NCBI GenBank assembly: GCA_002368155.1 | Contig: AP018180.1 | Coordinates: forward strand, 2,265,947 to 2,329,946 | Direction of reading: 5' to 3' | Length of the DNA: 64,000 nt | Origin: Nostoc carneum NIES-2107 | GTDB lineage: Bacteria > Cyanobacteriota > Cyanobacteriia > Cyanobacteriales > Nostocaceae | Shown here: piece by piece, positions 1 to 64,000 of the stretch | How the letters are laid out: each line of letters opens with the position of its first letter | How positions within the stretch are numbered: the first letter of the stretch is position 1 | Position numbers and translations under genes: made by a program | The notes under the pieces: model-generated | The model's database searches: none | Told to the model about the DNA's origin: nothing | The model's input: the letters and a program-made list of their open reading frames with translations, nothing else

Positions 1-3000
1 GATGTGTGCGATCGCTTCCTGATTCCAGAGAAATTGTATGGGCGAGAAGCAGAAGTTAGCGCTTTGCTACAAGCTTTTGAGCGCATTGCCAATGGTAATT
101 CAGAAATGGTGCTGGTGGCGGGATTTTCGGGGATTGGTAAAACTGCGGTAGTAAATGAAGTTCATAAGCCAATTACTCGGCAACAAGGCTATTTTATTAA
201 AGGTAAATTTGACCAATTCAATCGTAATATTCCCTTCTCTGCTTTTGTGCAAGTCTTCCGCGATTTGATGGGACAATTACTAGCGGAATCTGATACTCAA
301 TTACAAATTTGGAAAACTAAAATTCTGGCAGCCCTGGGAGATAATGCCCAAGTAATTATTGAGGTAATTCCGGAATTAGAACGGATTATTGGCGTACAAT
401 CGCCAGCAGCAGAATTATCAGGTATATCTGCCCAAAATCGGTTTAACTTATTGTTTGAAAAATTCATTCAAGTCTTTACCACCCCAGAACATCCTTTAGT
501 AATATTTTTGGATGATTTGCAATGGGCGGATTCTGCATCGCTAAAGTTGATTGAGTTGCTGATGGGTGAATCATCCACAGGGCATTTATTATTAATTGGT
601 GCTTACCGAGATAATGAAGTTTTTGCGGCGCATCCTTTGATGTTGACTTTAGATGCGATTGCCAAAGCCCAAGCTAAGGTAAATACTATTACCTTAAAGC
701 CCCTATCACAGCAAAGTTTGAATCAGTTAGTAGCCGATACTTTGCATTGTGCAGCAATATTGGCGCAACCATTAACAGAATTGATATATCAAAAAACTCA
801 AGGTAATCCTTTTTTTGCTACCCAATTTTTGAAAGGATTACATCAAGATGAATTGATTATATTTGATTCCCAAACTAGATATTGGCAATGTGATATTACT
901 CAGGTAAGCGCTGCGGCATTAACAGATGATGTAGTCCAGTTTATGGCGCAGCAATTGCAAAAACTGCCAGTTGAGACACAGGAAATATTAAAACTAGCGG
1001 CTTGTATTGGTAATCAATTTGATTTGGGGACATTAACAATTGTCTCGGAGCAATCAGAAACTACAGTTGCAACTGCTTTATGGAAGGCTTTACAGTTAGG
1101 GTTAATTTTGCCCCAAAGCGAAGTTTATAAATTTTATTTGAGTGGCGATCGCGCAGATGTAGATACTACAAATAATGAAAACGCTACATATCGATTTCTA
1201 CATGATCGCGTTCAACAAGCGGCTTATTCGCTAATTCCCAACGAGCAAAAACAAACTACTCATCTCACAATTGGGCAACTGTTACTTAAACATACAAACC
1301 CAAGAGAAATTACTGAAAAAATCTTTGATATAGTTAATCAATTTAAATTAGGAATTGATTTAATTACTGATTGTCAAGAGCAAAGAAAAATAGCTGAATT
1401 AGCTTTAATGGCTGGACGCAGAGCCAAACACGCCACAGCTTATGCTGCCGCAGTAGATTATTACAGCATAGCGAGAACATTGTTAGCAAATCATAATTGG
1501 CAAGAATTTTATGAATTACTGCTAGCAGTATATACAGAAGCAGTGGAAGCAGCTTATCTCAATACTGATTTTGAGCAGATGGAACAATTAGCGGAAATTG
1601 TTCTTAAATACGTCAACAATATTTTAGATAGTATACCAATTTATGAAACCAAAATTTTAGCTTGTGTTGCCAAGAATCAACTGCGGTTAGGATTAGATAT
1701 AGCTTTGGCTATTCTCCATAATTTAAATATAGATATTCCTGCCTATCCTACATCAGAAGATATCGGTAAAGCGCTGGGGAAAACTCATCAGATATTGGCA
1801 GGAAAAGAGACATTAGAATTAGTTGATTTACCTTTAATGAAAGATGCGCGTGCAAAAGCAGCAATCCGCATTTTATCAAGTATGTTTGGTTCTGCCTATA
1901 ATGGCTGTCCCGAAATGTTACCCCTGATTATCGGTAAGCAGGTTAACTTATCAATTGAATATGGCAATAGCAGCTTATCTGCTTTTGCTTATGCCAGTTA
2001 TGGTTTAATCCTTTGTGCTTTTGTTGGTGCTATAGAAACAAGCTATCAATTTGGGCAACTGGCGTTAAATTTAATGGAAAAATTCTCTGCGGAAGAACTA
2101 CACGCCAAAATTGCCGCAGTCTTCAATAATTGCATCAGACATTGGCAAGATCCTCTTCAAAAAACCCTAGAATCTTTACTCGCAGGTTATCAAAGCGGAT
2201 TGACAACAGGGGATTTAGAATGGGCAGTTTGGTGCATATTTGGCTATAGTTTCCAATCCTACTGCGCTGGTAAAGAATTGACAGAATTAGAAGCAGAATT
2301 AGCCACCTACGGGATAGCGATCGCAGAACTCAAACAAACCACAGCCTTGAATTATCACAAAGCTTATCACCAAGCGGTTTTAAATTTACTAGGTTGTAGT
2401 GAAGTTCCTTATCGTTTGGTGGGTAATGTCTACAACGAAGATGTGATGTTACCGCAACACCAAGAAGTTAACGATCGCCCGGCTGTTTATCATGTACAAA
2501 TTAATAAAGTAATTCTCTGCTATTTGTTTGGCGAATATCAACAAGCGATCGCCCAAGCCACTCTTGCCGAACAATATTTAGATGGTGTACCGGGATTATA
2601 TGTCAGCGTTTTACTGCCTTTTTATGATGCTTTAGCGCAGTTAGCAATTTTAAAATCTGTGACTCCTGAAGAATCATCTCATAGTTGGCAGCGCGTTCAA
2701 AATCATCAAATAAAACTCAAGCAATATGCAGATTATGCCCCCAATAATCATTTGCATAAATTGCACTTAGTAGAAGCTGAATGCTGTCGCGTGTCGGGTA
2801 ATTTTTACACAGCAATGGAACTCTATGATTGCGCCATTACGGGAGCAAAAGAAAACGGCTACCTGCAAGAAGAAGCTTTAGCTAATGAACTTGCTGCTAA
2901 ATTTTACCTTGATTGGGGTAAAGAAAAAGTAGCTGCTGGTTATATGCAGTCAGCTTATTATTGCTATTCTCGTTGGGGTGCAAAAGCTAAAACCGATGAT

Positions 3001-4572
3001 TTAGCAAATCGCTACCCTGATTTACTGCGCCCAATTTTACAGCCAGCTAGCCAAAGCTGGAATCCTATAGAAACCCTGGCAACTCTTGCTACTTCCCGTA
3101 ACTCAGTTCATGCTTCTACAGGCACCCAGGCTGCTAGTACGAGTCTCAACATAGCTCTAGATTTTGCTGCTGTGCTTAAAGCTTCTCAAAGTCTTTCGAG
3201 TACAATTCATTTTGACGAACTACTGCGCCAACTAACTCAAATTATTCTGCAAAACTCTGGTGGCGATCGCTGTGCTTTAATCTTACCCAATAGTGATGGT
3301 AATTGGTATCTACAAGCTATTGCAACACCAGAAACTACAGAACTTTGCTCGCAACCGCTAGAGGGAAACCGTAATATACCAGTCAAGCTAATTCAATATG
3401 TCAAAAATACCCAAGAAGTTGTAGTAATTGAGCAGCAGAAAACAGATTTACCTGTCATTGATGAATATTTAACTCAACAGCAACCTCAAAATATCTTGTG
3501 CTTGCCAATTCTCCATCAAGGAAATTTGATTGGAATTTTATATTTGCACAATTGTGCTACCAGTGGTGTATTTACGAGCGATCGCATCCTGATTTTAGAT
3601 TTTCTTTGCACTCAAGCTGCGATTTCCTTAGAAAATGCTCGACTTTATCAACAAATCGCTAATTACTCCCAAAACCTGGAAACAGAAGTAGAGCAAAAAA
3701 CCCAGGCACTGAATCAAAAAGCCCAAGATTTAGAAGATACATTACAACATTTACAAAAAACCCATGCTCAATTGATTCATTCCGAAAAAATGTCATCTTT
3801 GGGGCAATTAGTAGCAGGAATTGCTCACGAAATTAACAATCCTATCAGTTTTATTAAGTGCAATATCGACCATTTAGAAACTTATTTGGCTGATTTGATG
3901 AGTTTAATCACACTTTATCAAGAAGAATATGCTCAACCTTCTGCCAAAATTCAAGCTAAACACGATGAAATAGATATTGATTTTATTTATAAAGATGTAA
4001 TTGATATTCTGCAATCAATGGAATCAGGCAGCGATCGCATCAGTCAGATTGTCTTAAGTTTACGTAACTTTTCTCGCTTAGATGAATCACCAATTAAAGC
4101 CGTGGATTTACATAGTGGCATAGAAAGTACACTATTAATTTTGCAAAATCGCTTGCAAGCTTATAAACACCAACCTGAAATACAACTCATTAAAGAATAT
4201 GGTAATCTTCCTGCTGTCACTTGCTATCCCGGACAGTTGAATCAAGTATTTTTGCATATCCTCAACAATGCCATTGATGCGATTCGCGAAGCTGGAAACA
4301 ATATCACACAGCCACAAATTCGGATTCGTACAGAAGTAGTTGAAAATGAGCAGATAAAAATTGCGATCGCCAATACCAGCAGCTTTATTCCCTTGCATAT
4401 CCAACAACGAATATTTGAACCATTTTTCACTACTAAACCTATAGGTAGAGGTACAGGTTTAGGATTATTTGTCAGTTATTCTATTATTAAAAAACATGGT
4501 GGTAATATCACCGTCAATTCTCTACCTCAACAAGAAACAGAATTTGTAATTTCAATTCCGATAGCAGCTTAG
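1..4572 (+). CDS. Multi-domain sensor histidine kinase (AAA ATPase - helical/TPR-like - GAF - HisKA - HATPase), 5' end outside the window
   Basis: The frame is open to the first base, so the protein starts upstream; the GTG at 4 is only the first possible start inside the window. Residues below count from that GTG. A P-loop is seen at 40-47 (GFSGIGKT) and a Walker B at about 165-176 (FLDDLQWAD), so the front is an AAA_16/STAND-type ATPase. A long alpha-helical region follows, then a GAF domain near 1070-1215, a coiled coil, and a histidine kinase core with phospho-acceptor His1275 (AHEINNP), an N box (NNAIDAI) and a G2 box (GRGTGLGL). Cyanobacterial proteins of this type usually begin with a Ser/Thr kinase domain, which would lie in the missing part. 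The G1 box that should read DxGxG is NTSSF at 1457-1461, so ATP binding by the C-terminal domain may be altered. The kinase core is closely related to the gene at 49492-50880, which keeps DNGSG. The signal sensed is unknown. Confidence 0.9.
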   Translation, partial: DVCDRFLIPEKLYGREAEVSALLQAFERIANGNSEMVLVAGFSGIGKTAVVNEVHKPITRQQGYFIKGKFDQFNRNIPFSAFVQVFRDLMGQLLAESDTQLQIWKTKILAALGDNAQVIIEVIPELERIIGVQSPAAELSGISAQNRFNLLFEKFIQVFTTPEHPLVIFLDDLQWADSASLKLIELLMGESSTGHLLLIGAYRDNEVFAAHPLMLTLDAIAKAQAKVNTITLKPLSQQSLNQLVADTLHCAAILAQPLTELIYQKTQGNPFFATQFLKGLHQDELIIFDSQTRYWQCDITQVSAAALTDDVVQFMAQQLQKLPVETQEILKLAACIGNQFDLGTLTIVSEQSETTVATALWKALQLGLILPQSEVYKFYLSGDRADVDTTNNENATYRFLHDRVQQAAYSLIPNEQKQTTHLTIGQLLLKHTNPREITEKIFDIVNQFKLGIDLITDCQEQRKIAELALMAGRRAKHATAYAAAVDYYSIARTLLANHNWQEFYELLLAVYTEAVEAAYLNTDFEQMEQLAEIVLKYVNNILDSIPIYETKILACVAKNQLRLGLDIALAILHNLNIDIPAYPTSEDIGKALGKTHQILAGKETLELVDLPLMKDARAKAAIRILSSMFGSAYNGCPEMLPLIIGKQVNLSIEYGNSSLSAFAYASYGLILCAFVGAIETSYQFGQLALNLMEKFSAEELHAKIAAVFNNCIRHWQDPLQKTLESLLAGYQSGLTTGDLEWAVWCIFGYSFQSYCAGKELTELEAELATYGIAIAELKQTTALNYHKAYHQAVLNLLGCSEVPYRLVGNVYNEDVMLPQHQEVNDRPAVYHVQINKVILCYLFGEYQQAIAQATLAEQYLDGVPGLYVSVLLPFYDALAQLAILKSVTPEESSHSWQRVQNHQIKLKQYADYAPNNHLHKLHLVEAECCRVSGNFYTAMELYDCAITGAKENGYLQEEALANELAAKFYLDWGKEKVAAGYMQSAYYCYSRWGAKAKTDDLANRYPDLLRPILQPASQSWNPIETLATLATSRNSVHASTGTQAASTSLNIALDFAAVLKASQSLSSTIHFDELLRQLTQIILQNSGGDRCALILPNSDGNWYLQAIATPETTELCSQPLEGNRNIPVKLIQYVKNTQEVVVIEQQKTDLPVIDEYLTQQQPQNILCLPILHQGNLIGILYLHNCATSGVFTSDRILILDFLCTQAAISLENARLYQQIANYSQNLETEVEQKTQALNQKAQDLEDTLQHLQKTHAQLIHSEKMSSLGQLVAGIAHEINNPISFIKCNIDHLETYLADLMSLITLYQEEYAQPSAKIQAKHDEIDIDFIYKDVIDILQSMESGSDRISQIVLSLRNFSRLDESPIKAVDLHSGIESTLLILQNRLQAYKHQPEIQLIKEYGNLPAVTCYPGQLNQVFLHILNNAIDAIREAGNNITQPQIRIRTEVVENEQIKIAIANTSSFIPLHIQQRIFEPFFTTKPIGRGTGLGLFVSYSIIKKHGGNITVNSLPQQETEFVISIPIAA

Positions 4573-5550
4573 TTTTACCTTTAATAGTTCAAGTAGGATG
4601 CGTTAGCAATAGCATAACGCATCAGCGTCAACTTGATAAATATTTTGTCACCCAAATAAGCTATTAAATTACCCTTGAGTATTGCAGAATTATACTTCAG
4701 TTTAGGGCGATCGCATTCACGGCCACAGTTTCAAATGCGATCATATTTTTGCTCAGTGCTGGCAATGAAAAATAATGCTGGGTTTCCTGTCGTCAACCCA
4801 GCCTACGGCAATAAGCGATCGCACTAATGTTAATTTACCAAAGCCAAACTTATTGTATACGTGTCTCTCTCCTCAACCTTCGCACCTTCTCGTATCAGCA
4901 TCTCTTCCGTCCATAAAGGTTCACCATAGTACACGGCATTAGGATCATCATTCATGCCATGTTGTACTAGTCATTAATGGTACGACCTGACTAATGGCTG
5001 ATTTTTGATATAGTTACGTTTAATGTGAATTAAGCCTTGAAACCCTTGATATTTCGTAGGTACTGTCGGTTCGGAGACTTTTGCGAGAGAAAAATATTTT
5101 CTCAACGATAGAATGCGGTATTCAGACTCTGTAAACTTTTGAGAGTCTGAATGATTTTTTTGTAATTTCATGCATTCGTCTTTTTTTTGAGTTAATTGCG
5201 AATTTTATCAATAACGGACAAAAAAGTAGTACAAATAAATTACTTTTTGGCTCAAAAAATGAGCGAACCAACAGTAGCTAAGCGTAGAGGCGCAGAAATG
5301 TTATGTCGTTAGAATCATCTGAATTTCACACAGTTGCAACTATTAGATTTTTCAAAAAGAATTGTTGCCATTTATAAATGGAAATATTTTTAAAAGTAAA
5401 GTTTAGTTTCAGACAGAATCTATCAGAATTGAAGCGTGATATTTTAAAAACATGAAGCTAATAGAGCTTCACTCGGCGAATACAACAGCCAAGTTAACCA
5501 AGTCCAGTTAGTTAAGAGGTAAAAACGCTGTTAGATAGTCAGTATCGCCA
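4573..5550. other. Gene-free stretch with a short palindromic repeat
   Basis: No convincing gene is seen. Positions 4597-4623 hold an inverted repeat with GATGCGTTA and TAACGCATC arms; related GCGTTAGCGATAGCG sequences lie near 63560-63630. A 65-codon minus-strand frame at 4974-5171 has no recognisable domain and no clear ribosome site, so I do not call it a gene. HIP1-like GCGATCGC sites occur in the stretch. Confidence 0.5.
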
Positions 5551-5724
5551 ACTAACAACAACACCCAACTCGAAAGCTGATATTTCCTCAATGTAGTAAA
5601 CAGGGGGATATTACAACTAAATTGTTATTACATAGCGAGTATGTAAATAATGGTTGTAGCCCCGTTTGTAAGATAAAAAAGAGGAAATCACTAAGCAAGT
5701 CGTAGCTTGGGTGTTGTTGTTTTG
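5551..5724 (+). ncRNA. ssrS: Structured rod-like RNA, candidate 6S RNA
   Basis: Bases 5554-5568 and 5707-5721 form a perfect 15-bp closing stem (AACAACAACACCCAA with its complement). Inside, ATTTCCTC pairs with GAGGAAAT (5582-5589/5681-5688), AAAC-GGGG pairs with CCCC-GTTT (around 5598-5606/5659-5667) and a terminal hairpin is built around 5611-5658. The fold is one long interrupted rod of about 170 nt with asymmetric bulges, which is the shape and size of 6S RNA, the RNA polymerase decoy. A terminator with a T-run on the plus strand lies 26 nt downstream, which sets the strand. The rod is read directly from the sequence. The 6S identity is inference from shape, length and isolation; another structured RNA is possible. 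Confidence 0.5.
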
Positions 5725-5749
5725 AGAAGCTTTTGAGATTTGAGAAGTT

Positions 5750-5786
5750 AAACATCATTCATTAATTCAAAATGAATGATGTTTTT
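5750..5786 (+). terminator. Rho-independent terminator after the structured RNA
   Basis: A 14-bp stem (5750-5763 with 5771-5784) encloses a 7-nt loop and runs into a T-stretch ending at 5786. The stem is AT-rich. It lies between the rod-like RNA and the tetR promoter and insulates the two. Confidence 0.7.
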
Positions 5787-5834
5787 AGTGTTTTCTTTCC
5801 CTTTTTCCCCTTAACCCAAAACTTAGGCGGTATC

Positions 5835-5864
5835 TTGACAACTCCGCGTTAAGGATTGTATTGT
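5835..5864 (+). promoter_or_regulatory. Possible sigma-70 promoter of tetR
   Basis: TTGACA at 5835-5840 is a perfect -35 box. TATTGT at 5859-5864, 18 nt on, is a moderate -10 match. The palindromic operator at 5869-5888 starts just after it, so a bound repressor would sit over the start of transcription. Confidence 0.4.
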
Positions 5865-5868
5865 TATA

Positions 5869-5888
5869 TATAACGAGCGTTCGATATA
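5869..5888 (+). promoter_or_regulatory. Palindromic operator upstream of tetR, copy 1
   Basis: A near-palindrome of the form TATAACGA-NN-GTTCGATATA lies 13 nt before the tetR start. About 16 of 20 positions are symmetrical. The same sequence with small changes recurs at 7897-7916 inside the operon. Two copies around a TetR-type gene make this its probable binding site and imply autoregulation. Confidence 0.6.
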
Positions 5889-5901
5889 AATAAGCTCACT
5901 T

Positions 5902-6477
5902 ATGCCCAAAATTGTTGATCATGAACAATACCGTAAGGAACTGCTCGGCAAGTGCTTCGATTTATTTGCCCAAAAAGGTTACAGTGCCATCACTATGAGG
6001 CAAATTGCTCAAGGTTTAAAGGTTTCTACTGGGACGCTGTATCACTATTTTCCCAGTAAACAAGCTTTATTTGAGCAATTACTAGAAGAAATTTGTCACC
6101 AAGATGTGACGCTAGCATTAGCAGAGTTAGGAGAAAAAAAATCACTACCAGAGTCGATGGAAGTATTGGCAAGATATTTAGAAAAAAACGAAGATTATTT
6201 TATTAAGTGGACTTATATTTGGGTTGACTTTTGTCAGCATCAAGATTCTAAAACTATCCAAAGTAGTGGTGTATTAAAGCGTACTAATCAACGATATCAA
6301 CAAGCCGTTTATGAGTTCTTAGGTATTCAAGATCCGGTTTTGGCTTGCTTTGTATTGAGTTTTGTCAATGGTTTAATTTTAGAAAAATTATGGGGTGATG
6401 AAAATATTGATGTTCACGAACAATGTGCATTGTTGGGGAAAATGCTGATGGGATATTTGGTGGTTGGGAAGGGGTAA
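5902..6477 (+). CDS. TetR/AcrR-family transcriptional regulator
   Basis: The 191-residue protein has a TetR N-terminal helix-turn-helix at about residues 10-55 (ITMRQIAQGLKVS followed by GTLYHYFPSKQAL, the family signature) and a variable helical ligand-binding C-terminal domain. It heads a cluster with an HlyD/DevB-type fusion protein, a DUF2834 membrane protein and DevC/DevA-type ABC components, so it probably represses an exporter and responds to an exported or toxic molecule. Its own upstream palindrome at 5869-5888 recurs at 7897-7916. The ligand cannot be told from the sequence. Confidence 0.9.
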   Translation: MPKIVDHEQYRKELLGKCFDLFAQKGYSAITMRQIAQGLKVSTGTLYHYFPSKQALFEQLLEEICHQDVTLALAELGEKKSLPESMEVLARYLEKNEDYFIKWTYIWVDFCQHQDSKTIQSSGVLKRTNQRYQQAVYEFLGIQDPVLACFVLSFVNGLILEKLWGDENIDVHEQCALLGKMLMGYLVVGKG

Positions 6478-6588
6478 AGGGGAATGGGTAATGGGGAATG
6501 GGTAATTGGTAATTGGTAATTGGGAAGAATATTTATATGTCCTCGATGTAACTTTCTACAAAATCCAAAATCTAAAATCCAAAATTGT
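6478..6588. repeat. Heptameric short tandem repeats between tetR and devB
   Basis: The spacer is largely low-complexity repeat: GGGTAAT/GGTAATT units from about 6483 to 6525, then CCAAAAT-like units near 6560-6587. No operator or promoter is evident, which suggests that devB is read from the tetR promoter or from within repeat DNA. Confidence 0.75.
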
Positions 6589-7878
6589 ATGAGTTATAGG
6601 CTGTTATTAAAACCAAAAAATCAAGGGGTAATTGCATTAGTAATTGCGGCTACGGCGATTACAGGGACAATTGCTGTGTATGCTGTTTCTCAATTTGGAC
6701 AGTTGGGTAAAACAGCTTCATCGGAAACGGTTCCAACTGCGCCAGTTGTACAGAAAGTAACTGCTTTAGGGAGACTACAACCAGAAGCAGAGGTAATTAA
6801 GTTGTCTGCACCGTTAGCTTTAGATGGCGATCGCATTTCCCAAATCTTAGTTGAAGAAGGCGATCGCGTGAAAGCTGGGCAAGTTGTAGCAATTTTAGAT
6901 TCACGCGATCGCTTGCAAACTGCGGTACTACAAGCGCAAAAACAAGTACAAGTCGCCCAAGCTAAACTTGCACAAGTGAAAGCGGGGGCGAAAACTGGTG
7001 AAATTCAGGCGCAGCAAGCGACTGTGGAACGTTTACAGGCGCAGTCAATAGGCGATCGCCAAAGTCAAGAAGAAGCGATCGCGCGTTTAGAGGCACAATG
7101 GCAAGGTGATAGCATCGCCCAAGCAGCGACAATTAAAAAACTGACAGCTGAACTTAACAACGCCCAAGCCGAATATCTGCGTTACCAACAGTTATATAAA
7201 GATGGGGCGATTTCTAATTCTGCATTTGATAGTAAGCGTTTGAGTGTAGAAACCACCAAACAGCAACTAGATGAAGCCCAAGCTGTTCTCAACCGCATTA
7301 ACACTACTGCGAAGAGACAATTAGCAGAAGCCAAAGTAGGACTTAACCGCATTAACGCCACTGGGAACAAGCAAATTAGGGAAGCCAAAGCCACACTTAA
7401 CAGTATTGCCGAAGTCCGTCCCGTGGATATCGCCGCCGCCCAAACGGAAGTTGAAAATGCGATCGCATCCCTCAAACGCGCCCAAACTGACTTAACCGCA
7501 GCCTACATTAAAGCACCCACAACCGGACAAATTCTCAAAATACATTACCGCGCTGGGGAGAAAATCGGGGATTCTGGGATTGCAGACTTTGCCCAAACTG
7601 ACCAAATGATTGCAGTTGCAGAAGTTTATCAAAGCGATATTAACAAAGTCAAACTGGGGCAACAAGCAGTAATTAGCGGCCAAGCGTTTACTGGAGAACT
7701 GCGCGGTCAGGTTTCTCAAATTGGCTTGCAGGTAAATCGGCAAAATGTTTTTAGCAACCAACCAGGAGAAAACCTCGATAGCCGAGTAATTGAGGTGAAA
7801 ATTCGTCTTAACAAAGAAGATAGCAAGCGAGTTGCTGGTTTTACGAACTTGCAGGTACAGACAGCGATTGAACTATAA
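6589..7878 (+). CDS. devB: HlyD/DevB-family periplasmic membrane fusion protein
   Basis: The 429-residue adaptor links the inner-membrane DevC/DevA ABC unit to an outer-membrane channel. It has an N-terminal membrane anchor (about residues 14-36), a split biotinyl-lipoyl-like domain (GDRISQILVEEGDRV and AYIKAPTTGQI) and between them a long Ala/Gln-rich coiled coil of roughly 200 residues. I chose the ATG at 6589 because the 23 codons before it lie in repeat DNA and have no membrane-anchor character. In heterocystous cyanobacteria DevBCA exports heterocyst glycolipids. Genomes carry several paralogs, so the substrate here is uncertain, and linkage to tetR argues for an inducible efflux role. 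The symbol marks the family. Confidence 0.88.
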   Translation: MSYRLLLKPKNQGVIALVIAATAITGTIAVYAVSQFGQLGKTASSETVPTAPVVQKVTALGRLQPEAEVIKLSAPLALDGDRISQILVEEGDRVKAGQVVAILDSRDRLQTAVLQAQKQVQVAQAKLAQVKAGAKTGEIQAQQATVERLQAQSIGDRQSQEEAIARLEAQWQGDSIAQAATIKKLTAELNNAQAEYLRYQQLYKDGAISNSAFDSKRLSVETTKQQLDEAQAVLNRINTTAKRQLAEAKVGLNRINATGNKQIREAKATLNSIAEVRPVDIAAAQTEVENAIASLKRAQTDLTAAYIKAPTTGQILKIHYRAGEKIGDSGIADFAQTDQMIAVAEVYQSDINKVKLGQQAVISGQAFTGELRGQVSQIGLQVNRQNVFSNQPGENLDSRVIEVKIRLNKEDSKRVAGFTNLQVQTAIEL

Positions 7879-7896
7879 AGTTTGTTTGCCGTAAAG

Positions 7897-7916
7897 GATA
7901 ACGAATGTTCGATATA
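7897..7916 (+). promoter_or_regulatory. Palindromic operator, copy 2, inside the export operon
   Basis: The sequence GATAACGA-NN-GTTCGATATA matches copy 1 at 5869-5888 in 18 of 20 positions. It lies 18 nt after the devB stop and 58-77 nt before the DUF2834 gene. It probably lets the TetR protein control a second, internal promoter for the DUF2834-devC-devA half. Confidence 0.6.
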
Positions 7917-7973
7917 AAGTGAATTTTGGCTAAATATTCCGGAAATAAGTAATTATCGAAGGTGAATGTCATC

Positions 7974-8315
7974 ATGATTCAAGTTATCTACCTTCTACTT
8001 TGTATTCTGGGCTTCGTTTTACCTTACTCGCAATTCCTGCCTTTTGTTTTAGAACACGGGCTAGATATCAAGCTATTTTTTCACCAGCTATTTGCTAATC
8101 AAATTTCTGGCTTTTTTGGCATGGATGTGATTGTTTCATCTCTAACTTTTTGGACATTAATATTTTGGGAAGGGACACGTCTAAAAATGCAAAATCTCTG
8201 GGTTTACGTCCTATGTAATCTTTTAGTCGGCGTTTCTTTCGGGTTGCCTTTATTTCTATTAATGCGGCAACGCCAGTTAGCACAAGCAGCTGAACATCAA
8301 TTTATTAAGGGATAA
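7974..8315 (+). CDS. DUF2834-family small membrane protein
   Basis: The 113-residue protein has three hydrophobic segments (about residues 3-21, 43-62 and 74-94) and the motifs VLPYSQFLPF and FFGMDVIVSS typical of DUF2834. Function is unknown. It sits between devB and devC, ends three bases before devC and must be co-transcribed with it. A GTG at 7962 would add four residues and has a closer GAAGG ribosome site; the ATG is given as the simpler start. Its place inside the operon suggests an accessory subunit of the exporter. Confidence 0.8.
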   Translation: MIQVIYLLLCILGFVLPYSQFLPFVLEHGLDIKLFFHQLFANQISGFFGMDVIVSSLTFWTLIFWEGTRLKMQNLWVYVLCNLLVGVSFGLPLFLLMRQRQLAQAAEHQFIKG

Positions 8316-8318
8316 TAG

Positions 8319-9485
8319 ATGTTATCTAAATTCTTCCGCAAAACTCCGCTAGCTTGGCGGCAGTTAATGAAAGAAAAAACCCGTTTAGCAATAGCAGTAT
8401 CAGGTATTGCTTTTGCCGATATGCTGATGTTTATTCAGTTAGGTTTTGAAGGGGCGCTGTTTGATGCAGCCGTCAAACCTCATCGGAATTTACAAGCAGA
8501 TTTAGTTTTAATTAATCCGCAATTTCAAACTTTATTTTCAGTAAAAAGTTTTTCTCGTGAGCGATTGTATCAAACATTAAGTTATGAAGGTGTGCAGTCG
8601 GTAAATTCGGTTTATATTAGCACCGGACAATGGCGAAATCCCCAAACAAGGCTGGATCGTGCAATTTTGGTGTGGGGTATTGATCCAGCAAAACCCGCTT
8701 TTTTATTCCCAGAAGTTCAGCAACATCAAAATGATTTGAAACAGTTATATCAAGTCATGTTTGACCAAGCAGGACGGCCAGAATATGGGGATATTGCCAC
8801 TATTTTGAAACAAACAGGCAAATTTGAAACTGAATTAAACGGTAAAGGTATCAATGTCAAAGGTGTCTTTAGTAATGGTGCTTCCTTTGCTGCTGATGGA
8901 AATGTAATTGCTAGTGACTCTACCTTTTTACAACTCTTTCCTGACCGCAAAGCTGATCAAATTGAAGTTGGGTTAATTACTCTCAAACCTGGCGCAAATC
9001 CTGAACAAGTGCGATCGCAATTAGCGGCTGGGTTACCTAATGATGTCATAGTTCTGACTACTGAGGGATTTGCCCAAATTGAAAAAAGTTACTGGGCCAA
9101 TGGTACTGGTATTGGCTTTATTTTCGGCTTGGGTGTAGGAGTCGGGTTTATTGTCGGGATTGTAATTGTCTATCAAATCCTGTATTCCGATGTCTCTGAA
9201 CACTTACCAGAATACGCCACCCTCAAAGCAATGGGTTATAGCGATCACTATTTATTAGGAGTGCTGTTGCAAGAGGCGTTATTCTTAGCTTGTTTAGGTT
9301 TTTTACCCTCCTTTTTCCTCTCATTGGGACTTTATCAATTAACTTACGCTGCAACATTATTGCCCATTTTCATGAAAGTAGAACGGGCAATCACAGTCTT
9401 TATTTTGACCATCATCATGTGTACTTTTTCGGGTGCGATCGCCATGCGAAAATTACGCGCCGCCGACCCCGCCGATATTTTTTAA
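8319..9485 (+). CDS. devC: DevC-type ABC exporter permease (FtsX/MacB fold)
   Basis: The 388-residue permease has one N-terminal transmembrane segment (about 25-45, with TRLAIAVSGIAFADMLMF typical of DevC), a large extracytoplasmic domain, and three C-terminal transmembrane segments (about 265-385) of the FtsX type. It pairs with the DevA ATPase and the DevB fusion protein. The start lies 3 nt after the DUF2834 stop. The substrate is unknown. Confidence 0.9.
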   Translation: MLSKFFRKTPLAWRQLMKEKTRLAIAVSGIAFADMLMFIQLGFEGALFDAAVKPHRNLQADLVLINPQFQTLFSVKSFSRERLYQTLSYEGVQSVNSVYISTGQWRNPQTRLDRAILVWGIDPAKPAFLFPEVQQHQNDLKQLYQVMFDQAGRPEYGDIATILKQTGKFETELNGKGINVKGVFSNGASFAADGNVIASDSTFLQLFPDRKADQIEVGLITLKPGANPEQVRSQLAAGLPNDVIVLTTEGFAQIEKSYWANGTGIGFIFGLGVGVGFIVGIVIVYQILYSDVSEHLPEYATLKAMGYSDHYLLGVLLQEALFLACLGFLPSFFLSLGLYQLTYAATLLPIFMKVERAITVFILTIIMCTFSGAIAMRKLRAADPADIF

Positions 9486-9503
9486 TTTCCTTAACTCTTG
9501 TAC

Positions 9504-9523
9504 AGACGCGATTCATCGCGTCT
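9504..9523. repeat. AGACGCGAT-family 20-bp palindromic repeat
   Basis: AGACGCGATTCATCGCGTCT is an imperfect palindrome between devC and devA. The same unit recurs at 13081-13100, 24264-24283, 57992-58011 and 58027-58046. It may form a small hairpin in the devC-devA transcript. Confidence 0.7.
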
Positions 9524-9553
9524 CCCCAACGACCCTTGACTCTTATTAATATT

Positions 9554-10267
9554 ATGCTTTCCGAAACTACATCCACTACTTTAGCTTTAAAACCAGTAAT
9601 TAATATTAGTAACCTCAATCACTACTTCGGTGAAGGTTCCCTAAAAAAACAAGTTTTATTTGATATTAATTTAGAAATTCAAGCTGGCGAAATTGTAATT
9701 ATGACTGGCCCCTCTGGTTCCGGTAAAACTACTCTGTTAACTCTGATGGGTGGATTGCGCTCGGCACAATCAGGTAGTTTAACAATCTTAGGGGAAGAAA
9801 TTTGTGGTGCTAGTAAAAAGCAGTTAACTAAGCTACGCCGCCAGATTGGGTATATTTTTCAAGCCCATAATCTCATGTCATTTTTGACAGCTAAAGAAAA
9901 CGTACGGATGTCTCTAGAGTTGCATGATGAGTTTCTGCATGAGGACATCGACAAAAAAGCGATCGCCATGCTGGAAAGTGTAGGATTAGGACACCGTGTA
10001 AATTATTACGCAGAAAGTCTTTCTGGGGGACAAAAACAACGGGTTGCGATCGCCCGTGCTTTAGTCAGCCATCCTAAAATTGTCCTAGCAGATGAACCAA
10101 CAGCCGCACTCGATAAAAAATCTGGGCGCGATGTAGTGGAGTTAATGCAAAAATTAGCTAAAGAACAAGGCTGTACAATTTTGCTAGTTACCCATGATAA
10201 CCGCATCCTTGATATTGCCGATCGCATTATTTATATGGAAGATGGACAACTAAAAAATAATTCGTAA
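9554..10267 (+). CDS. devA: DevA-type ABC transporter ATP-binding protein
   Basis: The 237-residue ATPase has Walker A at residues 52-59 (GPSGSGKT), a Q-loop (YIFQAHNL), the ABC signature LSGGQKQR, Walker B (IVLADEPT) and the H-loop (LLVTHDNR). It belongs to the MacB/LolD/DevA group. The frame extends upstream to 9290, but that part overlaps devC in another frame and has no domain. The ATG at 9554 gives the normal family length. It lies 68 nt after devC, with a small palindromic repeat in the gap. Confidence 0.92.
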   Translation: MLSETTSTTLALKPVINISNLNHYFGEGSLKKQVLFDINLEIQAGEIVIMTGPSGSGKTTLLTLMGGLRSAQSGSLTILGEEICGASKKQLTKLRRQIGYIFQAHNLMSFLTAKENVRMSLELHDEFLHEDIDKKAIAMLESVGLGHRVNYYAESLSGGQKQRVAIARALVSHPKIVLADEPTAALDKKSGRDVVELMQKLAKEQGCTILLVTHDNRILDIADRIIYMEDGQLKNNS

Positions 10268-10448
10268 TTTGTAATTCGTAGTTCGTAATTCAACTCTTTG
10301 CTTAAACACAAATTCCAGGTAAAAAATCAATCATCTGGCTTTGACGTATTGTCAAAGATTGACAGATACATTAACTCACAGTAATGTCTTGAGAGTTATC
10401 ATATAGCCATCTTAAAATGATGTGTGAAATATTTTATGTCAGGTTGTT

Positions 10449-10475
10449 GACAGTCAACAGTCAACAGTCAACAGC
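10449..10475. repeat. GTCAACA heptamer tandem repeat
   Basis: About three to four copies of GTCAACA lie between devA and exbB in a 292-bp spacer. Nothing else stands out there apart from an AT-rich run before exbB. Confidence 0.75.
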
Positions 10476-10559
10476 CAAAACCGATTTATTTCACAACTGC
10501 AATAGAATTTCTATAGCAGTTTGCTACTTTAAGATAGTTGAGGAGTAGAAAAATAATAA

Positions 10560-11213
10560 ATGTCATTTAATAACTTATTTACGGCTGGCGGCGTGGTCAT
10601 ATGGCCGCTACTAGGGTTTTCGGTGTTGGCGGTGGCGCTAATTATCGAACGAATTAGGTTTTGGATTAAGATAAATACTCGCCAAAATCGCGTAGTGCGA
10701 GAAGTATTACAACTTTATCGCCTAGATAATGTAGTTGGTGCTTTAGATAAGTTGCAGCAAAATTCCGATTTACCAATGTCGCGAATTTTTCTCGCAGCTT
10801 TAGAATTGGAAGAACCAACCCCAGAGGAATTTCGTTTAGCATTAGAAAGCGAATCTCAAGCCGAAATTCCCTTACTTAAACGCTTCCAAAACATTTTTGA
10901 TACTATCATCGGTCTTGCACCTCTATTAGGACTCCTCGGTACTGTTTTAGGATTAATTACCTCATTTGCTTCCTTAGATATCGGTGATGTTGGTGGTACA
11001 AAAACATCAGGTGTAACTAGTGGGATTAGTGAAGCCTTAGTCTCTACAGCCTCAGGATTAGTCGTTGCTATCTTTACACTTTTCTTTGCTAATAGCTTCC
11101 GGGGACTCTACCTGCGCCAAATCGCCTGGATTCAAGAGTATGGGGGTCAGTTAGAATTGCTTTACCGCCGTCGCTATGAAAGAGGAGAGAAACCCTATGC
11201 GCCTACCCGATGA
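10560..11213 (+). CDS. exbB: ExbB/TolQ/MotA-family proton channel protein
   Basis: The 217-residue protein has one transmembrane segment near the N-terminus (about 8-28) and two later ones (about 115-140 and 155-180). The conserved GLAPLLGLLGTVLGLI segment and the EALVSTASGLVVAI segment are typical of the family. With ExbD it converts proton flow into mechanical work, in many bacteria for TonB-dependent uptake. No tonB or receptor gene is adjacent, so the task here is not fixed. It overlaps exbD by 17 nt. Confidence 0.92.
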   Translation: MSFNNLFTAGGVVIWPLLGFSVLAVALIIERIRFWIKINTRQNRVVREVLQLYRLDNVVGALDKLQQNSDLPMSRIFLAALELEEPTPEEFRLALESESQAEIPLLKRFQNIFDTIIGLAPLLGLLGTVLGLITSFASLDIGDVGGTKTSGVTSGISEALVSTASGLVVAIFTLFFANSFRGLYLRQIAWIQEYGGQLELLYRRRYERGEKPYAPTR

Positions 11214-11601
11214 ACCAGATTTACCAGCTCAAATTAATATCGTACCGATGATTGATGTCATCTTTGCGATTTTGACATTTTTTATCATGTCAACCTTGTT
11301 TTTAACTCGGTCGGAAGGTTTACCAGTTAATTTACCCAAAGCTGCTTCTGCCCAACAACAAGCATCCAGCGAACCGATTAATGTCACAGTAGACGCAACC
11401 GGAAAAATTAGCGTCAATCGCCAACAAGTTGACCTAAATGTATTATCAGCGCAAGTACGTACATTGATGGGTGATAAGCAAGAAGCACTGGTAATCATCA
11501 ACGCCGATGAACGAGTTAGTCACGGTCAGGTGGTAGCTGTTATGGATAATTTACGTCAGGTACAGGGGGCAAAATTAGCGATCGCCACCCAAAAACCATA
11601 A
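11197..11601 (+). CDS. exbD: ExbD/TolR-family biopolymer transport protein
   Basis: The 134-residue protein has a single transmembrane segment (about 16-36) with the conserved acidic residue in VPMIDVIFAIL, then a periplasmic domain (INADERVSHGQVVAVMD). The ATG at 11197 follows an AGAGGAGA ribosome site inside exbB. An in-frame ATG at 11176 would add seven residues and lies upstream of that site. The overlap with exbB suggests translational coupling. Confidence 0.92.
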   Translation: MRLPDEPDLPAQINIVPMIDVIFAILTFFIMSTLFLTRSEGLPVNLPKAASAQQQASSEPINVTVDATGKISVNRQQVDLNVLSAQVRTLMGDKQEALVIINADERVSHGQVVAVMDNLRQVQGAKLAIATQKP

Positions 11602-11764
11602 TAAGTAGGTCGGCGAAATTAAAGATAATTGGCTGAGGCTGTCATTTGTTCTTAGTCATTAGTCATTGGTAAGGATTTTAAGCTTATTTACGTTTATTAG
11701 TATAGTGTGGTTTATTTCCACCGACTTACTTAATAAACAGGTAATTATAAGAAGAATCTGACAA

Positions 11765-11798
11765 ATCGAAGGGGCACAAAATTTTGTGCCCCTTCGAT
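11765..11798. terminator. Perfect 34-bp palindrome between convergent genes, likely bidirectional terminator
   Basis: Arms of 17 bp (ATCGAAGGGGCACAAAA and its exact complement) meet without a spacer. The element lies between exbD (plus) and the AI-2E-family gene (minus), where a terminator serving both directions is expected. The plus-strand side is followed by AT-rich sequence rather than a clean T-run. Confidence 0.6.
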
Positions 11799-11885
11799 TA
11801 ATTTATATTAAATTTTATTGTATTCTGCTTCCTCTGCTTCCTCTGCTTGCCACAGCGATTGATTATTTTTTCATTTGCAAGTCCC

Positions 11886-12980
11886 TTATTCCCCTACCTC
11901 AACGGGCGAATGATGTTTAATATTGTCATTCGATACAATTACTTGACTAAATACACCATCACGCCAGCCATCTGCTAAATCTTTAATAAAACTAGCGATG
12001 GGTATCGCAATTAATAAACCTAATACTCCGCCTAACTTAGCTCCTAATAGTAAAGAAATTACTACCCATACAGGATTTAACCCAGTTAAATTACCAAGAA
12101 TCCGAGGGGCAATAAAATTAGCATTTACTTGGTCAATTGCTACTGCTATTCCTAATACTTCTACCCCTAACCAAATATTTTGTAATGCTACTAAAAAACT
12201 AACTATAGTGATACCTATACCTGTACCAAAAGGGAAGAGGGAGAAAAAGCCAATCCCAATTCCAAAAAGTAGCGCTAAGGGAACTTGTAGCGAGAAAAAA
12301 GCCAATGTCATCGCCACACTTAACACAGCACCTAATGTCGCCTGACCAATAAAATAATTATGAAAATCTTCTCTTAAAAATTCCCGCACTTTTGGGCCAA
12401 TATAAGGCGGAAACCACTGAAAAACTCCATCCCATAAACGCTTGCCATTTAATACCATGTAGACAGTCAAGACTACTGTTAGCAGCACATTGACAACAAT
12501 CCCAATAGTATCGAAAGCAACACTAACAACTCTGCCAGTAAAAGATTGCAGTTGATTAGAAAATCTATCCAAAATTTGCGTCGCTATACCAGACAAATTT
12601 ACAGGAAGTTGTTGTGTCGCCGCCCAATTTTGAAAAGCTTGGATTTGTTCACCAGCAGAATCAACCCAATAGGGAAGAATATTCGCTAATTCATTCAGCT
12701 GTTCTATAATCAGCGGTACTAAGATAATACCTAAAGCGACTAAAATCACCACAGCTAAAAGTAAAACTACGCCAATAGCTAAGTTACGTTTTACTCCACG
12801 TTCTTGCAAAAATTGGATGGGATAATTCAACACAAAAGCTAATAAGACAGCGGCGACAAAAATACTTACTAAAGGCTGAAAATATTGCACAACCTGAAGT
12901 AATAACCAACCATTAAGAATAATAATAGGAAATGCCAATCCTATATTTAACCATCGTGGTAGTTTGTTTAGTGATTGCAT
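11886..12980 (-). CDS. AI-2E/PerM-family transporter (UPF0118)
   Basis: The 364-residue membrane protein has the layout of the family: an N-terminal group of hydrophobic segments, a central extramembrane helical part (about 95-150) and a C-terminal group. The family motif GIGFFSLFPFGTGIG and the segment AIDQVNANFIAPRILG are visible. Members export autoinducer-2, small molecules or ions, so substrate assignment from sequence is not safe. It is transcribed alone, with repeat DNA upstream. Confidence 0.85.
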   Translation of the reverse strand: MQSLNKLPRWLNIGLAFPIIILNGWLLLQVVQYFQPLVSIFVAAVLLAFVLNYPIQFLQERGVKRNLAIGVVLLLAVVILVALGIILVPLIIEQLNELANILPYWVDSAGEQIQAFQNWAATQQLPVNLSGIATQILDRFSNQLQSFTGRVVSVAFDTIGIVVNVLLTVVLTVYMVLNGKRLWDGVFQWFPPYIGPKVREFLREDFHNYFIGQATLGAVLSVAMTLAFFSLQVPLALLFGIGIGFFSLFPFGTGIGITIVSFLVALQNIWLGVEVLGIAVAIDQVNANFIAPRILGNLTGLNPVWVVISLLLGAKLGGVLGLLIAIPIASFIKDLADGWRDGVFSQVIVSNDNIKHHSPVEVGE

Positions 12981-12997
12981 TAGTGGTTACTCCGGGA

Positions 12998-13100
12998 GAT
13001 TGGGGATTAGGGATTGGGGACTGGGGACTGGGGATTGTAGAAAAGGGATAATAACTGAATAATCTTTGACTTTTGAGTAAAGACGCGATGAATCGCGTCT
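12998..13100. repeat. GGGGATT/GGGGACT heptamers and an AGACGCGAT palindrome
   Basis: Heptameric GGGGATT/GGGGACT units run from about 12998 to 13035. Positions 13081-13100 hold one AGACGCGAT-family palindrome. This repeat DNA fills the spacer between the AI-2E-family gene and the Nudix gene. Confidence 0.75.
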
Positions 13101-13134
13101 CTACAATTGTTGACCCTTTATATGATTTAAATCT

Positions 13135-13578
13135 TTACGCTTCACAATGTAGATTGCTTTCTATAAAATCCAGCATAATTCGCTGATGCATTGGCCCTAA
13201 AGGTCTGACTTCAGCAGCAATTGTTGAGTAACAAGTACCCTGGCGAATATCTGCTGGTGTTAAAAAGCCCATGTCCCAGCCTTCATTTAACACGAGTTGA
13301 TTTGAATCCACTAATAGCGGTGCATGAAAGACATGACGGATGACGTTATCATCCCAATAACAGCAAAATTCTGAAAACTTTGGGTAATCGTAGCCAATTT
13401 CTTCTAAAACTTCGCGCTTAACAGCAATATTTGGTGTCTCTCCAGATTCGATATGTCCACCAAAAAGTGCCCAGTAGCCAGGATAAAGAATATTTGGGTT
13501 ATTATCCCGCAGCTGCATGAGAAACTTATTGTCTTGGTAGAGAATTGCGATCGCAACCTGTACCTGCTGATTTTCCAT
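13135..13578 (-). CDS. Nudix hydrolase
   Basis: The 147-residue protein carries a full Nudix box, G-x5-E-x7-REVLEEIG, at about residues 41-63, the Mg-binding and catalytic site for hydrolysis of nucleoside diphosphate derivatives. It is a single-domain protein of usual length. The substrate cannot be read from the sequence. Confidence 0.88.
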   Translation of the reverse strand: MENQQVQVAIAILYQDNKFLMQLRDNNPNILYPGYWALFGGHIESGETPNIAVKREVLEEIGYDYPKFSEFCCYWDDNVIRHVFHAPLLVDSNQLVLNEGWDMGFLTPADIRQGTCYSTIAAEVRPLGPMHQRIMLDFIESNLHCEA

Positions 13579-13613
13579 AAATTTTTATATAAGTTATATA
13601 ATGCGTCCCAAAT

Positions 13614-14012
13614 TTAAGAATCTTCTTCTAAATAAACTTCGCCAAACTCCTTACCAGCAAGGGGTATGCTTTTATAGCGAACTTTACCTTTAATCACTAT
13701 TTGGTCTCCCTTCGCCAACTTAGTTTGATTGGTCACCACCCAAATTTTGCCAGTGGAATCATCAATTTGATACGCCCAGCGTTTTGCTAGGGGTACTTGC
13801 CTTTCTACTTTACCTTGGATATAAACTGTAGCCTGGTTGTTTTGCTCTGGTTTAATCTCCCGAATTGGCGTAACGTTACTACCAATACGCAAATTCCCCA
13901 CACCAAAACCAGATTGTGTGACGTTACCACAACCAAAAAGTCCTACTACCAGAAAAAATAACAACCCTAATCGATAAGCAAAAATACTGGAAATCTGAGA
14001 AAATTTTGGCAT
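13614..14012 (-). CDS. Putative lipoprotein with OB-like domain
   Basis: The 132-residue protein has a lipoprotein signal ending in the lipobox VGLFGC (Cys28). The rest is a small beta-rich domain (VYIQGKVERQVPLA, YQIDDSTGKIWVVTN, GDQIVIKGKVRY) with the pattern of an OB-fold nucleic-acid or ligand-binding domain. It would be anchored to a membrane facing the periplasm. Function is unknown. The gene follows the Nudix gene on the same strand with a 35-nt gap upstream. Confidence 0.8.
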   Translation of the reverse strand: MPKFSQISSIFAYRLGLLFFLVVGLFGCGNVTQSGFGVGNLRIGSNVTPIREIKPEQNNQATVYIQGKVERQVPLAKRWAYQIDDSTGKIWVVTNQTKLAKGDQIVIKGKVRYKSIPLAGKEFGEVYLEEDS

Positions 14013-14048
14013 TGGTCATTTGTCCTTTGTTATTTGTCATTTGGCTTT

Positions 14049-14135
14049 TACCCCCAGTCCCCAGTCCCCAGTCCCCAGTCCCCAGTCCCCATTCCCCAAT
14101 CCCCAATCCCCAATCCCCAGTCCCCAACCCCCAAA
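14049..14135. repeat. CCCCAGT/CCCCAAT heptamer tandem repeat
   Basis: About twelve near-perfect heptamers lie upstream of the lipoprotein gene and opposite the folD promoter region. On the minus strand they read GGGGACT/GGGGATT. Confidence 0.85.
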
Positions 14136-14287
14136 GATAATATGATTTTGTTGTTTGACAGACGCTAAGGCATAAAATAACAAGACCATCATAGTCAATA
14201 GCCAAAGTTGACTGATGACTGTTGACTTTGCCACAAACGGCTAGATACTGGTCTTTGGACTTAAGGCGAATATAGCTGGAAATTCTC

Positions 14288-15181
14288 ATGGAAACAAAAA
14301 CTGCCAAACTTCTTGATGGTAAAACCTTAGCTGAAAAAATTCAGCACAAACTTTTAGAACGTATTGCAGAGTTACAACCAAAAATTGGTCGTCCCCCTGG
14401 GTTAGCAGTGCTGATGGTTGGTGACAATCCCGCATCAGCTGCTTATGTACGCAATAAAGAGAAAGCTTGCGCTAAAGTGGGTATTGCCTCTTTTGGTAAG
14501 CATTTTCCTACCCAAACCACTCAAGCAGAATTAGAAGATGCGATCGCAGCACTCAATCAAGATGAACAGGTAGATGGGATTCTTGTACAGTTACCCCTAC
14601 CTCCACATTTAGACTCTATTAGCTTGCTGCATCAAATTGAGCCAGATAAAGACGTTGATGGATTGCACCCGGTGAATATGGGGCGATTGGTGCGCCAAGA
14701 AGCAGGTTTACGGAGTTGTACACCAGCTGGTGTGATGCGGCTGCTGCAAGAATATAAAATTTCTTTGCCAGGAAAACAAGCAGTGGTAGTGGGACGTAGT
14801 ATTTTGGTAGGTAAGCCAATGGCGTTAATGCTTGTGGACGCTGATGCTACCGTTACCGTTGCCCACTCACGATCCCAAGACTTAAAAGCGATCGCCCAGA
14901 ATGCCGATATTCTCATCTCAGCTGTAGGCATTCCAGGATTGATTACTGGTGAAATGGTGAAACCGGGCGCTGTTGTGGTAGATGTGGGGATAAATCGTGT
15001 CACCGATGCTAGTGGCAAAAGTCGTTTAGTCGGCGATGTCCACTGGGAATCGACAGCTGGCGTGGCAGAGTTTATCACCCCAGTTCCGGGAGGCGTTGGC
15101 CCTATGACTGTCGCTATGTTGTTGCAAAATACATTTGCTAGCTACTTAAGGCGGCACGGAATCAAGAGCGATGAATTATGA
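14288..15181 (+). CDS. folD: Bifunctional methylenetetrahydrofolate dehydrogenase / methenyltetrahydrofolate cyclohydrolase
   Basis: The 297-residue FolD interconverts 5,10-methylene-, methenyl- and 10-formyl-tetrahydrofolate in the cytosol and supplies one-carbon units. Signatures are VQLPLPPHL, the NADP-binding [13 protein letters not shown] and the C-terminal [14 protein letters not shown]. Length is normal for the family. It is followed by four tandem ATGAATT units (15172-15201) and then crtE. Confidence 0.96.
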
Positions 15182-15303
15182 ATTATGAATTATGAATTAT
15201 TCTTCCTAATTCTTAACTCTTAATTACTCGTGTTTTGAGATCCAAAGCCCCTTAAAATTGTGACGTATATGACAAAAATACCAAAATTTCAGGATTTTAC
15301 AGA

Positions 15304-16233
15304 ATGGTAGCAACTGATAAGTTTAAAAAGATGCCAGAGACAGCCACGTTTAACCTATCAGCGTATCTCAAAGAGCGTCAACAGCTTTGTGAAACTGCTT
15401 TGGATCAAGCGCTTCCCGTTTCCTATCCAGAGAAGATTTACGAGTCGATGCGCTATTCTCTGTTGGCTGGTGGTAAACGTGTACGTCCTATCCTGTGCCT
15501 TGCTACCAGTGAAATGATGGGTGGCACAATCGAAATGGCAATGCCAACAGCTTGTGCGGTGGAAATGATCCACACAATGTCATTAATTCATGATGATTTG
15601 CCAGCGATGGATAATGACGATTACCGTCGGGGTAAGCTGACAAACCACAAGGTTTATGGCGAAGATATCGCGATTTTAGCTGGCGATGGTTTGTTGGCTT
15701 ATGCTTTTGAATTTGTTGCGATCGCCACCCCTGTGACTGTCCCTAGAGATAGAGTATTGCAGGTAGTAGCGCGTCTTGCTAGGGCATTAGGGGCTGCTGG
15801 CTTGGTTGGGGGTCAAGTAGTGGATCTAGAATCGGAAGGTAAAACAGATACTTCCCTAGAGACGCTGAATTACATTCATAACCACAAAACAGCTGCCCTT
15901 TTGGAAGCTTGTGTTGTTTGTGGTGGTATTTTAGCGGGAGCATCTGTTGAGGATGTACAAAGACTAACTCGGTATGCTCAGAATATTGGTCTGGCATTCC
16001 AAATTGTCGATGATATTTTAGATATCACCGCCACTCAAGAACAATTAGGCAAAACTGCGGGCAAGGATTTGAAAGCGCAGAAAGTTACCTATCCCAGCCT
16101 GTGGGGAATTGAAGAATCTCGCGTTAAAGCTGAACAGCTCATTGAAGCAGCGTGTGCGGAATTAGACGTATTTGGAGAAAAAGCACAACCTTTAAAAGCG
16201 ATCGCTCATTTTATTATCAGCCGCAATCACTAA
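15304..16233 (+). CDS. crtE: Geranylgeranyl diphosphate synthase (polyprenyl synthetase)
   Basis: The 309-residue protein has both aspartate-rich motifs of trans-prenyltransferases: [11 protein letters not shown] (about residues 99-109) and the second one in IVDDILD. GGKRVRP binds the diphosphate. In cyanobacteria the product, GGPP, feeds carotenoids, the phytol tail of chlorophyll and quinones. It lies 122 nt after folD on the same strand, an arrangement I recall from other cyanobacteria. Confidence 0.93.
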
Positions 16234-16658
16234 GTCAACCCCTACGGGAATTTTACTCATTAATTCCGTAATCTCACTTAGCAGCCCGTAGGGTAATACC
16301 ACTTCAAAATGCAAAATTCAGAATGGAAGAACTTAGACAGCATCTAGGTTTTGGAGTTTGAATTTGTTACCTGCTTGTAGTGAATTGGTATAAATTGTCG
16401 TCAGACATCAGAACTTTGTGATTTTAACTGCCAGCTTCGCGATGATCAATTTTGGATTTGAGACTCACGTATTGCGAATTTTCCTCCAGTCGTCATACGA
16501 AATTGGCAGAGGTACTATGTTTGAAAATTCAAGATTTTCAATCTAAAATCCAAAATTGGTATTAGCAAGTGGCGTAATGTTGTTAGGTTGCATCCAAAAT
16601 GTTTTTCAAAAAATAACTGCTGCTAATAGCTAATATTTACTAACATCCCCAAAATACC
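16234..16658. other. Gene-free spacer after crtE
   Basis: No gene, RNA or strong terminator is recognised in these 425 bp. Short CCCTACGGG and CCCGTAGGG arms, about 40 nt apart, flank the start, and AAATCCAAAATT-like repeats occur near 16545. Confidence 0.5.
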
Positions 16659-17129
16659 ATGCAGGACATAGGCGACATCTTAGACAACCGGGTGCTGCTG
16701 GTTGCTCTGATAGCTTGTTTAATTGCTCAATCGATGAAGCTCGTCATCGAGATAGTTAAAAATCGCAAACTTAATGTACGTGTTTTAGTAACCACAGGCG
16801 GTATGCCTAGTGCCCATTCGGCTCTAGTTACCTCTTTAGCAACAGGTGTTGGGCAAACTCTGGGTTGGGCATCGCCTGATTTTGCTCTGGCTACAATTTT
16901 CGCCATTATTGTTATGTACGATGCAGCTGGAGTTCGCCAAGCTGCAGGGAAACAAGCGCGAATACTCAATCAAATGATTGATGAATTATTTGATGATAAA
17001 CATGACTTTACCCAAGACCGTCTCAAAGAATTGCTGGGACATACACCAGTTCAAGTAATAGCTGGGTCGGCTTTGGGAATTACCATATCTTTCTTAGCTA
17101 AGTCTTTTTTATTAGCCAATAGTCCATAG
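16659..17129 (+). CDS. Divergent PAP2 family protein (DUF212)
   Basis: The 156-residue membrane protein carries the family core GGMPSAHSALVTSLATGVG with a conserved Ser-His pair, plus hydrophobic segments at about 10-28, 65-90 and 130-150. The family is related to acid phosphatase/vanadium haloperoxidase proteins but lacks their full active site, so enzymatic activity is uncertain. It occurs in cyanobacteria and plants. Confidence 0.88.
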   Translation: MQDIGDILDNRVLLVALIACLIAQSMKLVIEIVKNRKLNVRVLVTTGGMPSAHSALVTSLATGVGQTLGWASPDFALATIFAIIVMYDAAGVRQAAGKQARILNQMIDELFDDKHDFTQDRLKELLGHTPVQVIAGSALGITISFLAKSFLLANSP

Positions 17130-17279
17130 TTAATAGTCAATAGTTCAGCCTCCAGTAACTATTGACTCTGGACTCTTGACTCTTAATATTGCCATCCGAT
17201 TTAATTCGGAGAAATGACTTTTTTAGGAAGGGAACACAGAATAAAGGATAATAGTTTCTAATGCCTTATCTAGCTACTG

Positions 17280-17915
17280 TCAACGCACATTTGAACGTAG
17301 TAGCGTCACCTTGCGGCTATCAACTAAATAAGCAACAAAACCGCGTTCATTGAGCTTTTTTAATGTGTTATGAGCTTCTTTTTGGTTAGTAGTGTAAACT
17401 GCCAACAAGTAAGGGCGTTGTCCATAGGAAGCAAAACCTATATCACCTTCCACCACTTTTTCTACATCAGATGCCATTTCTGGGCGGTTGAAATAATCTA
17501 CTAATACCGCGTAGCCTTCTCCCAGTGCTTGTGGCTTAAAGCTGACATTTTGAGGTGCTTGTACATCTGCAGGTTTAGTGGTGATAATGCCAGATAAACC
17601 GACAATATTGTTGATATATCTTGCCCATCGTTGAGCATCATCAATTTTATTAAAGCCACCTATTCTGGTAACTGTATCGCTGAGATATTGACAGGTGGTA
17701 CTTTTTAGTTCATTGGGCAAGGCATTACGCAGTTGCTTTTGATTATCTGCTGTGGGACTAACTATTAATAAAAGATATTCACCAGCATTTGGAGGTTGAC
17801 AAGCAGGAAGAGTTTGTTGAGCATTAACAGAACTCATACTATGAATCAATCCTGCGATCGCTAATACTACAGTATGTAGTAAATACGGAAATCTCTGCAC
17901 AACAGCCTCACACAT
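17280..17915 (-). CDS. Secreted protein with SPOR-like repeats, function unknown
   Basis: Starting at the ATG at 17915 the protein has 211 residues: a hydrophobic signal segment (about 9-28) ending near VNAQQ, then two similar alpha/beta units (about 45-110 and 130-200). The phrase DDAQRWARYINNI and the YLLAVYTTNQKEAHNTLKKL stretch resemble SPOR-type septal peptidoglycan-binding units. The frame can be extended to 18011, but the signal peptide fits the inner start. I cannot name it. Confidence 0.7.
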   Translation of the reverse strand: MCEAVVQRFPYLLHTVVLAIAGLIHSMSSVNAQQTLPACQPPNAGEYLLLIVSPTADNQKQLRNALPNELKSTTCQYLSDTVTRIGGFNKIDDAQRWARYINNIVGLSGIITTKPADVQAPQNVSFKPQALGEGYAVLVDYFNRPEMASDVEKVVEGDIGFASYGQRPYLLAVYTTNQKEAHNTLKKLNERGFVAYLVDSRKVTLLRSNVR

Positions 17916-18052
17916 AAAGAAGATTTTCTTAAAAGATTTCGTCAATGTATATTTTGTTCCCCGAGGGAGGGAGTAGGGGGAAAGGGGAAAGGGAGAACAA
18001 GTAATTACCATTACCCATGACCAATGCCCAATGCCCCATGCCCCATAGTATA

Positions 18053-18382
18053 TTATGATACGGTAGCAAGAGATGCTAAAGGATCGGAAATTGTTGCCGA
18101 AGGTGCTTCAAACTCGCCTACAATTACATATTCCAATCGTAGTTTCAACCAAGTAATAAATGATTTGTCGGTAGAAATAATTGCAGCAGAAGGTTGAGGA
18201 CACTTGGCTTTAATCTCAGCCATTTCTGGTGCTTCTAAAAACGCAGGTTGCTTGACTAACCAAAAATCAATTTCTTTTTCTTGTTCGTGGTAGTGACGGG
18301 TACGTTCTTTAAGTACCTCATCTAAGGGTTCTTCTTGTATTAAAAATTTTTGACTTGCCAAAACGTAATAGTAAGTTGCCAT
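18053..18382 (-). CDS. ycf54: Ycf54, accessory factor of the Mg-protoporphyrin monomethyl ester cyclase
   Basis: The 109-residue protein matches the Ycf54/DUF2488 family through its whole length, with TYYYVLASQKFL at the start, EIDFWLVKQPAFLEAPE in the middle and STDKSFITWLKLRLEYV. Ycf54 stabilises or assists the aerobic cyclase (AcsF/ChlA) that forms ring E of chlorophyll. The C-terminal tail after EFEAPS is variable. It is a single gene between a secreted protein and a SnoaL-like protein. Confidence 0.93.
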   Translation of the reverse strand: MATYYYVLASQKFLIQEEPLDEVLKERTRHYHEQEKEIDFWLVKQPAFLEAPEMAEIKAKCPQPSAAIISTDKSFITWLKLRLEYVIVGEFEAPSATISDPLASLATVS

Positions 18383-18412
18383 TTTGATCCTTTGGTTATT
18401 AACGATTAACTC

Positions 18413-18440
18413 AAGGGTACAGTTTATATACTGTACCCTT
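18413..18440. terminator. Perfect inverted repeat between the SnoaL-like gene and ycf54
   Basis: Arms AAGGGTACAGT and ACTGTACCCTT (11 bp) flank a 6-nt AT loop. It lies just after the SnoaL-like gene in its reading direction and before ycf54. No T-run follows on the minus strand, so a regulatory palindrome is as likely as a terminator. Confidence 0.4.
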
Positions 18441-18445
18441 AAAAA

Positions 18446-19165
18446 TTAACTCTGCTTGAGTTTTTTAAACCAAGAACTGAAGGGACAAGCACTTGCCTTG
18501 CTTTCACTACTTGAGAGTTTGCCGCCAGCTGTCAGCTTCTCTAAAAACAGCGTATTGTCAAAGTAGTGTTCCACAGAAATTATCCGCAAGTCATCGGTAA
18601 CTTTGGCAACGCTCATGCCGATAATTTCTACTGTCTCTCCAGTGGGTGCATGGTCTTTATATGCACCTTTAAAATGTCCCCAGTGCCGCCACTTAAATGT
18701 TACGGTTGGTGGCCCGGAGTACACTTCCAAAACCTCCCAAGGAAAGCCTTGCGGAAATGTTGAGTGGAAGATTTGAGCGGATGATTCAAAGGTTTCTGCA
18801 GAAGCTTTGTAATGCTCTGAATCAGCCATAAATAAATTGTAAGTACCTTGGGCTGCTAAATCTGTAGCGGTATATTCTTGACCTCCATTAGTACTCACAC
18901 GAAATTGGTCATTAACAACAGACAACCACTGTTGTGGGTTGGTTTTGAAAGATACCTCCATCTCAAAGCTTCTGACCAAATTTTGTACAATCGCTTCTAG
19001 AGTACCCTCTAGGTGATTACGCGTACTTTCTTTAGCCAAATTCTCTTTAGAGCGAGAATAATCAGGTGGCTCCTGATAGCGCCATTCGGCACCAGTACTT
19101 CCTTCAATAACTTTATCTCGATCCTGTACCCAAAGTGGCAAACTGTTAGATTGTGTTGCGCTCAT
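18446..19165 (-). CDS. SnoaL/NTF2-like domain protein (ester cyclase-like)
   Basis: In the 239-residue protein the region from about 60 to 215 reads as a SnoaL-like cone fold (FEMEVSFKTNPQQWL, WRHWGHFKGAYKDHAPTG, IISVEHYFDNTLFL). Such domains are found in polyketide-cyclase-like and pathogenesis-related proteins. There is no polyketide gene nearby. The tail is Ser-rich with ACPFSSWFKKL. Function is unknown. Confidence 0.65.
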   Translation of the reverse strand: MSATQSNSLPLWVQDRDKVIEGSTGAEWRYQEPPDYSRSKENLAKESTRNHLEGTLEAIVQNLVRSFEMEVSFKTNPQQWLSVVNDQFRVSTNGGQEYTATDLAAQGTYNLFMADSEHYKASAETFESSAQIFHSTFPQGFPWEVLEVYSGPPTVTFKWRHWGHFKGAYKDHAPTGETVEIIGMSVAKVTDDLRIISVEHYFDNTLFLEKLTAGGKLSSSESKASACPFSSWFKKLKQS

Positions 19166-19373
19166 AGAAGTCTTTGCTTAAAATTGTGTCCCCAATTCTT
19201 GGATTACGCAGTTAAGACCCCTCTAAGCGTTGATTGAGTACTGAGTGCTGAGTAAACTAAAAATTACTCACTCTTGATACACAAGGCACTGACTGCAGTG
19301 CTTGTGGCTGGTTTTTTTAACTCAGCACTCTTCATAGTTAACTGTTAGCTGTTAACTGTTTACTGTTCACCGT

Positions 19374-20096
19374 TTACAGTTCTCCTCGGATAGCTTGCTT
19401 CATCTCACGCACAGCTCTTTCTAAACCTACCAAAGCTGCTCTACTAATGATGGTGTGACCAATGTTGAGTTCTTCCATCCCTGGCAGAATCGCCACAGGA
19501 TAAACATTCCAGTAGGTCAGTCCATGACCAGCATTAACGCGCAATCCGGCTTGAATCGCTTGCTCGCACCCTTTAGCTAACACAGCTAACTCTCGCTTGC
19601 GGCTTGTTTCATCGTTAGCCTCAGCGTATTGCCCAGTATGCAGTTCTATAAACTTCGCTTTCACTTTGGCAGATGCTGCAATTTGTGAAGGTTCGGCATC
19701 GATAAATAAACTTACTGGAATGCTAGCACTCTGCAATTTATCAACTATCTCACCTATTTTAGCAATTTGCCCAACAATATCTAAACCACCTTCTGTAGTG
19801 ACTTCTTCGCGTTTTTCTGGTACTAAAGTTACATAATCTGGTTTGACATCGAGGGCTATTCCTAGCATTTCCTCGGTAGCTGCCATTTCTAAATTTAAGT
19901 GCGTTCTCACCGTTTGCCTTAAGAGTCGCACATCTCTATCTTGTATATGCCGTCTATCTTCCCGCAGATGCACAGTAATCCCATCTGCACCCCCCAATTC
20001 TGCCAACACTGCTGCTGCTACGGGGTCAGGTTCCACCGTTCGCCGTGCTTGTCGAATAGTCGCAATGTGGTCAATGTTTACGCCGAGTGTAGACAC
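19374..20096 (-). CDS. pdxJ: Pyridoxine 5'-phosphate synthase
   Basis: The 240-residue PdxJ condenses 1-deoxyxylulose 5-phosphate with 3-amino-2-oxopropyl phosphate to make pyridoxine 5'-phosphate (vitamin B6). Signatures are [16 protein letters not shown] at the start, [12 protein letters not shown] and [11 protein letters not shown] set the start at the GTG at 20096, preceded by an AGGGG site. The frame runs on to 20354, but that extension is translated heptamer repeat and cannot be native protein. Confidence 0.95.
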
Positions 20097-20191
20097 CCCT
20101 AATTTCTCCCGATCCACAGTCTTTAGGATCTTGATTTTACAGGAAAAGGGGGGATGGGGCATGGGGCATTGGGCATGGGGCATTGGGCATT

Positions 20192-20277
20192 GGTAATTGG
20201 TAATTGGTAATTGGTAATTGGTAATTGGTAATTGGTAATTGGTAATTGGTAATTGGTAATTGGTAATTGGTAATTGG
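20192..20277. repeat. GGTAATT heptamer array, about 12 copies
   Basis: A nearly perfect run of GGTAATT units lies upstream of pdxJ. It is flanked by GGGCATT/GGGGCAT units (about 20155-20191) and by CCCCAGT/CCCCAAT units (about 20305-20357), so three heptamer families meet in 200 bp. Confidence 0.9.
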
Positions 20278-20361
20278 GATTTCTCCTTGTCTCTCATCTC
20301 CCTCATCCCCAGTCCCCAATCACCAGTCCCCAGTCCCCAATCCCCAATCCCCAATCCCCTA

Positions 20362-21570
20362 CTAACGAACCAATGATGTATCAGACAGATGAATCTGATT
20401 AGCTAGGTTTTTTAACTCGGCTTCTCTAGATAACATGATTTCGCTGGGTTGAACATCTATGGACTCAAAGATTGTTCGCAAGCGATATACCCAATCATGA
20501 CGCAGTAGCGAGTTGACAACATTTTCTTTTCTAATTCTGGCTAAGCGATCGCTCTGAGCATCTAAGTCAGTTATAATTTCACCGATGTCAGGAGAATCAA
20601 AGGGAACTTTGATAATTGCATCAGCCCAATCAAAATATTTGTAAAATTCCTCTATTGTTGGTGGTTCGCCAATCATGACTGCACCAGCAGCAGCACCCTC
20701 AAAGAAACGAGAACCAAACTCTTGGTGAATTTTTGCAGTGTTCAGTTCGTTAACTCGTGAGCGATTAGCAAAGAAATAACGGCTTCTCTTAATTAAATTA
20801 GCTAATAAACTGCGGTGTTCTTGATGATTGTTAACTGCAAAGGTTTGTTGTTTAGCAGCATTTTTGGTTCCCGAGGCTTTGATTGTATCGTAGTAATAAA
20901 AGATTGGTTGGTGTTGTGCAAATTCTAATAGGGCTTTATGGGTTACCGAGGAACGACGGCCTAAATAGCAAACATCAATAGCACGTTGAGGTAATACAGG
21001 ATAGGGACTGAATTTTAATGTATCTATCCCAGGTGGTAGATAGGTACAAGGACGACCTGTAATTTTAGCAACTGCTTCTGTACAATTTTTAGTACCAAGA
21101 TAAATATGGTCGAAATCCTTTAAGAACTCAAAGAAGTAATTATTAGATGGCTGAAGATACCATTCCCAGCATTCAACTATATAACAAACAGACTTCTTAC
21201 ATTTTTGCTGCCAATTTTTGAACGAATGCAGGGCAAATAGTTCAAAGGGCGAATTAAATATGGGAAAGAATAGTTCATACTCTTGCTCAAGCAAGTATGG
21301 ATTATTCCCTGGAACGAGGAACTCCGCCAATTGCTTGGAGTTAGTTAAATACTTAGCTAGTTTATAGATTTTTCTTAAGATACCGTCGTTAGCACTCAAT
21401 GGTTGAACCATATCAACAGCATCGGTATCGTAAAGTACATCTTCAAATTCATATAAGGTACAAAAAGCTACTAAGTTAGCAAGTTCACGCATTGATACTA
21501 GCAAAATGCGTGATTTTTCATTAGAAAAAGAATTAAATTTATGTTTGATTAAATATTTATTGTTGTTCAT
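20362..21570 (-). CDS. Glycosyltransferase family protein, CgeB-like C-terminal domain (copy A)
   Basis: The 402-residue protein starts at MNNNKYLIK; an upstream in-frame ATG at 21606 adds 12 residues. The N-terminal half reads as the first Rossmann domain of a GT-B enzyme. The C-terminal part has the donor-site pattern [20 protein letters not shown], followed by the helix-rich tail [19 protein letters not shown] found in glycosyltransferase/CgeB-type proteins. No signal peptide. The gene at 22278-23489 is a close paralog in the same direction. Acceptor and sugar are unknown. Confidence 0.75.
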
Positions 21571-22277
21571 GATATTACCCTGATTTAATAAAGTGTTTGA
21601 AAGCAAGTTACTTATCGCTGATATAATCTTTCTCTGTTTACAAATTTTAGGATTGTTGTTCAGTCAAGATTAATTTTTGGCAATGTGATTTTTAACTTTC
21701 ACGGGCTTTGAGGAACTTCTTACATCAAACCACGTAATTTAACAGTTCAGAACTAAAAAATTATAAAATTTAAGGAAAGATGGAGGCAATAATAAATTTT
21801 AATTATATCCATACACTACTAGCTAACAATAGACAAGGAGTAATGGCAAGTGATTGATTTAGAAAAACTTATAGGTCAATTGCTAATCTTTTGTTGAGAA
21901 GCTTTTTAAAATTGATTTAAATAATCTTGGCGACACATCAATAGATTCTAGAGGGCAAGGCACTGCCTTGCCCCTACAATCTGTTGAATTATTGTGTTTA
22001 ATTGGTATTATCTCAATCATAAATTTAAATCAGCCCAATATTCTAGTACTCTGGCAACCCAACTTTAAGGGGTAAAGAAACGAACCACGAAGACGCGAAG
22101 CACTCAAAGAAAGAGGAAAAGAAAGAACTAGAAAATTTGATGCACCTAGCAAAGTTAACTTGTCAGACTACTAGTAAATATAATTTGATTCAGCAGAAAG
22201 AAAATGGGGAAAGTTTCAATTTACTTCCCCCATATACAAGGCACTTAAAATGGCTTATACAAAATAATCATGAGGTT
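21571..22277. other. Spacer between the two glycosyltransferase genes
   Basis: The stretch holds one copy of the ATACCAATT element (21908-22008) and AT-rich DNA. No gene is seen. GAACCACGAAGACGCGAAG near 22080 is another common cyanobacterial repeat fragment. Confidence 0.5.
21908..22008 (-). mobile_element. MITE-like ATACCAATT element, copy 1
   Basis: This is a ~100-bp copy in reverse orientation with the core palindrome GGGCAAGGCACTGCCTTGCCC and an AATTGGTAT end. The other end is degenerate. It aligns with the copies at 45843, 49020, 56935, 63235 and 63447. Confidence 0.7.
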
Positions 22278-23489
22278 CTAACTAACCAATGATACATCTG
22301 ATGTGTGCTGGATTTCATAGGCTAGTTTCTTTAACTTAGCTTCTCTAGCTAACATGATTTGACTAGGTTTAACATCTATTGTCTCAAATACTGTGCGTAA
22401 GCGATATACCCAGTCGTGTCGGAGTAATGTATTGACAACATTATCTCTTCTAATTCTTGCCAGACGCTCAGGCTGTGCATCTAAATCAGAAATAATCTCG
22501 CCAATTTCTGGAGCATCAAAGGGAACTTTGATAATGGCATCCTGCCAATCAAAATGTTTATAAAATTCCTCTGTCATTGGTGGATCACCTATGAGGACTG
22601 CACCAGCCGCTGCACCTTCAAAAAAGCGTGGGCCAAACTCTTGTTTATTTTTTGTTGCTTCTGCTTCGTTAATGCGTGCGCGGTTAGCAAAGAAATAACG
22701 GCTTCTCTTGTTTAAATTAGCAAATAATATGCGGTGTTCTCGGGCATTATTTACCGCAAATGTTTGTTGTTTAGCTGCATTTTTAGTCCCAGAAGCTTTG
22801 ATTGTATCGTAGTAATAAAAAATTTGTTGCTGTTGTGCATATTCTAATAGAGCTTGATGAGTTACAGGTGAACGCCGACCCAAATAGGAAACATCAATAC
22901 TGCGGTGAGGTAACTGTGGATAGGGACAGAATTTTAATGTATCAATTCCAGGTGGTAGATAGCTACAAGGACGACCTGTAATTTTAGCAACTGCCTCAAC
23001 TGAATTTTTATTGCCGAGGAAAATATGATCGAAATCTTTTAAATATTCGAGAAAATAGAGGCTGGATGGCTGCAGATATGTTTCCCAAAATTCATCTATA
23101 TAACAAACTGCTTGGCTGCATTTTTGTCGCCAATTTTTAAAGGCGTGTAGTGCGAAAAGTTCAAAGGGAGAATTAAATATAGGAAAGAACAATTCATACT
23201 CTTGTTCAATAAAATATGGATTAGTCCCTGGTACTAATAAATTTGCTAATTTTTTGGAATTAGTTAAATACTTAGCTAATTTGTAGATTTTTCTAACGAT
23301 GCCATCATCTGTACTCAATGGTGTGAGCATATCAGCAGCATCAGCATCGTGGATAACATCTTCAAATTCATATAAGCTACAAAACCCTACTAACTTAGCA
23401 ACTTCACGCATTGATACTATCAAAATGCGTGATTGATGATTAGAAATAGAATGTGACTTTGGTGTCATCAGATATTTTTCTTGACTCAT
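22278..23489 (-). CDS. Glycosyltransferase family protein, CgeB-like C-terminal domain (copy B)
   Basis: The 403-residue paralog of the gene at 20362-21570 is alignable over its whole length (shared [58 protein letters not shown]), with roughly 70% identity by eye. The two genes probably arose by tandem duplication and kept their orientation. An upstream ATG at 23495 adds two residues. Role is likely synthesis of an exopolysaccharide or glycoconjugate, but no other sugar genes are adjacent. Confidence 0.75.
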   Translation of the reverse strand: MSQEKYLMTPKSHSISNHQSRILIVSMREVAKLVGFCSLYEFEDVIHDADAADMLTPLSTDDGIVRKIYKLAKYLTNSKKLANLLVPGTNPYFIEQEYELFFPIFNSPFELFALHAFKNWRQKCSQAVCYIDEFWETYLQPSSLYFLEYLKDFDHIFLGNKNSVEAVAKITGRPCSYLPPGIDTLKFCPYPQLPHRSIDVSYLGRRSPVTHQALLEYAQQQQIFYYYDTIKASGTKNAAKQQTFAVNNAREHRILFANLNKRSRYFFANRARINEAEATKNKQEFGPRFFEGAAAGAVLIGDPPMTEEFYKHFDWQDAIIKVPFDAPEIGEIISDLDAQPERLARIRRDNVVNTLLRHDWVYRLRTVFETIDVKPSQIMLAREAKLKKLAYEIQHTSDVSLVS

Positions 23490-24594
23490 GTTCATACCTT
23501 AATTCAATCCAGGAATTGATAATGTAATTTTTCTAGCTTGCTATTGTTGCTAGAGCTATGTAAACAATTGATTTTTAATTTCAGTATTAATTATGAATTG
23601 GAAACATGAACACAAAAAGCTGCCGATTACTATTCATTTTGAATTAGTAATCAGCATTTTGGCATTAGGGAGAGGAAAACCAATGATGTACATAGAGAAA
23701 TATAGAAGCACCTAGACACCTTTAATAGGAATCAGCTGATGACGTTTGTTACCTAAGCATAGGAATTTCAGGGAAAATCCCCGATACTGTCATGGCTAAT
23801 CAATAAAACGTTGGTTTGCATTTTTATTGATTACTAATTTAGACAATTCATGATTAATACTTAAATTTGATGAAAATCTATCATGTACCAGAGCAATATC
23901 CCAGTAGTTTCACGAAGGTTAATGTATTCTTAATACATAATTTATCTGGTCTTTATAAAAAATGATTTACCTTTTACGTGAATTTCAGCTTGAAATCTTT
24001 GTAATTGTGTAGGGTGTGTTACGGCTAGGAAAGGATTGAGGACACAGAGACAATGAATTTTAGCCGTAACGCACCGCCGAGTGGATAGTGCATCAGCGCC
24101 TAACCACCCTACTGGACTGACGAAATGCGATCGCACTTACTCCATCGGCTGTCAATATGGTTCGGTTAGGAATTTTTCGTGATGATTTTGGGGTTGGTAA
24201 AGACGCGATGAATCTTTGGGAAGACGCGATGAATCTTTGAAAAGACGCGATGAATCTTTGAAAAGACGCGATGAATCGCGTCTCTACAGGATTTAAATGT
24301 CAATTGATTTGTCTGAAATGTATTGCATCGGCTGGGGTAAAGGCTGGATGTTCTCGTTAAATTTACTGAGATTGCTCTCCCCATTTTGCTATATCTTCCT
24401 CACAAGTTCCTCAACCTTTGTTGTTAACTTCAAGGTGCAGCAGCTAGAAAGGCTACCTGTGCAAGGGTGAATGAAAAACTCAAATTCGCTGTTTTGCTAC
24501 CCTTCTTGTTTGTTGAATTTTACATTTGTAGTTTCAGCGCAGTGAAGGTCAAGGCTTTGATAGGGTTCGCAAACTGGTAAAGGTTAAACCAATT
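23490..24594. other. Gene-free region upstream of nifJ
   Basis: 1.1 kb without a convincing gene. It contains a GTAGGGTGTGTTACG-type dispersed repeat at about 24010-24115 and four 21-bp tandem repeats at 24201-24283. The last 100 bp before nifJ should hold its promoter, but I see no clear -35/-10 pair or NtcA site. Confidence 0.5.
24201..24283. repeat. Four tandem 21-bp repeats of the AGACGCGATGAAT family
   Basis: Units begin at 24201, 24222, 24243 and 24264 with exactly 21-bp period. The first three read AGACGCGATGAATCTTTG plus three variable bases. The last is the complete palindrome AGACGCGATGAATCGCGTCT. It looks like 5' halves of the dispersed palindrome amplified in tandem. Confidence 0.8.
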
Positions 24595-27500
24595 ATGAAG
24601 ACAAAAATATTTGCCACTATTGATGGCAATGAGGCTGTAGCCCAAGTGGCTTATCGTGTAAATGAAGTCATTGCTATTTACCCGATTACGCCTTCTTCTA
24701 ACATGGCTGAGTGGTCGGATACATGGGCTAGCGAAGGTAAACCTAACATCTGGGGAACTGTACCTACAGTTGTGGAGATGCAGAGTGAAGCCGGCGTTGC
24801 GGGTGCAGTACATGGTGCTTTGCAAACAGGTTCGCTGACAACGACATTTACCGCATCTCAGGGATTGTTGCTAATGATCCCCAATATGTACAAAATTGCT
24901 GGTGAACTAACACCTACAGTATTTCATGTCTCAGCGCGATCGCTAGCTACTCAAGGTCTATCTATTTTCGGTGATCATAGTGATGTGATGGCAGCGCGTG
25001 CCACAGGTTTTGCGATGCTATGCTCAGCATCAGTACAAGAAGCTTATGATTTTGCGGCAATCTCTACACGTGCAACTTTAGAATCTCGTATACCTTTCTT
25101 ACACTTTTTTGATGGCTTCCGCACATCTCACGAAGTAGATAAAGTTGAAACATTATCTCACGAAGATTTGCGATCGCACATTCCTGAAGAATTCATCTTT
25201 GCTCATCGGGCGCGGGCGATGACTCCCGATCGGCCTGTGTTACGTGGTACAGCCCAAAACCCTGATGTTTACTTCCAAAGCCGCGAAACCGTTAACCCTT
25301 ATTATTTAGCTTGTCCAGACATCACCCAAAAGGCGATGGATGAATTTGCCAAACTGACTGGACGACAATACAAACTCTTTGATTATCACGGCGACCCCGC
25401 AGCAGAAAGAGTAATTGTCCTCATGGGTTCCGGTTGTGAAGCAGTCCATGAAACGGTAGATTATTTAACTAGTTTAGGTGAGAAAGTTGGGGTATTAAAA
25501 GTTAGATTATATCGCCCATTTGATACTACTAAATTTGTCGAAGCTTTACCTGCGACTACCCGTAGCATTGCCGTTTTAGACCGCACCAAAGAACCCGGCG
25601 CATCTGGTGAACCGCTGTATTTAGATGTGGTTGCTGCCATTCAAGAAGGCAATCACGCATCTTACATTCCCAATCTGAAATCGATTGTTGGTGGTCGTTA
25701 TGGACTATCATCCAAAGAATTCACACCAGCGATGATTAAAGCTGTGTTTGATAACCTGGCTCTAGCTGAACCGAAAAATCATTTCACCGTGGGGATCAAC
25801 GATGATGTCAGCCACACCAGCTTAGAGTATGACCATGATTTTAATATTGAAGCAGACAATATAGTTAGAGCTATTTTTTACGGTTTAGGAGCAGACGGTA
25901 CTGTAGGTGCTAACAAAAACTCCATCAAAATTATTGGAGAAGAAACAAACAATTACGCTCAAGGTTATTTCGTTTACGACTCTAAAAAATCTGGTTCAGT
26001 TACAGTTTCTCACCTCCGCTTTGGGTCACAACCAATTCACTCGACATATTTAATTACCAAAGCTAACTTTCTGGCTTGTCATCAATGGGATTTCATTGAT
26101 AAATTCTCCATGCTGCAAGATATTGTCCCTGGCGGCACATTCTTGATTAATTCGCTCTATTCTCAAGAAGAAGTTTGGCAGCATTTACCACTGTTTGTCC
26201 AAGAGCAAATTATCCAAAAGCAACTGAAAGTATATGTAATTAACGGTTATCAAGTTGCTCGTGCTGCGGGGATGGCTGGACATATTAACACGGTAATGCA
26301 AGTTTGTTTCTTTGCTTTATCGGGTGTATTACCCAAAGACGAAGCGATCGCAGCGATTAAAAAGGCGATTCGCAAGACTTACGGTAAGAAGGGCGACGAA
26401 GTTGTCCAAAAAAATATCAACGCTGTGGATATGGCCCTAGATAACCTCCATGAACTAAATATAATCCCCAATCCCCAATCCCCAGTCCCCAGTCCCCAAT
26501 CCCCAATCCCCAATCCCCCCTACCCCATCTCTGACAAAGCACCTGCATTTGTCCATGATGTTTTAGGTAAAATGATTGCCCGTGCAGGGGATGATTTACC
26601 TGTGAGTGCTTTACCCGCCGACGGTACATATCCTACTGGTACGGCGAAATGGGAAAAACGCAACATTGCTAAAGATATTCCCGTTTGGGATGAAGATGTC
26701 TGCGTTCAATGTGCTAAATGCATCATGGTCTGCCCCCATAGTGCAATTCGTGGTAAAGTTTACGAACCCGAACTGTTAACCAATGCCCCGCCAACCTTCA
26801 AGAGTACCAATCCCAAAGACCGCGATTGGCATGGGTTGCAATATACTCTCCAAGTAGCCCCAGAAGATTGTACAGGTTGCGGTGTTTGCGTAGATATTTG
26901 CCCAGCCAAGAATAAAGCCGAACCAACCCGCAAAGCCCTGAACATGGCAGCACAATTGCCAATCCGGGATGCAGAAAGAGAAAATTGGGATTTCTTCTTA
27001 AATCTCCCCAATCCTGACAGACTGCACCTGAAAGTCTCCCATATTAACCAGCAGCAAATGCAAGAACCCTTATTTGAGTTCTCCGGTGCTTGTGCTGGTT
27101 GTGGCGAAACAGCTTATGTAAAATTAGCTACCCAATTATTTGGCGATCGCATGATTGTAGCTAACGCCACTGGTTGTTCTTCGATTTACGGCGGTAACTT
27201 ACCGACTACCCCTTGGACAACTAACGCCGAAGGAAGAGGCCCGGCTTGGTGTAACTCGCTATTTGAAGATAACGCCGAATTCGGCATGGGTTTCCGCATT
27301 TCCCTAGATAAACAGGCAGAATTTGCCACGGAATTAGTTAAACAACTGACACCACAACTAGGGGAAAATATCGCTAGTAGTATTGTCAACGCTCGGCAAA
27401 AAGACGAAGCTGATATAGTCGAACAACGGGAACGCGTCGCCCTACTCAAACAACGGGTAGATGAACTACTTGCAGCCCAAACCCAAGGCAGAGAAGATGA

Positions 27501-28218
27501 AGAAGATGCGATCGCGCGGAATCTGAAATCGCTGAAATTCGTTGCCGATTATTTAGTCAGAAAGAGCGTTTGGATTATTGGCGGTGATGGTTGGGGTTAT
27601 GACATCGGCTTTGGCGGCTTAGATCACGTCATCGCCAGCGGCCGCAACGTCAACATTTTGATTCTGGACACAGAAGTTTATTCTAATACTGGCGGACAAA
27701 ACTCCAAAGCTACACCCAGAGCTGCGATCGCCAAATTTGCCTCTGGCGGTAAAGCCGCAGCCAAAAAAGACTTAGGCTTAATGGCCATGACTTACGGTAA
27801 TGTTTATATCGCCAGCGTTGCTCTAGGCGCAAGAGACGAACACACCCTCAAAGCCTTCCTAGAAGCCGAAGCCTACGAAGGGCCATCGATTATTCTTGCC
27901 TACAGCCATTGCATCGCCCACGGTATCGACATGACTACAGGCTTACACCATCAAAAAGCCGCCGTCGAATCAGGCGAATGGTTGCTATATCGGTACAATC
28001 CAGACCGCATTAAGCATGGAGACAACCCACTCCAGCTTGACTCTCGCACTCCCAAGTTACCAATTGAAGAATACATGAACTCAGAAAATCGCTTCAAGAT
28101 GTTAACCAAGAGTCACCCAGAAGCAGCCAAGCACTTATTTGAAGAAGCCCAAGCAGATGTCAATACCCGTTGGCAGATGTATCAATATCTCGCTTCTCGT
28201 AAGTTGCAAAATACGTAA
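24595..28218 (+). CDS. nifJ: Pyruvate:ferredoxin (flavodoxin) oxidoreductase
   Basis: The 1207-residue single-chain PFOR oxidises pyruvate to acetyl-CoA and CO2 and reduces ferredoxin or flavodoxin; in diazotrophs it can feed electrons to nitrogenase. Seen in order: N-terminal pyrimidine-binding and transketolase-like domains (AVAQVAYRVNEVIAIYPITPSS), ferredoxin-type clusters CVQCAKCIMVCPH (from residue 703) and CTGCGVCVDICP (about 759-770), a further CAGCG cluster ligand site (about 833), and the thiamine diphosphate site GDGWGYDIG with TEVYSNTGGQNS (about 997-1040). A heptamer repeat inserted at 26464-26520 encodes a Pro/Ser/Asn/Gln-rich linker between the core and the cluster domain without breaking the frame. 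A hairpin at 28339-28367 may end transcription. Confidence 0.96.
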   Translation: MKTKIFATIDGNEAVAQVAYRVNEVIAIYPITPSSNMAEWSDTWASEGKPNIWGTVPTVVEMQSEAGVAGAVHGALQTGSLTTTFTASQGLLLMIPNMYKIAGELTPTVFHVSARSLATQGLSIFGDHSDVMAARATGFAMLCSASVQEAYDFAAISTRATLESRIPFLHFFDGFRTSHEVDKVETLSHEDLRSHIPEEFIFAHRARAMTPDRPVLRGTAQNPDVYFQSRETVNPYYLACPDITQKAMDEFAKLTGRQYKLFDYHGDPAAERVIVLMGSGCEAVHETVDYLTSLGEKVGVLKVRLYRPFDTTKFVEALPATTRSIAVLDRTKEPGASGEPLYLDVVAAIQEGNHASYIPNLKSIVGGRYGLSSKEFTPAMIKAVFDNLALAEPKNHFTVGINDDVSHTSLEYDHDFNIEADNIVRAIFYGLGADGTVGANKNSIKIIGEETNNYAQGYFVYDSKKSGSVTVSHLRFGSQPIHSTYLITKANFLACHQWDFIDKFSMLQDIVPGGTFLINSLYSQEEVWQHLPLFVQEQIIQKQLKVYVINGYQVARAAGMAGHINTVMQVCFFALSGVLPKDEAIAAIKKAIRKTYGKKGDEVVQKNINAVDMALDNLHELNIIPNPQSPVPSPQSPIPNPPYPISDKAPAFVHDVLGKMIARAGDDLPVSALPADGTYPTGTAKWEKRNIAKDIPVWDEDVCVQCAKCIMVCPHSAIRGKVYEPELLTNAPPTFKSTNPKDRDWHGLQYTLQVAPEDCTGCGVCVDICPAKNKAEPTRKALNMAAQLPIRDAERENWDFFLNLPNPDRLHLKVSHINQQQMQEPLFEFSGACAGCGETAYVKLATQLFGDRMIVANATGCSSIYGGNLPTTPWTTNAEGRGPAWCNSLFEDNAEFGMGFRISLDKQAEFATELVKQLTPQLGENIASSIVNARQKDEADIVEQRERVALLKQRVDELLAAQTQGREDEEDAIARNLKSLKFVADYLVRKSVWIIGGDGWGYDIGFGGLDHVIASGRNVNILILDTEVYSNTGGQNSKATPRAAIAKFASGGKAAAKKDLGLMAMTYGNVYIASVALGARDEHTLKAFLEAEAYEGPSIILAYSHCIAHGIDMTTGLHHQKAAVESGEWLLYRYNPDRIKHGDNPLQLDSRTPKLPIEEYMNSENRFKMLTKSHPEAAKHLFEEAQADVNTRWQMYQYLASRKLQNT
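26464..26520. repeat. CCCCAAT/CCCCAGT heptamers inside the nifJ coding sequence
   Basis: Eight heptamers (about 57 bp, a multiple of three) sit in frame at residues ~624-642 and encode repeats of Pro-Asn/Ser-Pro-Gln-Ser type. They fall in a linker between domains, so function is probably tolerated. Confidence 0.9.
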
Positions 28219-28338
28219 ACTTAGGGCATGGGGCATGGGGCATGGGAAAGATGTTACCTTGTTCCGCCACCAGCCCCAAGAAACTTTTTCCTCCTCTCCT
28301 ACACAGTTACTCATAGCTAATTACACAAAACACTCATG

Positions 28339-28367
28339 GGGTGGGCATCTTGCCCGCCCTATTTTTT
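28339..28367 (+). terminator. Hairpin with T-run downstream of nifJ
   Basis: GGGTGGGCA pairs with TGCCCGCCC across a 3-nt loop (one G-T pair) and is followed by six T. The position, 120 nt after the nifJ stop, suits a terminator. The hairpin also belongs to a common cyanobacterial repeat type. Confidence 0.55.
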
Positions 28368-28394
28368 ATACTTACGGTCGCAATAAAATATTAT

Positions 28395-28466
28395 ACAAAT
28401 ACGTAGGGGCAAGGCAGTGCCTTGCCCTCCGAATGATTATCTGTCGCCAGCATAATTTTGAATCAA
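28395..28466 (+). mobile_element. MITE-like ATACCAATT element, diverged partial copy 2
   Basis: GTAGGGGCAAGGCAGTGCC and the downstream part match the shared core of the family. The left end is missing and the right end (CATAATTTTGAATC) is diverged. Confidence 0.5.
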
Positions 28467-28553
28467 TCTAGAAATCCCTGAGCCAAAAAATCAACTCTTT
28501 GGCTACAAATGCGATCGCCTTCACTAAGTACTTAAACATAACTAATTACACAA

Positions 28554-28666
28554 TGTCATTGCGAATGGAGCGGAGCGAAATGAAGCAATCGCAGCAGCTA
28601 GACTTTGCGATTGCTTCTCTTCGAGACGCTACGCGAACGCTTCATTTCATTACGCTCGCAATGACA
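28554..28666. mobile_element. 113-bp inverted-repeat element (TGTCATTGCGA type)
   Basis: The ends TGTCATTGCGA and TCGCAATGACA are inverted. The interior continues as inverted GCGAAATGAAGC/GCTTCATTTC and GCAATCGCA/TGCGATTGC pieces, so the whole is a long imperfect hairpin. This is a non-autonomous element type known from many bacteria; no transposase is nearby. Confidence 0.7.
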
Positions 28667-28749
28667 AAATATGTTTTTACACATATGCGATCGCATTCTC
28701 TATAAATGAGACCTCATTGGTTGTGAATGAGCGCTGGTTGTGAACGAAG

Positions 28750-28975
28750 GAGCGCTCATTGATAGACAACCCGATCGTGTTGGTTGTGAACAAACCGATG
28801 TTCTCTATGGATGAGCCCTCATTGATAGACAACCCGATCACGTTGGTCATGAAGGAACCGATGTTCTCTATGGATGAGCGCTCATTGATAGACAACCCGA
28901 TCGCGTTGGTTATGAAGGAACCGATGTTCTCTATGGATGAGCGCTCATTGACAAACAACCCGATCTAATTGGTTG
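28750..28975. repeat. 63-bp tandem repeat, three full copies and one partial, open on both strands
   Basis: Units begin at 28750, 28813, 28876 and 28939. Because 63 is a multiple of three, both strands stay open: plus-strand units read ERSLIDNPIALVMKEPMFSMD and minus-strand units SINERSSIENIGSFITNAIGL. A 93-codon minus frame (28677-28958) and a 69-codon plus frame (28759-28968) result. Neither has a clear ribosome site. Confidence 0.8.
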
Positions 28976-29122
28976 TGAATCCCTTAATTTTCCCCATTCC
29001 CCCTTCTCCTTTCCCCCTTCTTCCCACCCAGCAGACCCCACTGCTACACTAACTTAATTGGACAAAAGACAAATGACCAAGAACAAATGACAAACCATAG
29101 CCTTTTGTTCTGTCTCCCCATC

Positions 29123-32100
29123 ATGCCCAAAAACGCCGGCAACCGTCGCAGGTTATCGCTGATTTTCCTGTTTGTTTTTACTTGTTTACTAACAGTTATC
29201 TTTTCCCTGACTTGGGTAAACGCCGAAGAAAAACCCAAACCCAAACCTCAAGATTGGGAAATTAAAGGCATTGTCGCAGCTCTGGCAGACCCCTATGCTG
29301 GAGTTAGGCTAGAAGCAGCAAATAAATTGGGAGAATATCAGCTAGATGATCCCAAAAAGCAGATTCCCAACTATCAAGATGTTGTAAATCTACTTGTTAA
29401 GCAGCTATCGCCACCAGACAAGGAAGAGAAAGAAGAAAAGAGCCTTTCCCGTAGAGCCGCAGCCGAAGCACTAGTGCAGATGCAAGCCAAAGACTATGCC
29501 GTCAACGTCGCCGCACTCCTCAAAGATTCTGACTCATCTGTCCGTAGAGCCGCAGCCAATGCACTGGGGCAGTTGCAAGCCAAAGACTATGCCGCCAACG
29601 TCGCCGCTCTGCTCAAAGATTCTGACTCATCTGTCCGTAGAGCCGCAGCCAATGCACTGGGGCAGTTGCAAGCCAAAGACTATGCCGCCAACGTCGTTGC
29701 ACTCCTCAAAGATTCTCACTCGAACTCCTTAATTAATGTCCGTAGTGCCGCAGCCAATGCACTGGGGCAGATGCAAGCCAAAGACTATGCCGCCAACGTC
29801 GCCGCGCTCCTCAAAGATTCTGACTCATCTGTCCGTTATTACGCAGCCGAAGCACTGGGGCAGTTGCAAGCCAAAGACTATGCCGCCAACGTCGCCGCAC
29901 TCCTCAAAGATTCTGACTCATCTGTCCGTAGTGCCGCAGCCGAAGCACTGGGGCAGTTGCAAGCCAAAGACTATGCTGCCAACGTCGCCGCACTCCTCAA
30001 AGATTCTGACTCATCTGTCCGTAGTGCCGCAGCCGAAGCACTGGGGCAGTTGCAAGCCAAAGACTATGCTGCCAACGTCGCCGCACTCCTCAAAGATTCT
30101 GACTCTGATGTCCGTAGTGCCTCAGCCAAAGCACTGGGGCAGTTGCAAGCCAAAGACATTGCCGCCAACGTCGCCGCACTCCTCAAAGATTCTGACTCAT
30201 CTGTCCGTAGAGCCGCAGCCGAAGCACTGGCGCAGATGCAAGCCAAAGACTATGCCACCAACGTTGCCGCACTCCTCAAAGATTCTGACTCATCTGTCCG
30301 TTATTACGCAGCAGAAGCACTGGGGCAGTTGCAAGCCAAAGACTATGCTGCCAACGTCGCCGCACTCCTCAAAGATTCTGACTCATCTGTCCGTAGAGCC
30401 GCAGCCAATGCACTGGCGCAGTTACAAGCCAAAGACTATACCACCAACATCGCCGCACTTCTCAAAGATTCTGACAAATATGTCCGTAGAGCCGCAGCCA
30501 ATGCACTGGCGCAGTTACAAGCCAAAGACATTGCCGCCAACGTCGCCGCTCTGCTCAAAGATTCTGACAAATATGTCCGTAGTGCCGCAGCCGATGCACT
30601 GGCGCAGTTGCAAGCCAAAGACTATGCCACCAACGTTGCCGCTCTGCTCAAAGATTCTGACAAATATGTCCGTAGTGCCGCAGCTAATGCACTGGGGCAG
30701 ATGCAAGCCAAAGACTATGCCGCCAACGTCGCCGCACTCCTCAAAGATTCTACCTTTGGTATCTGTTCTAGTGAAAACATATTATTTCAAGGCAATAGCT
30801 GTGAAGCGGCCTTAATAGCACTACCCAAACTAGGTAAGCAAGATTTGCCCCAAGGTTTACCAGTTTTAGTACAAATTCTTTATTCAGCTCATAACTATCC
30901 ATTTGAGGTTGCCCAATTCAGATTTCTGGCGCATTTTATCGGTGGTGGTGAGCAAGATGTAGAAACTTTGATGCAATGGCTTGGCAAGCCCAAGCCAAAG
31001 ACTACACCAACTGATTTAACTGCTTACAAAGGCAGAAAAATCATGGAATTGTTTGAGCAAGCATGGAAACACAGCGATTCTCTTCCAGAATTGCGTGAAG
31101 AATTAGCACGACAGATTGCTGTAGTTGCTGACTTAGTTCGTTGGCAAGCCCAGGATATCACCTTACTAGAACGCCACCATAAAAACCTCAAAAATGGCAA
31201 TTACAGACAAGCTGATACATTACAGCGTGTCATTAATAATCTGGAATTTTGGAAGTGGTTTTTCCTCGCCAGAAACATCTTCCTGATTCACCTTGCCATT
31301 TGGCTTACCCTCATCCTTGCCTACCCTAAATTTACCCAAATTCTCGCACCTTTATTCTGGCATCCTTGGGCAAGGCGTATTCTCGGTTTTGGTTACATCG
31401 GCTTACTCTTAACTTTTATTCCTTGGCTGCGTCACAGATTGTTGCAACCATTTACACCTTTGCTGCTAGCAGATGCAGGGTTAGATAATTTCGTTGAGCA
31501 AGCTTATTTTGGTGAGTCTTTTGTTAGGGTTCCACGGGGTAGCAGTCTGCCGCTAACTCCTCCGCGTCAGCGTCGTGTAAACACATCTGTAGATGAGTTG
31601 CAAACATCTGATCCCCCTAAATCCCCCTTCAAAAGGGGGACTTTGAGTCTGGTTCCTCGCTGGTTGAGGATTGATCCCCCTAAATCCCCCTTAAAAAGGG
31701 GGACTTTGAGTCTGCTTTCACCCTCAAGAAGTAAGGAGACTTTGAGTCCGCTTTCACCCTCAAGAACAAGAAGAACTTTGATTCCCCTTCCCCCCTTCTT
31801 AAGAAACGCGATTCCTGTCCCCCCCTTTTTAAGGGGGGCTAGGGGGGATCAAAACCATATCGCACCACACGAGAGTACCTTAACACCAGAAATTCAACCA
31901 ATTACCCAAGCAATCCCCACCCTGCAAGGGCAAATCGTCTTAGAAGGCGAATCTGGTTTAGGTAAATCAATGTTTCTCCGCCATTTAGCGAACAACTCCC
32001 AGCGCTTATTTGTTTACCTCCCCGCCCAAAAGTGTGACAAAGGTGTACTCGAAGCCATTTACGCCAAACTACGGGGACAGGTAGACGATACCAAATTCCT

Positions 32101-34960
32101 GAAGAACCTGATTTACAACCAAGCCTTAGATATCTGCATCGACGGACTCAACGAAGTCACCGCCGACACCAGGGCGAAAGTCTCCCAATTTGCCGAAAGC
32201 TTTTTTGGGGGCAATATCATTATGACCACCCAGCCCCTAGATTGGGTACCCCCTTCCACAGCGAAGAAATATGAATTGCAGCCATTGCAGCGGGAGCAGA
32301 TTGAGCGGTTTTTGCTGTCGAGGGGACTGGGGACTGGGGACTGGGGACTGGGGATTGGGGAAAATGTAGGGTGTGTTACGCCGCAGGCTAACGCACCATC
32401 CGAGGCTGACGTACCCAGCGACGCTTCCGGTGCGTTAGAACTATCGTCCATAACGCACCCTACACAAAATGATGTAGGGTGTGTTACGCCGCAGGCTAAC
32501 GCACCATCCGAGACTGACGTACCCAGCGACGCTTCCGGTGCGTTAGGACTATCGTCCATAACGCACCCTACGCAGAGTAAATACGCCCAAGCTTGTACCA
32601 CCTACCTCGCAGAAGCCTTTAACGAACAACAATCCCCCGAAGATTTAGCCGCAGCCAAGCGCATTCTTTCTAACCCGATGGATTTAACGCTGGTGGCGCT
32701 GATGCTATCACAGGGACAGCAACCTAATTTATTTCGCTTGCAAGAACAGCAATATCAGCTAATGTCGGCGGAATATCAGCGAGAATGGCATCAGGTATTC
32801 CCTTTAAGGCGATTCTCCCAGGCTGTTTACCAAATGCGGCTCAATGATCAAACCATCATACCCGCAGAGGAATTTCAACGGGAATTAACCAGCCTGGAAG
32901 ATGAAAAATATAAAATGGTGATCAGCCGTCAATGGGAGAATGACAAAGGCGAAGCCGAGAAAATCTGGTATTTCCGCCACGATAAAATCATGGAATTCTT
33001 CTTAGTGCAAAACTTTCTGGGTGAAGGTGAAGCGGTTCAAGAACGGGTTAATCAACACATTAATGATCCCAGGTTTCGCGGTGTCTATCTCTTATTAGCT
33101 AATTTACTGCCTTTAGATGCGGCTGTGGAACTGCGAGAACGCATTATTGAATACGCCGCTAATAGCAAAGACCATACATTAAGTGATAAGTTTTTCCAGT
33201 TAGTACAGTTACGCTTACCTTCCCAATGGACTCAAGCCGAGACATTTAAGCAATTCCTACAACAACACGAACAGAAAACTGAATATTTAGATTTAGTAGC
33301 CAAGTTTTTAGAACAAGTTGATGCTCAGGTCAAGCGAGAAAAAGAATATCTAATTATCGAATCTATTACCAGTAGTCTGAGCAGTTATGCCCCTTTCCCT
33401 GTTTTAATTACTGTCGATACCCCCACCGATAAAGATATCATCCATTTAGTAGAACTTGCCCAGCAATTACCGACAGAACAAACCCAAAAAGCTGGCTTAC
33501 TAATCTACAAACTCCCGCCAGATACTACAGCCAGGATGGAAATTGCCAAGGTAAGGTTACGCGATAACTTTCTGCTAATTCCCATGCCTTTAACATCTAT
33601 AGAAAAAGCATTAATCGATAAATATGAATGTATCGGCTTGCTGGAAGAATATACTGATAGATATCTGCAACGGGCTGATTTCTTTGATGATAGAAACGCT
33701 ATCACCGATACTTTATCATTTTTCGGGCGCACAGAATTACTACAACGCTTAGGCGAAGAATTACTTAGATATCAAGGTGTGGGTTTATTTGGCTTACGCA
33801 AGTCAGGTAAAACCTCAGTGCTACTGCAATTAGGCTTTATGTTGCGGGAACATCCCATAGTCCACATCGATTTACAAACTTATAGCGGTTCTCGCTACGG
33901 TGCGGATTTATTTAACAAATTTATCCATTGTCTCTCTACTCTAGAAAGTGCCGAACCACTCCCGCAATTTCCACCTTTCGCCACCGATAAATCAGCCAGC
34001 GAATTAGCGAGTGAATTTATTCAACGAGTCAATCAACTTGCAAGCGCCATTCAAAAAAATAATCAATATAAATTGCCGATTTTCTGCTTTTTAGATGAAG
34101 TCGAAAGGATTATTCCCACGCCAGCAGACAGCCGCGAAAAAGCCGAAGAATTTAATGCTGTTTTTGGAGCATTGCGGGTATTATGCCAACAACAAAGGCA
34201 AATCTCATTACTCATTGCTGATGTGCATCCCGATTGTAATCGTATTAATTACTGGTCACAAAGTGGAGTGGCTACAAATCCAGTATATAGCTTCTTCAAA
34301 GAAATCTTTTTAGCCCCTTTCTCCGCCGACGAAACCCAAGATATGCTAGTGAATCTGGGTAAGTTAATGGGCTTAGAATTTGATGCAGATACACCCCAAC
34401 AAATCCACAACCAAAGCGGCGGACATCCCTTTGTATCTCGGCAACTAGCTCGCTTTTTAACAGAGAAAGTAGATAATAATACCAAGCTCAATCAAAATGG
34501 TAATCTCCTAATTACCTGGGCAATGGTAGCACCTTATTTAGCCAGAACCTTAACCCAGACAGGCGAATTAAAGAATTACCTCGAAAAAAGCATTTGGGAA
34601 GACTTAGAAAAACGCGACTTTCAAGTTGCAATCTCAATTTTGCGCGTTATCGCCTGTAATGAACCATTCCACGACAAAATCCCCCAAGCAGCCCTACTCC
34701 ACCACCTTAACAGCTCCTTTACCGCCAACCAATGCCTAGATGCTTGTAATTGGCTCACAAATGTTGGATTGTTGTATCAAGAGGAAATTGAGCATCAGGA
34801 TTTCTACCATCTCCGAATTCCTCTATTATCACGTTGGATACAAATGCAGATGACAGTAGAGGAAAGCGAACAATGTCGGATTTTGGTGGAGAACGTCCCT
34901 TCGATAACTACCGCGTCGCCATTACAGATCCCTCCCACTTCTTCGGACGCAGCGACTTAA
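29123..34960 (+). CDS. HEAT-repeat membrane protein with NACHT-like and second P-loop NTPase domains
   Basis: The 1945-residue protein starts at MPKNAGNRRR; an ATG at 29087 would add 12 residues before the signal segment. Order seen: hydrophobic signal/anchor (about 12-33, ending VNAEE); HEAT/PBS-lyase-like region with 14 units of 31 residues (about 111-545); two hydrophobic segments (about 710-735 and 754-773); a basic Pro/Ser linker made largely of translated repeat DNA (about 830-910); a NACHT-like NTPase with Walker A EGESGLGKS (about 940) and Walker B CIDGLNE (about 1003); translated repeats inside that domain (about 1068-1150); a second NTPase preceded by FFGR, with Walker A GLRKSGKTS (about 1554) and FLDEVERI (about 1655). 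The next gene encodes a STAND NTPase and overlaps it by 88 nt. The layout suggests a sensor-switch protein; its function is unknown. Confidence 0.8.
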   Translation: MPKNAGNRRRLSLIFLFVFTCLLTVIFSLTWVNAEEKPKPKPQDWEIKGIVAALADPYAGVRLEAANKLGEYQLDDPKKQIPNYQDVVNLLVKQLSPPDKEEKEEKSLSRRAAAEALVQMQAKDYAVNVAALLKDSDSSVRRAAANALGQLQAKDYAANVAALLKDSDSSVRRAAANALGQLQAKDYAANVVALLKDSHSNSLINVRSAAANALGQMQAKDYAANVAALLKDSDSSVRYYAAEALGQLQAKDYAANVAALLKDSDSSVRSAAAEALGQLQAKDYAANVAALLKDSDSSVRSAAAEALGQLQAKDYAANVAALLKDSDSDVRSASAKALGQLQAKDIAANVAALLKDSDSSVRRAAAEALAQMQAKDYATNVAALLKDSDSSVRYYAAEALGQLQAKDYAANVAALLKDSDSSVRRAAANALAQLQAKDYTTNIAALLKDSDKYVRRAAANALAQLQAKDIAANVAALLKDSDKYVRSAAADALAQLQAKDYATNVAALLKDSDKYVRSAAANALGQMQAKDYAANVAALLKDSTFGICSSENILFQGNSCEAALIALPKLGKQDLPQGLPVLVQILYSAHNYPFEVAQFRFLAHFIGGGEQDVETLMQWLGKPKPKTTPTDLTAYKGRKIMELFEQAWKHSDSLPELREELARQIAVVADLVRWQAQDITLLERHHKNLKNGNYRQADTLQRVINNLEFWKWFFLARNIFLIHLAIWLTLILAYPKFTQILAPLFWHPWARRILGFGYIGLLLTFIPWLRHRLLQPFTPLLLADAGLDNFVEQAYFGESFVRVPRGSSLPLTPPRQRRVNTSVDELQTSDPPKSPFKRGTLSLVPRWLRIDPPKSPLKRGTLSLLSPSRSKETLSPLSPSRTRRTLIPLPPFLRNAIPVPPFLRGARGDQNHIAPHESTLTPEIQPITQAIPTLQGQIVLEGESGLGKSMFLRHLANNSQRLFVYLPAQKCDKGVLEAIYAKLRGQVDDTKFLKNLIYNQALDICIDGLNEVTADTRAKVSQFAESFFGGNIIMTTQPLDWVPPSTAKKYELQPLQREQIERFLLSRGLGTGDWGLGIGENVGCVTPQANAPSEADVPSDASGALELSSITHPTQNDVGCVTPQANAPSETDVPSDASGALGLSSITHPTQSKYAQACTTYLAEAFNEQQSPEDLAAAKRILSNPMDLTLVALMLSQGQQPNLFRLQEQQYQLMSAEYQREWHQVFPLRRFSQAVYQMRLNDQTIIPAEEFQRELTSLEDEKYKMVISRQWENDKGEAEKIWYFRHDKIMEFFLVQNFLGEGEAVQERVNQHINDPRFRGVYLLLANLLPLDAAVELRERIIEYAANSKDHTLSDKFFQLVQLRLPSQWTQAETFKQFLQQHEQKTEYLDLVAKFLEQVDAQVKREKEYLIIESITSSLSSYAPFPVLITVDTPTDKDIIHLVELAQQLPTEQTQKAGLLIYKLPPDTTARMEIAKVRLRDNFLLIPMPLTSIEKALIDKYECIGLLEEYTDRYLQRADFFDDRNAITDTLSFFGRTELLQRLGEELLRYQGVGLFGLRKSGKTSVLLQLGFMLREHPIVHIDLQTYSGSRYGADLFNKFIHCLSTLESAEPLPQFPPFATDKSASELASEFIQRVNQLASAIQKNNQYKLPIFCFLDEVERIIPTPADSREKAEEFNAVFGALRVLCQQQRQISLLIADVHPDCNRINYWSQSGVATNPVYSFFKEIFLAPFSADETQDMLVNLGKLMGLEFDADTPQQIHNQSGGHPFVSRQLARFLTEKVDNNTKLNQNGNLLITWAMVAPYLARTLTQTGELKNYLEKSIWEDLEKRDFQVAISILRVIACNEPFHDKIPQAALLHHLNSSFTANQCLDACNWLTNVGLLYQEEIEHQDFYHLRIPLLSRWIQMQMTVEESEQCRILVENVPSITTASPLQIPPTSSDAAT
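29453..30750 (+). repeat. 93-bp tandem repeat array encoding 14 HEAT units
   Basis: Units of 93 bp are nearly identical at the DNA level (core GCCGCAGCC, GGGCAGTTGCAAGCC, CTCCTCAAAGATTCTGAC). The third unit carries a 4-codon insertion (NSLI). Differences cluster at a few codons (Y/I after KD, SSVR versus KYVR). Such similarity points to recent expansion or gene conversion. Confidence 0.9.
31606..31860. repeat. CCCCCTAAATCCCCCTT-type repeats translated in the linker
   Basis: Two copies of GATCCCCCTAAATCCCCC followed by AAAAGGGGGACTTTGAG (near 31610 and 31673), two CTTTCACCCTCAAGAA units and an inverted GGGGGGCTAGGGGGGATC at the end form a composite of a common cyanobacterial palindromic repeat. 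It stays in frame between the transmembrane part and the NACHT-like domain. Confidence 0.75.
32323..32571. repeat. Heptamers plus two 98-bp GTAGGGTGTG repeats inside the NACHT-like domain
   Basis: GGGGACT heptamers at 32323-32360 are followed by two 98-bp units (32366-32463 and 32474-32571), each starting GTAGGGTGTGTTACG and ending CATAACGCACCCTAC, so each is itself bounded by inverted ends. The two differ at only a few bases. Together they add about 83 codons in frame after LQREQIERFLLSR. Confidence 0.85.
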
Positions 34961-36069
34961 TTAATACCATGCTCAAATCCCCCTTTCAGGTGCGGATTTT
35001 GTTAGCAGGTAAGCGTTTAGGTAAAACCAGCGCTTTACGGGCTGTGGAATGGAACTTACTTAATCCCACTAGCAATTATCCCCGGCGCGCCTTCCCGGTA
35101 TTAATTAACCTCCAGTTAGAACAACCCAAAGACTTAGACAACCTGCGTTACCTGCTAATCGCCAGACTCCGCGAAGCCATCGAACGCTGGCGACAAGTGC
35201 CTTTAGCGGAAATTCGCCAAATGTACCGCGACTTTCTCGGTAAAATCACAGGTGGAGAAGTAACCTTAAAGTTCCTCACTCAAGCCGATATTAAATTAAA
35301 TTTTACTAATTCCGATACTGAAAAGCGTTTAGATAACGATAACTTTCGGTTAGCTTTCTTAAAAACCACAGAAGAACTGCGAAAGCTGAAGTTTCAAGGC
35401 GTTTGCTTCCTCATCGATGGCGCTGAGTACATTGTCAAACAAACTTGGGCGAATGACGCTTGGGCTTACCTGCGCGGCTTAAAAGACACCGACACCGCCA
35501 TCAAATCTAGCTTAGGTTTATTACTCTCCGGCTACCGCGACTTAAAAGAATATCAGCAGCGCGTCGGTTCGCCATTATTAAACATCGCCGAAATCGAATG
35601 GTTAGGGGCTTTAACTGCAGAAGATACCAAAAAATTGATATGCGATCGCGCCGAACAAGAAAACATCACCTTAAATGACGATACCATCTCCGCCATCCTT
35701 GAATGGTCAGGCTGTCACCCCTATCTCACCCAACAAGCACTCAACCTAATTTTCGACTCCCACCCGCAACACTCCCTCGATCATCTCACAGACAAATTAC
35801 TCCAACATCACGACAAAGACTTTTCCGCCTGGTGGAACGACGAAAACCTCACCGGCGGCTTTAGCCAAGACGAACGCACAGTTTATTCTGCCCTCATCCA
35901 TACCCGTACAACCACCCCCCAAGAGTTAGCACAATATACCAGCTTCAGCCGCGCCAAAGTCACAGAAGCCCTAGAAGTCATCGCTGGCACTGGTGTAATT
36001 AGCAGCAGTGATGATGAAAGTTATACGCTTGGTTCTCGCTTGTTTGAGGAATGGGTGAAGCAGCAGTAG
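34873..36069 (+). CDS. STAND-type P-loop NTPase with C-terminal winged-helix region
   Basis: The 398-residue protein has FFGRSDLI followed by Walker A AGKRLGKTS (about 47-55), Walker B GVCFLIDGAE (about 188-197), the arginine-sensor-like LLSGYRDLKEY, and a C-terminal winged-helix-like region (PQELAQYTSFSRAKVTEALEVI). The start is the ATG at 34873, with a GAGGAA ribosome site inside the end of the preceding gene. An in-frame ATG at 34834 lies upstream of that site. It overlaps that gene by 88 nt in another frame, so the two are almost certainly co-translated. The FFGR-P-loop block resembles the last domain of its partner, which suggests duplication and possibly hetero-oligomers. Confidence 0.8.
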   Translation: MSDFGGERPFDNYRVAITDPSHFFGRSDLINTMLKSPFQVRILLAGKRLGKTSALRAVEWNLLNPTSNYPRRAFPVLINLQLEQPKDLDNLRYLLIARLREAIERWRQVPLAEIRQMYRDFLGKITGGEVTLKFLTQADIKLNFTNSDTEKRLDNDNFRLAFLKTTEELRKLKFQGVCFLIDGAEYIVKQTWANDAWAYLRGLKDTDTAIKSSLGLLLSGYRDLKEYQQRVGSPLLNIAEIEWLGALTAEDTKKLICDRAEQENITLNDDTISAILEWSGCHPYLTQQALNLIFDSHPQHSLDHLTDKLLQHHDKDFSAWWNDENLTGGFSQDERTVYSALIHTRTTTPQELAQYTSFSRAKVTEALEVIAGTGVISSSDDESYTLGSRLFEEWVKQQ

Positions 36070-36114
36070 AAGAGGCAGGGGGGCAGGGCTGACAGGTGTA
36101 TCCCCCTGCCTCCT

Positions 36115-38298
36115 TCACCCCTTCAAATCCCCTAACTTCGGACTCCACCAACCTTTCTGGGTGCTGAAGTAGGCGACATCTTTGTGTTTTTTATCGTTGC
36201 GGGATTGGGGATTGGAACAGCGCAGCATTTTCTTGTTCTGTCCATCTTTGATATAACTGTATTCTTCTAAAGGCTTGTGACAGACGGGACAGGAGTATTT
36301 GGTAATTGCAGCTTTGGATTTTTGCGGAGTTGCTTCCTTCGTTTCCTGCGTTTCCTTGGCGGCTTGAGAACGGGGTGCTTCCCAACTTTTGCTATATTCG
36401 CTCCAAAACAGCACGATGTTCTCGCACCCACTGACGCATTTGAGGAAATATTTCTTTTTAACTTTACTGCTCTTAATTTTGGCTAAATGATTCTTGCATT
36501 GTGGACAACGAGTGCGGGAAGTCTCAAATTTGCGTTCAGCCACAGGATAATTTTTCACCCCAGTCGCCGCACTCACGACGATGGTTTTGGCTTTGGCTAA
36601 GGCTGGTGCAAAATAATTCTCGTTCCATTTGGTGAGATATTGCTGCCACTGTTGTTTCCCAGATGCGATCGCATCTAGGGCATCTTCCATTTTGGCAGTA
36701 AATTCGGTTTCTAATAAGTCGGGTAAGGCTTTCTGTAAAAAGGCATCGACTTCTAACCCCAATGTTGTCGGCTGTAAACTCTCTTTGGCTAACTGCACAT
36801 ATCCGCGTTTTTTCAGGGTGGCGATTGTGGGAGAATAGGTACTAGGACGACCAATGCCTTTACGCTCCATTAACTGGACTAATTTGGGTTCGCTGTAGCG
36901 GGGTGGCGGTTGGGTTTGTTTCTTCTCATGTCCAGCATTTTCTAAAGTTAGCATTTGCCCTTGTTGTAAATTAGGCAAAATACTATCTTTACTCAGGTTA
37001 GGCCAGTAGCGCGCATAACCTAAAAACTCCACAACTTGCCCTCTTGCTTGCCAGAGTATATCCCCAGATTGGGTAATTACTAGGGTTTTTCGCAGTTGTG
37101 CGGCTCGACATTGGGAGGCGATCGCTCTTTTCCAAATTAAGACATACAAGTTAAACTCATCTTCGGTTAGTTCTAGGCGTAACTGCACAGAAGGACGAAA
37201 CACATCTGTAGGGCGAATCGCTTCATGGGCTTCCTGAGCAGTTTTGTTACTGCGATGTCTGGTAGTCTTCTGGGGGACATTTTGCGGATCGTTTTGCTCC
37301 AACCACTTACGAGCGCTATCACAGAACTCCGGGCTGAGCATCACCGAATCTGTTCGCATATAAGTAATTAGCCCAGCTTCATAGAGCTTTTGTGCTACCT
37401 GCATTGTCTTCTCTGGGGCAAAGCGCAATCGAGAACCCGCAGCTTGCTGTAAAGTAGAGGTGATAAATGGTGGTGGTGGTTGGCGGTTAACAATTTTGCC
37501 TTCAAATTGCACCACTTTGTGAGGATGGCGGCGCGCCTCATCTACTAAGCGATTTGCTTCCGCTTCTGCAAGTACACGGGTAGATTCTGGCGCTTGGGTG
37601 CTATTCACCGCCGCATCGTCATTCACTTCCGTTTCTTCCTTCGCTGCTTCCTTAGGCGCATTCACCATCCCTTTGTAGAAAGCGCGGAAGCCTTCAGCGT
37701 AATCTACCCACACACTCCAATAATCTTGGGGGACAAAAGTTTGAATTTCTCTCTCTCGCTGACAGATTAAGTGTAAGGTAGCACTTTGGACTCTCCCGAC
37801 ACTTTTCGCCCCATTATTCAACGCCCAAACTAAAGGACTGCCCTTATAACCTACCAGCTTATCTAAACAATCGCGGCACAATCCCGCCCCTACCAAATTT
37901 GTATCTAATTCTCTAGGATGTGCGATCGCAGTTCTGACTGCTGCTTCTGTAATTTCAGTGTACACCACCCGTTTTGGTTGCCTCAGTCCCAAAGCTTCCT
38001 TGAGATGCCAAGCAATGGTTTCCCCTTCTCTATCTGGATCTGTAGCTAAAACAACTTCCTGTACTTGCTTTACCGCCGCCTTTAACTGTTGAATCGTTTC
38101 CTTAGCCTGTTGATCCCGGGGGACATAGCGACACTGCACATTACTCCCTTCCATCGTAAAGCCCAGGGAATCCTCACCCTCATTACTCAGTTCCCGAATG
38201 TGACCGCAACTAGCGCGTACAATCCACTCAGAACCGAGAATTTGACTGAGCTTTTTCACTTTACCCGGAGATTCAACCACCAGAAGGCGTTTAGGCAT
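36115..38298 (-). CDS. topA: DNA topoisomerase I (type IA)
   Basis: The 727-residue enzyme relaxes negatively supercoiled DNA through a single-strand break. TOPRIM domain at the start (LLVVESPGKVKKL, then ATDPDREGETIAWH), catalytic Tyr in GLITYMRTDS (about residue 312), and two C-terminal Cys4 zinc-ribbon-like units (RCPQCKNHL with KCVSGC, and CPVCHKPL with LRCSNP). An acidic, low-complexity insert (about 218-250) is lineage-specific. It is convergent with the STAND NTPase gene, 45 nt apart. Confidence 0.95.
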   Translation of the reverse strand: MPKRLLVVESPGKVKKLSQILGSEWIVRASCGHIRELSNEGEDSLGFTMEGSNVQCRYVPRDQQAKETIQQLKAAVKQVQEVVLATDPDREGETIAWHLKEALGLRQPKRVVYTEITEAAVRTAIAHPRELDTNLVGAGLCRDCLDKLVGYKGSPLVWALNNGAKSVGRVQSATLHLICQREREIQTFVPQDYWSVWVDYAEGFRAFYKGMVNAPKEAAKEETEVNDDAAVNSTQAPESTRVLAEAEANRLVDEARRHPHKVVQFEGKIVNRQPPPPFITSTLQQAAGSRLRFAPEKTMQVAQKLYEAGLITYMRTDSVMLSPEFCDSARKWLEQNDPQNVPQKTTRHRSNKTAQEAHEAIRPTDVFRPSVQLRLELTEDEFNLYVLIWKRAIASQCRAAQLRKTLVITQSGDILWQARGQVVEFLGYARYWPNLSKDSILPNLQQGQMLTLENAGHEKKQTQPPPRYSEPKLVQLMERKGIGRPSTYSPTIATLKKRGYVQLAKESLQPTTLGLEVDAFLQKALPDLLETEFTAKMEDALDAIASGKQQWQQYLTKWNENYFAPALAKAKTIVVSAATGVKNYPVAERKFETSRTRCPQCKNHLAKIKSSKVKKKYFLKCVSGCENIVLFWSEYSKSWEAPRSQAAKETQETKEATPQKSKAAITKYSCPVCHKPLEEYSYIKDGQNKKMLRCSNPQSRNDKKHKDVAYFSTQKGWWSPKLGDLKG

Positions 38299-38861
38299 AG
38301 CAGATGGATTATCAAGAAATAAATTATCCTATCGCTGTGTCAGCAGAGGGAGCAGAGGGGGAAGAATACAATTATGGTCTTCGCTCTGAACAATTAGATA
38401 CATTAATTGCTAGAAATCTGCTCAAAGAAGACTTCTTAGTTTTTTATAGTACACCTGTTTTGCACAAATTGAGTACTGAGATGTAGAGATGTAGGGTGTG
38501 TTGTCGCGCAGCGCAACGCACCAAGCTAATAGACAGCCGAGAATATGAACTAGCAGGCGCAGTACGCACAAGCGATGGCTTCGCCAACGCCAAGGGCGAT
38601 CGCGTTCGTAAAGCCACCATCACCAGGTTAAAAACCAACCCAGAGGCGAAAGCAAATTCTCCAGAAACAGCATAATTTAAATTTGCTGGTGATCGCTTTC
38701 CCAATTCCAACATCACCTAATACTACTCAGTGAAGCATTTTGAACTCAACATTGGTTTTGGGGAAAGGGTTAAAGGTTAAGGGTGAAAGGTTTTTTCTTT
38801 CCTTTTTTCCTTTAACCAACCAGTATGACAACATTACCAATTACAAGAGCGATCGCATCTA
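38299..38861 (+). other. Spacer with possible gene remnants next to topA
   Basis: A 60-codon plus-strand frame at 38304-38486 (ending STPVLHKLSTEM) starts just outside topA and has no recognised domain. After a GTAGGGTGTG repeat, an open stretch at about 38500-38685 ends ...GDRVRKATITRLK...SPETA-stop and looks like the 3' end of a lost gene, because no good start precedes it. Both are low-confidence. Confidence 0.3.
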
Positions 38862-38905
38862 ATACCAATTTGAAAAAAGAATGCGAGTAGGGGCAAGGCA
38901 CTGCC
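38862..38905 (+). mobile_element. ATACCAATT element, copy 3, truncated by a second element
   Basis: The left end ATACCAATTTGAAAAAAGAA and the core GGGGCAAGGCACTGCC are present. The sequence then passes directly into the inverted-repeat element at 38906-39102. No intact right half is seen after that element. Confidence 0.6.
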
Positions 38906-39102
38906 CATACGTATCAACTTAACGTGAAACCCGCTTTGTGCAAAGATTTTGCCCTCACCCCCAGCCCCTCTCCCACCAGGAGAGGGGAGCAAGAGATTCA
39001 ATTCCCCTTCTCCCTGAGGGAGAAGGGGTTAGGGGATGAGGGCGCGAGGGTTTTTGTACAACACGCGCCGTATATAGCTTTTAGCTTAAGTTGACACGTA
39101 TG
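38906..39102. mobile_element. 197-bp inverted-repeat element with CATACGT termini
   Basis: Terminal arms CATACGTATCAACTTAA and TTAAGTTGACACGTATG are complementary at 16 of 17 positions. The interior has a further palindrome made of CCCTCACCCCCAGCCCCTCTCCC and a related GGGAGAAGGGGTTAGGGG stretch. It carries no coding capacity, so it is a MITE-like element. Confidence 0.65.
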
Positions 39103-39177
39103 AATTATGTTGTGCCCCTACCCGCTTGATGGAAATACGCTGTATTTTAAACCCAAAGGTAAATTAATATTTACCGA

Positions 39178-40428
39178 TTAGCTCACTTCCTGAACCTTTT
39201 TACTAAAGATTCGGTAGTAAAGCCAAGTGCTAACTTCCTTCAACGGAAACAGCAGATATGTTAGAGGATTAATCGACACAATAATATTGCGGAAGTCCCG
39301 CTTTGCTAAAAACAAAATCGCACGCGCTACTTGCGGCGCTGACATCACTCCATAAGGATTAAGCTGACTCTTAAACGGCCCCAGAATTAACTTGCGAATT
39401 ATACAATCCCCATCCAAACGCTTGAGGGTCACAATATCTCCGATAGCGCGTTTACTGAGTTCATAAAGAGGACTTAACGCCGGAGATACTTCAGCTTCGG
39501 AAGTGTTAACCCAAATTTCTTTAGTGGCTTTGGATTGCGGCCCGGTAACGGTTGCCAAAAATATATCCATTAACCGCAATGTAGAAAAAGTATTGACCTC
39601 ATAAGAAGACTGAATCGCGTCTGAGGTGCGGTTAGCGTAGACATTGACACCGTGATTGATAATCAAAATATCAACTTTCTCTAAAGCTGTTTTCAACTCT
39701 GCTTCTTTACCCAATTCCCAAGCAATTACAGTTAGCTTTTCTTGAGGCTGTAGCTTTTCGGGATTAGTAGTTAAGGCTACTACCTTGGCATTATTTTTAA
39801 TCAATTCCGCCGTCAATGCTTGTCCCAAAGCACCAGAAGCACCAGTTAAAGCAATCGTTTTACCTTTAAGAGATAAACCCGTTCCCAATACAGTATCTAC
39901 TAAAGGAAACACACCACTGTAATAAGCATTAACATCATCAAAATGATGTCGCCAGTGGTAAGAACGATTTACCCACCACACCGAAGGAATAGTTTCTAAT
40001 GGCCCGGGGAGGTGAGTATAATCTGTATCAATTTTACCGAGAAAATATCGCCGAGATGCGCCATATAAGAAAGTAAAAGCATAGGCTACCCCCAGCCAAA
40101 AACCCCATTGCTGGAGCAGTAAAGCCATGACAGTCAAAACTACCACCAGTAGAATTGACTCAACAATATCGTTGTATAACTGAGACTCTTGGTAAATTTT
40201 TAAAGAAACTACCGATAAATCGCGGCGATACGCCATGTGGTGCTTATTATGCCATTTACCAAGCGGGGGGACAAAGTGACACAAAGCATGATAGCTATCT
40301 CTCACTATTTCCGCCAACAACAGCGAGACTAATCCCCAACTAGCAAACTGCAAGCAGGTATTTACCAGATTCCAATTTATCTGTAATTGAGCCGCAATCT
40401 CAGCCCAGCTTTGTGCTAAAACATTCAT
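39178..40428 (-). CDS. Fused sterol desaturase-like / short-chain dehydrogenase protein
   Basis: The 416-residue protein has an N-terminal fatty-acid hydroxylase/sterol desaturase-like domain with membrane segments (about 25-45, 85-120) and histidine motifs HALCHF, HNKHH and YHWRHH that should bind a di-iron centre. From about residue 180 an SDR Rossmann domain begins (LTGASGALGQAL). The SDR catalytic Tyr-x3-Lys reads YELSK. I chose the ATG at 40428 (MNVLAQSW), since the upstream extension to 40491 covers heptamer-repeat DNA. Such two-domain proteins are known in cyanobacteria; the substrate is presumably a lipid or carotenoid but is not established. Confidence 0.85.
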   Translation of the reverse strand: MNVLAQSWAEIAAQLQINWNLVNTCLQFASWGLVSLLLAEIVRDSYHALCHFVPPLGKWHNKHHMAYRRDLSVVSLKIYQESQLYNDIVESILLVVVLTVMALLLQQWGFWLGVAYAFTFLYGASRRYFLGKIDTDYTHLPGPLETIPSVWWVNRSYHWRHHFDDVNAYYSGVFPLVDTVLGTGLSLKGKTIALTGASGALGQALTAELIKNNAKVVALTTNPEKLQPQEKLTVIAWELGKEAELKTALEKVDILIINHGVNVYANRTSDAIQSSYEVNTFSTLRLMDIFLATVTGPQSKATKEIWVNTSEAEVSPALSPLYELSKRAIGDIVTLKRLDGDCIIRKLILGPFKSQLNPYGVMSAPQVARAILFLAKRDFRNIIVSINPLTYLLFPLKEVSTWLYYRIFSKKVQEVS

Positions 40429-40973
40429 CGTAATTTTTCTGTACTTGGTTTTTATCAGCGCCAGTCCCGCTATGAAGAAGTCAAAAGTCAAAAGTCAAAA
40501 GTCAAAAGTCAAAAGACTTGATCTTCTCAGCTTTTCTTGACTTCATATTTCAGCTTTTTTGTACTAGCGCCTTGATTAACTGATCAAATAGCAGGTTAAG
40601 CACCTTAGCCATGAGTTTATCATTGACCCGTGTGAGTGGGGTTTGCAGCGGACAAGATGCGATCGCGCTTCTTCTATATACTGGTAAATATTTTTACTAA
40701 TTTCCTAAATATAAACTCTGCCAAAAAATTTGATAACTTTCATACACCGATAAACTGAAACATGGGATAAATAGGACTTGGTTTTGGTGATTATTGTTGT
40801 GTTTTGATACTAATTCGCTGAGTCATAGTCTGAATAAATTCACCTTATTTTCCAAGATTTACGTAAAATAATATAAAATTTCCAGTAAATATACATATTC
40901 GCTTTGATGTAAATATAGATAACACGGAAATTACTGTAGAGAGCAAAAGGCTTAAAATATAAAAGGATACAAA
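40429..40973. other. Spacer with GTCAAAA heptamers
   Basis: GTCAAAA units repeat at about 40479-40515 just upstream of the desaturase-SDR gene. The remaining 450 bp is AT-rich, holds no gene and should carry the promoter of the downstream EACC1-like/caspase unit. An AAGGA ribosome site lies at 40963-40967. Confidence 0.5.
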
Positions 40974-41324
40974 ATGAGTTTTAAATCTAATGTTAAACTG
41001 ACGATTGCGCTTACCAATTTAGACTTAGATGCCGAAGAGCAGGAACTTGAAGCGCGAAATCTGCTGCGAGAGATTAAAGACTTAGATGTAGAAAGTGCAG
41101 AACTCGTAGCAGTAACAGAAACACCTGAAGGGGCAAAATCTATTGGTGGGTTTTTGGCAGGAGTTTTACAGCAATTGTTAGGGTTTTTGCGCGATCGCCT
41201 GAGTAATAAATCAATTGAATTATAAGTAGAAGCTAACGGCAAGAAACTTAAAGTCAAAGCCAGCAGTCAGCAAGAGTTAGTTATGGCTATTGAACAGGCG
41301 CAGAAGTTTATAGAAGGCAGTTGA
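40974..41324 (+). pseudogene. EACC1-like small protein gene with an in-frame stop
   Basis: Reading from the ATG at 40974, 83 codons (LDLDAEEQELEARNLLREI ... GGFLAGVLQQLLGFLRDRL) end at TAA 41223-41225. The same frame continues with VEANGKKLKVKASSQQELV... to a TGA at 41322-41324, giving 116 codons if the TAA is ignored. The complete pattern (acidic helical start, PEGAKSIGG turn, hydrophobic helix, then a beta strand on ...IEL-VEANGKKLKV and a final helix) resembles the effector-associated constant component EACC1 found beside caspase-like or other effectors in bacterial conflict systems. That family match is from memory of the pattern. The stop probably inactivates it, or leaves an 83-residue product. 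It lies 30 nt upstream of the caspase gene. Confidence 0.6.
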
Positions 41325-41354
41325 GAAATTATATTACAAAAGAAAAACTAAGAG

Positions 41355-41828
41355 ATGGTGAAGATAGCACTGCTAATAGGAATTAGTCAGTATCACCCTG
41401 ACCTTACTTCCTTACCAGGAGTTGAGGAAGATATAAAAGCAATGCAACGAGTATTGCAAAACCCAAATATTTGCGGTTTCGACGCAGCCAAAACGCTCCT
41501 CAATTGCGATCGCCAAAACATAGTAGATGAGATTGAGCAATTATTTTCTCATAGTGAAAAAGAAGACCTTTTACTGTTGTATTTCTCTGGTCATGGCATC
41601 AAAGATGAGTATGGTCAACTTTACTTTGCGACTAGCATTACTCGCAAAGATGAGCGAGGAAAACTTCGCAAAGCAACAGCAGTAGAAGCCAGCTTTGTCC
41701 AGAAAATTATGAGCAATAGCCGCTCGAAGCGACAAGTAGTTATTTTAGACTGTTGCTTTAGTGGAGCTTTTGCTGAAGGATTAACAAGTAAAAATGATGG
41801 TCTAGTCGATATTAAAAATCAACTATAG
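41355..41828 (+). CDS. 5' fragment: truncated caspase-family domain
   Basis: This 157-residue frame ends at a TAG supplied by the left end of the insertion element (41826-41828). It keeps the catalytic pair His80/Cys134 but lacks the last strands of the fold, so it is unlikely to be an active protease alone. Confidence 0.7.
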   Translation: MVKIALLIGISQYHPDLTSLPGVEEDIKAMQRVLQNPNICGFDAAKTLLNCDRQNIVDEIEQLFSHSEKEDLLLLYFSGHGIKDEYGQLYFATSITRKDERGKLRKATAVEASFVQKIMSNSRSKRQVVILDCCFSGAFAEGLTSKNDGLVDIKNQL

Positions 41829-41842
41829 CAATCCTAAATCAT

Positions 41843-42418
41843 TCATGAGAAAACACCATATTCATGAAGCTTAGGGAAGTTAAAAATTTGACCATGCACT
41901 GACAACTCAAATAAGGCCTTAACAACAGAAAAAGAATGACAGAGAAAATAAAACTCTCGAATCAGTCTTTTTCCTTGTAACCAAATATCTTCTACAGGAT
42001 TTTGTTGGGGTGCATGTGGGGCAAATCTTTCACAAGTTATCACCCATTCTTCTTTTTCTAAATCCGCATTCAAAGAGTCTAAATAATCTTTGATTTTTTG
42101 CGACCGATGATAACTAGCTCCATCCCAAATGATTAAAAGTTTTGCACCAGGGCGTTGTGAACGAAGATAATCCAAGAAATTAATTGTGTTTTCCGAGTTA
42201 CCTTTATTGGCAGAATAGGTGAGAAATTCCTTTGTTTTATAGTCTAATGCACCAAAGTATGTTTGTTTATCACGAGCATTGACAACTGGAATTAATATGC
42301 GCTCACTCATTTGACCCCAGATATATCCACAGATATCTCCCCAGAGTAAATGGCATTCATCAACCATGAACACAACTAGTTTGCCAGACTCGATTTCGGC
42401 TCTTCGCGTCTCCAACAA
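41843..42418 (-). CDS. IS630-family transposase, DDE catalytic part
   Basis: The 191-residue frame carries the catalytic residues of the DDE superfamily: Asp in FMVDECHLLWGD, Asp in LIIWDGASYH and Glu in NPVEDIWLQGK. It overlaps the upstream frame and lacks a DNA-binding domain, so it is probably made by frameshift at the A9 run (42431-42439, complement), as in many IS630 elements. Confidence 0.88.
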   Translation of the reverse strand: MLETRRAEIESGKLVVFMVDECHLLWGDICGYIWGQMSERILIPVVNARDKQTYFGALDYKTKEFLTYSANKGNSENTINFLDYLRSQRPGAKLLIIWDGASYHRSQKIKDYLDSLNADLEKEEWVITCERFAPHAPQQNPVEDIWLQGKRLIREFYFLCHSFSVVKALFELSVHGQIFNFPKLHEYGVFS

Positions 42419-42867
42419 TTTACTAATTTCTTTTTTTTTAAGGCAACTAATTCTGGATCATGCTTTGGATTATTAGCTTGAGCTTTCTTCCAACTAATAC
42501 GTGCTTCTTTAAACAAATCATAGTAGCTTTGTTTGGACTCAAATATCACTCCATACTTAGATGCAATTTGATACTCCAACTCATTAAGAGTCCATTGCTC
42601 CTTGGTTTGCAACCATTCAATGACAGACCGATGTTGTTGTGCATCCAAAAATCCCTTGCTGCCTTTATGTGCTAACTTTAAACCCTCAACTCCGTTTTGA
42701 AAAAATGCTTTTTTCCATGTACTTATAAAGCCTGATGAAACCCCCAATATTGGCATTATCTCTTTATGTTTATATCCACACAGCAGCATTTTGACTGCCA
42801 TTGCCCGTGTAATTTCACGTTTATCCAAGCTTTGTCTGATAAAATCTTCTAATAATTGCATCCACAT
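42376..42867 (-). CDS. IS630-family transposase, DNA-binding part
   Basis: The 163-residue frame has helix-turn-helix segments (YKHKEIMPILGVSSGFISTW and WTLNELEYQIASKYGV). A run of nine A on the coding strand near its end (LKKKKLVN) is a good slippery site for fusion to the DDE frame. Both frames look intact, so the element may still be mobile. Confidence 0.88.
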   Translation of the reverse strand: MWMQLLEDFIRQSLDKREITRAMAVKMLLCGYKHKEIMPILGVSSGFISTWKKAFFQNGVEGLKLAHKGSKGFLDAQQHRSVIEWLQTKEQWTLNELEYQIASKYGVIFESKQSYYDLFKEARISWKKAQANNPKHDPELVALKKKKLVNCWRREEPKSSLAN

Positions 42868-43133
42868 CGCTACAACTCAAAACTTGTTATAAATCATACT
42901 TTATTGCCGTCTCAGTATTTTCTCACAAATCAAATCGGATTGCTATAGGTGGAGAGGGAAGAGCAATTCTCACATCTTCGACTTCAGCCCAGTATTCTTT
43001 AGACTCGATTTACACCCGCTATCTAGTTAAAGGGCTTGAGACTGGTTTAGCAGATATAGATAATGATGGCAATATTTCAGTTGAGGAACTGCACGAATAC
43101 ACTAAACAACAAGTTCAAGAAGCTGCTCCAGCG

Positions 43134-44915
43134 ATGAAACCTGAAATATATCCTATCAAAGAAGGATTTAAAATCATCCTGGCTCAAGTACGAAATAACC
43201 CAGAGCTAATCTATCGCCAAACAGTTGAGCGTCTTTGTGCTAAAGGAGAAATTTCTGATACTGGTCGCCTCATTTTAAATACACGACGAGATACTTTAGA
43301 AATATTAGAATCAAGAGCTAAAGAAATTGAAGAAGAAGTTTTACTACCTTTCAAAACATATACCAAGCAATTGCATAAATATAAGGAGGGCTATAGTAAA
43401 GCAATTACTTCCAATAATCCTCTTAGTGAAGATACTCGTAATGAATTAAAAGAATTACAGCAAATTTTAGGGCTGAGGGATGAAGATATAATCCCAATTG
43501 AAGATGCTATAGATGCTCAGTTTAATCCTCAAAAAAGCCATTATATTAAATATTTAAAAGTATTATTTATCTGTATGATTGGCGTAACTGTAGGTGTTCC
43601 TGTTGGATACCTGGTTCGTCCGCCACTTCAAACCTGTGCTAATAAAGAGCAGTATGTTTTGAATGACAGAATTAGCTTAGGTGAAGAAATTTTACTAAAA
43701 CAAGTTACAAACTCAGATAAAGAAGCTGGAGTTCAAGCATTTGCAAAAGGTGATTGTCTGACTGCTATTTACAAGTTTGAATCTTACCGGAAAACTAATC
43801 CAACTGACCCGGAAGCATTAATTTACTTGAATAATGCTAAAGCTCGTCAGAAAGGAGATCAGCTCAAAATTGCCGTGAGTGTACCTATCGGTACAACTCA
43901 ATCTGTTGCAGAAGAGATACTGAGGGGTGCTGCTCAAGCCCAAAATGAAGTAAATAAAAGTGATGGCATTAATGGCAAACTCTTGGAGATGGCGATCGCA
44001 AATGATAATAATGACCCAACCGATGCAGTACAGATGGCCAATCAGTTTGTTAAAGACACCAAAATCTTGGCCGTAGTGGGACACAATGCTAGTAATGCCT
44101 CTATTCCTGCGGCCTATGTCTATCAAAAAAATGGGTTAGTTATGATGTCTCCTACCAGTTTTGCCCAAAATCTTTCTAATACTGGTAACTATATCTTTCG
44201 CACAGTTCCTGATGTCAGTGGAATGGCAGAGAAGCTGTCTTATTATGCTATCAATACAGCGAGAAAAACTAATATTCTGATCTGTGTTGATTCTAAAGCA
44301 GTTGATAATCAGTCCTTTAAGGATGAGTTAATCAAACATATAACATCTGCTGGTGGCAAGATTAATCCCACAATTTGTGATGTTTCTTCTCCAGATTTTA
44401 ACCCTAGTGCCGTCATTTCTCAAGCTATCAATAGTAGGGCAGATGGATTGGTATTAGGTCTCTACATTGACAAAATTAAGAAAGGTTTAGCGGTGGTACA
44501 AGCTAATAAGGGACAACTAGCACTATTCAGTAGTCCCACTCTTTATACAAGTGAAACATTAAAGGTCGGGAAAGCTAATATTGACGGTATGATAGTCGCT
44601 GCGCCTTGGCATTCTGTGGCATTTCCTAATAATCCTTTTCTGCAAAAATCGCAAAATCTTTGGCGTGCATCGGTGAACTGGCGAACAGCTACAGCTTATG
44701 ATGCAACTAAAGCAATTATCGCTGGCTTACAGCAAAATATTACACGTGACGGATTACCACAAGTACTGCACAGCCCAAATTTTGCAGTTGATGGTGCGAC
44801 AGGTAAGATTCAGTTTTCATCAAATGGCGATCGCATTAATAACCCTATATTTTTAGTCAAAGTTAAACAAAAACCTGGTAAAAATGAATATGAATTTGTA
44901 CCTGTTCAACCTTAA
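43134..44915 (+). CDS. 3' fragment: transmembrane protein with periplasmic-binding-protein domain
   Basis: From the ATG at 43134 the fragment encodes 593 residues: helical linker (VERLCAKGEISDTGR, EEEVLLPFKTYTKQL), transmembrane segment at 143-162 and an ABC-type branched-chain amino acid-binding-like domain from about 240 (IAVSVPIGTTQSVAEEILRGAA, AVVGHNASNASIPAA). No strong ribosome site precedes this ATG. It is the rear of the interrupted caspase gene rather than a transport component; no ABC permease or ATPase gene is near. Confidence 0.75.
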   Translation: MKPEIYPIKEGFKIILAQVRNNPELIYRQTVERLCAKGEISDTGRLILNTRRDTLEILESRAKEIEEEVLLPFKTYTKQLHKYKEGYSKAITSNNPLSEDTRNELKELQQILGLRDEDIIPIEDAIDAQFNPQKSHYIKYLKVLFICMIGVTVGVPVGYLVRPPLQTCANKEQYVLNDRISLGEEILLKQVTNSDKEAGVQAFAKGDCLTAIYKFESYRKTNPTDPEALIYLNNAKARQKGDQLKIAVSVPIGTTQSVAEEILRGAAQAQNEVNKSDGINGKLLEMAIANDNNDPTDAVQMANQFVKDTKILAVVGHNASNASIPAAYVYQKNGLVMMSPTSFAQNLSNTGNYIFRTVPDVSGMAEKLSYYAINTARKTNILICVDSKAVDNQSFKDELIKHITSAGGKINPTICDVSSPDFNPSAVISQAINSRADGLVLGLYIDKIKKGLAVVQANKGQLALFSSPTLYTSETLKVGKANIDGMIVAAPWHSVAFPNNPFLQKSQNLWRASVNWRTATAYDATKAIIAGLQQNITRDGLPQVLHSPNFAVDGATGKIQFSSNGDRINNPIFLVKVKQKPGKNEYEFVPVQP

Positions 44916-45194
44916 TTAAGGTAAGTTGTATTATTACTTCAGACTATGCAGCCTCATAAAGAATTGGTATAACCCTTGTTGTGTGTATCGCCAAAGTGCT
45001 GGAACTCCCAATATTTCATAGTTATTAAATCGCGTGTGTGGGTTCACCTCAACCCTTGTAACTTTTTCAAGACAAATTTTGAATTGGTATTACTTTCTGT
45101 TAAATAATTAGATATATATTGCAGTTTTTTCATTAAAATTAAAAATATAGTACAAACAAATCTAGATTTTATAACCATCCAATTTCTGCAATCT

Positions 45195-45458
45195 ATGGAA
45201 ATAACAAAAGTATCTAGTGAAGGGCAAATTATGCTTCCTGAAGAATTACTCAAAGCTTCAGGCTGGGAAATTGGGCAGGAATTAATAGCAATTAATCTAG
45301 GTGATGGTATTCTTCTTAAACCTAAGAAACCTTTTGCAGAAACCAAATTACATGATGTTGCTGGCTGCTTAAAATATGAAGGCTCACCAAAATCTTTAGA
45401 AGATATGAATTATGCTATCCGTCAAGGTGTAGAGGAATCATGGAATGGTGGCAGTTGA
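45195..45458 (+). CDS. vapB: AbrB/SpoVT-type antitoxin of a VapBC-like pair
   Basis: The 87-residue protein has an AbrB swapped-hairpin N-terminus (TKVSSEGQIMLPEELLKASGW), a variable tail and a conserved LHDVAGCLKYEG stretch that usually contacts the toxin. It overlaps the PIN-domain gene by 14 nt. Such antitoxins usually repress their own operon. Confidence 0.85.
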   Translation: MEITKVSSEGQIMLPEELLKASGWEIGQELIAINLGDGILLKPKKPFAETKLHDVAGCLKYEGSPKSLEDMNYAIRQGVEESWNGGS

Positions 45459-45834
45459 TACTAATATAATTGTACGTCTATTGACCCAAGATGATGAATT
45501 ACAGTATCGAAAGAGTCTAGAGATTTTTCAAAACCAAGATATTTTCATACCAGATACAGTTGTTCTAGAAACCGAGTGGGTACTAAGGTTTGCTTATAAG
45601 TTTAAACCTGTTGAAATATGTACAGCTTTAAGAAAGCTTTTCGGTTTGCCAAATGTCCATCTGAGTAATGCTATTCTAGTTTTTCAGGTGCTGCAATGGC
45701 ATGAATCGGGCTTAGATTTTGCTGATGCGTTTCATCTAGCCCAAAGTCAAAATCATGTAGAATTTTACACTTTTGATGAGAAATTTGTGAAAAAAGCTAA
45801 GGGTGTAACTACCTGTGAAGTCAAACTACCTTAG
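45445..45834 (+). CDS. vapC: PIN-domain RNase toxin of a VapBC-like pair
   Basis: The 129-residue PIN domain has the acidic active-site positions in VAVDTNIIVRLL (Asp5), in VVLETEWVL (Glu), in DFADAFHLA and in FYTFDEKFVKKA. VapC-type toxins cleave RNA, often tRNA. Overlap with the antitoxin frame supports coupled expression. It lies beside the disrupted caspase unit, in an island with several conflict-related genes. Confidence 0.87.
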   Translation: MVAVDTNIIVRLLTQDDELQYRKSLEIFQNQDIFIPDTVVLETEWVLRFAYKFKPVEICTALRKLFGLPNVHLSNAILVFQVLQWHESGLDFADAFHLAQSQNHVEFYTFDEKFVKKAKGVTTCEVKLP

Positions 45835-45842
45835 TTATATTA

Positions 45843-45941
45843 ATACCAATTCAAATAATGTTAGCAACAGATAAATCACTCGGAGGGCACAGCACTGCTG
45901 TGCCCCTACCTATTTGTCACATTCTTTTTTTAAGTTGGTAT
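45843..45941 (-). mobile_element. MITE-like ATACCAATT element, copy 4 (inverted)
   Basis: Both termini are well kept (ATACCAATTC and AAGTTGGTAT). The core is GGGCACAGCACTGCTGTGCCC. It lies between vapC and mutS. GGTAATT heptamers (complement) follow at about 45970-46000. Confidence 0.8.
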
Positions 45942-46014
45942 AAATTGGTATGACAATAAAAGCATTCCAATTACCAATTACCAATTACCAATTACCTAAC
46001 CCCAATGCCCATTT

Positions 46015-48606
46015 TTAATCCAGATTTTGTAAACCCATCGCAATTTTACTGTGCTTTTCGATTTGCCCCATAACTTGTTTTGCCCGTTTAATCACCACAG
46101 CTGGTAAACCCGCTAGTCTTCCCGCTTCAATACCGTAAGATTTATCAGCACCCCCTGGTTGAACTTGGTGTAAAAAGATAATTTGGTCGGGTAATTCTTT
46201 GACTGTTACTTGATAATTAGCCACATTTGCTAACATTCCCGCAAGTTCGTTTAACTCGTGATAATGGGTAGCAAAGATTGTTCTGGCTTTGATATCTGTT
46301 GCTAAATACTCAGCTACCGCCCAAGCGATGGATAGCCCATCAAAAGTTGCAGTTCCCCGGCCAATTTCATCTAAAAGTACGAGCGATCGCGATGTGGCAT
46401 GATTGAGAATATTCGCGGTTTCGTTCATCTCTACCATAAAGGTAGATTGACCTGTAGCTAAATCATCCACTGCACCCACACGGGTAAAAATGCGATCGCA
46501 AACTCCCAACTTGGCAAATCTCGCTGGCACAAAACTCCCGGTTTGCGCCATTAACTGAATTAACCCTACCTGACGCAAATAACAACTTTTGCCGCTAGCA
46601 TTGGGCCCAGTCAGAATAATTAAATCTGGGTTGTCATTTGTCATTTGTCCTTTGTCATCTGTAGCTGACTGATGACCTAATTGTGTGGAGTTAGGGACAA
46701 AGAAACCCGAAGGTATAGACTGTTCAACTACCGGATGTCGCCCATCGACAATTTGAATTTCCCGCCCAGGAACCATTTGCGGGCGACAATAGCCTTGATT
46801 TACCGCTAACTCAGCTAAACCACACAATACATCCACCGCCGCCACAGCGCGCGACAGATTGCGAATTACTTCCGCTTGTTCTCCCACTTCTTCGCGTAGG
46901 GCGACAAAAATCTCATATTCCAATTGATTTAAATCATCTCGGGCGGAAAGAATTCGGGCTTCCCGTTCTTTTAGTTCGGGAGTGATGTAACGTTCCTCAT
47001 TGGTTAGCGTCTGCTTGCGGATGTAATTACTGGGAACTTGGTCAGATTTCGCACGAGAAATACTGATGTAGTAACCAAAGGTTTTATTAAATCCTACCTT
47101 TAAAGTGGGGATACCCGTCCTCGCCCTTTCATCAACTTCCAAGTTAGCAATCCACTGCTGATCCGCTTCTACAGTAGCTTTGCTTTCATCCAATAAATTA
47201 TTTACACCAGAGCGAATCAAACCGCCTTCTTTAATATGTATGGGTGGCGACTCAACAATATGGGCGTGTAATTTTTGTGCCAACTCTTCTAATTTTGCGG
47301 GTACTTTCTGCAAAGCCCTCAAGAAGGGAGAAGCAGCTTCACTGACTAACTCTGATAATTCTGGTAGGCGGGAAAGAGAATCGGCTAAAGCGACTAAATC
47401 TTTAGCATTTGCAGTCCCCGAACCAGCCCTACCTGTTAACCGTTCCAAGTCATAAATTTGCCGGAGTAACTGCCGCAAATCTTGACGTAACGCTGTATTT
47501 TCGACTAATTCTTGAATGGTTTCTTGCCTAGCTTGAATGCCTTTAATATCGATGAGTGGTTGGAGTAACCACCGCCGCAAAGCCCGCCCGCCCATTGCAG
47601 TGTTAGTTCTATCTAGCGCCCAAAGTAGAGAACCGTGAAAAGTACCATCGCGAACCGTTTGGGTAATTTCTAAGTTACGCCGGGTTTGATGGTCAACAAT
47701 GAGATAATCTGTAACCGTATAGGTGCGTAATAACTGCAACGGAACGGAGTTTTCTTTTTGTGTATCTTCCAAATATTCTAAAAGACCACCAGCCGCCCGC
47801 ACAGCTAAGGGTAGGTGTTCACAACCCAGACCTTCGAGCGATCGCACTTTGAATTTCTGCAATAATCTACTTCTAGCTTCCCCAGCAGAAAACGGCACTT
47901 GCGATCGCAAACTATAACAAAATGCTGGCGGTAAACATTGCGGCAGATGGGGCGAAGTTTCTCCCGGACGCAATATGCTACCTAAATCTGGCGCATTCGT
48001 GGGAAACAGCACTTCGGAAGGCTGTAAACGCATTAATTCTTGAGTGAGGTGTTCTAAATCACTTCCTTGAGTTGTGAGAAATTCCCCTGTTGATATATCT
48101 GCATAGGCTAAACCCCAATGATTAGCCGCAATTACCACAGCCGCTAAGTAATTATTGCGACTAGCTTTTAGCATTCCTTCTTCCAGCAACGTCCCAGGAG
48201 TAAGGATACGTGTCACCTCACGCCGTACCAAACCCACAGCTTCGGAAGCATCTTCTACTTGGTCACAAATCACCACAGCGTAGCCTTTCTCTACCAGTTG
48301 GGTAGTGTAGCGTTCCCAAGCGTGGTGAGGTACACCAGTCATCGCCACCCGTCCAACTTCACCACCGTGTTTGCTAGTTAGAACTAGTTCCAGTTCGCGA
48401 GATACAGTAACAGCATCTTGGAAAAAAGTTTCAAAGAAATCCCCTACCCGATATAGCAGCAGCGCATGAGGATACTTATCCTTCATTTCTACATAATGCT
48501 GATACATCTTGCTCAACTTGCTGCGGTCTACCAGTCGCGTGTCCGAGTGAGGCGCAGTTGGATGATTGGATTCCGTTGGCTGAAATTCAGAATCAAAAGC
48601 TGTCAT
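46015..48606 (-). CDS. mutS: DNA mismatch repair protein MutS
   Basis: The 863-residue MutS recognises mismatches and small loops. Seen: mismatch-binding domain I with GDFFETFF (the Phe-x-Glu wedge), connector, core and clamp domains, Walker [10 protein letters not shown] and Walker [11 protein letters not shown] in the ATPase. Directly before Walker A an in-frame insertion from short repeats (46629-46682) adds about 15 residues ([13 protein letters not shown]). Length is otherwise normal. Confidence 0.95.
46629..46682. repeat. TTGTCAT-type heptamers inside mutS
   Basis: Degenerate TTGTCAT/TTGTCCT units, which are common intergenic repeats here (also near 55045-55085), lie in frame between the domain ending VPNSTQL and the Walker A strand. 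The insert avoids stops on the coding strand. Confidence 0.75.
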
Positions 48607-49491
48607 AAATACTAGGAGTTACGCACGGCAAAGCCACAACATCCGATGATAACGTGATTGATACTTGAATTGCGATCGCTCCAGGTTTTTTTATGCTTCT
48701 GCGACCGGAAGAGGCTGGGGGAAAAGGAGCCGGGAGCAGGGGGAGCAAGCCGTTTACCCCAACGCGAGCCGGAGCGGAACATGGGTCATTGGTGCCAACT
48801 TAAGACACAGATAGCTTATTTGCTAGGCTTTCATACTCGCATGGGAATGAATTCCAATTTTTATTTAGTAGTTACTTAAATTATTTGTAAATTTTGCCTT
48901 TCTCCTATCTATTATCAACCAGAAAAAATAATTTAATCACTAATTTAGTCTTCATATTTTTTACTACAATTAACAATCTTTTTCTCTATTTTTAGAGTAC
49001 AGCAGCTTGCAACTAAATGATACCAATTCAAAAAAAGAATGCGACAGATTGTAGGGGCACGGCACTGCCGTGCCCTCTAGAATATATTGATATGTTGCCA
49101 ACATTATGTGAATTAGTATGAGCTACCCAACTATCGAGTTAAAGATCACAATTCTTTTTCTCCCTCCTACCTTCTAGCCCACAAACAGTGAATTTTTACC
49201 TCATGTACTAGAAATATGCTGTATATGGTAATACCATAATCACAATAATTTCCTCGCAGGCTTGTGATTTTATCTCAGAATCAGGGAAACATAAGTTGTA
49301 AGGTCTGATTAACTTTGTAATTGTGGCAATGGTTGTTTGGGGTGTGATACCAATTCCGCTAGATGAAAACTAATTCATCTGTGCAAAACATTAAAACCTG
49401 TTCCCCTGTTTTTCTTTGGTCTTAATGGTAAATCTTTAACTAGAAAAGATATTACCAAGAAATTGTACTTCAACGATAAAGGATTGAAAGT
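48607..49491. other. Gene-free spacer between mutS and the kinase gene
   Basis: No credible gene. A 73-codon plus frame at 48658-48879 is repeat-like and has no domain. It holds an ATACCAATT element copy (49020-49119). Confidence 0.5.
49020..49119 (+). mobile_element. MITE-like ATACCAATT element, copy 5
   Basis: A 100-bp element with ends ATACCAATTCA and TGAATTAGTAT. It has GAATGCGACAGATTGTAGGG on the left, the GC-rich palindrome GGCACGGCACTGCCGTGCC in the centre and CTCTAGAATATATTGAT on the right. It is one of the best-preserved copies. Confidence 0.85.
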
Positions 49492-50880
49492 ATGCTGGCG
49501 ATGCATAGCATGAAAATTGCTAATGAGTTGAACTTACAATTAAATTCAACTTTGAAAGAATTACCACTTTGGTCAGTTTACGTTGAGGTAACGCGTACAG
49601 TAAATGATTTAACTACTCTATTTAAAGCAGAACCTTTATTACCAGGAATTATCATCACCAGAGATGAAAAATATATCGGGATGATTTCGCGGCAAAGATT
49701 TTTTGAGCATATGAGCCGCCCCTATAGTTTATCCCTATTTGCTGCTCGCCCTGCCGAACATCTGGTTAATTTTCTCCAGCCAGAAATATGCATACTTCCT
49801 GAAGATACGCTGATTGTAGAAGCAAATCAGATCGCATTACAAAGAAAGCCCCAAATAGTTTATGAACCAATTCTAGTAGAAAGTAAATCTGGGAATTATC
49901 AACTATTGGACTTTCATCAGTTACTTGTAGCCCACTCGCAAATTCATGTTTTAACTCTTGCTCAACTTCAGCAAGTAGAGGCAGAATCTCAAACGACTAA
50001 AGCGGGTTTTCATAATCTTAAACAGAACTATACAAGATTACTACAAAATGAAAAAATGGCAGCATTAGGACAACTTGTGGCGGGAATTGCCCATGAAATT
50101 AATAATCCAGTTAGCTTTATTGCTGGTAATCTTGTTTATGCTATTAACTACAGTCAGGATTTACTAGATTTAATTAATCTATATCAACAATATTATCCCG
50201 AACCAGTGGCAGAAATTCAAACTGCGATCGCTAATATTGAACTAGATTTTCTCAGTGCGGATTTTCTGCAATTGCTTAATTCTATGAAAGTGGGTACAGA
50301 CCGTATTCAAGAAATAGTTTTAGCTTTACGCAATTTCTCTCGCCTTGATGAATCTGAACGAAAAAAAGTCAATATTCATGCAGGTATTGATAGTACTCTA
50401 TTAGTTTTGCAAAGTCGTCTCAAAAATCACCAAACTGAGCAAATAATCACCGTTGTTAAAGAATATGATGATTTACCATTAGTGGAATGTTATCCTGGGC
50501 TAATAAATCAAGTATTTATGAATATTATTACTAATGCTATTGATGCTATATTTGAAGGTTTTAATTTTCCTGATATAACTTGTAATTTACCTGAATTTTC
50601 TCCCAAATGTCCCCGAATTCGTATTCAGACAGAATTAATTCATGACAAACTAGTAGTTATTCGCATTGCTGATAATGGTTCAGGTATTCCCACAAATATC
50701 CAAAATCAATTATTTGACCCTTTTTTCACTACTAAACCCGTTGGTCAAGGTACAGGATTAGGGCTATCTATCAGCTATCAAATTGTTGTCGAAAAACATG
50801 GTGGTCAACTGCACTATAAGTCTACAGTGGGCGAAGGTACAGAGTTTATAATTACTATTCCTGTAGAACTTAATAGATAA
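49492..50880 (+). CDS. Sensor histidine kinase with N-terminal CBS-like sensory region
   Basis: In the 462-residue kinase, residues ~20-160 resemble a CBS-like pair (GIIITRDEKYIGMISRQRFFEHM and EPILVESKSGNYQLLDFHQLL), followed by a coiled coil (165-190) and a HisKA core with His201 (AHEINNP), an N box (NNAIDAI equivalent TNAIDAI), G1 DNGSG at 394-398 and G2 GQGTGLGLS. No membrane segment is seen, so it is cytosolic. The core is a close relative of the kinase at 1-4572. An AAAGGA ribosome site precedes the ATG. No response regulator is adjacent. Confidence 0.88.
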   Translation: MLAMHSMKIANELNLQLNSTLKELPLWSVYVEVTRTVNDLTTLFKAEPLLPGIIITRDEKYIGMISRQRFFEHMSRPYSLSLFAARPAEHLVNFLQPEICILPEDTLIVEANQIALQRKPQIVYEPILVESKSGNYQLLDFHQLLVAHSQIHVLTLAQLQQVEAESQTTKAGFHNLKQNYTRLLQNEKMAALGQLVAGIAHEINNPVSFIAGNLVYAINYSQDLLDLINLYQQYYPEPVAEIQTAIANIELDFLSADFLQLLNSMKVGTDRIQEIVLALRNFSRLDESERKKVNIHAGIDSTLLVLQSRLKNHQTEQIITVVKEYDDLPLVECYPGLINQVFMNIITNAIDAIFEGFNFPDITCNLPEFSPKCPRIRIQTELIHDKLVVIRIADNGSGIPTNIQNQLFDPFFTTKPVGQGTGLGLSISYQIVVEKHGGQLHYKSTVGEGTEFIITIPVELNR

Positions 50881-51470
50881 CCAGCTACTAATTTTAGATT
50901 TTGGATTAAAAATTGTAAATCCATCGGGATATGACAAAAATATTTACTGGTTACATATAACACATCCATACTTGGTGTAATGTTATTTCCAGTGGATCTT
51001 GTACCTCATGCAATTGCAAGAAGCTGTAAATGCGTGGAATGTCACTTACTTTAGCGAGATTTAGATCCCCGACTTTTTGAAAAAGTCGGGGATCTGGGCA
51101 GCAACTTTTGCTTAGGTAAGTGCTATTTGTAAATAGAGTGTGTTACGAGTAGGGTTACATATAGCCTTGTCAATGAGGGTTCTGTAGTTGCTAATACCCT
51201 TAAGCCTGTTATAGTAATACTAAATTTTGTATAAAAAATCTCATATTTCTTGTCTGTTATCTATACTATTTATTAGTTACTTTTGAAACATAGTTAGGTT
51301 GGCATTGGCTCTGGCTATTTTAAATTTTTTGTGACAAAATTTAATTTTTCATTGCCTACATGAACGAGTATGTTAACAAATCAAATATATTCACCAATTT
51401 TTCAGATTTTCTAGATATTCTAGAATCACAAATTGAATTCTTCGCTACATTTTTGAAGAGAGGATAATCC
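50881..51470. other. Spacer after the kinase gene
   Basis: Contains the perfect hairpin at 51063-51095 and otherwise AT-rich DNA without a gene. An AGAGAGG ribosome site for the next gene lies at about 51457-51463. Confidence 0.5.
51063..51095. repeat. Perfect 33-bp hairpin, GATCCCCGACTTTTT type
   Basis: 16-bp arms around a single G: AGATCCCCGACTTTTT and its exact complement. It belongs to a repeat type common in cyanobacteria. It lies 180 bp after the kinase gene and could act as a terminator, but no T-run follows. Confidence 0.6.
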
Positions 51471-51677
51471 ATGACTATTTGGGTAAACGAGCAAATTGAT
51501 CCGTCTGGCATGATTCATGCTTGTATTGCCTGTTGTGATGAATCTCAAGCCAAAGATTGTCATGAATCATTTGAGCAGAATTTGAGTGACACACAAAAGG
51601 CATCTGGTTGGTTAGCACAAATGAGAATAGTTGAGAATTGGGATGATGTTCCAGTCAATGCGTTGAAGCTTGACTAA
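51471..51677 (+). CDS. Small conserved-looking hypothetical protein
   Basis: The 68-residue cytosolic protein is acidic, with several Cys (HACIACCDESQAKDCHE) near the middle and a Trp-containing C-terminus (VENWDDVPVNAL). A good AGAGAGGA ribosome site 8-10 nt before the ATG supports translation. No family is recognised. The four Cys and two His could bind metal, which is a guess. Confidence 0.6.
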   Translation: MTIWVNEQIDPSGMIHACIACCDESQAKDCHESFEQNLSDTQKASGWLAQMRIVENWDDVPVNALKLD

Positions 51678-51689
51678 GTGTTTAGGGTT

Positions 51690-51800
51690 TTTAAGGGGAA
51701 GGGTCAAGGGTCAAGGGTCAAGAGTCAAGGGTCAAAAGTTATTTCTTCTTCTGTCCTTGTTCCCCAATCCCCAATCCCCCATCCCCAATCCCCAATCCCT
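51690..51800. repeat. GGTCAAG and CCCCAAT heptamer arrays
   Basis: Direct GGTCAAG/GGTCAAA units at about 51700-51740 and CCCCAAT/CCCCCAT units at about 51760-51798 fill the gap between convergent genes. Confidence 0.75.
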
Positions 51801-51801
51801 C

Positions 51802-54534
51802 CTACGCGAACTGATTAGCGATCGCACTCACATCAATCCCTAATTTTTGTCCTAGCTTCAGTAAGCGATCGCAGCGATGATGATTTTGTCCTTGGCTAGC
51901 GATGCACAGGGGTATGATTTGACTCTGCAAGCAATTAAAGTAGAGTTCTTGGGATCGATGTAGTGATATGCCAAAGTTTAACTGATAACCTACATCAATC
52001 AACCTTTCTAAGCGTTGGATATCTGCGTCTAAGCTGCCATTGGGATCATATAACAATTGCCACAGCAAGCGCATAATTAACTGTTCTAATATCTGCTTAC
52101 CGTCGGGAATATCCAGCTGACAACGTAGATACTTGGCTTCGGTGGCGATCGCCTCTAATTCTACGATGTGATTGAAGCTGCTGTGAGGTTCAGTGATATC
52201 TTGCTCCAGCGATCGCAATGTTGTTAAACAGCGGTATCCTAAAGCAATTTCGGCTGCTACTTGCAACTCTCGCGGTACAGGTAGTTCATCTCGGTGAAAC
52301 GCTGCAATTACTCCGTAATTATCTCTATAGGTTTGCGTATAAAGTTGGTCTAACCTTGTCAGTGTTTCCTGACTTAACAGCCGCATCATCCGTTGACGTT
52401 CTTCGGCAAATAGATTTTGCAAGCTAAAACTTTCTTCACCAAATAGCTGCGTCATCATCAAGATAGTTTGGGCTGCACTAGCCTGTTTGAGGGAGCCAAA
52501 TAGCTTTTCTTTGATTTGGCTGTACTCTCTTCTACCCGCAAATGGTTGAATGCAGCAGTGGAAATCCCAACCGCCCAAGTGTAGAACTGCAAAGACTAAA
52601 TCTTCACTTTCCCAGGTAATATCTGATACTAGCCTTAAATGTCCAACTGCCAGGGTTAATGATCCCATACGTTGCAGTTGGTAATCTAACTCATTGGCGG
52701 TGTAGCAGTAAACTCGTTTTTGGGAAATAGAGGAAAGATTACCCTGAGTATCTTGCCCAGAAAGGAAATTCCGTGCTATTGCAGGTTGATGATTAGCAAA
52801 CAAAGAAGCGATCGCATAATGGGCGGCGACTTGTTTACAACTAATTTGGGCAGTTAGTACCAGTTGGCGATAAACTTCTGCACCGTGATTAAATTGCTCA
52901 ACATTACTAGGTGCTAAACCCAGGCGTTTAATAAAGCCTTTTTCCAACTGTACACCCGCCACATCTCCGGCTAATTCTAAAGCCCGGGCAGCATAACGAA
53001 GAATCTGCGTTCCTTCTGGACGGGAAAGTTCTTCAAAAAACCAACCGCAACTGGTGAACATCAATAAAGCATGACGCTGCATTTCCAATAAACGCAAAGC
53101 ATCTATTTGTTCAGCGGCGGTAAGTTTGTGGGTTTGATGGCGGCCCAGAAAACGGCTGACATTGGCAGCAGAGCGATCGCGGATTACTGTAATATATTCA
53201 TCACGTGCTGCCCAGGGATCGCGGAATATTTGTCTGCCATATTTCCCGTAAACCTCAATTAGCTGATCCCGCAGCCAATTTAGGGCATTTCGCAAAGGTT
53301 TACGCCATTTTTGATGCCAAACCCCGCCTTCACCACCGCAACCACAGTCATCTTGCCATCTATCTACACCGTGGGCGCAACTCCAAGCGGTAATGGGTTT
53401 TAATTCTACTTCCCAAGTTGGTGTATTCAAGCTGAGATAGTGGGCATAGTTGGTAACTGTCCAACCGTGGTTAGGAAATTCGCCCTTAAAGGCGTAGGCT
53501 AAAGTTTTTTCCGTGCCTTTCTTGTGATGTCCAAAGGTTTCGCCATCTGTGGCGACAGATATCAATTGCGCCGGACGATGATCCCCTCGTACAGCGGAAC
53601 CGATACGTCCTGCTAGATGATGGGAATTGTAAATCACATCGCTAAAACCCATATCCCGCGATATCGGCCCGTCATAGAAAAAGATATCTATATAGGGTAA
53701 ACCCGCTAAAGATTCTCCCTCTTCTAATGCACCCATACCATGACTGTTGTAAATAGCATTCAAAGGTGAAGATGCAATGCTAAGTGCAGGTTTCAAATAA
53801 CAACGATAGGGACGGGTGGGATCAATCTGACTCCCTCCAACTTCGTGCCATTCTGGATGGGGATCATTTTCTGTCGGTAGCAGCCGACAACGTTGTGCTT
53901 GCGATGGCGCGAGGACAATAAAGCGAATTCCTTCAGCTACTAAAGCCTCTAAAGTTGCATAGTCTACGGCAGTTTCTGCTAACCACATCCCTTCGGGATC
54001 ACGCCCAAAGCGAGAACGGAAGTCCTCTTTACCCCAGCGAATTTGGGTGTATTTGTCGCGTTCATTCGCCAGGGGCATGATGATGTGATTGTATACTTGC
54101 GCGATCGCATTGCCGTGACCTTGCAAACGTTGAGAACTTTTAGCATCGGCCTCTAAAATCCGTTGATAAACCTCCACATCGTAGCGTTCTAGCCACGACA
54201 TCAACGTGGGGCCGATGTTAAAGCTCATATACTCGTAATTATTCACGATATCTATGACTTCGCCGCGGTCATTTAATATTCTGGCGAAGGCATTCGGACG
54301 GTAGCATTCCCAGTGAATCCGCTCATTCCAATCATGGAAAGGAGTTGCACTCGGTTGGCGCTCAATCGCGTCTAGATATGGGTTTTCCCTTGGTGGCTGG
54401 TAAAAATGACCATGCACCGTTACATAAACACCAGTTGCCGTTCTCAGGGGATCGCTATCCGGGTTATGTCTGGGATCTTGTTGCAATGAAAATGTTGAGC
54501 CAGAGCTAGCTGGCAGTTCAGCAGCAGAAGTCAT
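51802..54534 (-). CDS. Glycoside hydrolase family 57 protein with DUF3536 domain
   Basis: The 910-residue protein has the GH57 N-terminal catalytic region (VTVHGHFYQPPRENPYLD, WNERIHWECYRPNAFARI, MWLAETAVD with the likely nucleophile Glu, and ISVATDGETFGHH with the likely acid/base Asp). From about residue 480 the helical DUF3536 region follows. GH57 enzymes act on alpha-glucans (amylase, branching or glucanotransferase activity). The exact reaction of this subgroup is not set. No signal peptide, so it is likely involved in intracellular glycogen metabolism. Confidence 0.88.
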   Translation of the reverse strand: MTSAAELPASSGSTFSLQQDPRHNPDSDPLRTATGVYVTVHGHFYQPPRENPYLDAIERQPSATPFHDWNERIHWECYRPNAFARILNDRGEVIDIVNNYEYMSFNIGPTLMSWLERYDVEVYQRILEADAKSSQRLQGHGNAIAQVYNHIIMPLANERDKYTQIRWGKEDFRSRFGRDPEGMWLAETAVDYATLEALVAEGIRFIVLAPSQAQRCRLLPTENDPHPEWHEVGGSQIDPTRPYRCYLKPALSIASSPLNAIYNSHGMGALEEGESLAGLPYIDIFFYDGPISRDMGFSDVIYNSHHLAGRIGSAVRGDHRPAQLISVATDGETFGHHKKGTEKTLAYAFKGEFPNHGWTVTNYAHYLSLNTPTWEVELKPITAWSCAHGVDRWQDDCGCGGEGGVWHQKWRKPLRNALNWLRDQLIEVYGKYGRQIFRDPWAARDEYITVIRDRSAANVSRFLGRHQTHKLTAAEQIDALRLLEMQRHALLMFTSCGWFFEELSRPEGTQILRYAARALELAGDVAGVQLEKGFIKRLGLAPSNVEQFNHGAEVYRQLVLTAQISCKQVAAHYAIASLFANHQPAIARNFLSGQDTQGNLSSISQKRVYCYTANELDYQLQRMGSLTLAVGHLRLVSDITWESEDLVFAVLHLGGWDFHCCIQPFAGRREYSQIKEKLFGSLKQASAAQTILMMTQLFGEESFSLQNLFAEERQRMMRLLSQETLTRLDQLYTQTYRDNYGVIAAFHRDELPVPRELQVAAEIALGYRCLTTLRSLEQDITEPHSSFNHIVELEAIATEAKYLRCQLDIPDGKQILEQLIMRLLWQLLYDPNGSLDADIQRLERLIDVGYQLNFGISLHRSQELYFNCLQSQIIPLCIASQGQNHHRCDRLLKLGQKLGIDVSAIANQFA

Positions 54535-55287
54535 GTCTATATATCCAAATCAAAAAACTTACTTGCAATTGTGCTAAAAACTCGTCTGTGAACCTTTCTT
54601 CAGGGGCTTGAATACAAAATCCGGTACCGATAACAACTATGGAATTCAGCCACAGTTCTGAGAAAGCGGTTTTAGTATAGCGGGAAATCTGCGTTATCGC
54701 ACAGTCTTTTCCCTAAAGGCATTAAATGATTACCATTTAATAAGCATCTCAGAAAAGAGATGTTACTATAGGTAGCGCCAAGAAATTTAATTGTCTTTTA
54801 ATATATTAAACCGCATTTTTGCAGTAAAATATCGACCTCTAGTTATAGTTTTACTACAAAGGATTGCAAATAATACGTAAAACTTAACTTTATATTACAT
54901 AATTTGCTCAAGCATGAGAACCGTACAATTTCGGAACCTTAAAGCTACGAAGAATTGAGAATTTTTTCCTCAAAAACTTTGCATTTCTTAATATCAATGG
55001 GGACTGGGGACTGGGGACTGGGGACTGGGTAAGCACGAAGATTAATAACAAACGACAAATGACAAATGACAAATGACAAACGACATCTAGTGATTAGTGT
55101 TAATCAATGCTAATCTGCTTGTTCAAAGTAGTACTCTTACTTAGGAAAGAGCTTCAGCCTTAAACTAGGGTTTAATAACCAAAGCTGATTACTATCAGCC
55201 GAATGATGTCAAAATGAAGAGTCCTAGGTACCGAGTGCTAAGGAGCCAGTGCATCTTTGACTGAATACCCTTAACTAAAATGGATCA
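54535..55287. other. Divergent promoter region between GH57 and Ca2+/H+ exchanger genes
   Basis: 750 bp without a gene. GGGGACT heptamers at about 55000-55028 and GACAAAT units at about 55045-55083 are seen. No operator motif is evident. Confidence 0.5.
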
Positions 55288-56379
55288 ATGTCAGGTAAAA
55301 ATCTTATTTTCTTCGTCTTGTTATTGTTTATACCAGTTTCCTTAGCTGCTCACTTCTTGGAGTGGGGAGACTTGATAATTTTCGTGACAGCTGGATTAGC
55401 AATTTTGCCCTTAGCAGCTTGGATGGGTACAGCTACAGAAGAAATTGCTGTGGTAGTAGGGCCTTCATTAGGTGGGTTATTAAATGCTACCTTTGGCAAT
55501 GCCACAGAACTAATCATTGCTTTAGTGGCGCTGAAGGCTGGACTAGTGGATGTGGTCAAGGCCAGTATCACAGGCTCAATTATCGGTAACTTACTGCTAG
55601 TAATGGGTCTTTCGATGCTGTTGGGTGGACTGCGTCATAAAGAACAGACATTTCAGCCGATTGTAGCGCGGGTAAATGCTTCAGCTATGAATTTAGCGGT
55701 AATTGCAATTCTGTTACCCACAGCAATGGATATTACCTCTAAAGGAATTAGCCGCCAAACCCTACAACATTTCTCTGTGGCTGTAGCTATAGTATTAATT
55801 TTGGTCTACGCTTTGACGCTGTTATTTTCCATGAAAACCCACTCCTATTTATATGATGTGGGTATGGTAGAAGCAGAAATAGAAGAAGTTCCTCATACAA
55901 AGCCAAATCTTTGGTTATGGAGTGGCGTACTGCTAGTATGTACTCTCTTAGTAGCCCTAGAGTCCGAAATGCTAGTTGATTCTTTGGAAGTAGCCACATC
56001 GCAATTAGGATTGACAGCACTATTTACTGGGGTAATCATTGTTCCCATCGTAGGTAACGCAGCTGAACACGCCACCGCAGTCAGCGTAGCGATGAAAGAT
56101 AAAATGGATCTTTCCCTTTCGGTAGCGGTGGGATCTAGTATGCAGATTGCACTATTTGTTGCTCCCGTTTTAGTAATCGCCGGCTCGATATTCGGTCAGC
56201 CAATGGATTTAGATTTCAATCCTTTTGAGTTAGTCGCTGTAGCTGTAGCTGTGCTAATTGCCAATAGCATTAGTTCTGATGGTAAATCTAATTGGTTGGA
56301 AGGAACCTTACTATTAGCAGCTTATACAGTATTAGGCATAGCTTTCTACTTCCACCCAGTCATTGATGGTATTGGCTAG
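55288..56379 (+). CDS. cax: Calcium/proton exchanger (CaCA family)
   Basis: The 363-residue protein has about eleven hydrophobic segments and the two alpha repeats of the CaCA superfamily: GNATELIIALVALKAG (about 70-90) and GNAAEHATAVSVAMKDK (about 253-270), whose acidic residues bind Ca2+. It exports Ca2+ in exchange for protons at the plasma membrane. A short acidic loop (EAEIEEVPH) separates the halves. In cyanobacteria such exchangers contribute to salt and alkaline tolerance. Confidence 0.93.
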   Translation: MSGKNLIFFVLLLFIPVSLAAHFLEWGDLIIFVTAGLAILPLAAWMGTATEEIAVVVGPSLGGLLNATFGNATELIIALVALKAGLVDVVKASITGSIIGNLLLVMGLSMLLGGLRHKEQTFQPIVARVNASAMNLAVIAILLPTAMDITSKGISRQTLQHFSVAVAIVLILVYALTLLFSMKTHSYLYDVGMVEAEIEEVPHTKPNLWLWSGVLLVCTLLVALESEMLVDSLEVATSQLGLTALFTGVIIVPIVGNAAEHATAVSVAMKDKMDLSLSVAVGSSMQIALFVAPVLVIAGSIFGQPMDLDFNPFELVAVAVAVLIANSISSDGKSNWLEGTLLLAAYTVLGIAFYFHPVIDGIG

Positions 56380-56589
56380 TTACCGACAAATATCTTATAC
56401 AGAAGCGATCGCTTAAACTTTGATTAAGAGCGATCGCTTTTGAATATTCATCAAGCATCAGGTTATAGCTAACCGCAGTATATTGTGAACTCTTGAGCGT
56501 TAATAGTACCCTTCAGGGTGATATTTATCTGGTACTCAATTTGGGATTTGTTAGTTAAAATCGCTCTGAAAGCTCATATGGTTTAACCT

Positions 56590-56847
56590 ATGCAAAATCC
56601 TCCCAATCCATCACAACCTTTGAATGCACGCGCTACTGCTAATCTCAGTTTGCCAACTCTACGTTTTGGCGATTCAGGTGATGCAGTGAGAGTTTTACAA
56701 AGGCTGTTATTAGGTAATGGCTACTCTGTGAAAATTGATGGAGTCTTTGGTGCATTAACTGAAACTGCTGTGAAAGCTTTTCAGAACCAAGGAAATATCA
56801 AAGCTGATGGCATAGTAGGCTCTAATACTTGGCGCAAGTTAACTTAA
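56590..56847 (+). CDS. Peptidoglycan-binding domain protein (PG_binding_1), small
   Basis: The 85-residue protein consists almost entirely of one PG_binding_1 domain (LRFGDSGDAVRVLQRLLL ... DGVFGALTETAVKAFQ ... DGIVGSNTWRKL). No signal peptide is visible; the first 20 residues are Pro/Asn-rich. It is paralogous to the gene at 57451-57978, separated from it by an ATACCAATT element. Confidence 0.85.
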   Translation: MQNPPNPSQPLNARATANLSLPTLRFGDSGDAVRVLQRLLLGNGYSVKIDGVFGALTETAVKAFQNQGNIKADGIVGSNTWRKLT

Positions 56848-56934
56848 ATAGCCATTAACTGCGTAGAAAAATAACATATCGGTAATTCTTTATCTCTGTG
56901 TAAACTTATTTGAGTGTATTTGTGTTTTCATGTT

Positions 56935-57034
56935 ATACCAATTGGAAAAAAGAATGCGACAGATTGTAGGGGCAAGGCACTGCCTTGCCCTCTAGAATAT
57001 ATTGATGTATCGCCAACATTATTTGAATTGGTAT
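56935..57034 (+). mobile_element. MITE-like ATACCAATT element, copy 6
   Basis: A 100-bp copy with both termini (ATACCAATTGG and GAATTGGTAT) and the core palindrome GGGCAAGGCACTGCCTTGCCC. It lies in the spacer between the two peptidoglycan-binding genes. Confidence 0.85.
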
Positions 57035-57450
57035 TACTTACAAGCACAAATACACTAAAAAATTAAGTATTTTTATTTAGAGTTTATAGCAACTCACAAT
57101 ACTTATTTATATTTTTATTTCACTTAGCAAAAAAATTAAAAATTTAGCTATCAACCATCAATTAACTGCACGCTAAACCAGCAACAATTACTGAGTATAA
57201 ATTTTAGATAATCCTCTAAAATACATACTGTAAAATATGAGGATTAACTGCGTCTATAATATTCCTTCATAAATAATAGAACTTGCTCATCAATTCCTTA
57301 AATTCTTAGGGCTTAATAATGCTGTGCTTTTAGCATATTTTTAATGCCAATAGTAAGAAAATTTCAAGAAAACTTCCTGACAAGATTTTTGAATTTTCCG
57401 TATGCATTATTCCGGAATAATCGCAAGTTGGTGTGTCAAAAGGAATATCG
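57035..57450. other. AT-rich spacer
   Basis: No gene is recognised. The stretch is strongly AT-rich and should contain the promoter of the second peptidoglycan-binding gene. An AAGGAAT ribosome site lies at 57440-57446. Confidence 0.45.
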
Positions 57451-57978
57451 GTGTTAGTACAAAGAACAATAATGAGTGAAATTGGCCTGCTGATGACAGG
57501 CGTGTTAGCAACAGGACAACCATCATTGCCCAGTTTACCGGAGCAGCAACCACTTCATATAGAAAATGGCTTGGAAAATTCCATACAAGAGCAGTCATCG
57601 CAGGTAATTATAGCTGCTCGAGTTACGCCACCAGAATTTATGGAGATAGATGGAACTTCCTTAGCTACCTCGCCATCACTTAATGTTAATAAAAAAACTC
57701 TAGTTGATAAAAATTATCAGACTGTAATTGCAGACAGTATGAGAGTTAAAGCCAGAGTGAGAAAATATAGTAATCAATTGCCAATTATTCGGTTTGGTAG
57801 CTCAGGTAGTTCGGTGAGAGTCTTACAAAGGCTGTTAATTTCTCATGGTTATGGAATGCGAGTTGATGGAGTTTTTGGGCCATTAACAGAGACAGCTGTC
57901 AAAGCATTTCAAAATCGGCGGAGCTTAATAGTAGATGGAATTGTTGGTAATAGAACATGGCGTGAGTTGACAATTTAG
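57451..57978 (+). CDS. Peptidoglycan-binding domain protein (PG_binding_1)
   Basis: The 175-residue protein starts at a GTG at 57451, chosen for the AAGGAAT ribosome site 5-11 nt upstream. GTG 57433 (181 residues) and ATG 57472 are alternatives. The N-terminal ~110 residues are Ser/Pro/Gln-rich and lack a domain. The C-terminal 65 are a PG_binding_1 domain (IRFGSSGSSVRVLQRLLI ... DGVFGPLTETAVKAFQ ... DGIVGNRTWREL) about 60% identical to the gene at 56590. Confidence 0.82.
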   Translation: MLVQRTIMSEIGLLMTGVLATGQPSLPSLPEQQPLHIENGLENSIQEQSSQVIIAARVTPPEFMEIDGTSLATSPSLNVNKKTLVDKNYQTVIADSMRVKARVRKYSNQLPIIRFGSSGSSVRVLQRLLISHGYGMRVDGVFGPLTETAVKAFQNRRSLIVDGIVGNRTWRELTI

Positions 57979-57991
57979 TCAAAAATTGCAG

Positions 57992-58046
57992 AGACGCGAT
58001 TCATCGCGTCTGTACAAAAATTGCAGAGACGCGATTCATCGTGTCT
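57992..58046. repeat. Two AGACGCGATTCATCG palindromes in tandem
   Basis: Units at 57992-58011 and 58027-58046 are 35 bp apart, each followed by GTACAA. They lie between convergent genes and could form two terminator-like hairpins. Confidence 0.75.
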
Positions 58047-58114
58047 GTACAAGAGTCAAGAGTTACTAGTATTTACCAATGACCAATGACAAATGACCAA
58101 TGACTAATGCCAAA

Positions 58115-60535
58115 TTAACGATACTGATGCTGCTCTAATAAATGTTGCGCTCTCGGCTTGTAAATTAAGTAGAATAAAGCCTCTATATAGCGCAATAAGT
58201 CTTCTCGTTTTTCTTGGGAACTAAAGTTCCAAAAACCGTAGATTCTTGCTAAAGTAAGCAGCTTGGTTGTGTGAATTTTCCAAGTGTATGTACTGTAAAC
58301 TCGCTCAATACTTTTCTGAGAAATGGTCTGCCAATAGTCAGGATTATGTTCACACTTAGTGACAAATTCTATGATTTTATCGGCAGTTTCTTCTAAATTT
58401 GTAGGGTTGATGTAAAATCCATTAACTTTGTCTTGAATAATTTCTAATGGCCCACCAAATTGTGTAGCAAAGGTTGGTACCCCAGAAATCATAGATTCCA
58501 AAATTGTTAAACCAAAGGCTTCAAATAAAGCAGGTTGGACAAATATACCTTGGTGATCAGCAATGACGCGATAAATTTCCCCAGAATCAGTTTTAGATAA
58601 GCGTACACCTAACCAGCGAATTTTACCGTGGAGATTGTACTGGTCAATAATGTGATAAAGTTTGACAATTTCGTCTTTTTCTTCATTGTCACTTGATTCT
58701 TCTACGCGCAATTTACCTGCTACTAAAATCAAGTTACAATGCTCTTGTAATTCTGGACTTTTACCAAAGCATTCTGCTAAACCTGTGAGGTTTTTAATCC
58801 GATCCAAACGTGCCATTGAGAAAAGTGGACGTTTGTTCAGATCGTCAAGGTTACCAAAGATTTGAGAAGGATCATCTAAGGTAAATAGCATTTCTTTAAT
58901 ACGTTGGCGATCGCTCTCTACTCGGTCTTGAGTCCGGCTATAGGGAAAATAGTAATTTTCATTCACTCCAGGCGGTACCACATTAAACTTAGGACTGAAT
59001 AATTCAATGCCATTCACAACATGGTATAAATCCGGCATGGTGAAGCATTTATAAGATTCATACTGTCCCACACTATCAGGTGTACCGACAATTTCTTGGT
59101 AGGTGCTGCTAATCACAAAATTGGCAGCATTCATGGCAATTAAATCGGCAGTAAATTGTAAGGAGAAATGATATTTATCCTCCAAATCATTCCAGTACAA
59201 ATTACTGAACAAATATTTCGATTTTTCTAAAGCATGGGCAATATTACACTGGGTAACTTTCATGCGTCTTGCTAGTAAAAATGCCACCAAGTTACCATCA
59301 GAATAGTTACCAACAATTAAGTCTGGTCTACCTTGAAATTCTGCACGCAGTTCTTTTTCAGCATCAATGGCGTATGTTTCTAAATAAGGCCAAAACTCAA
59401 ACCGGGAAATCCAGTTTTGCGTCATATTAGGATTAAATTCCCGCAAAGGTACACGCAAAATCCAGGCGTTTTCTGTCCCGTGGACTTTCTCTAAACGTTG
59501 GTTACAAAGGGTACCATCGCTATTGGGTATCAGGCGGGTAAGAATAATCACCTTGGGCTGGACGTTTAGCCCCTCTAAACCTGCTAATCTTGCATCTTCT
59601 TGTAGTTGTGTTTCTAAAGACTTAGCCTGATCGAGGACGTAAACCACCTGACCCCCAGTATCGGGTCGTCCTAATACTCCCTCTTGACCAAACCAACCGT
59701 GGGGAGACACGAGGACGATTCTAAAAATCATCGGAATCCGAGAAATGAAGGCTTCTAAGGTTTGGGGATCGGGAGAGTCGATTAATTCATCAAGAATATT
59801 TAGAGTCTCTTGGGTACGCTGCGCTGTGTTACCCCAACCCGGTTCAAAACCCATTGCTTGTAAGTTAAACCGGAATGCTTCATAGGGTTCATTACTAGGA
59901 CGAGAACTCACAAAAGCTAGGGCTTTCTTGACTTGCTCAGAAAGCTGCTGCTGTGATTTGATGCGATCGCTAATTAGCAACTGCACGCCATTATATTGAT
60001 GTAGGCGCAAAAAATTAAATAGGTTTTCTAGCCATTGTTGGGAGTCTTGGAGTAGTTTGCTAGATAGGTAGCGGTTGAGGAAGTTTACCCCTTTACCAAT
60101 ATTTTTCGGGTCGCGGATTGTGGGAGAGTAGTCATAAAACGGCCCAAAGTCTAGTTCTAGTAAATCACCTTCGTTAGGATGAAATCGGTTGACTATGCGA
60201 TCGCGCATATCCAGAAGTTCTTGCACAGTAATTTGTTCGACTTTCAGGTCTTCAGTTAAGCGATAAACTTCTTGAGAGGCAATCTTGGGGCGGATAATAA
60301 AACAGAGGTTAGAGTCCTCTTGAATAATTTCTTGAGTATAGTAAATTAATTGCCCTAAATGAGAAGAACTGCAAAACTCTGCTGATTTTTCGTACTTGGC
60401 ACAATACTCGCTATAAACATTAATTATATCGTTACGTAACAAGTATTTCTTTTCTTGATGACGTAACTCACTAATAAAGGAACGTAAATCGCTTTTTTCT
60501 TCGCTTTCTAGGAGTGTTTGGATCAATTCAGACAT
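58115..60535 (-). CDS. susA: Sucrose synthase
   Basis: The 806-residue protein matches plant/cyanobacterial sucrose synthase in length and layout: N-terminal regulatory region, then GT4 glycosyltransferase domain (about 270-750) with SPHGWFGQEGVLGRPDTGGQ and the E-x7-E motif EAFGLTILE. It reversibly converts sucrose and NDP to NDP-glucose and fructose. In filamentous diazotrophic cyanobacteria it cleaves sucrose and affects carbon supply to heterocysts. The gene is monocistronic with a long upstream spacer. Confidence 0.95.
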   Translation of the reverse strand: MSELIQTLLESEEKSDLRSFISELRHQEKKYLLRNDIINVYSEYCAKYEKSAEFCSSSHLGQLIYYTQEIIQEDSNLCFIIRPKIASQEVYRLTEDLKVEQITVQELLDMRDRIVNRFHPNEGDLLELDFGPFYDYSPTIRDPKNIGKGVNFLNRYLSSKLLQDSQQWLENLFNFLRLHQYNGVQLLISDRIKSQQQLSEQVKKALAFVSSRPSNEPYEAFRFNLQAMGFEPGWGNTAQRTQETLNILDELIDSPDPQTLEAFISRIPMIFRIVLVSPHGWFGQEGVLGRPDTGGQVVYVLDQAKSLETQLQEDARLAGLEGLNVQPKVIILTRLIPNSDGTLCNQRLEKVHGTENAWILRVPLREFNPNMTQNWISRFEFWPYLETYAIDAEKELRAEFQGRPDLIVGNYSDGNLVAFLLARRMKVTQCNIAHALEKSKYLFSNLYWNDLEDKYHFSLQFTADLIAMNAANFVISSTYQEIVGTPDSVGQYESYKCFTMPDLYHVVNGIELFSPKFNVVPPGVNENYYFPYSRTQDRVESDRQRIKEMLFTLDDPSQIFGNLDDLNKRPLFSMARLDRIKNLTGLAECFGKSPELQEHCNLILVAGKLRVEESSDNEEKDEIVKLYHIIDQYNLHGKIRWLGVRLSKTDSGEIYRVIADHQGIFVQPALFEAFGLTILESMISGVPTFATQFGGPLEIIQDKVNGFYINPTNLEETADKIIEFVTKCEHNPDYWQTISQKSIERVYSTYTWKIHTTKLLTLARIYGFWNFSSQEKREDLLRYIEALFYLIYKPRAQHLLEQHQYR

Positions 60536-61383
60536 AGCAACTCCACAAGATAATTGTATATTTTTAACATCAAGGTCAAGCCAAGGAAAGTATGACGTAT
60601 AAAGTGTGAAATATGAAATCAGCTCGCTGATAGAGCAAAAAGTCTAGCTACTTGTTACACAAGAATAGGCGTGTGACATAGACGCAAAGCTGTCAGCTAG
60701 CCCAGAGAAAGGTATTTTTGACATTACTTTCCTTACGCCTCATAGCGCTTCTTTTTCATACTTCATCCTTTACACTTCATCTTTATAGGCAAATATCCTC
60801 ATCATACTGAGGCCAGCCTAGATACTTTACTTAAAGTATCTATTACTAAGTACTTTTGGCTCTAACTTAAGGCATAGAAATTTACATACTTTTTACAGAT
60901 GCTATCAGCGTTAGTCTATCTGGTAAAAGGTTTGAGACTATTTTATTTATTAGGATAATAATGCATTTGTGTTTGGAATCTGATAATTGAGGTTATAGGG
61001 TAAATATAGATTTTCATGCTTGGTTGTGCCGAAACCTGATGTTAATAGCTGTCCAGAACTGCTTGTTTCATAACTAAATATAATTGCTGGATTCACTATC
61101 GATTAAGTAAATTTTTATCAGCTAGCAACATCCAGCCAACTTTTTAGCGCCATACAGATAAACTACTCTGTGACTTGATTAGACGCTATAAATTAGTAAA
61201 TAAATCAGAACGAAGCCAAAGCTGAGTAGTAAAACCATCAACAAAACTTAATTATTAAATTTTAAAATCAAGCGATTAAATTGTACTTAGATAAACTAAA
61301 ATTAATTTTTACTTTGACCCGAAAAACCCCAAGCCAACATAGCTATAATTACATTACAAAATATTTGAAGCGGGTCGATTAAT
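60536..61383. other. Long upstream region of susA
   Basis: 850 bp without a gene or named repeat. It should contain the susA promoter. I looked for GTA-N8-TAC NtcA sites and found none intact; GTATCTATTACTAA near 60840 is one base off. Confidence 0.45.
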
Positions 61384-61500
61384 ATGGCTAACAATACCCA
61401 AGACTTGGCTCATGTAGACCACAGCATTGGTAATATGATGATTATCACTTTGCTGGCTTTCTGTGGACTAACTTTTATCATTCTTCTGGGAATCTTCTAA
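61384..61500 (+). CDS. 38-residue single-pass membrane peptide
   Basis: MANNTQDLAHVDHSIGN is followed by a hydrophobic run to the end (MMIITLLAFCGL, then TFIILLGIF), so it is a small single-transmembrane protein with a polar, His-containing N-terminus. The frame is short, but a strong hairpin lies directly downstream (61528-61566). Size and layout resemble small subunits of photosynthetic or respiratory complexes, but it matches none that I recognise. Only a weak GAAG ribosome site is seen. Confidence 0.55.
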   Translation: MANNTQDLAHVDHSIGNMMIITLLAFCGLTFIILLGIF

Positions 61501-61527
61501 TAGTTGACACTGTGGCGAAAACATTAT

Positions 61528-61566
61528 GTGGAAGCAGATAAGCTATATAGTTGTGTCTGCTTCCAC
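61528..61566 (+). terminator. Strong hairpin after the 38-residue gene
   Basis: GTGGAAGCAGA and TCTGCTTCCAC form an 11-bp stem around a 17-nt loop, followed by TATTTATTTG. It would end the small gene and, from the other side, the MFS gene. Confidence 0.65.
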
Positions 61567-61616
61567 TATTTATTTGTAAATTACTGCAAATTGAATTTTG
61601 AAATTATTAATTAAAA

Positions 61617-62936
61617 TTAGCTTTCATGTGGCTGAGAAATTAAACCTGTTTCTATATAGATGGGATGTAATATTTTTTTGATTTGTGGTAACTTTCTGGC
61701 AAAATACAAAGCTCCCAAAGCGCAACAAACTCCACCAAATAATAAAGAATTAGCAACTCCAATATAGCTAGCTAAAGCCCCAAAAAATAGATTTCCAAAA
61801 GGTAGAATTCCTAAAAACCCTGTCGTAAATATACTAGTGACTCTACCTCGTTTATTCTCATCTACAAGTACTAATTGCACAAAATTACTAATTGCAGCCA
61901 GAGTTAAAGTATTAGTCATCCCTACGACAAAAATTAACACTAGACAAAGTTCTAAACTAGTTGCATGAGAAAACAGCATTAAACTGAAACCAAGAATTAT
62001 TGTCGAAATTGATATGATTTTTTCCAGTCCTATTGCTTGTCTACGCAGGATTAAATAAAGACCTGCTACTATAGAGCCTAATGCCGAAGCTGTCATGATA
62101 AATCCCATGATTTCAGCATTGCCATTTAAGATTTCTTTGGTAAAGACTGGCATTAAGTTCACATGGGTCATCACCATAAAACAAATCAAAACTTGTAATA
62201 TGAGTACATATTTAATCGGGAGAAAATCGTAAGCGAAAATGAACCCTTCTTTTAAATTTTGCCAAATATTATATTTGGGCGACATAGATTTAGTAGAGAA
62301 GGAATTTATTTTGACAGTTAGAATTGCCGAAATAAAAGGTAAATAGCTAATGCTATCTACCAAAAAGCAGGCTGATGCTCCAATTCTTGCCAAAAACGCA
62401 CCAGCTATCATGGGACTTACGAACTTAGCTGTATTAATTAAGAATGAATGAATCGAAATCGCACTATAAGTATCTGCTTTGTTATCGACAAGTCTAGGAA
62501 TAGTTACCAGACGCGCTGGTAAATCAAAAGCTTTCACAATTCCTTGAAGGATTCCAATGATGATAATCCACTCAACTGTAATCCGTTCGCTGATGCATAA
62601 AAAAGTGAGAGTTCCAGATAAAATAATAGATACTATCTGTGTAGTTAGTAAGACATATCGTAAGTTCCAGCGGTCTAATAATACTCCTACCAAAGGTGTA
62701 ATAACTAAGCCAGTAGCTTGATTGCTAAATCCTGCTATCCCAACTAACATGGCTGAGTTGGTTAGCTGATAAACCATCCATACTAAAGCAAATTGAGTCA
62801 TCCAAGAACCGAAAAAAGATACGCTTTCTCCAATTACAAAACAACATACATTTGCGGATTTAAGCGCAGACGGAATCTGAAAAAAACTCGACTTTAGCCT
62901 GTTTTTTTCAGAATTTACTTGATTAAGTTGTGCCAT
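61617..62936 (-). CDS. Major facilitator superfamily transporter (MFS_3/EntS-like)
   Basis: The 439-residue protein has about twelve hydrophobic segments. The start of the transport domain (GESVSFFGSWMTQFALVWMVYQLT) and the LLDRWNLRYVLL loop after TM2 fit the MFS_3 group, which includes the enterobactin exporter EntS and macrolide efflux proteins. It probably exports a small molecule. No biosynthetic genes are adjacent. Confidence 0.82.
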   Translation of the reverse strand: MAQLNQVNSEKNRLKSSFFQIPSALKSANVCCFVIGESVSFFGSWMTQFALVWMVYQLTNSAMLVGIAGFSNQATGLVITPLVGVLLDRWNLRYVLLTTQIVSIILSGTLTFLCISERITVEWIIIIGILQGIVKAFDLPARLVTIPRLVDNKADTYSAISIHSFLINTAKFVSPMIAGAFLARIGASACFLVDSISYLPFISAILTVKINSFSTKSMSPKYNIWQNLKEGFIFAYDFLPIKYVLILQVLICFMVMTHVNLMPVFTKEILNGNAEIMGFIMTASALGSIVAGLYLILRRQAIGLEKIISISTIILGFSLMLFSHATSLELCLVLIFVVGMTNTLTLAAISNFVQLVLVDENKRGRVTSIFTTGFLGILPFGNLFFGALASYIGVANSLLFGGVCCALGALYFARKLPQIKKILHPIYIETGLISQPHES

Positions 62937-63234
62937 ATTGCCCTTTTTGGTATTTACACCCTGTTTGATGGAGATTTACTGCTGAGGTTTACCAGCCTAA
63001 TTTGCACTGAAAATGACTGGCTTAGTTGAGGTAACTGATTAATTTTGCCCAAGTTTTAGCTTTACTTAAATTTAGGTAATCATAAATTTAGAATACTTAT
63101 TATTTTTTGACAGCAATAGAAAGTAAACCAATTAACTCTTGTGGTTATTGGCTGCATATTTAAATACTATATTTTGATAAAGTAACCGTAGTATTATATA
63201 GGAGATAGAATAAAAATCCAATAGAGCGGAACTT

Positions 63235-63333
63235 ATACCAATTTGAAAAAAGAATGCGACAGATTGTAGGGGCATGGCGTGCCGTGCCCTCTAGAATATA
63301 TTGATGCGTCGCGAACATTTTTTGATTTGGTAT
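63235..63333 (+). mobile_element. MITE-like ATACCAATT element, copy 7
   Basis: A 99-bp copy with ends ATACCAATTTG and GATTTGGTAT. The core palindrome is changed to GGCATGGCGTGCCGTGCC. Confidence 0.8.
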
Positions 63334-63446
63334 CACTGATTAAAGAAGCCAGAACAATTGGGGGATTCTCCCCCAAACCCCCGATTGGGTGACGGTTGCG
63401 TCCCCCAAACCCCCTCCAAAATTATTGTTCGGTTTTTTGTTGAGTA

Positions 63447-63549
63447 ATACCAATTGGAAAAAAGAATGCAACAGATTGTAGGGGCACGGCACGCTGTGCA
63501 ATCTAGAATATATTGATTGATGTGTCGCAAACATTATTTGAATTGGTAT
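63447..63549 (+). mobile_element. MITE-like ATACCAATT element, copy 8
   Basis: A 103-bp copy with ends ATACCAATTGG and GAATTGGTAT. The core is partly degenerate (GGCACGGCACGCTGTGCAAT) and TTGA is duplicated near the right end. It is 113 bp from copy 7 in the same orientation. Confidence 0.8.
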
Positions 63550-63833
63550 TAGCACAGTAAGCGGATGCGTTAGCGATAGCGTAAGTAGGGAGGCATAATT
63601 ATTTGTAGGATGGGTTAGCGATAGCGTAACCCATGCGGGTGTTGGGTTTCGTTCCTCAACCCAACCTACGTCCATCTTATATTTAATTCCCACCAGCTAC
63701 TTAACGCATCCTACGCTGTCATTCATGTATTGAAAACACTATAGATATGCAAATTAGGGTTCTTTATGCATAAATAACTCTAATTTGCTATCAAGAATTT
63801 CGTCAGCCTTAATATTTATTACTTTTCCAATAT

Positions 63834-64000
63834 TTACCAATTTTTTTTCAGCAAGGATTCTAACTCAGCTTGTAAAGCGGCAAAATCCGCAACTCTTGCT
63901 ACTAATAAATTATCCTTACCTGCATCACCTAAGCGCTTTTTCCAATAATCAATACTCTCGGAATTATTTAACCAAAAATTGATGACAGTATCAACTACTT
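63834..64000 (-). CDS. 3' end of an unidentified gene, truncated by the window edge
   Basis: On the minus strand a frame enters at the right edge and runs to TAA at 63834-63836. It gives at least 54 residues (VVDTVINFWLNNSES ... YWKKRLGDAGKDNLLVARVADF ... LQAELESLLKKNW). Composition looks like real protein and ends in a helical charged tail. I do not recognise the family. Confidence 0.5.
   Translation of the reverse strand, partial: VVDTVINFWLNNSESIDYWKKRLGDAGKDNLLVARVADFAALQAELESLLKKNW

What the first reader, a model, noticed from the sequence alone, without database searches (positions are those of the whole stretch)
41355..44915. Ligand-sensing transmembrane caspase gene cut by an IS630 element; excision restores the frame exactly
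The two open frames are parts of one gene. Joining 41825 to 42948 (removing the element and one TA) yields ...DIKNQL|GGEGRAIL... and 812 codons with no stop. The protein would combine a cytosolic caspase/C14 protease with an extracytoplasmic periplasmic-binding-type receptor through one membrane segment. A receptor-type caspase is an attractive design for regulated cell death triggered by an external small molecule. Annotation as two separate genes would hide it.
Basis: partly seen in the sequence, partly recalled or inferred. Interest (0 to 1): 0.85.

Follow-up and report, generated by a model that had tools for sequence, protein, structure and literature searches.

The report
Broken membrane receptor-protease gene pair
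A cyanobacterial gene that would join a caspase-like protease inside the cell to a small-molecule-binding receptor outside it has been cut by a jumping gene; this type of receptor is already known, intact versions occur in related Nostoc strains, and here its partner gene is broken too.

Summary
An IS630-type element (41826-42945, flanked by TA) splits one gene. Without it, 41355-44915 reads as 812 uninterrupted codons: caspase, helical linker, one membrane segment, type-I periplasmic-binding domain. A sister species (G004) has the empty site exactly there. Eleven uninterrupted homologs were found (5 unnamed relatives, 6 named Nostocales).

(1) The architecture is in print: ANF-receptor/Peripla_BP_6 caspases in cyanobacteria and PBP-bearing EACC1 caspases. 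(3) G004's receptor gene appears cut by a different IS (its ends are seen, its middle is unassembled), so excision here would not restore a working pair.

New here: the binding-protein half is exchanged between caspase halves (AU tests). The fused receptor is 40% identical between two strains whose stand-alone binding protein is 96% identical. The cyanobacterial EACC1 stays below Pfam's cut-off. Ligand, activation and cell death are inferred, not shown.

The parts
40974..41322 (+). EACC1-like partner gene, broken: in-frame TAA at 41223-41225 and 27 nt missing relative to relatives
   Evidence: intact 125-aa homologs directly upstream of intact fusions; profile-profile match to actinobacterial EACC1-position genes
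41355..41825 (+). N-terminal part of the caspase domain with both catalytic motifs (residues 1-157)
   Evidence: Pfam Peptidase_C14 E 1.4e-18; NCBIfam caspase_w_EACC1 140.2 bits, 138.6 in the six-frame search, cut-off 140
41824..41825 (.). TA target copy, left
41826..42945 (-). IS630-type insertion sequence, 1120 bp; one of 6 identical full copies in the genome
42376..42867 (-). transposase frame 1 (winged-helix/HTH half)
41843..42418 (-). transposase frame 2 (DDE half)
42946..42947 (.). TA target copy, right
42948..43151 (+). rest of the caspase domain (residues 158-225)
   Evidence: Pfam C14 spans this part in intact homologs
43152..43541 (+). helical linker (about residues 226-355), shared with other caspases of this class
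   Evidence: helices in the low-confidence model of the L171 homolog
43560..43616 (+). single membrane segment (residues 362-380)
   Evidence: hydropathy 2.33; one such segment in 12 of 12 fusions
43866..44870 (+). type-I periplasmic binding domain (Peripla_BP_6)
   Evidence: Pfam E 9.8e-32; PDB amino-acid-binding proteins, best E 2e-17
44955..45056 (-). relic of the 212-aa neighbour gene that stands beside the fusion in relatives
   Evidence: tblastn, 34 residues, 62%

Best explanation
This is a dead copy of an EACC1-caspase two-gene system of the receptor type. SHOWN: in most intact relatives an upstream EACC1-like gene is followed about 30 nt later by one chain of caspase (dyad kept), helical linker, one membrane segment and a type-I amino-acid-binding-type periplasmic domain; in this strain both genes are broken, EACC1 by a deletion and a nonsense codon shared with a sister species, the fusion by a recent IS630 insertion. 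INFERRED: in intact strains the periplasmic domain binds a small molecule, probably an amino acid or a similar compound, and its closing is passed through the membrane helix and linker to cluster or switch on the cytosolic caspase; EACC1 takes part as adaptor or licensing factor; the protease then cleaves targets after basic residues and stops or kills the cell. The receptor half diversifies and is exchanged between strains, as expected for a recognition part, and the pair is easily lost.
For: One gene and the insertion. Intact fusions: G012, G005, G007, G024, G003 and 6 of the 8 named loci. EACC1-like gene upstream: intact in 4 of those 5 (G024 keeps a remnant) and in 6 of 6 named. NCBIfam caspase_w_EACC1 over cut-off in 10 of 10 proteins scanned for it: G012 and G003; window left piece (140.2 against 140), G004, L171, L173, L176, L170, L172, G024. 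EACC1 kinship: hhalign 97%, E 9.1e-11. Sensor reading: the same binding module also sits behind CHAT (caspase-clan, recalled) domains (3), protein kinases (4) and AAA-type ATPases (2) in 10 other fusions scanned, the tenth being a double binding domain (two further long ones seen were not scanned). C-terminal partners among 73 caspases of this class: GUN4 22, FGE-sulfatase 20, Peripla_BP_6 8, EAL 5, WD40 2. Exchange of the receptor half: the PBP tree joins L170+L176 at 100/100; caspase data reject that pair (p-AU 1.6e-4) and PBP data reject L170 with L169+L171 (p-AU 1.4e-32). Locus turnover.
Against: No ligand, protease activity, topology or death was tested. Charges around the membrane segment do not settle topology. 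The cyanobacterial EACC1 lacks a clear membrane helix (best hydropathy 0.56-1.54 in 10 of 10, against 1.84-1.86 in 3 of 3 actinobacterial). No member reached Pfam's EACC1 cut-off: 4 of 4 scanned had no EACC1 match at E 0.5; best anywhere 22.7 against 23.6. 26 of 75 caspases of the class have no detectable EACC1 upstream, so EACC1 is not needed by all. In the six-frame search the window's own piece scores 138.6, below the cut-off. The AlphaFold model of an intact homolog is poor (pLDDT 61, pTM 0.38). The clades of the AU tests were chosen after identities had been seen.
Confidence: 0.62

Rival explanations
1. The C-terminal domain is not a sensor but one of the exchangeable effectors of the EACC1 system; EACC1 senses the invader and the caspase frees the attached domain by self-cleavage (the reading of Kaur and colleagues for the system in general).
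For: That paper's passages propose EACC1 as membrane-associated sensor and the variable C-termini as effectors deployed by autoproteolysis. EACC1 is the less diverged partner (by dS) in two of four close pairs compared, G000/G003 and G005/G007; in G000/G004 and L169/L171 the fusion is.
Against: A periplasmic binding domain behind a membrane helix is not an obvious effector. The same module stands behind kinases, CHAT domains and ATPases. Cyanobacterial EACC1 has no clear membrane helix.
Confidence: 0.2
2. The fusion is a membrane-tethered solute scavenger or nutrient sensor, and the caspase acts as a regulatory protease in ordinary metabolism, with no role in cell death or conflict.
For: The nearest solved relatives are amino-acid-binding proteins of transporters. 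A stand-alone relative about 60% identical to the fused domain is conserved at 96-98% in four strains of the genus.
Against: The fused version is only 40% identical between G000 and G003 at the same locus, is exchanged, and is absent or broken in several strains, unlike housekeeping genes.
Confidence: 0.15
3. The two pieces still work separately in this strain: a short caspase fragment and a membrane-anchored binding protein without protease.
For: Both reading frames remain open. The right piece keeps linker, membrane segment and binding domain.
Against: The insertion is recent (6 identical copies), so open frames need no selection. The left piece lacks the last third of the caspase domain. 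EACC1 is broken, and G004's gene appears interrupted at another point.
Confidence: 0.05

Closest known systems
EACC1 two-gene conflict system (Kaur et al. 2020, PMC7159879; passages seen)
   Same: 5' EACC1-like gene and 3' gene with N-terminal caspase and variable C-terminus; TM helix plus extracellular PBP domain is named there as one variant.
   Different: The passage gives the system as prevalent in actinobacteria and sporadic in proteobacteria; these are Nostocales, with an EACC1 below Pfam's cut-off and without a clear membrane helix. The copy here is broken.
ANF-receptor / Peripla_BP_6 orthocaspases of cyanobacteria (Jiang et al. 2010, PMC2853523; PMC8283722 Table 1; passages seen)
   Same: Caspase and ANF/Peripla_BP_6 domain in one protein; one in Nostoc punctiforme PCC 73102 (2010); Peripla_BP_6 in 8 of 473 orthocaspases (2021).
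   Different: The passages I saw do not mention EACC1, exchange of receptor halves, or repeated loss.
Extrinsic cell-death model for membrane orthocaspases (PMC7475262, Fig. 6 legend and section 11; passages seen)
   Same: Already proposes that a ligand bound to an extracellular ANF domain triggers caspase autocatalysis.
   Different: A proposal without experiment, and its own 98 sequences held no ANF domain; no EACC1 in the passages seen.
IS630 family insertion sequence
   Same: TA duplication, inverted ends, IS630 transposase profile.
   Different: Nothing unusual; transposase in two overlapping frames.

Membership tests
EACC1 two-gene system | Caspase of the EACC1-associated class | tested here: met
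   NF047832 over cut-off 140: G012 180.9, G003 179.4; seven further full or partial homologs 162-181 bits. Window left piece alone 140.2 but 138.6 in the six-frame search
EACC1 two-gene system | EACC1 gene directly upstream | tested here: met
   Intact in 4 of 5 unnamed and 6 of 6 named intact fusions; in the window present but broken. Homology by hhalign 97%; by Pfam's own rule not met, best 22.7 against cut-off 23.6
EACC1 two-gene system | Single conserved membrane helix in EACC1 | tested here: not met
   Best 19-residue hydropathy 0.56-1.54 in 10 of 10 cyanobacterial members, below 1.6; 1.84-1.86 in 3 of 3 actinobacterial. A hydropathy scan only; this may be a soluble branch
EACC1 two-gene system | Variable C-terminal domains on a constant caspase | tested here: met
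   GUN4 22, FGE-sulfatase 20, Peripla_BP_6 8, EAL 5, WD40 2 of 73
Peptidase C14 / orthocaspase | Caspase domain with His-Cys dyad | tested here: met
   Pfam C14; SGHG and DCCFSG in 12 of 12 fusions including the window
Peptidase C14 / orthocaspase | Proteolysis after basic residues | not testable with these tools
   Specificity seen only in the abstract start of PMC6426788 in a search listing
Type-I periplasmic binding protein (LIV/amino-acid type) | Sequence family | tested here: met
   Pfam Peripla_BP_6 E 9.8e-32; PDB 3ipc, 3ip5, 4n0q, 2liv
Type-I periplasmic binding protein (LIV/amino-acid type) | Binds an amino acid or similar ligand | not testable with these tools
   No ligand data; the model is too poor for a pocket analysis
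IS630 family | TA target duplication, inverted ends, IS630 DDE transposase | tested here: met
   TA on both sides in 6 of 6 full copies; profile scores of the two halves 69.6 and 95.5 bits, each below the whole-protein cut-off of 100

The most novel reading that the evidence does not exclude
Nostoc strains carry an allelic set of receptor-caspases in which the outside recognition half is swapped between strains while the EACC1-caspase chassis stays, and null alleles are common: a bacterial recognition locus with exchangeable ligand specificity, possibly for self/non-self or kin-dependent cell death in filaments.
Probability: 0.2. Interest if true: 0.75.

Novelty: new member of a known kind. 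Interest (0 to 1): 0.36.

Why it matters
The single copy is an ordinary pseudogene of a published architecture. Its relatives give a usable test bed: intact, single-chain receptor-caspases with a small partner gene, whose receptor halves have been exchanged by nature. With these one can ask whether a bacterial caspase is switched by an outside ligand, and whether EACC1 is an activator or a brake. A broken EACC1 beside an open caspase frame is seen (G024; G004 up to its IS; G029, which runs off its contig), and an intact EACC1 beside a cut-short caspase too (G031, L156). That argues against EACC1 being an indispensable antidote.

Tried and rejected
Rejected: (1) two separate genes: the empty site in G004 and colinear homologs exclude it. 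(2) Relaxed selection shown by dN/dS: G000 against G004 gives 0.46, but intact pairs give 0.35 and 0.30, so no clear relaxation. The low dS of the fusion (0.027, against 0.17 and 0.28 in two neighbouring genes) instead suggests a recent exchange of this allele. (3) The downstream toxin-antitoxin-like pair (45195-45834) as part of the system: no match in the relatives' loci compared. (4) EACC1 as obligatory antidote: see Why it matters. (5) PADLOC: only a generic caspase model matched. (6) Structure: the model of the L171 homolog is too weak to use beyond secondary structure; I ran no fold search on it. (7) Full-text searches 'orthocaspase + cyanobacteria + periplasmic binding' and 'caspase + cyanobacteria + receptor family ligand binding' found nothing, and passages of PMC4933709 held nothing on such a domain; the prior art appeared under ANF and Peripla_BP_6.
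Full report
The site. The window lies in a 9.36-Mb genome (G000:C1:2265947-2329946). At 41826-42945 an IS630-type element stands between two TA copies, with inverted ends beginning TAGCAATCC. Six full, identical copies, each TA-flanked, and one split copy are in the genome. In the seven other genomes of the genus no full copy was found; the best is 88% over 763 of 1120 bases, in G003. Several of those assemblies are fragmented and show 91-94% end pieces at contig ends, so related elements there may be unassembled. The identity of the six copies makes the insertion look recent. Joining 41825 to 42948 gives 812 codons without a stop. G004 has the sequence without the element exactly at that junction.

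The protein. Caspase: Pfam C14 E 1.4e-18 for the left piece alone. Binding domain: Peripla_BP_6 E 9.8e-32, nearest in PDB to amino-acid-binding proteins such as 3ipc/3ip5, 4n0q and 2liv. One strong hydrophobic segment lies at residues 362-380; one such segment is found in 12 of 12 fusions (window included), with the dyad motifs in all 12. The charges around it do not decide topology; caspase inside and binding domain outside is inferred from the domains.

Intact relatives. Of 58 genomes searched with the right piece (own genome included), 54 have some match, mostly to other proteins with the same binding domain. Twenty regions were fetched. Five hold a full uninterrupted fusion of this subfamily: G012, G005, G007, G024, G003. 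The named collection gave 8 loci, of which 6 hold a full uninterrupted fusion (L169-L173, L176). L174 matches in two segments in different frames and lacks the receptor end; L175 keeps only about the last 85 residues. Counting also the window, G004, G029 and G031, 17 loci of this subfamily were seen: 11 uninterrupted, 5 broken (window, G004, G031, L174, L175), 1 undecided (G029 runs off its contig). A more distant caspase with the same binding domain is in G002 (L151); long open frames in some other relatives were not classified.

At 40974-41322 lies a small gene whose relatives (125 aa) stand about 30 nt before intact fusions. In the window it has an in-frame TAA and lacks 27 nt; G004 has both lesions. 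It belongs with EACC1. A profile of 10 cyanobacterial members against 3 actinobacterial genes that stand before caspases gives 97% probability, E 9.1e-11; of those three, one passes Pfam's EACC1 cut-off, one is weak, one has no match. Against that: four cyanobacterial members scanned with Pfam had no EACC1 match at E 0.5, the best member scores 22.7 bits against 23.6, and a Pfam EACC1 search of 58 genomes finds 2 weak matches and none over cut-off, with one weak match among 14 control genomes. NCBIfam's caspase_w_EACC1 rings over cut-off in 24 of the 58 genomes and in 0 of 14 controls.

How general the pairing is. I took 75 caspase ORFs (120 bits or more to my own profile) from fetched loci. 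Forty-three had an EACC1-like ORF upstream, some of them shortened. A second look at 700 bases upstream plus 120 bases of the gene, in three frames, found a match in 49 of 75: those 43, three ORFs that overlap the called caspase start (L114, L133, L146), and three remnants, two of them weak (L056; L111 and L112). None was found in 26. Seventy-three of the 75 were scanned with Pfam; L063 and L156, both truncated, were left out.

Repeated loss. In G004 one contig ends and another begins inside a different element at codon 711 of the fusion, with 16-bp matching inverted ends and a 4-bp duplication CTTG; the same 101-base end occurs five times in G004, at contig ends or edges. Its middle is not assembled, so the second IS rests on its ends. 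The EACC1 lesions are shared by both strains; the IS insertions are not.

Turnover at the locus. Between G000 and G004 dS is 0.277 in the MutS-like gene (named by eye) at 46015-48606 and 0.166 in the gene at 39178-40491, but 0.055 in EACC1 and 0.027 in the fusion, so this allele was probably exchanged recently between lineages. G003 has the same neighbours but a different fusion: EACC1 dS 0.146, caspase dS about 1.8, caspase identity 63%, receptor identity 40%. A stand-alone binding protein of the same family is 96-98% identical among G000, G002, G003 and G006 (G001 was not recovered by my script). In G006 the place beside the 39178-40491 gene holds what looks by eye like a histidine kinase; in G002 no trace of the pair was found in the stretches fetched. 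In the named pair L169/L171 the fusion is the conserved part (dS 0.054 in caspase and linker) and EACC1 the diverged one (dS 0.451), so the two genes seem to exchange independently. dN/dS of the window/G004 pair (0.46) is not clearly above intact pairs (0.35, 0.30), so decay by relaxed selection is not shown.

Exchange of the receptor half. Pairwise identities are uneven: L170 and L171 share 82% in the caspase and 22% in residues 581-715 of the chain; L170 and L176 share 65% and 55%. Trees of 12 rows: the binding domain joins L170+L176 at 100/100; caspase plus linker places L170 with L173 (88/88). The caspase data reject L170+L176 (p-AU 1.6e-4) and the binding-domain data reject L170 with L169+L171 (p-AU 1.4e-32). 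The groups were named after the identities had been seen, and L176 and the window row are long branches in the caspase tree, G003 in the other. The least conserved 20-residue blocks of the chain (0.33-0.37 mean identity) all lie within residues 581-680, in the binding domain; parts of the linker reach 0.42.

How it would work. A binding domain outside, one helix, and a protease inside is the plan of a receptor. The same module stands behind CHAT domains, protein kinases and AAA ATPases (10 fusions scanned), which favours sensor over effector. The published view of the EACC1 system makes EACC1 the sensor and the C-terminus the effector. My preference for the receptor reading rests on the module's company and on the lack of a clear membrane helix in these EACC1 proteins. 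Ligand, activation and outcome are inferred.

What is known. Jiang 2010 lists an ANF-receptor metacaspase in Nostoc punctiforme PCC 73102 (passages). PLoS One 2012 (PMC3501461) mentions ANF_receptor among cyanobacterial metacaspase architectures (passages). Frontiers 2021 (PMC8283722) counts Peripla_BP_6 in 8 of 473 orthocaspases (passages). J Exp Bot 2020 (PMC7475262) proposes ligand-triggered autocatalysis through ANF domains (passages). Kaur 2020 (PMC7159879) names TM plus PBP among EACC1-caspase architectures (passages). In the held library the EACC1 system appears in two papers, Kaur 2020 and PMC8195603 of 2021 (the other 11 listings look like unrelated uses of the letters, judged from titles). 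I did not find cyanobacterial EACC1, or exchange of receptor halves, in the passages seen; that is not proof of absence.

Verdict. It is a broken member of a published kind, with a broken partner. The exchangeable receptor half is the part worth following.

Noticed in passing
window 45195-45834: MazE/AbrB-like plus PIN toxin-antitoxin-like pair directly downstream; [quoted passage not shown]
   Followed up: partly
window 44955-45056: Short relic of the 212-aa gene that stands near the fusion in several relatives.
   Followed up: partly
L180 (Nostoc 'Lobaria pulmonaria' plasmid pNLP1): A gene of 9174 nt annotated as caspase family protein, with a binding-protein domain at its C-terminal end, on a plasmid typed as conjugative.
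   Followed up: no
L060:4007-7732, L061:6013-8814: Proteins with two binding domains in tandem, one of them (L060) behind a CHAT domain.
   Followed up: no
L062:1559-4309, L070:7056-9779: Binding domain fused behind AAA-type ATPases: further receptor-like fusions with a different inner part.
   Followed up: no
L051 end / L052 start (G004): Ends of a different IS with CTTG duplication in the same gene of the sister species; middle of the element not assembled.
   Followed up: partly
L146:1178-5308 (this genome): A 1377-aa caspase of the EACC1 class whose called start overlaps an EACC1-like ORF. This genome has 17 caspase_w_EACC1 matches at E 1e-20; 7 of those listed are over the cut-off.
   Followed up: no
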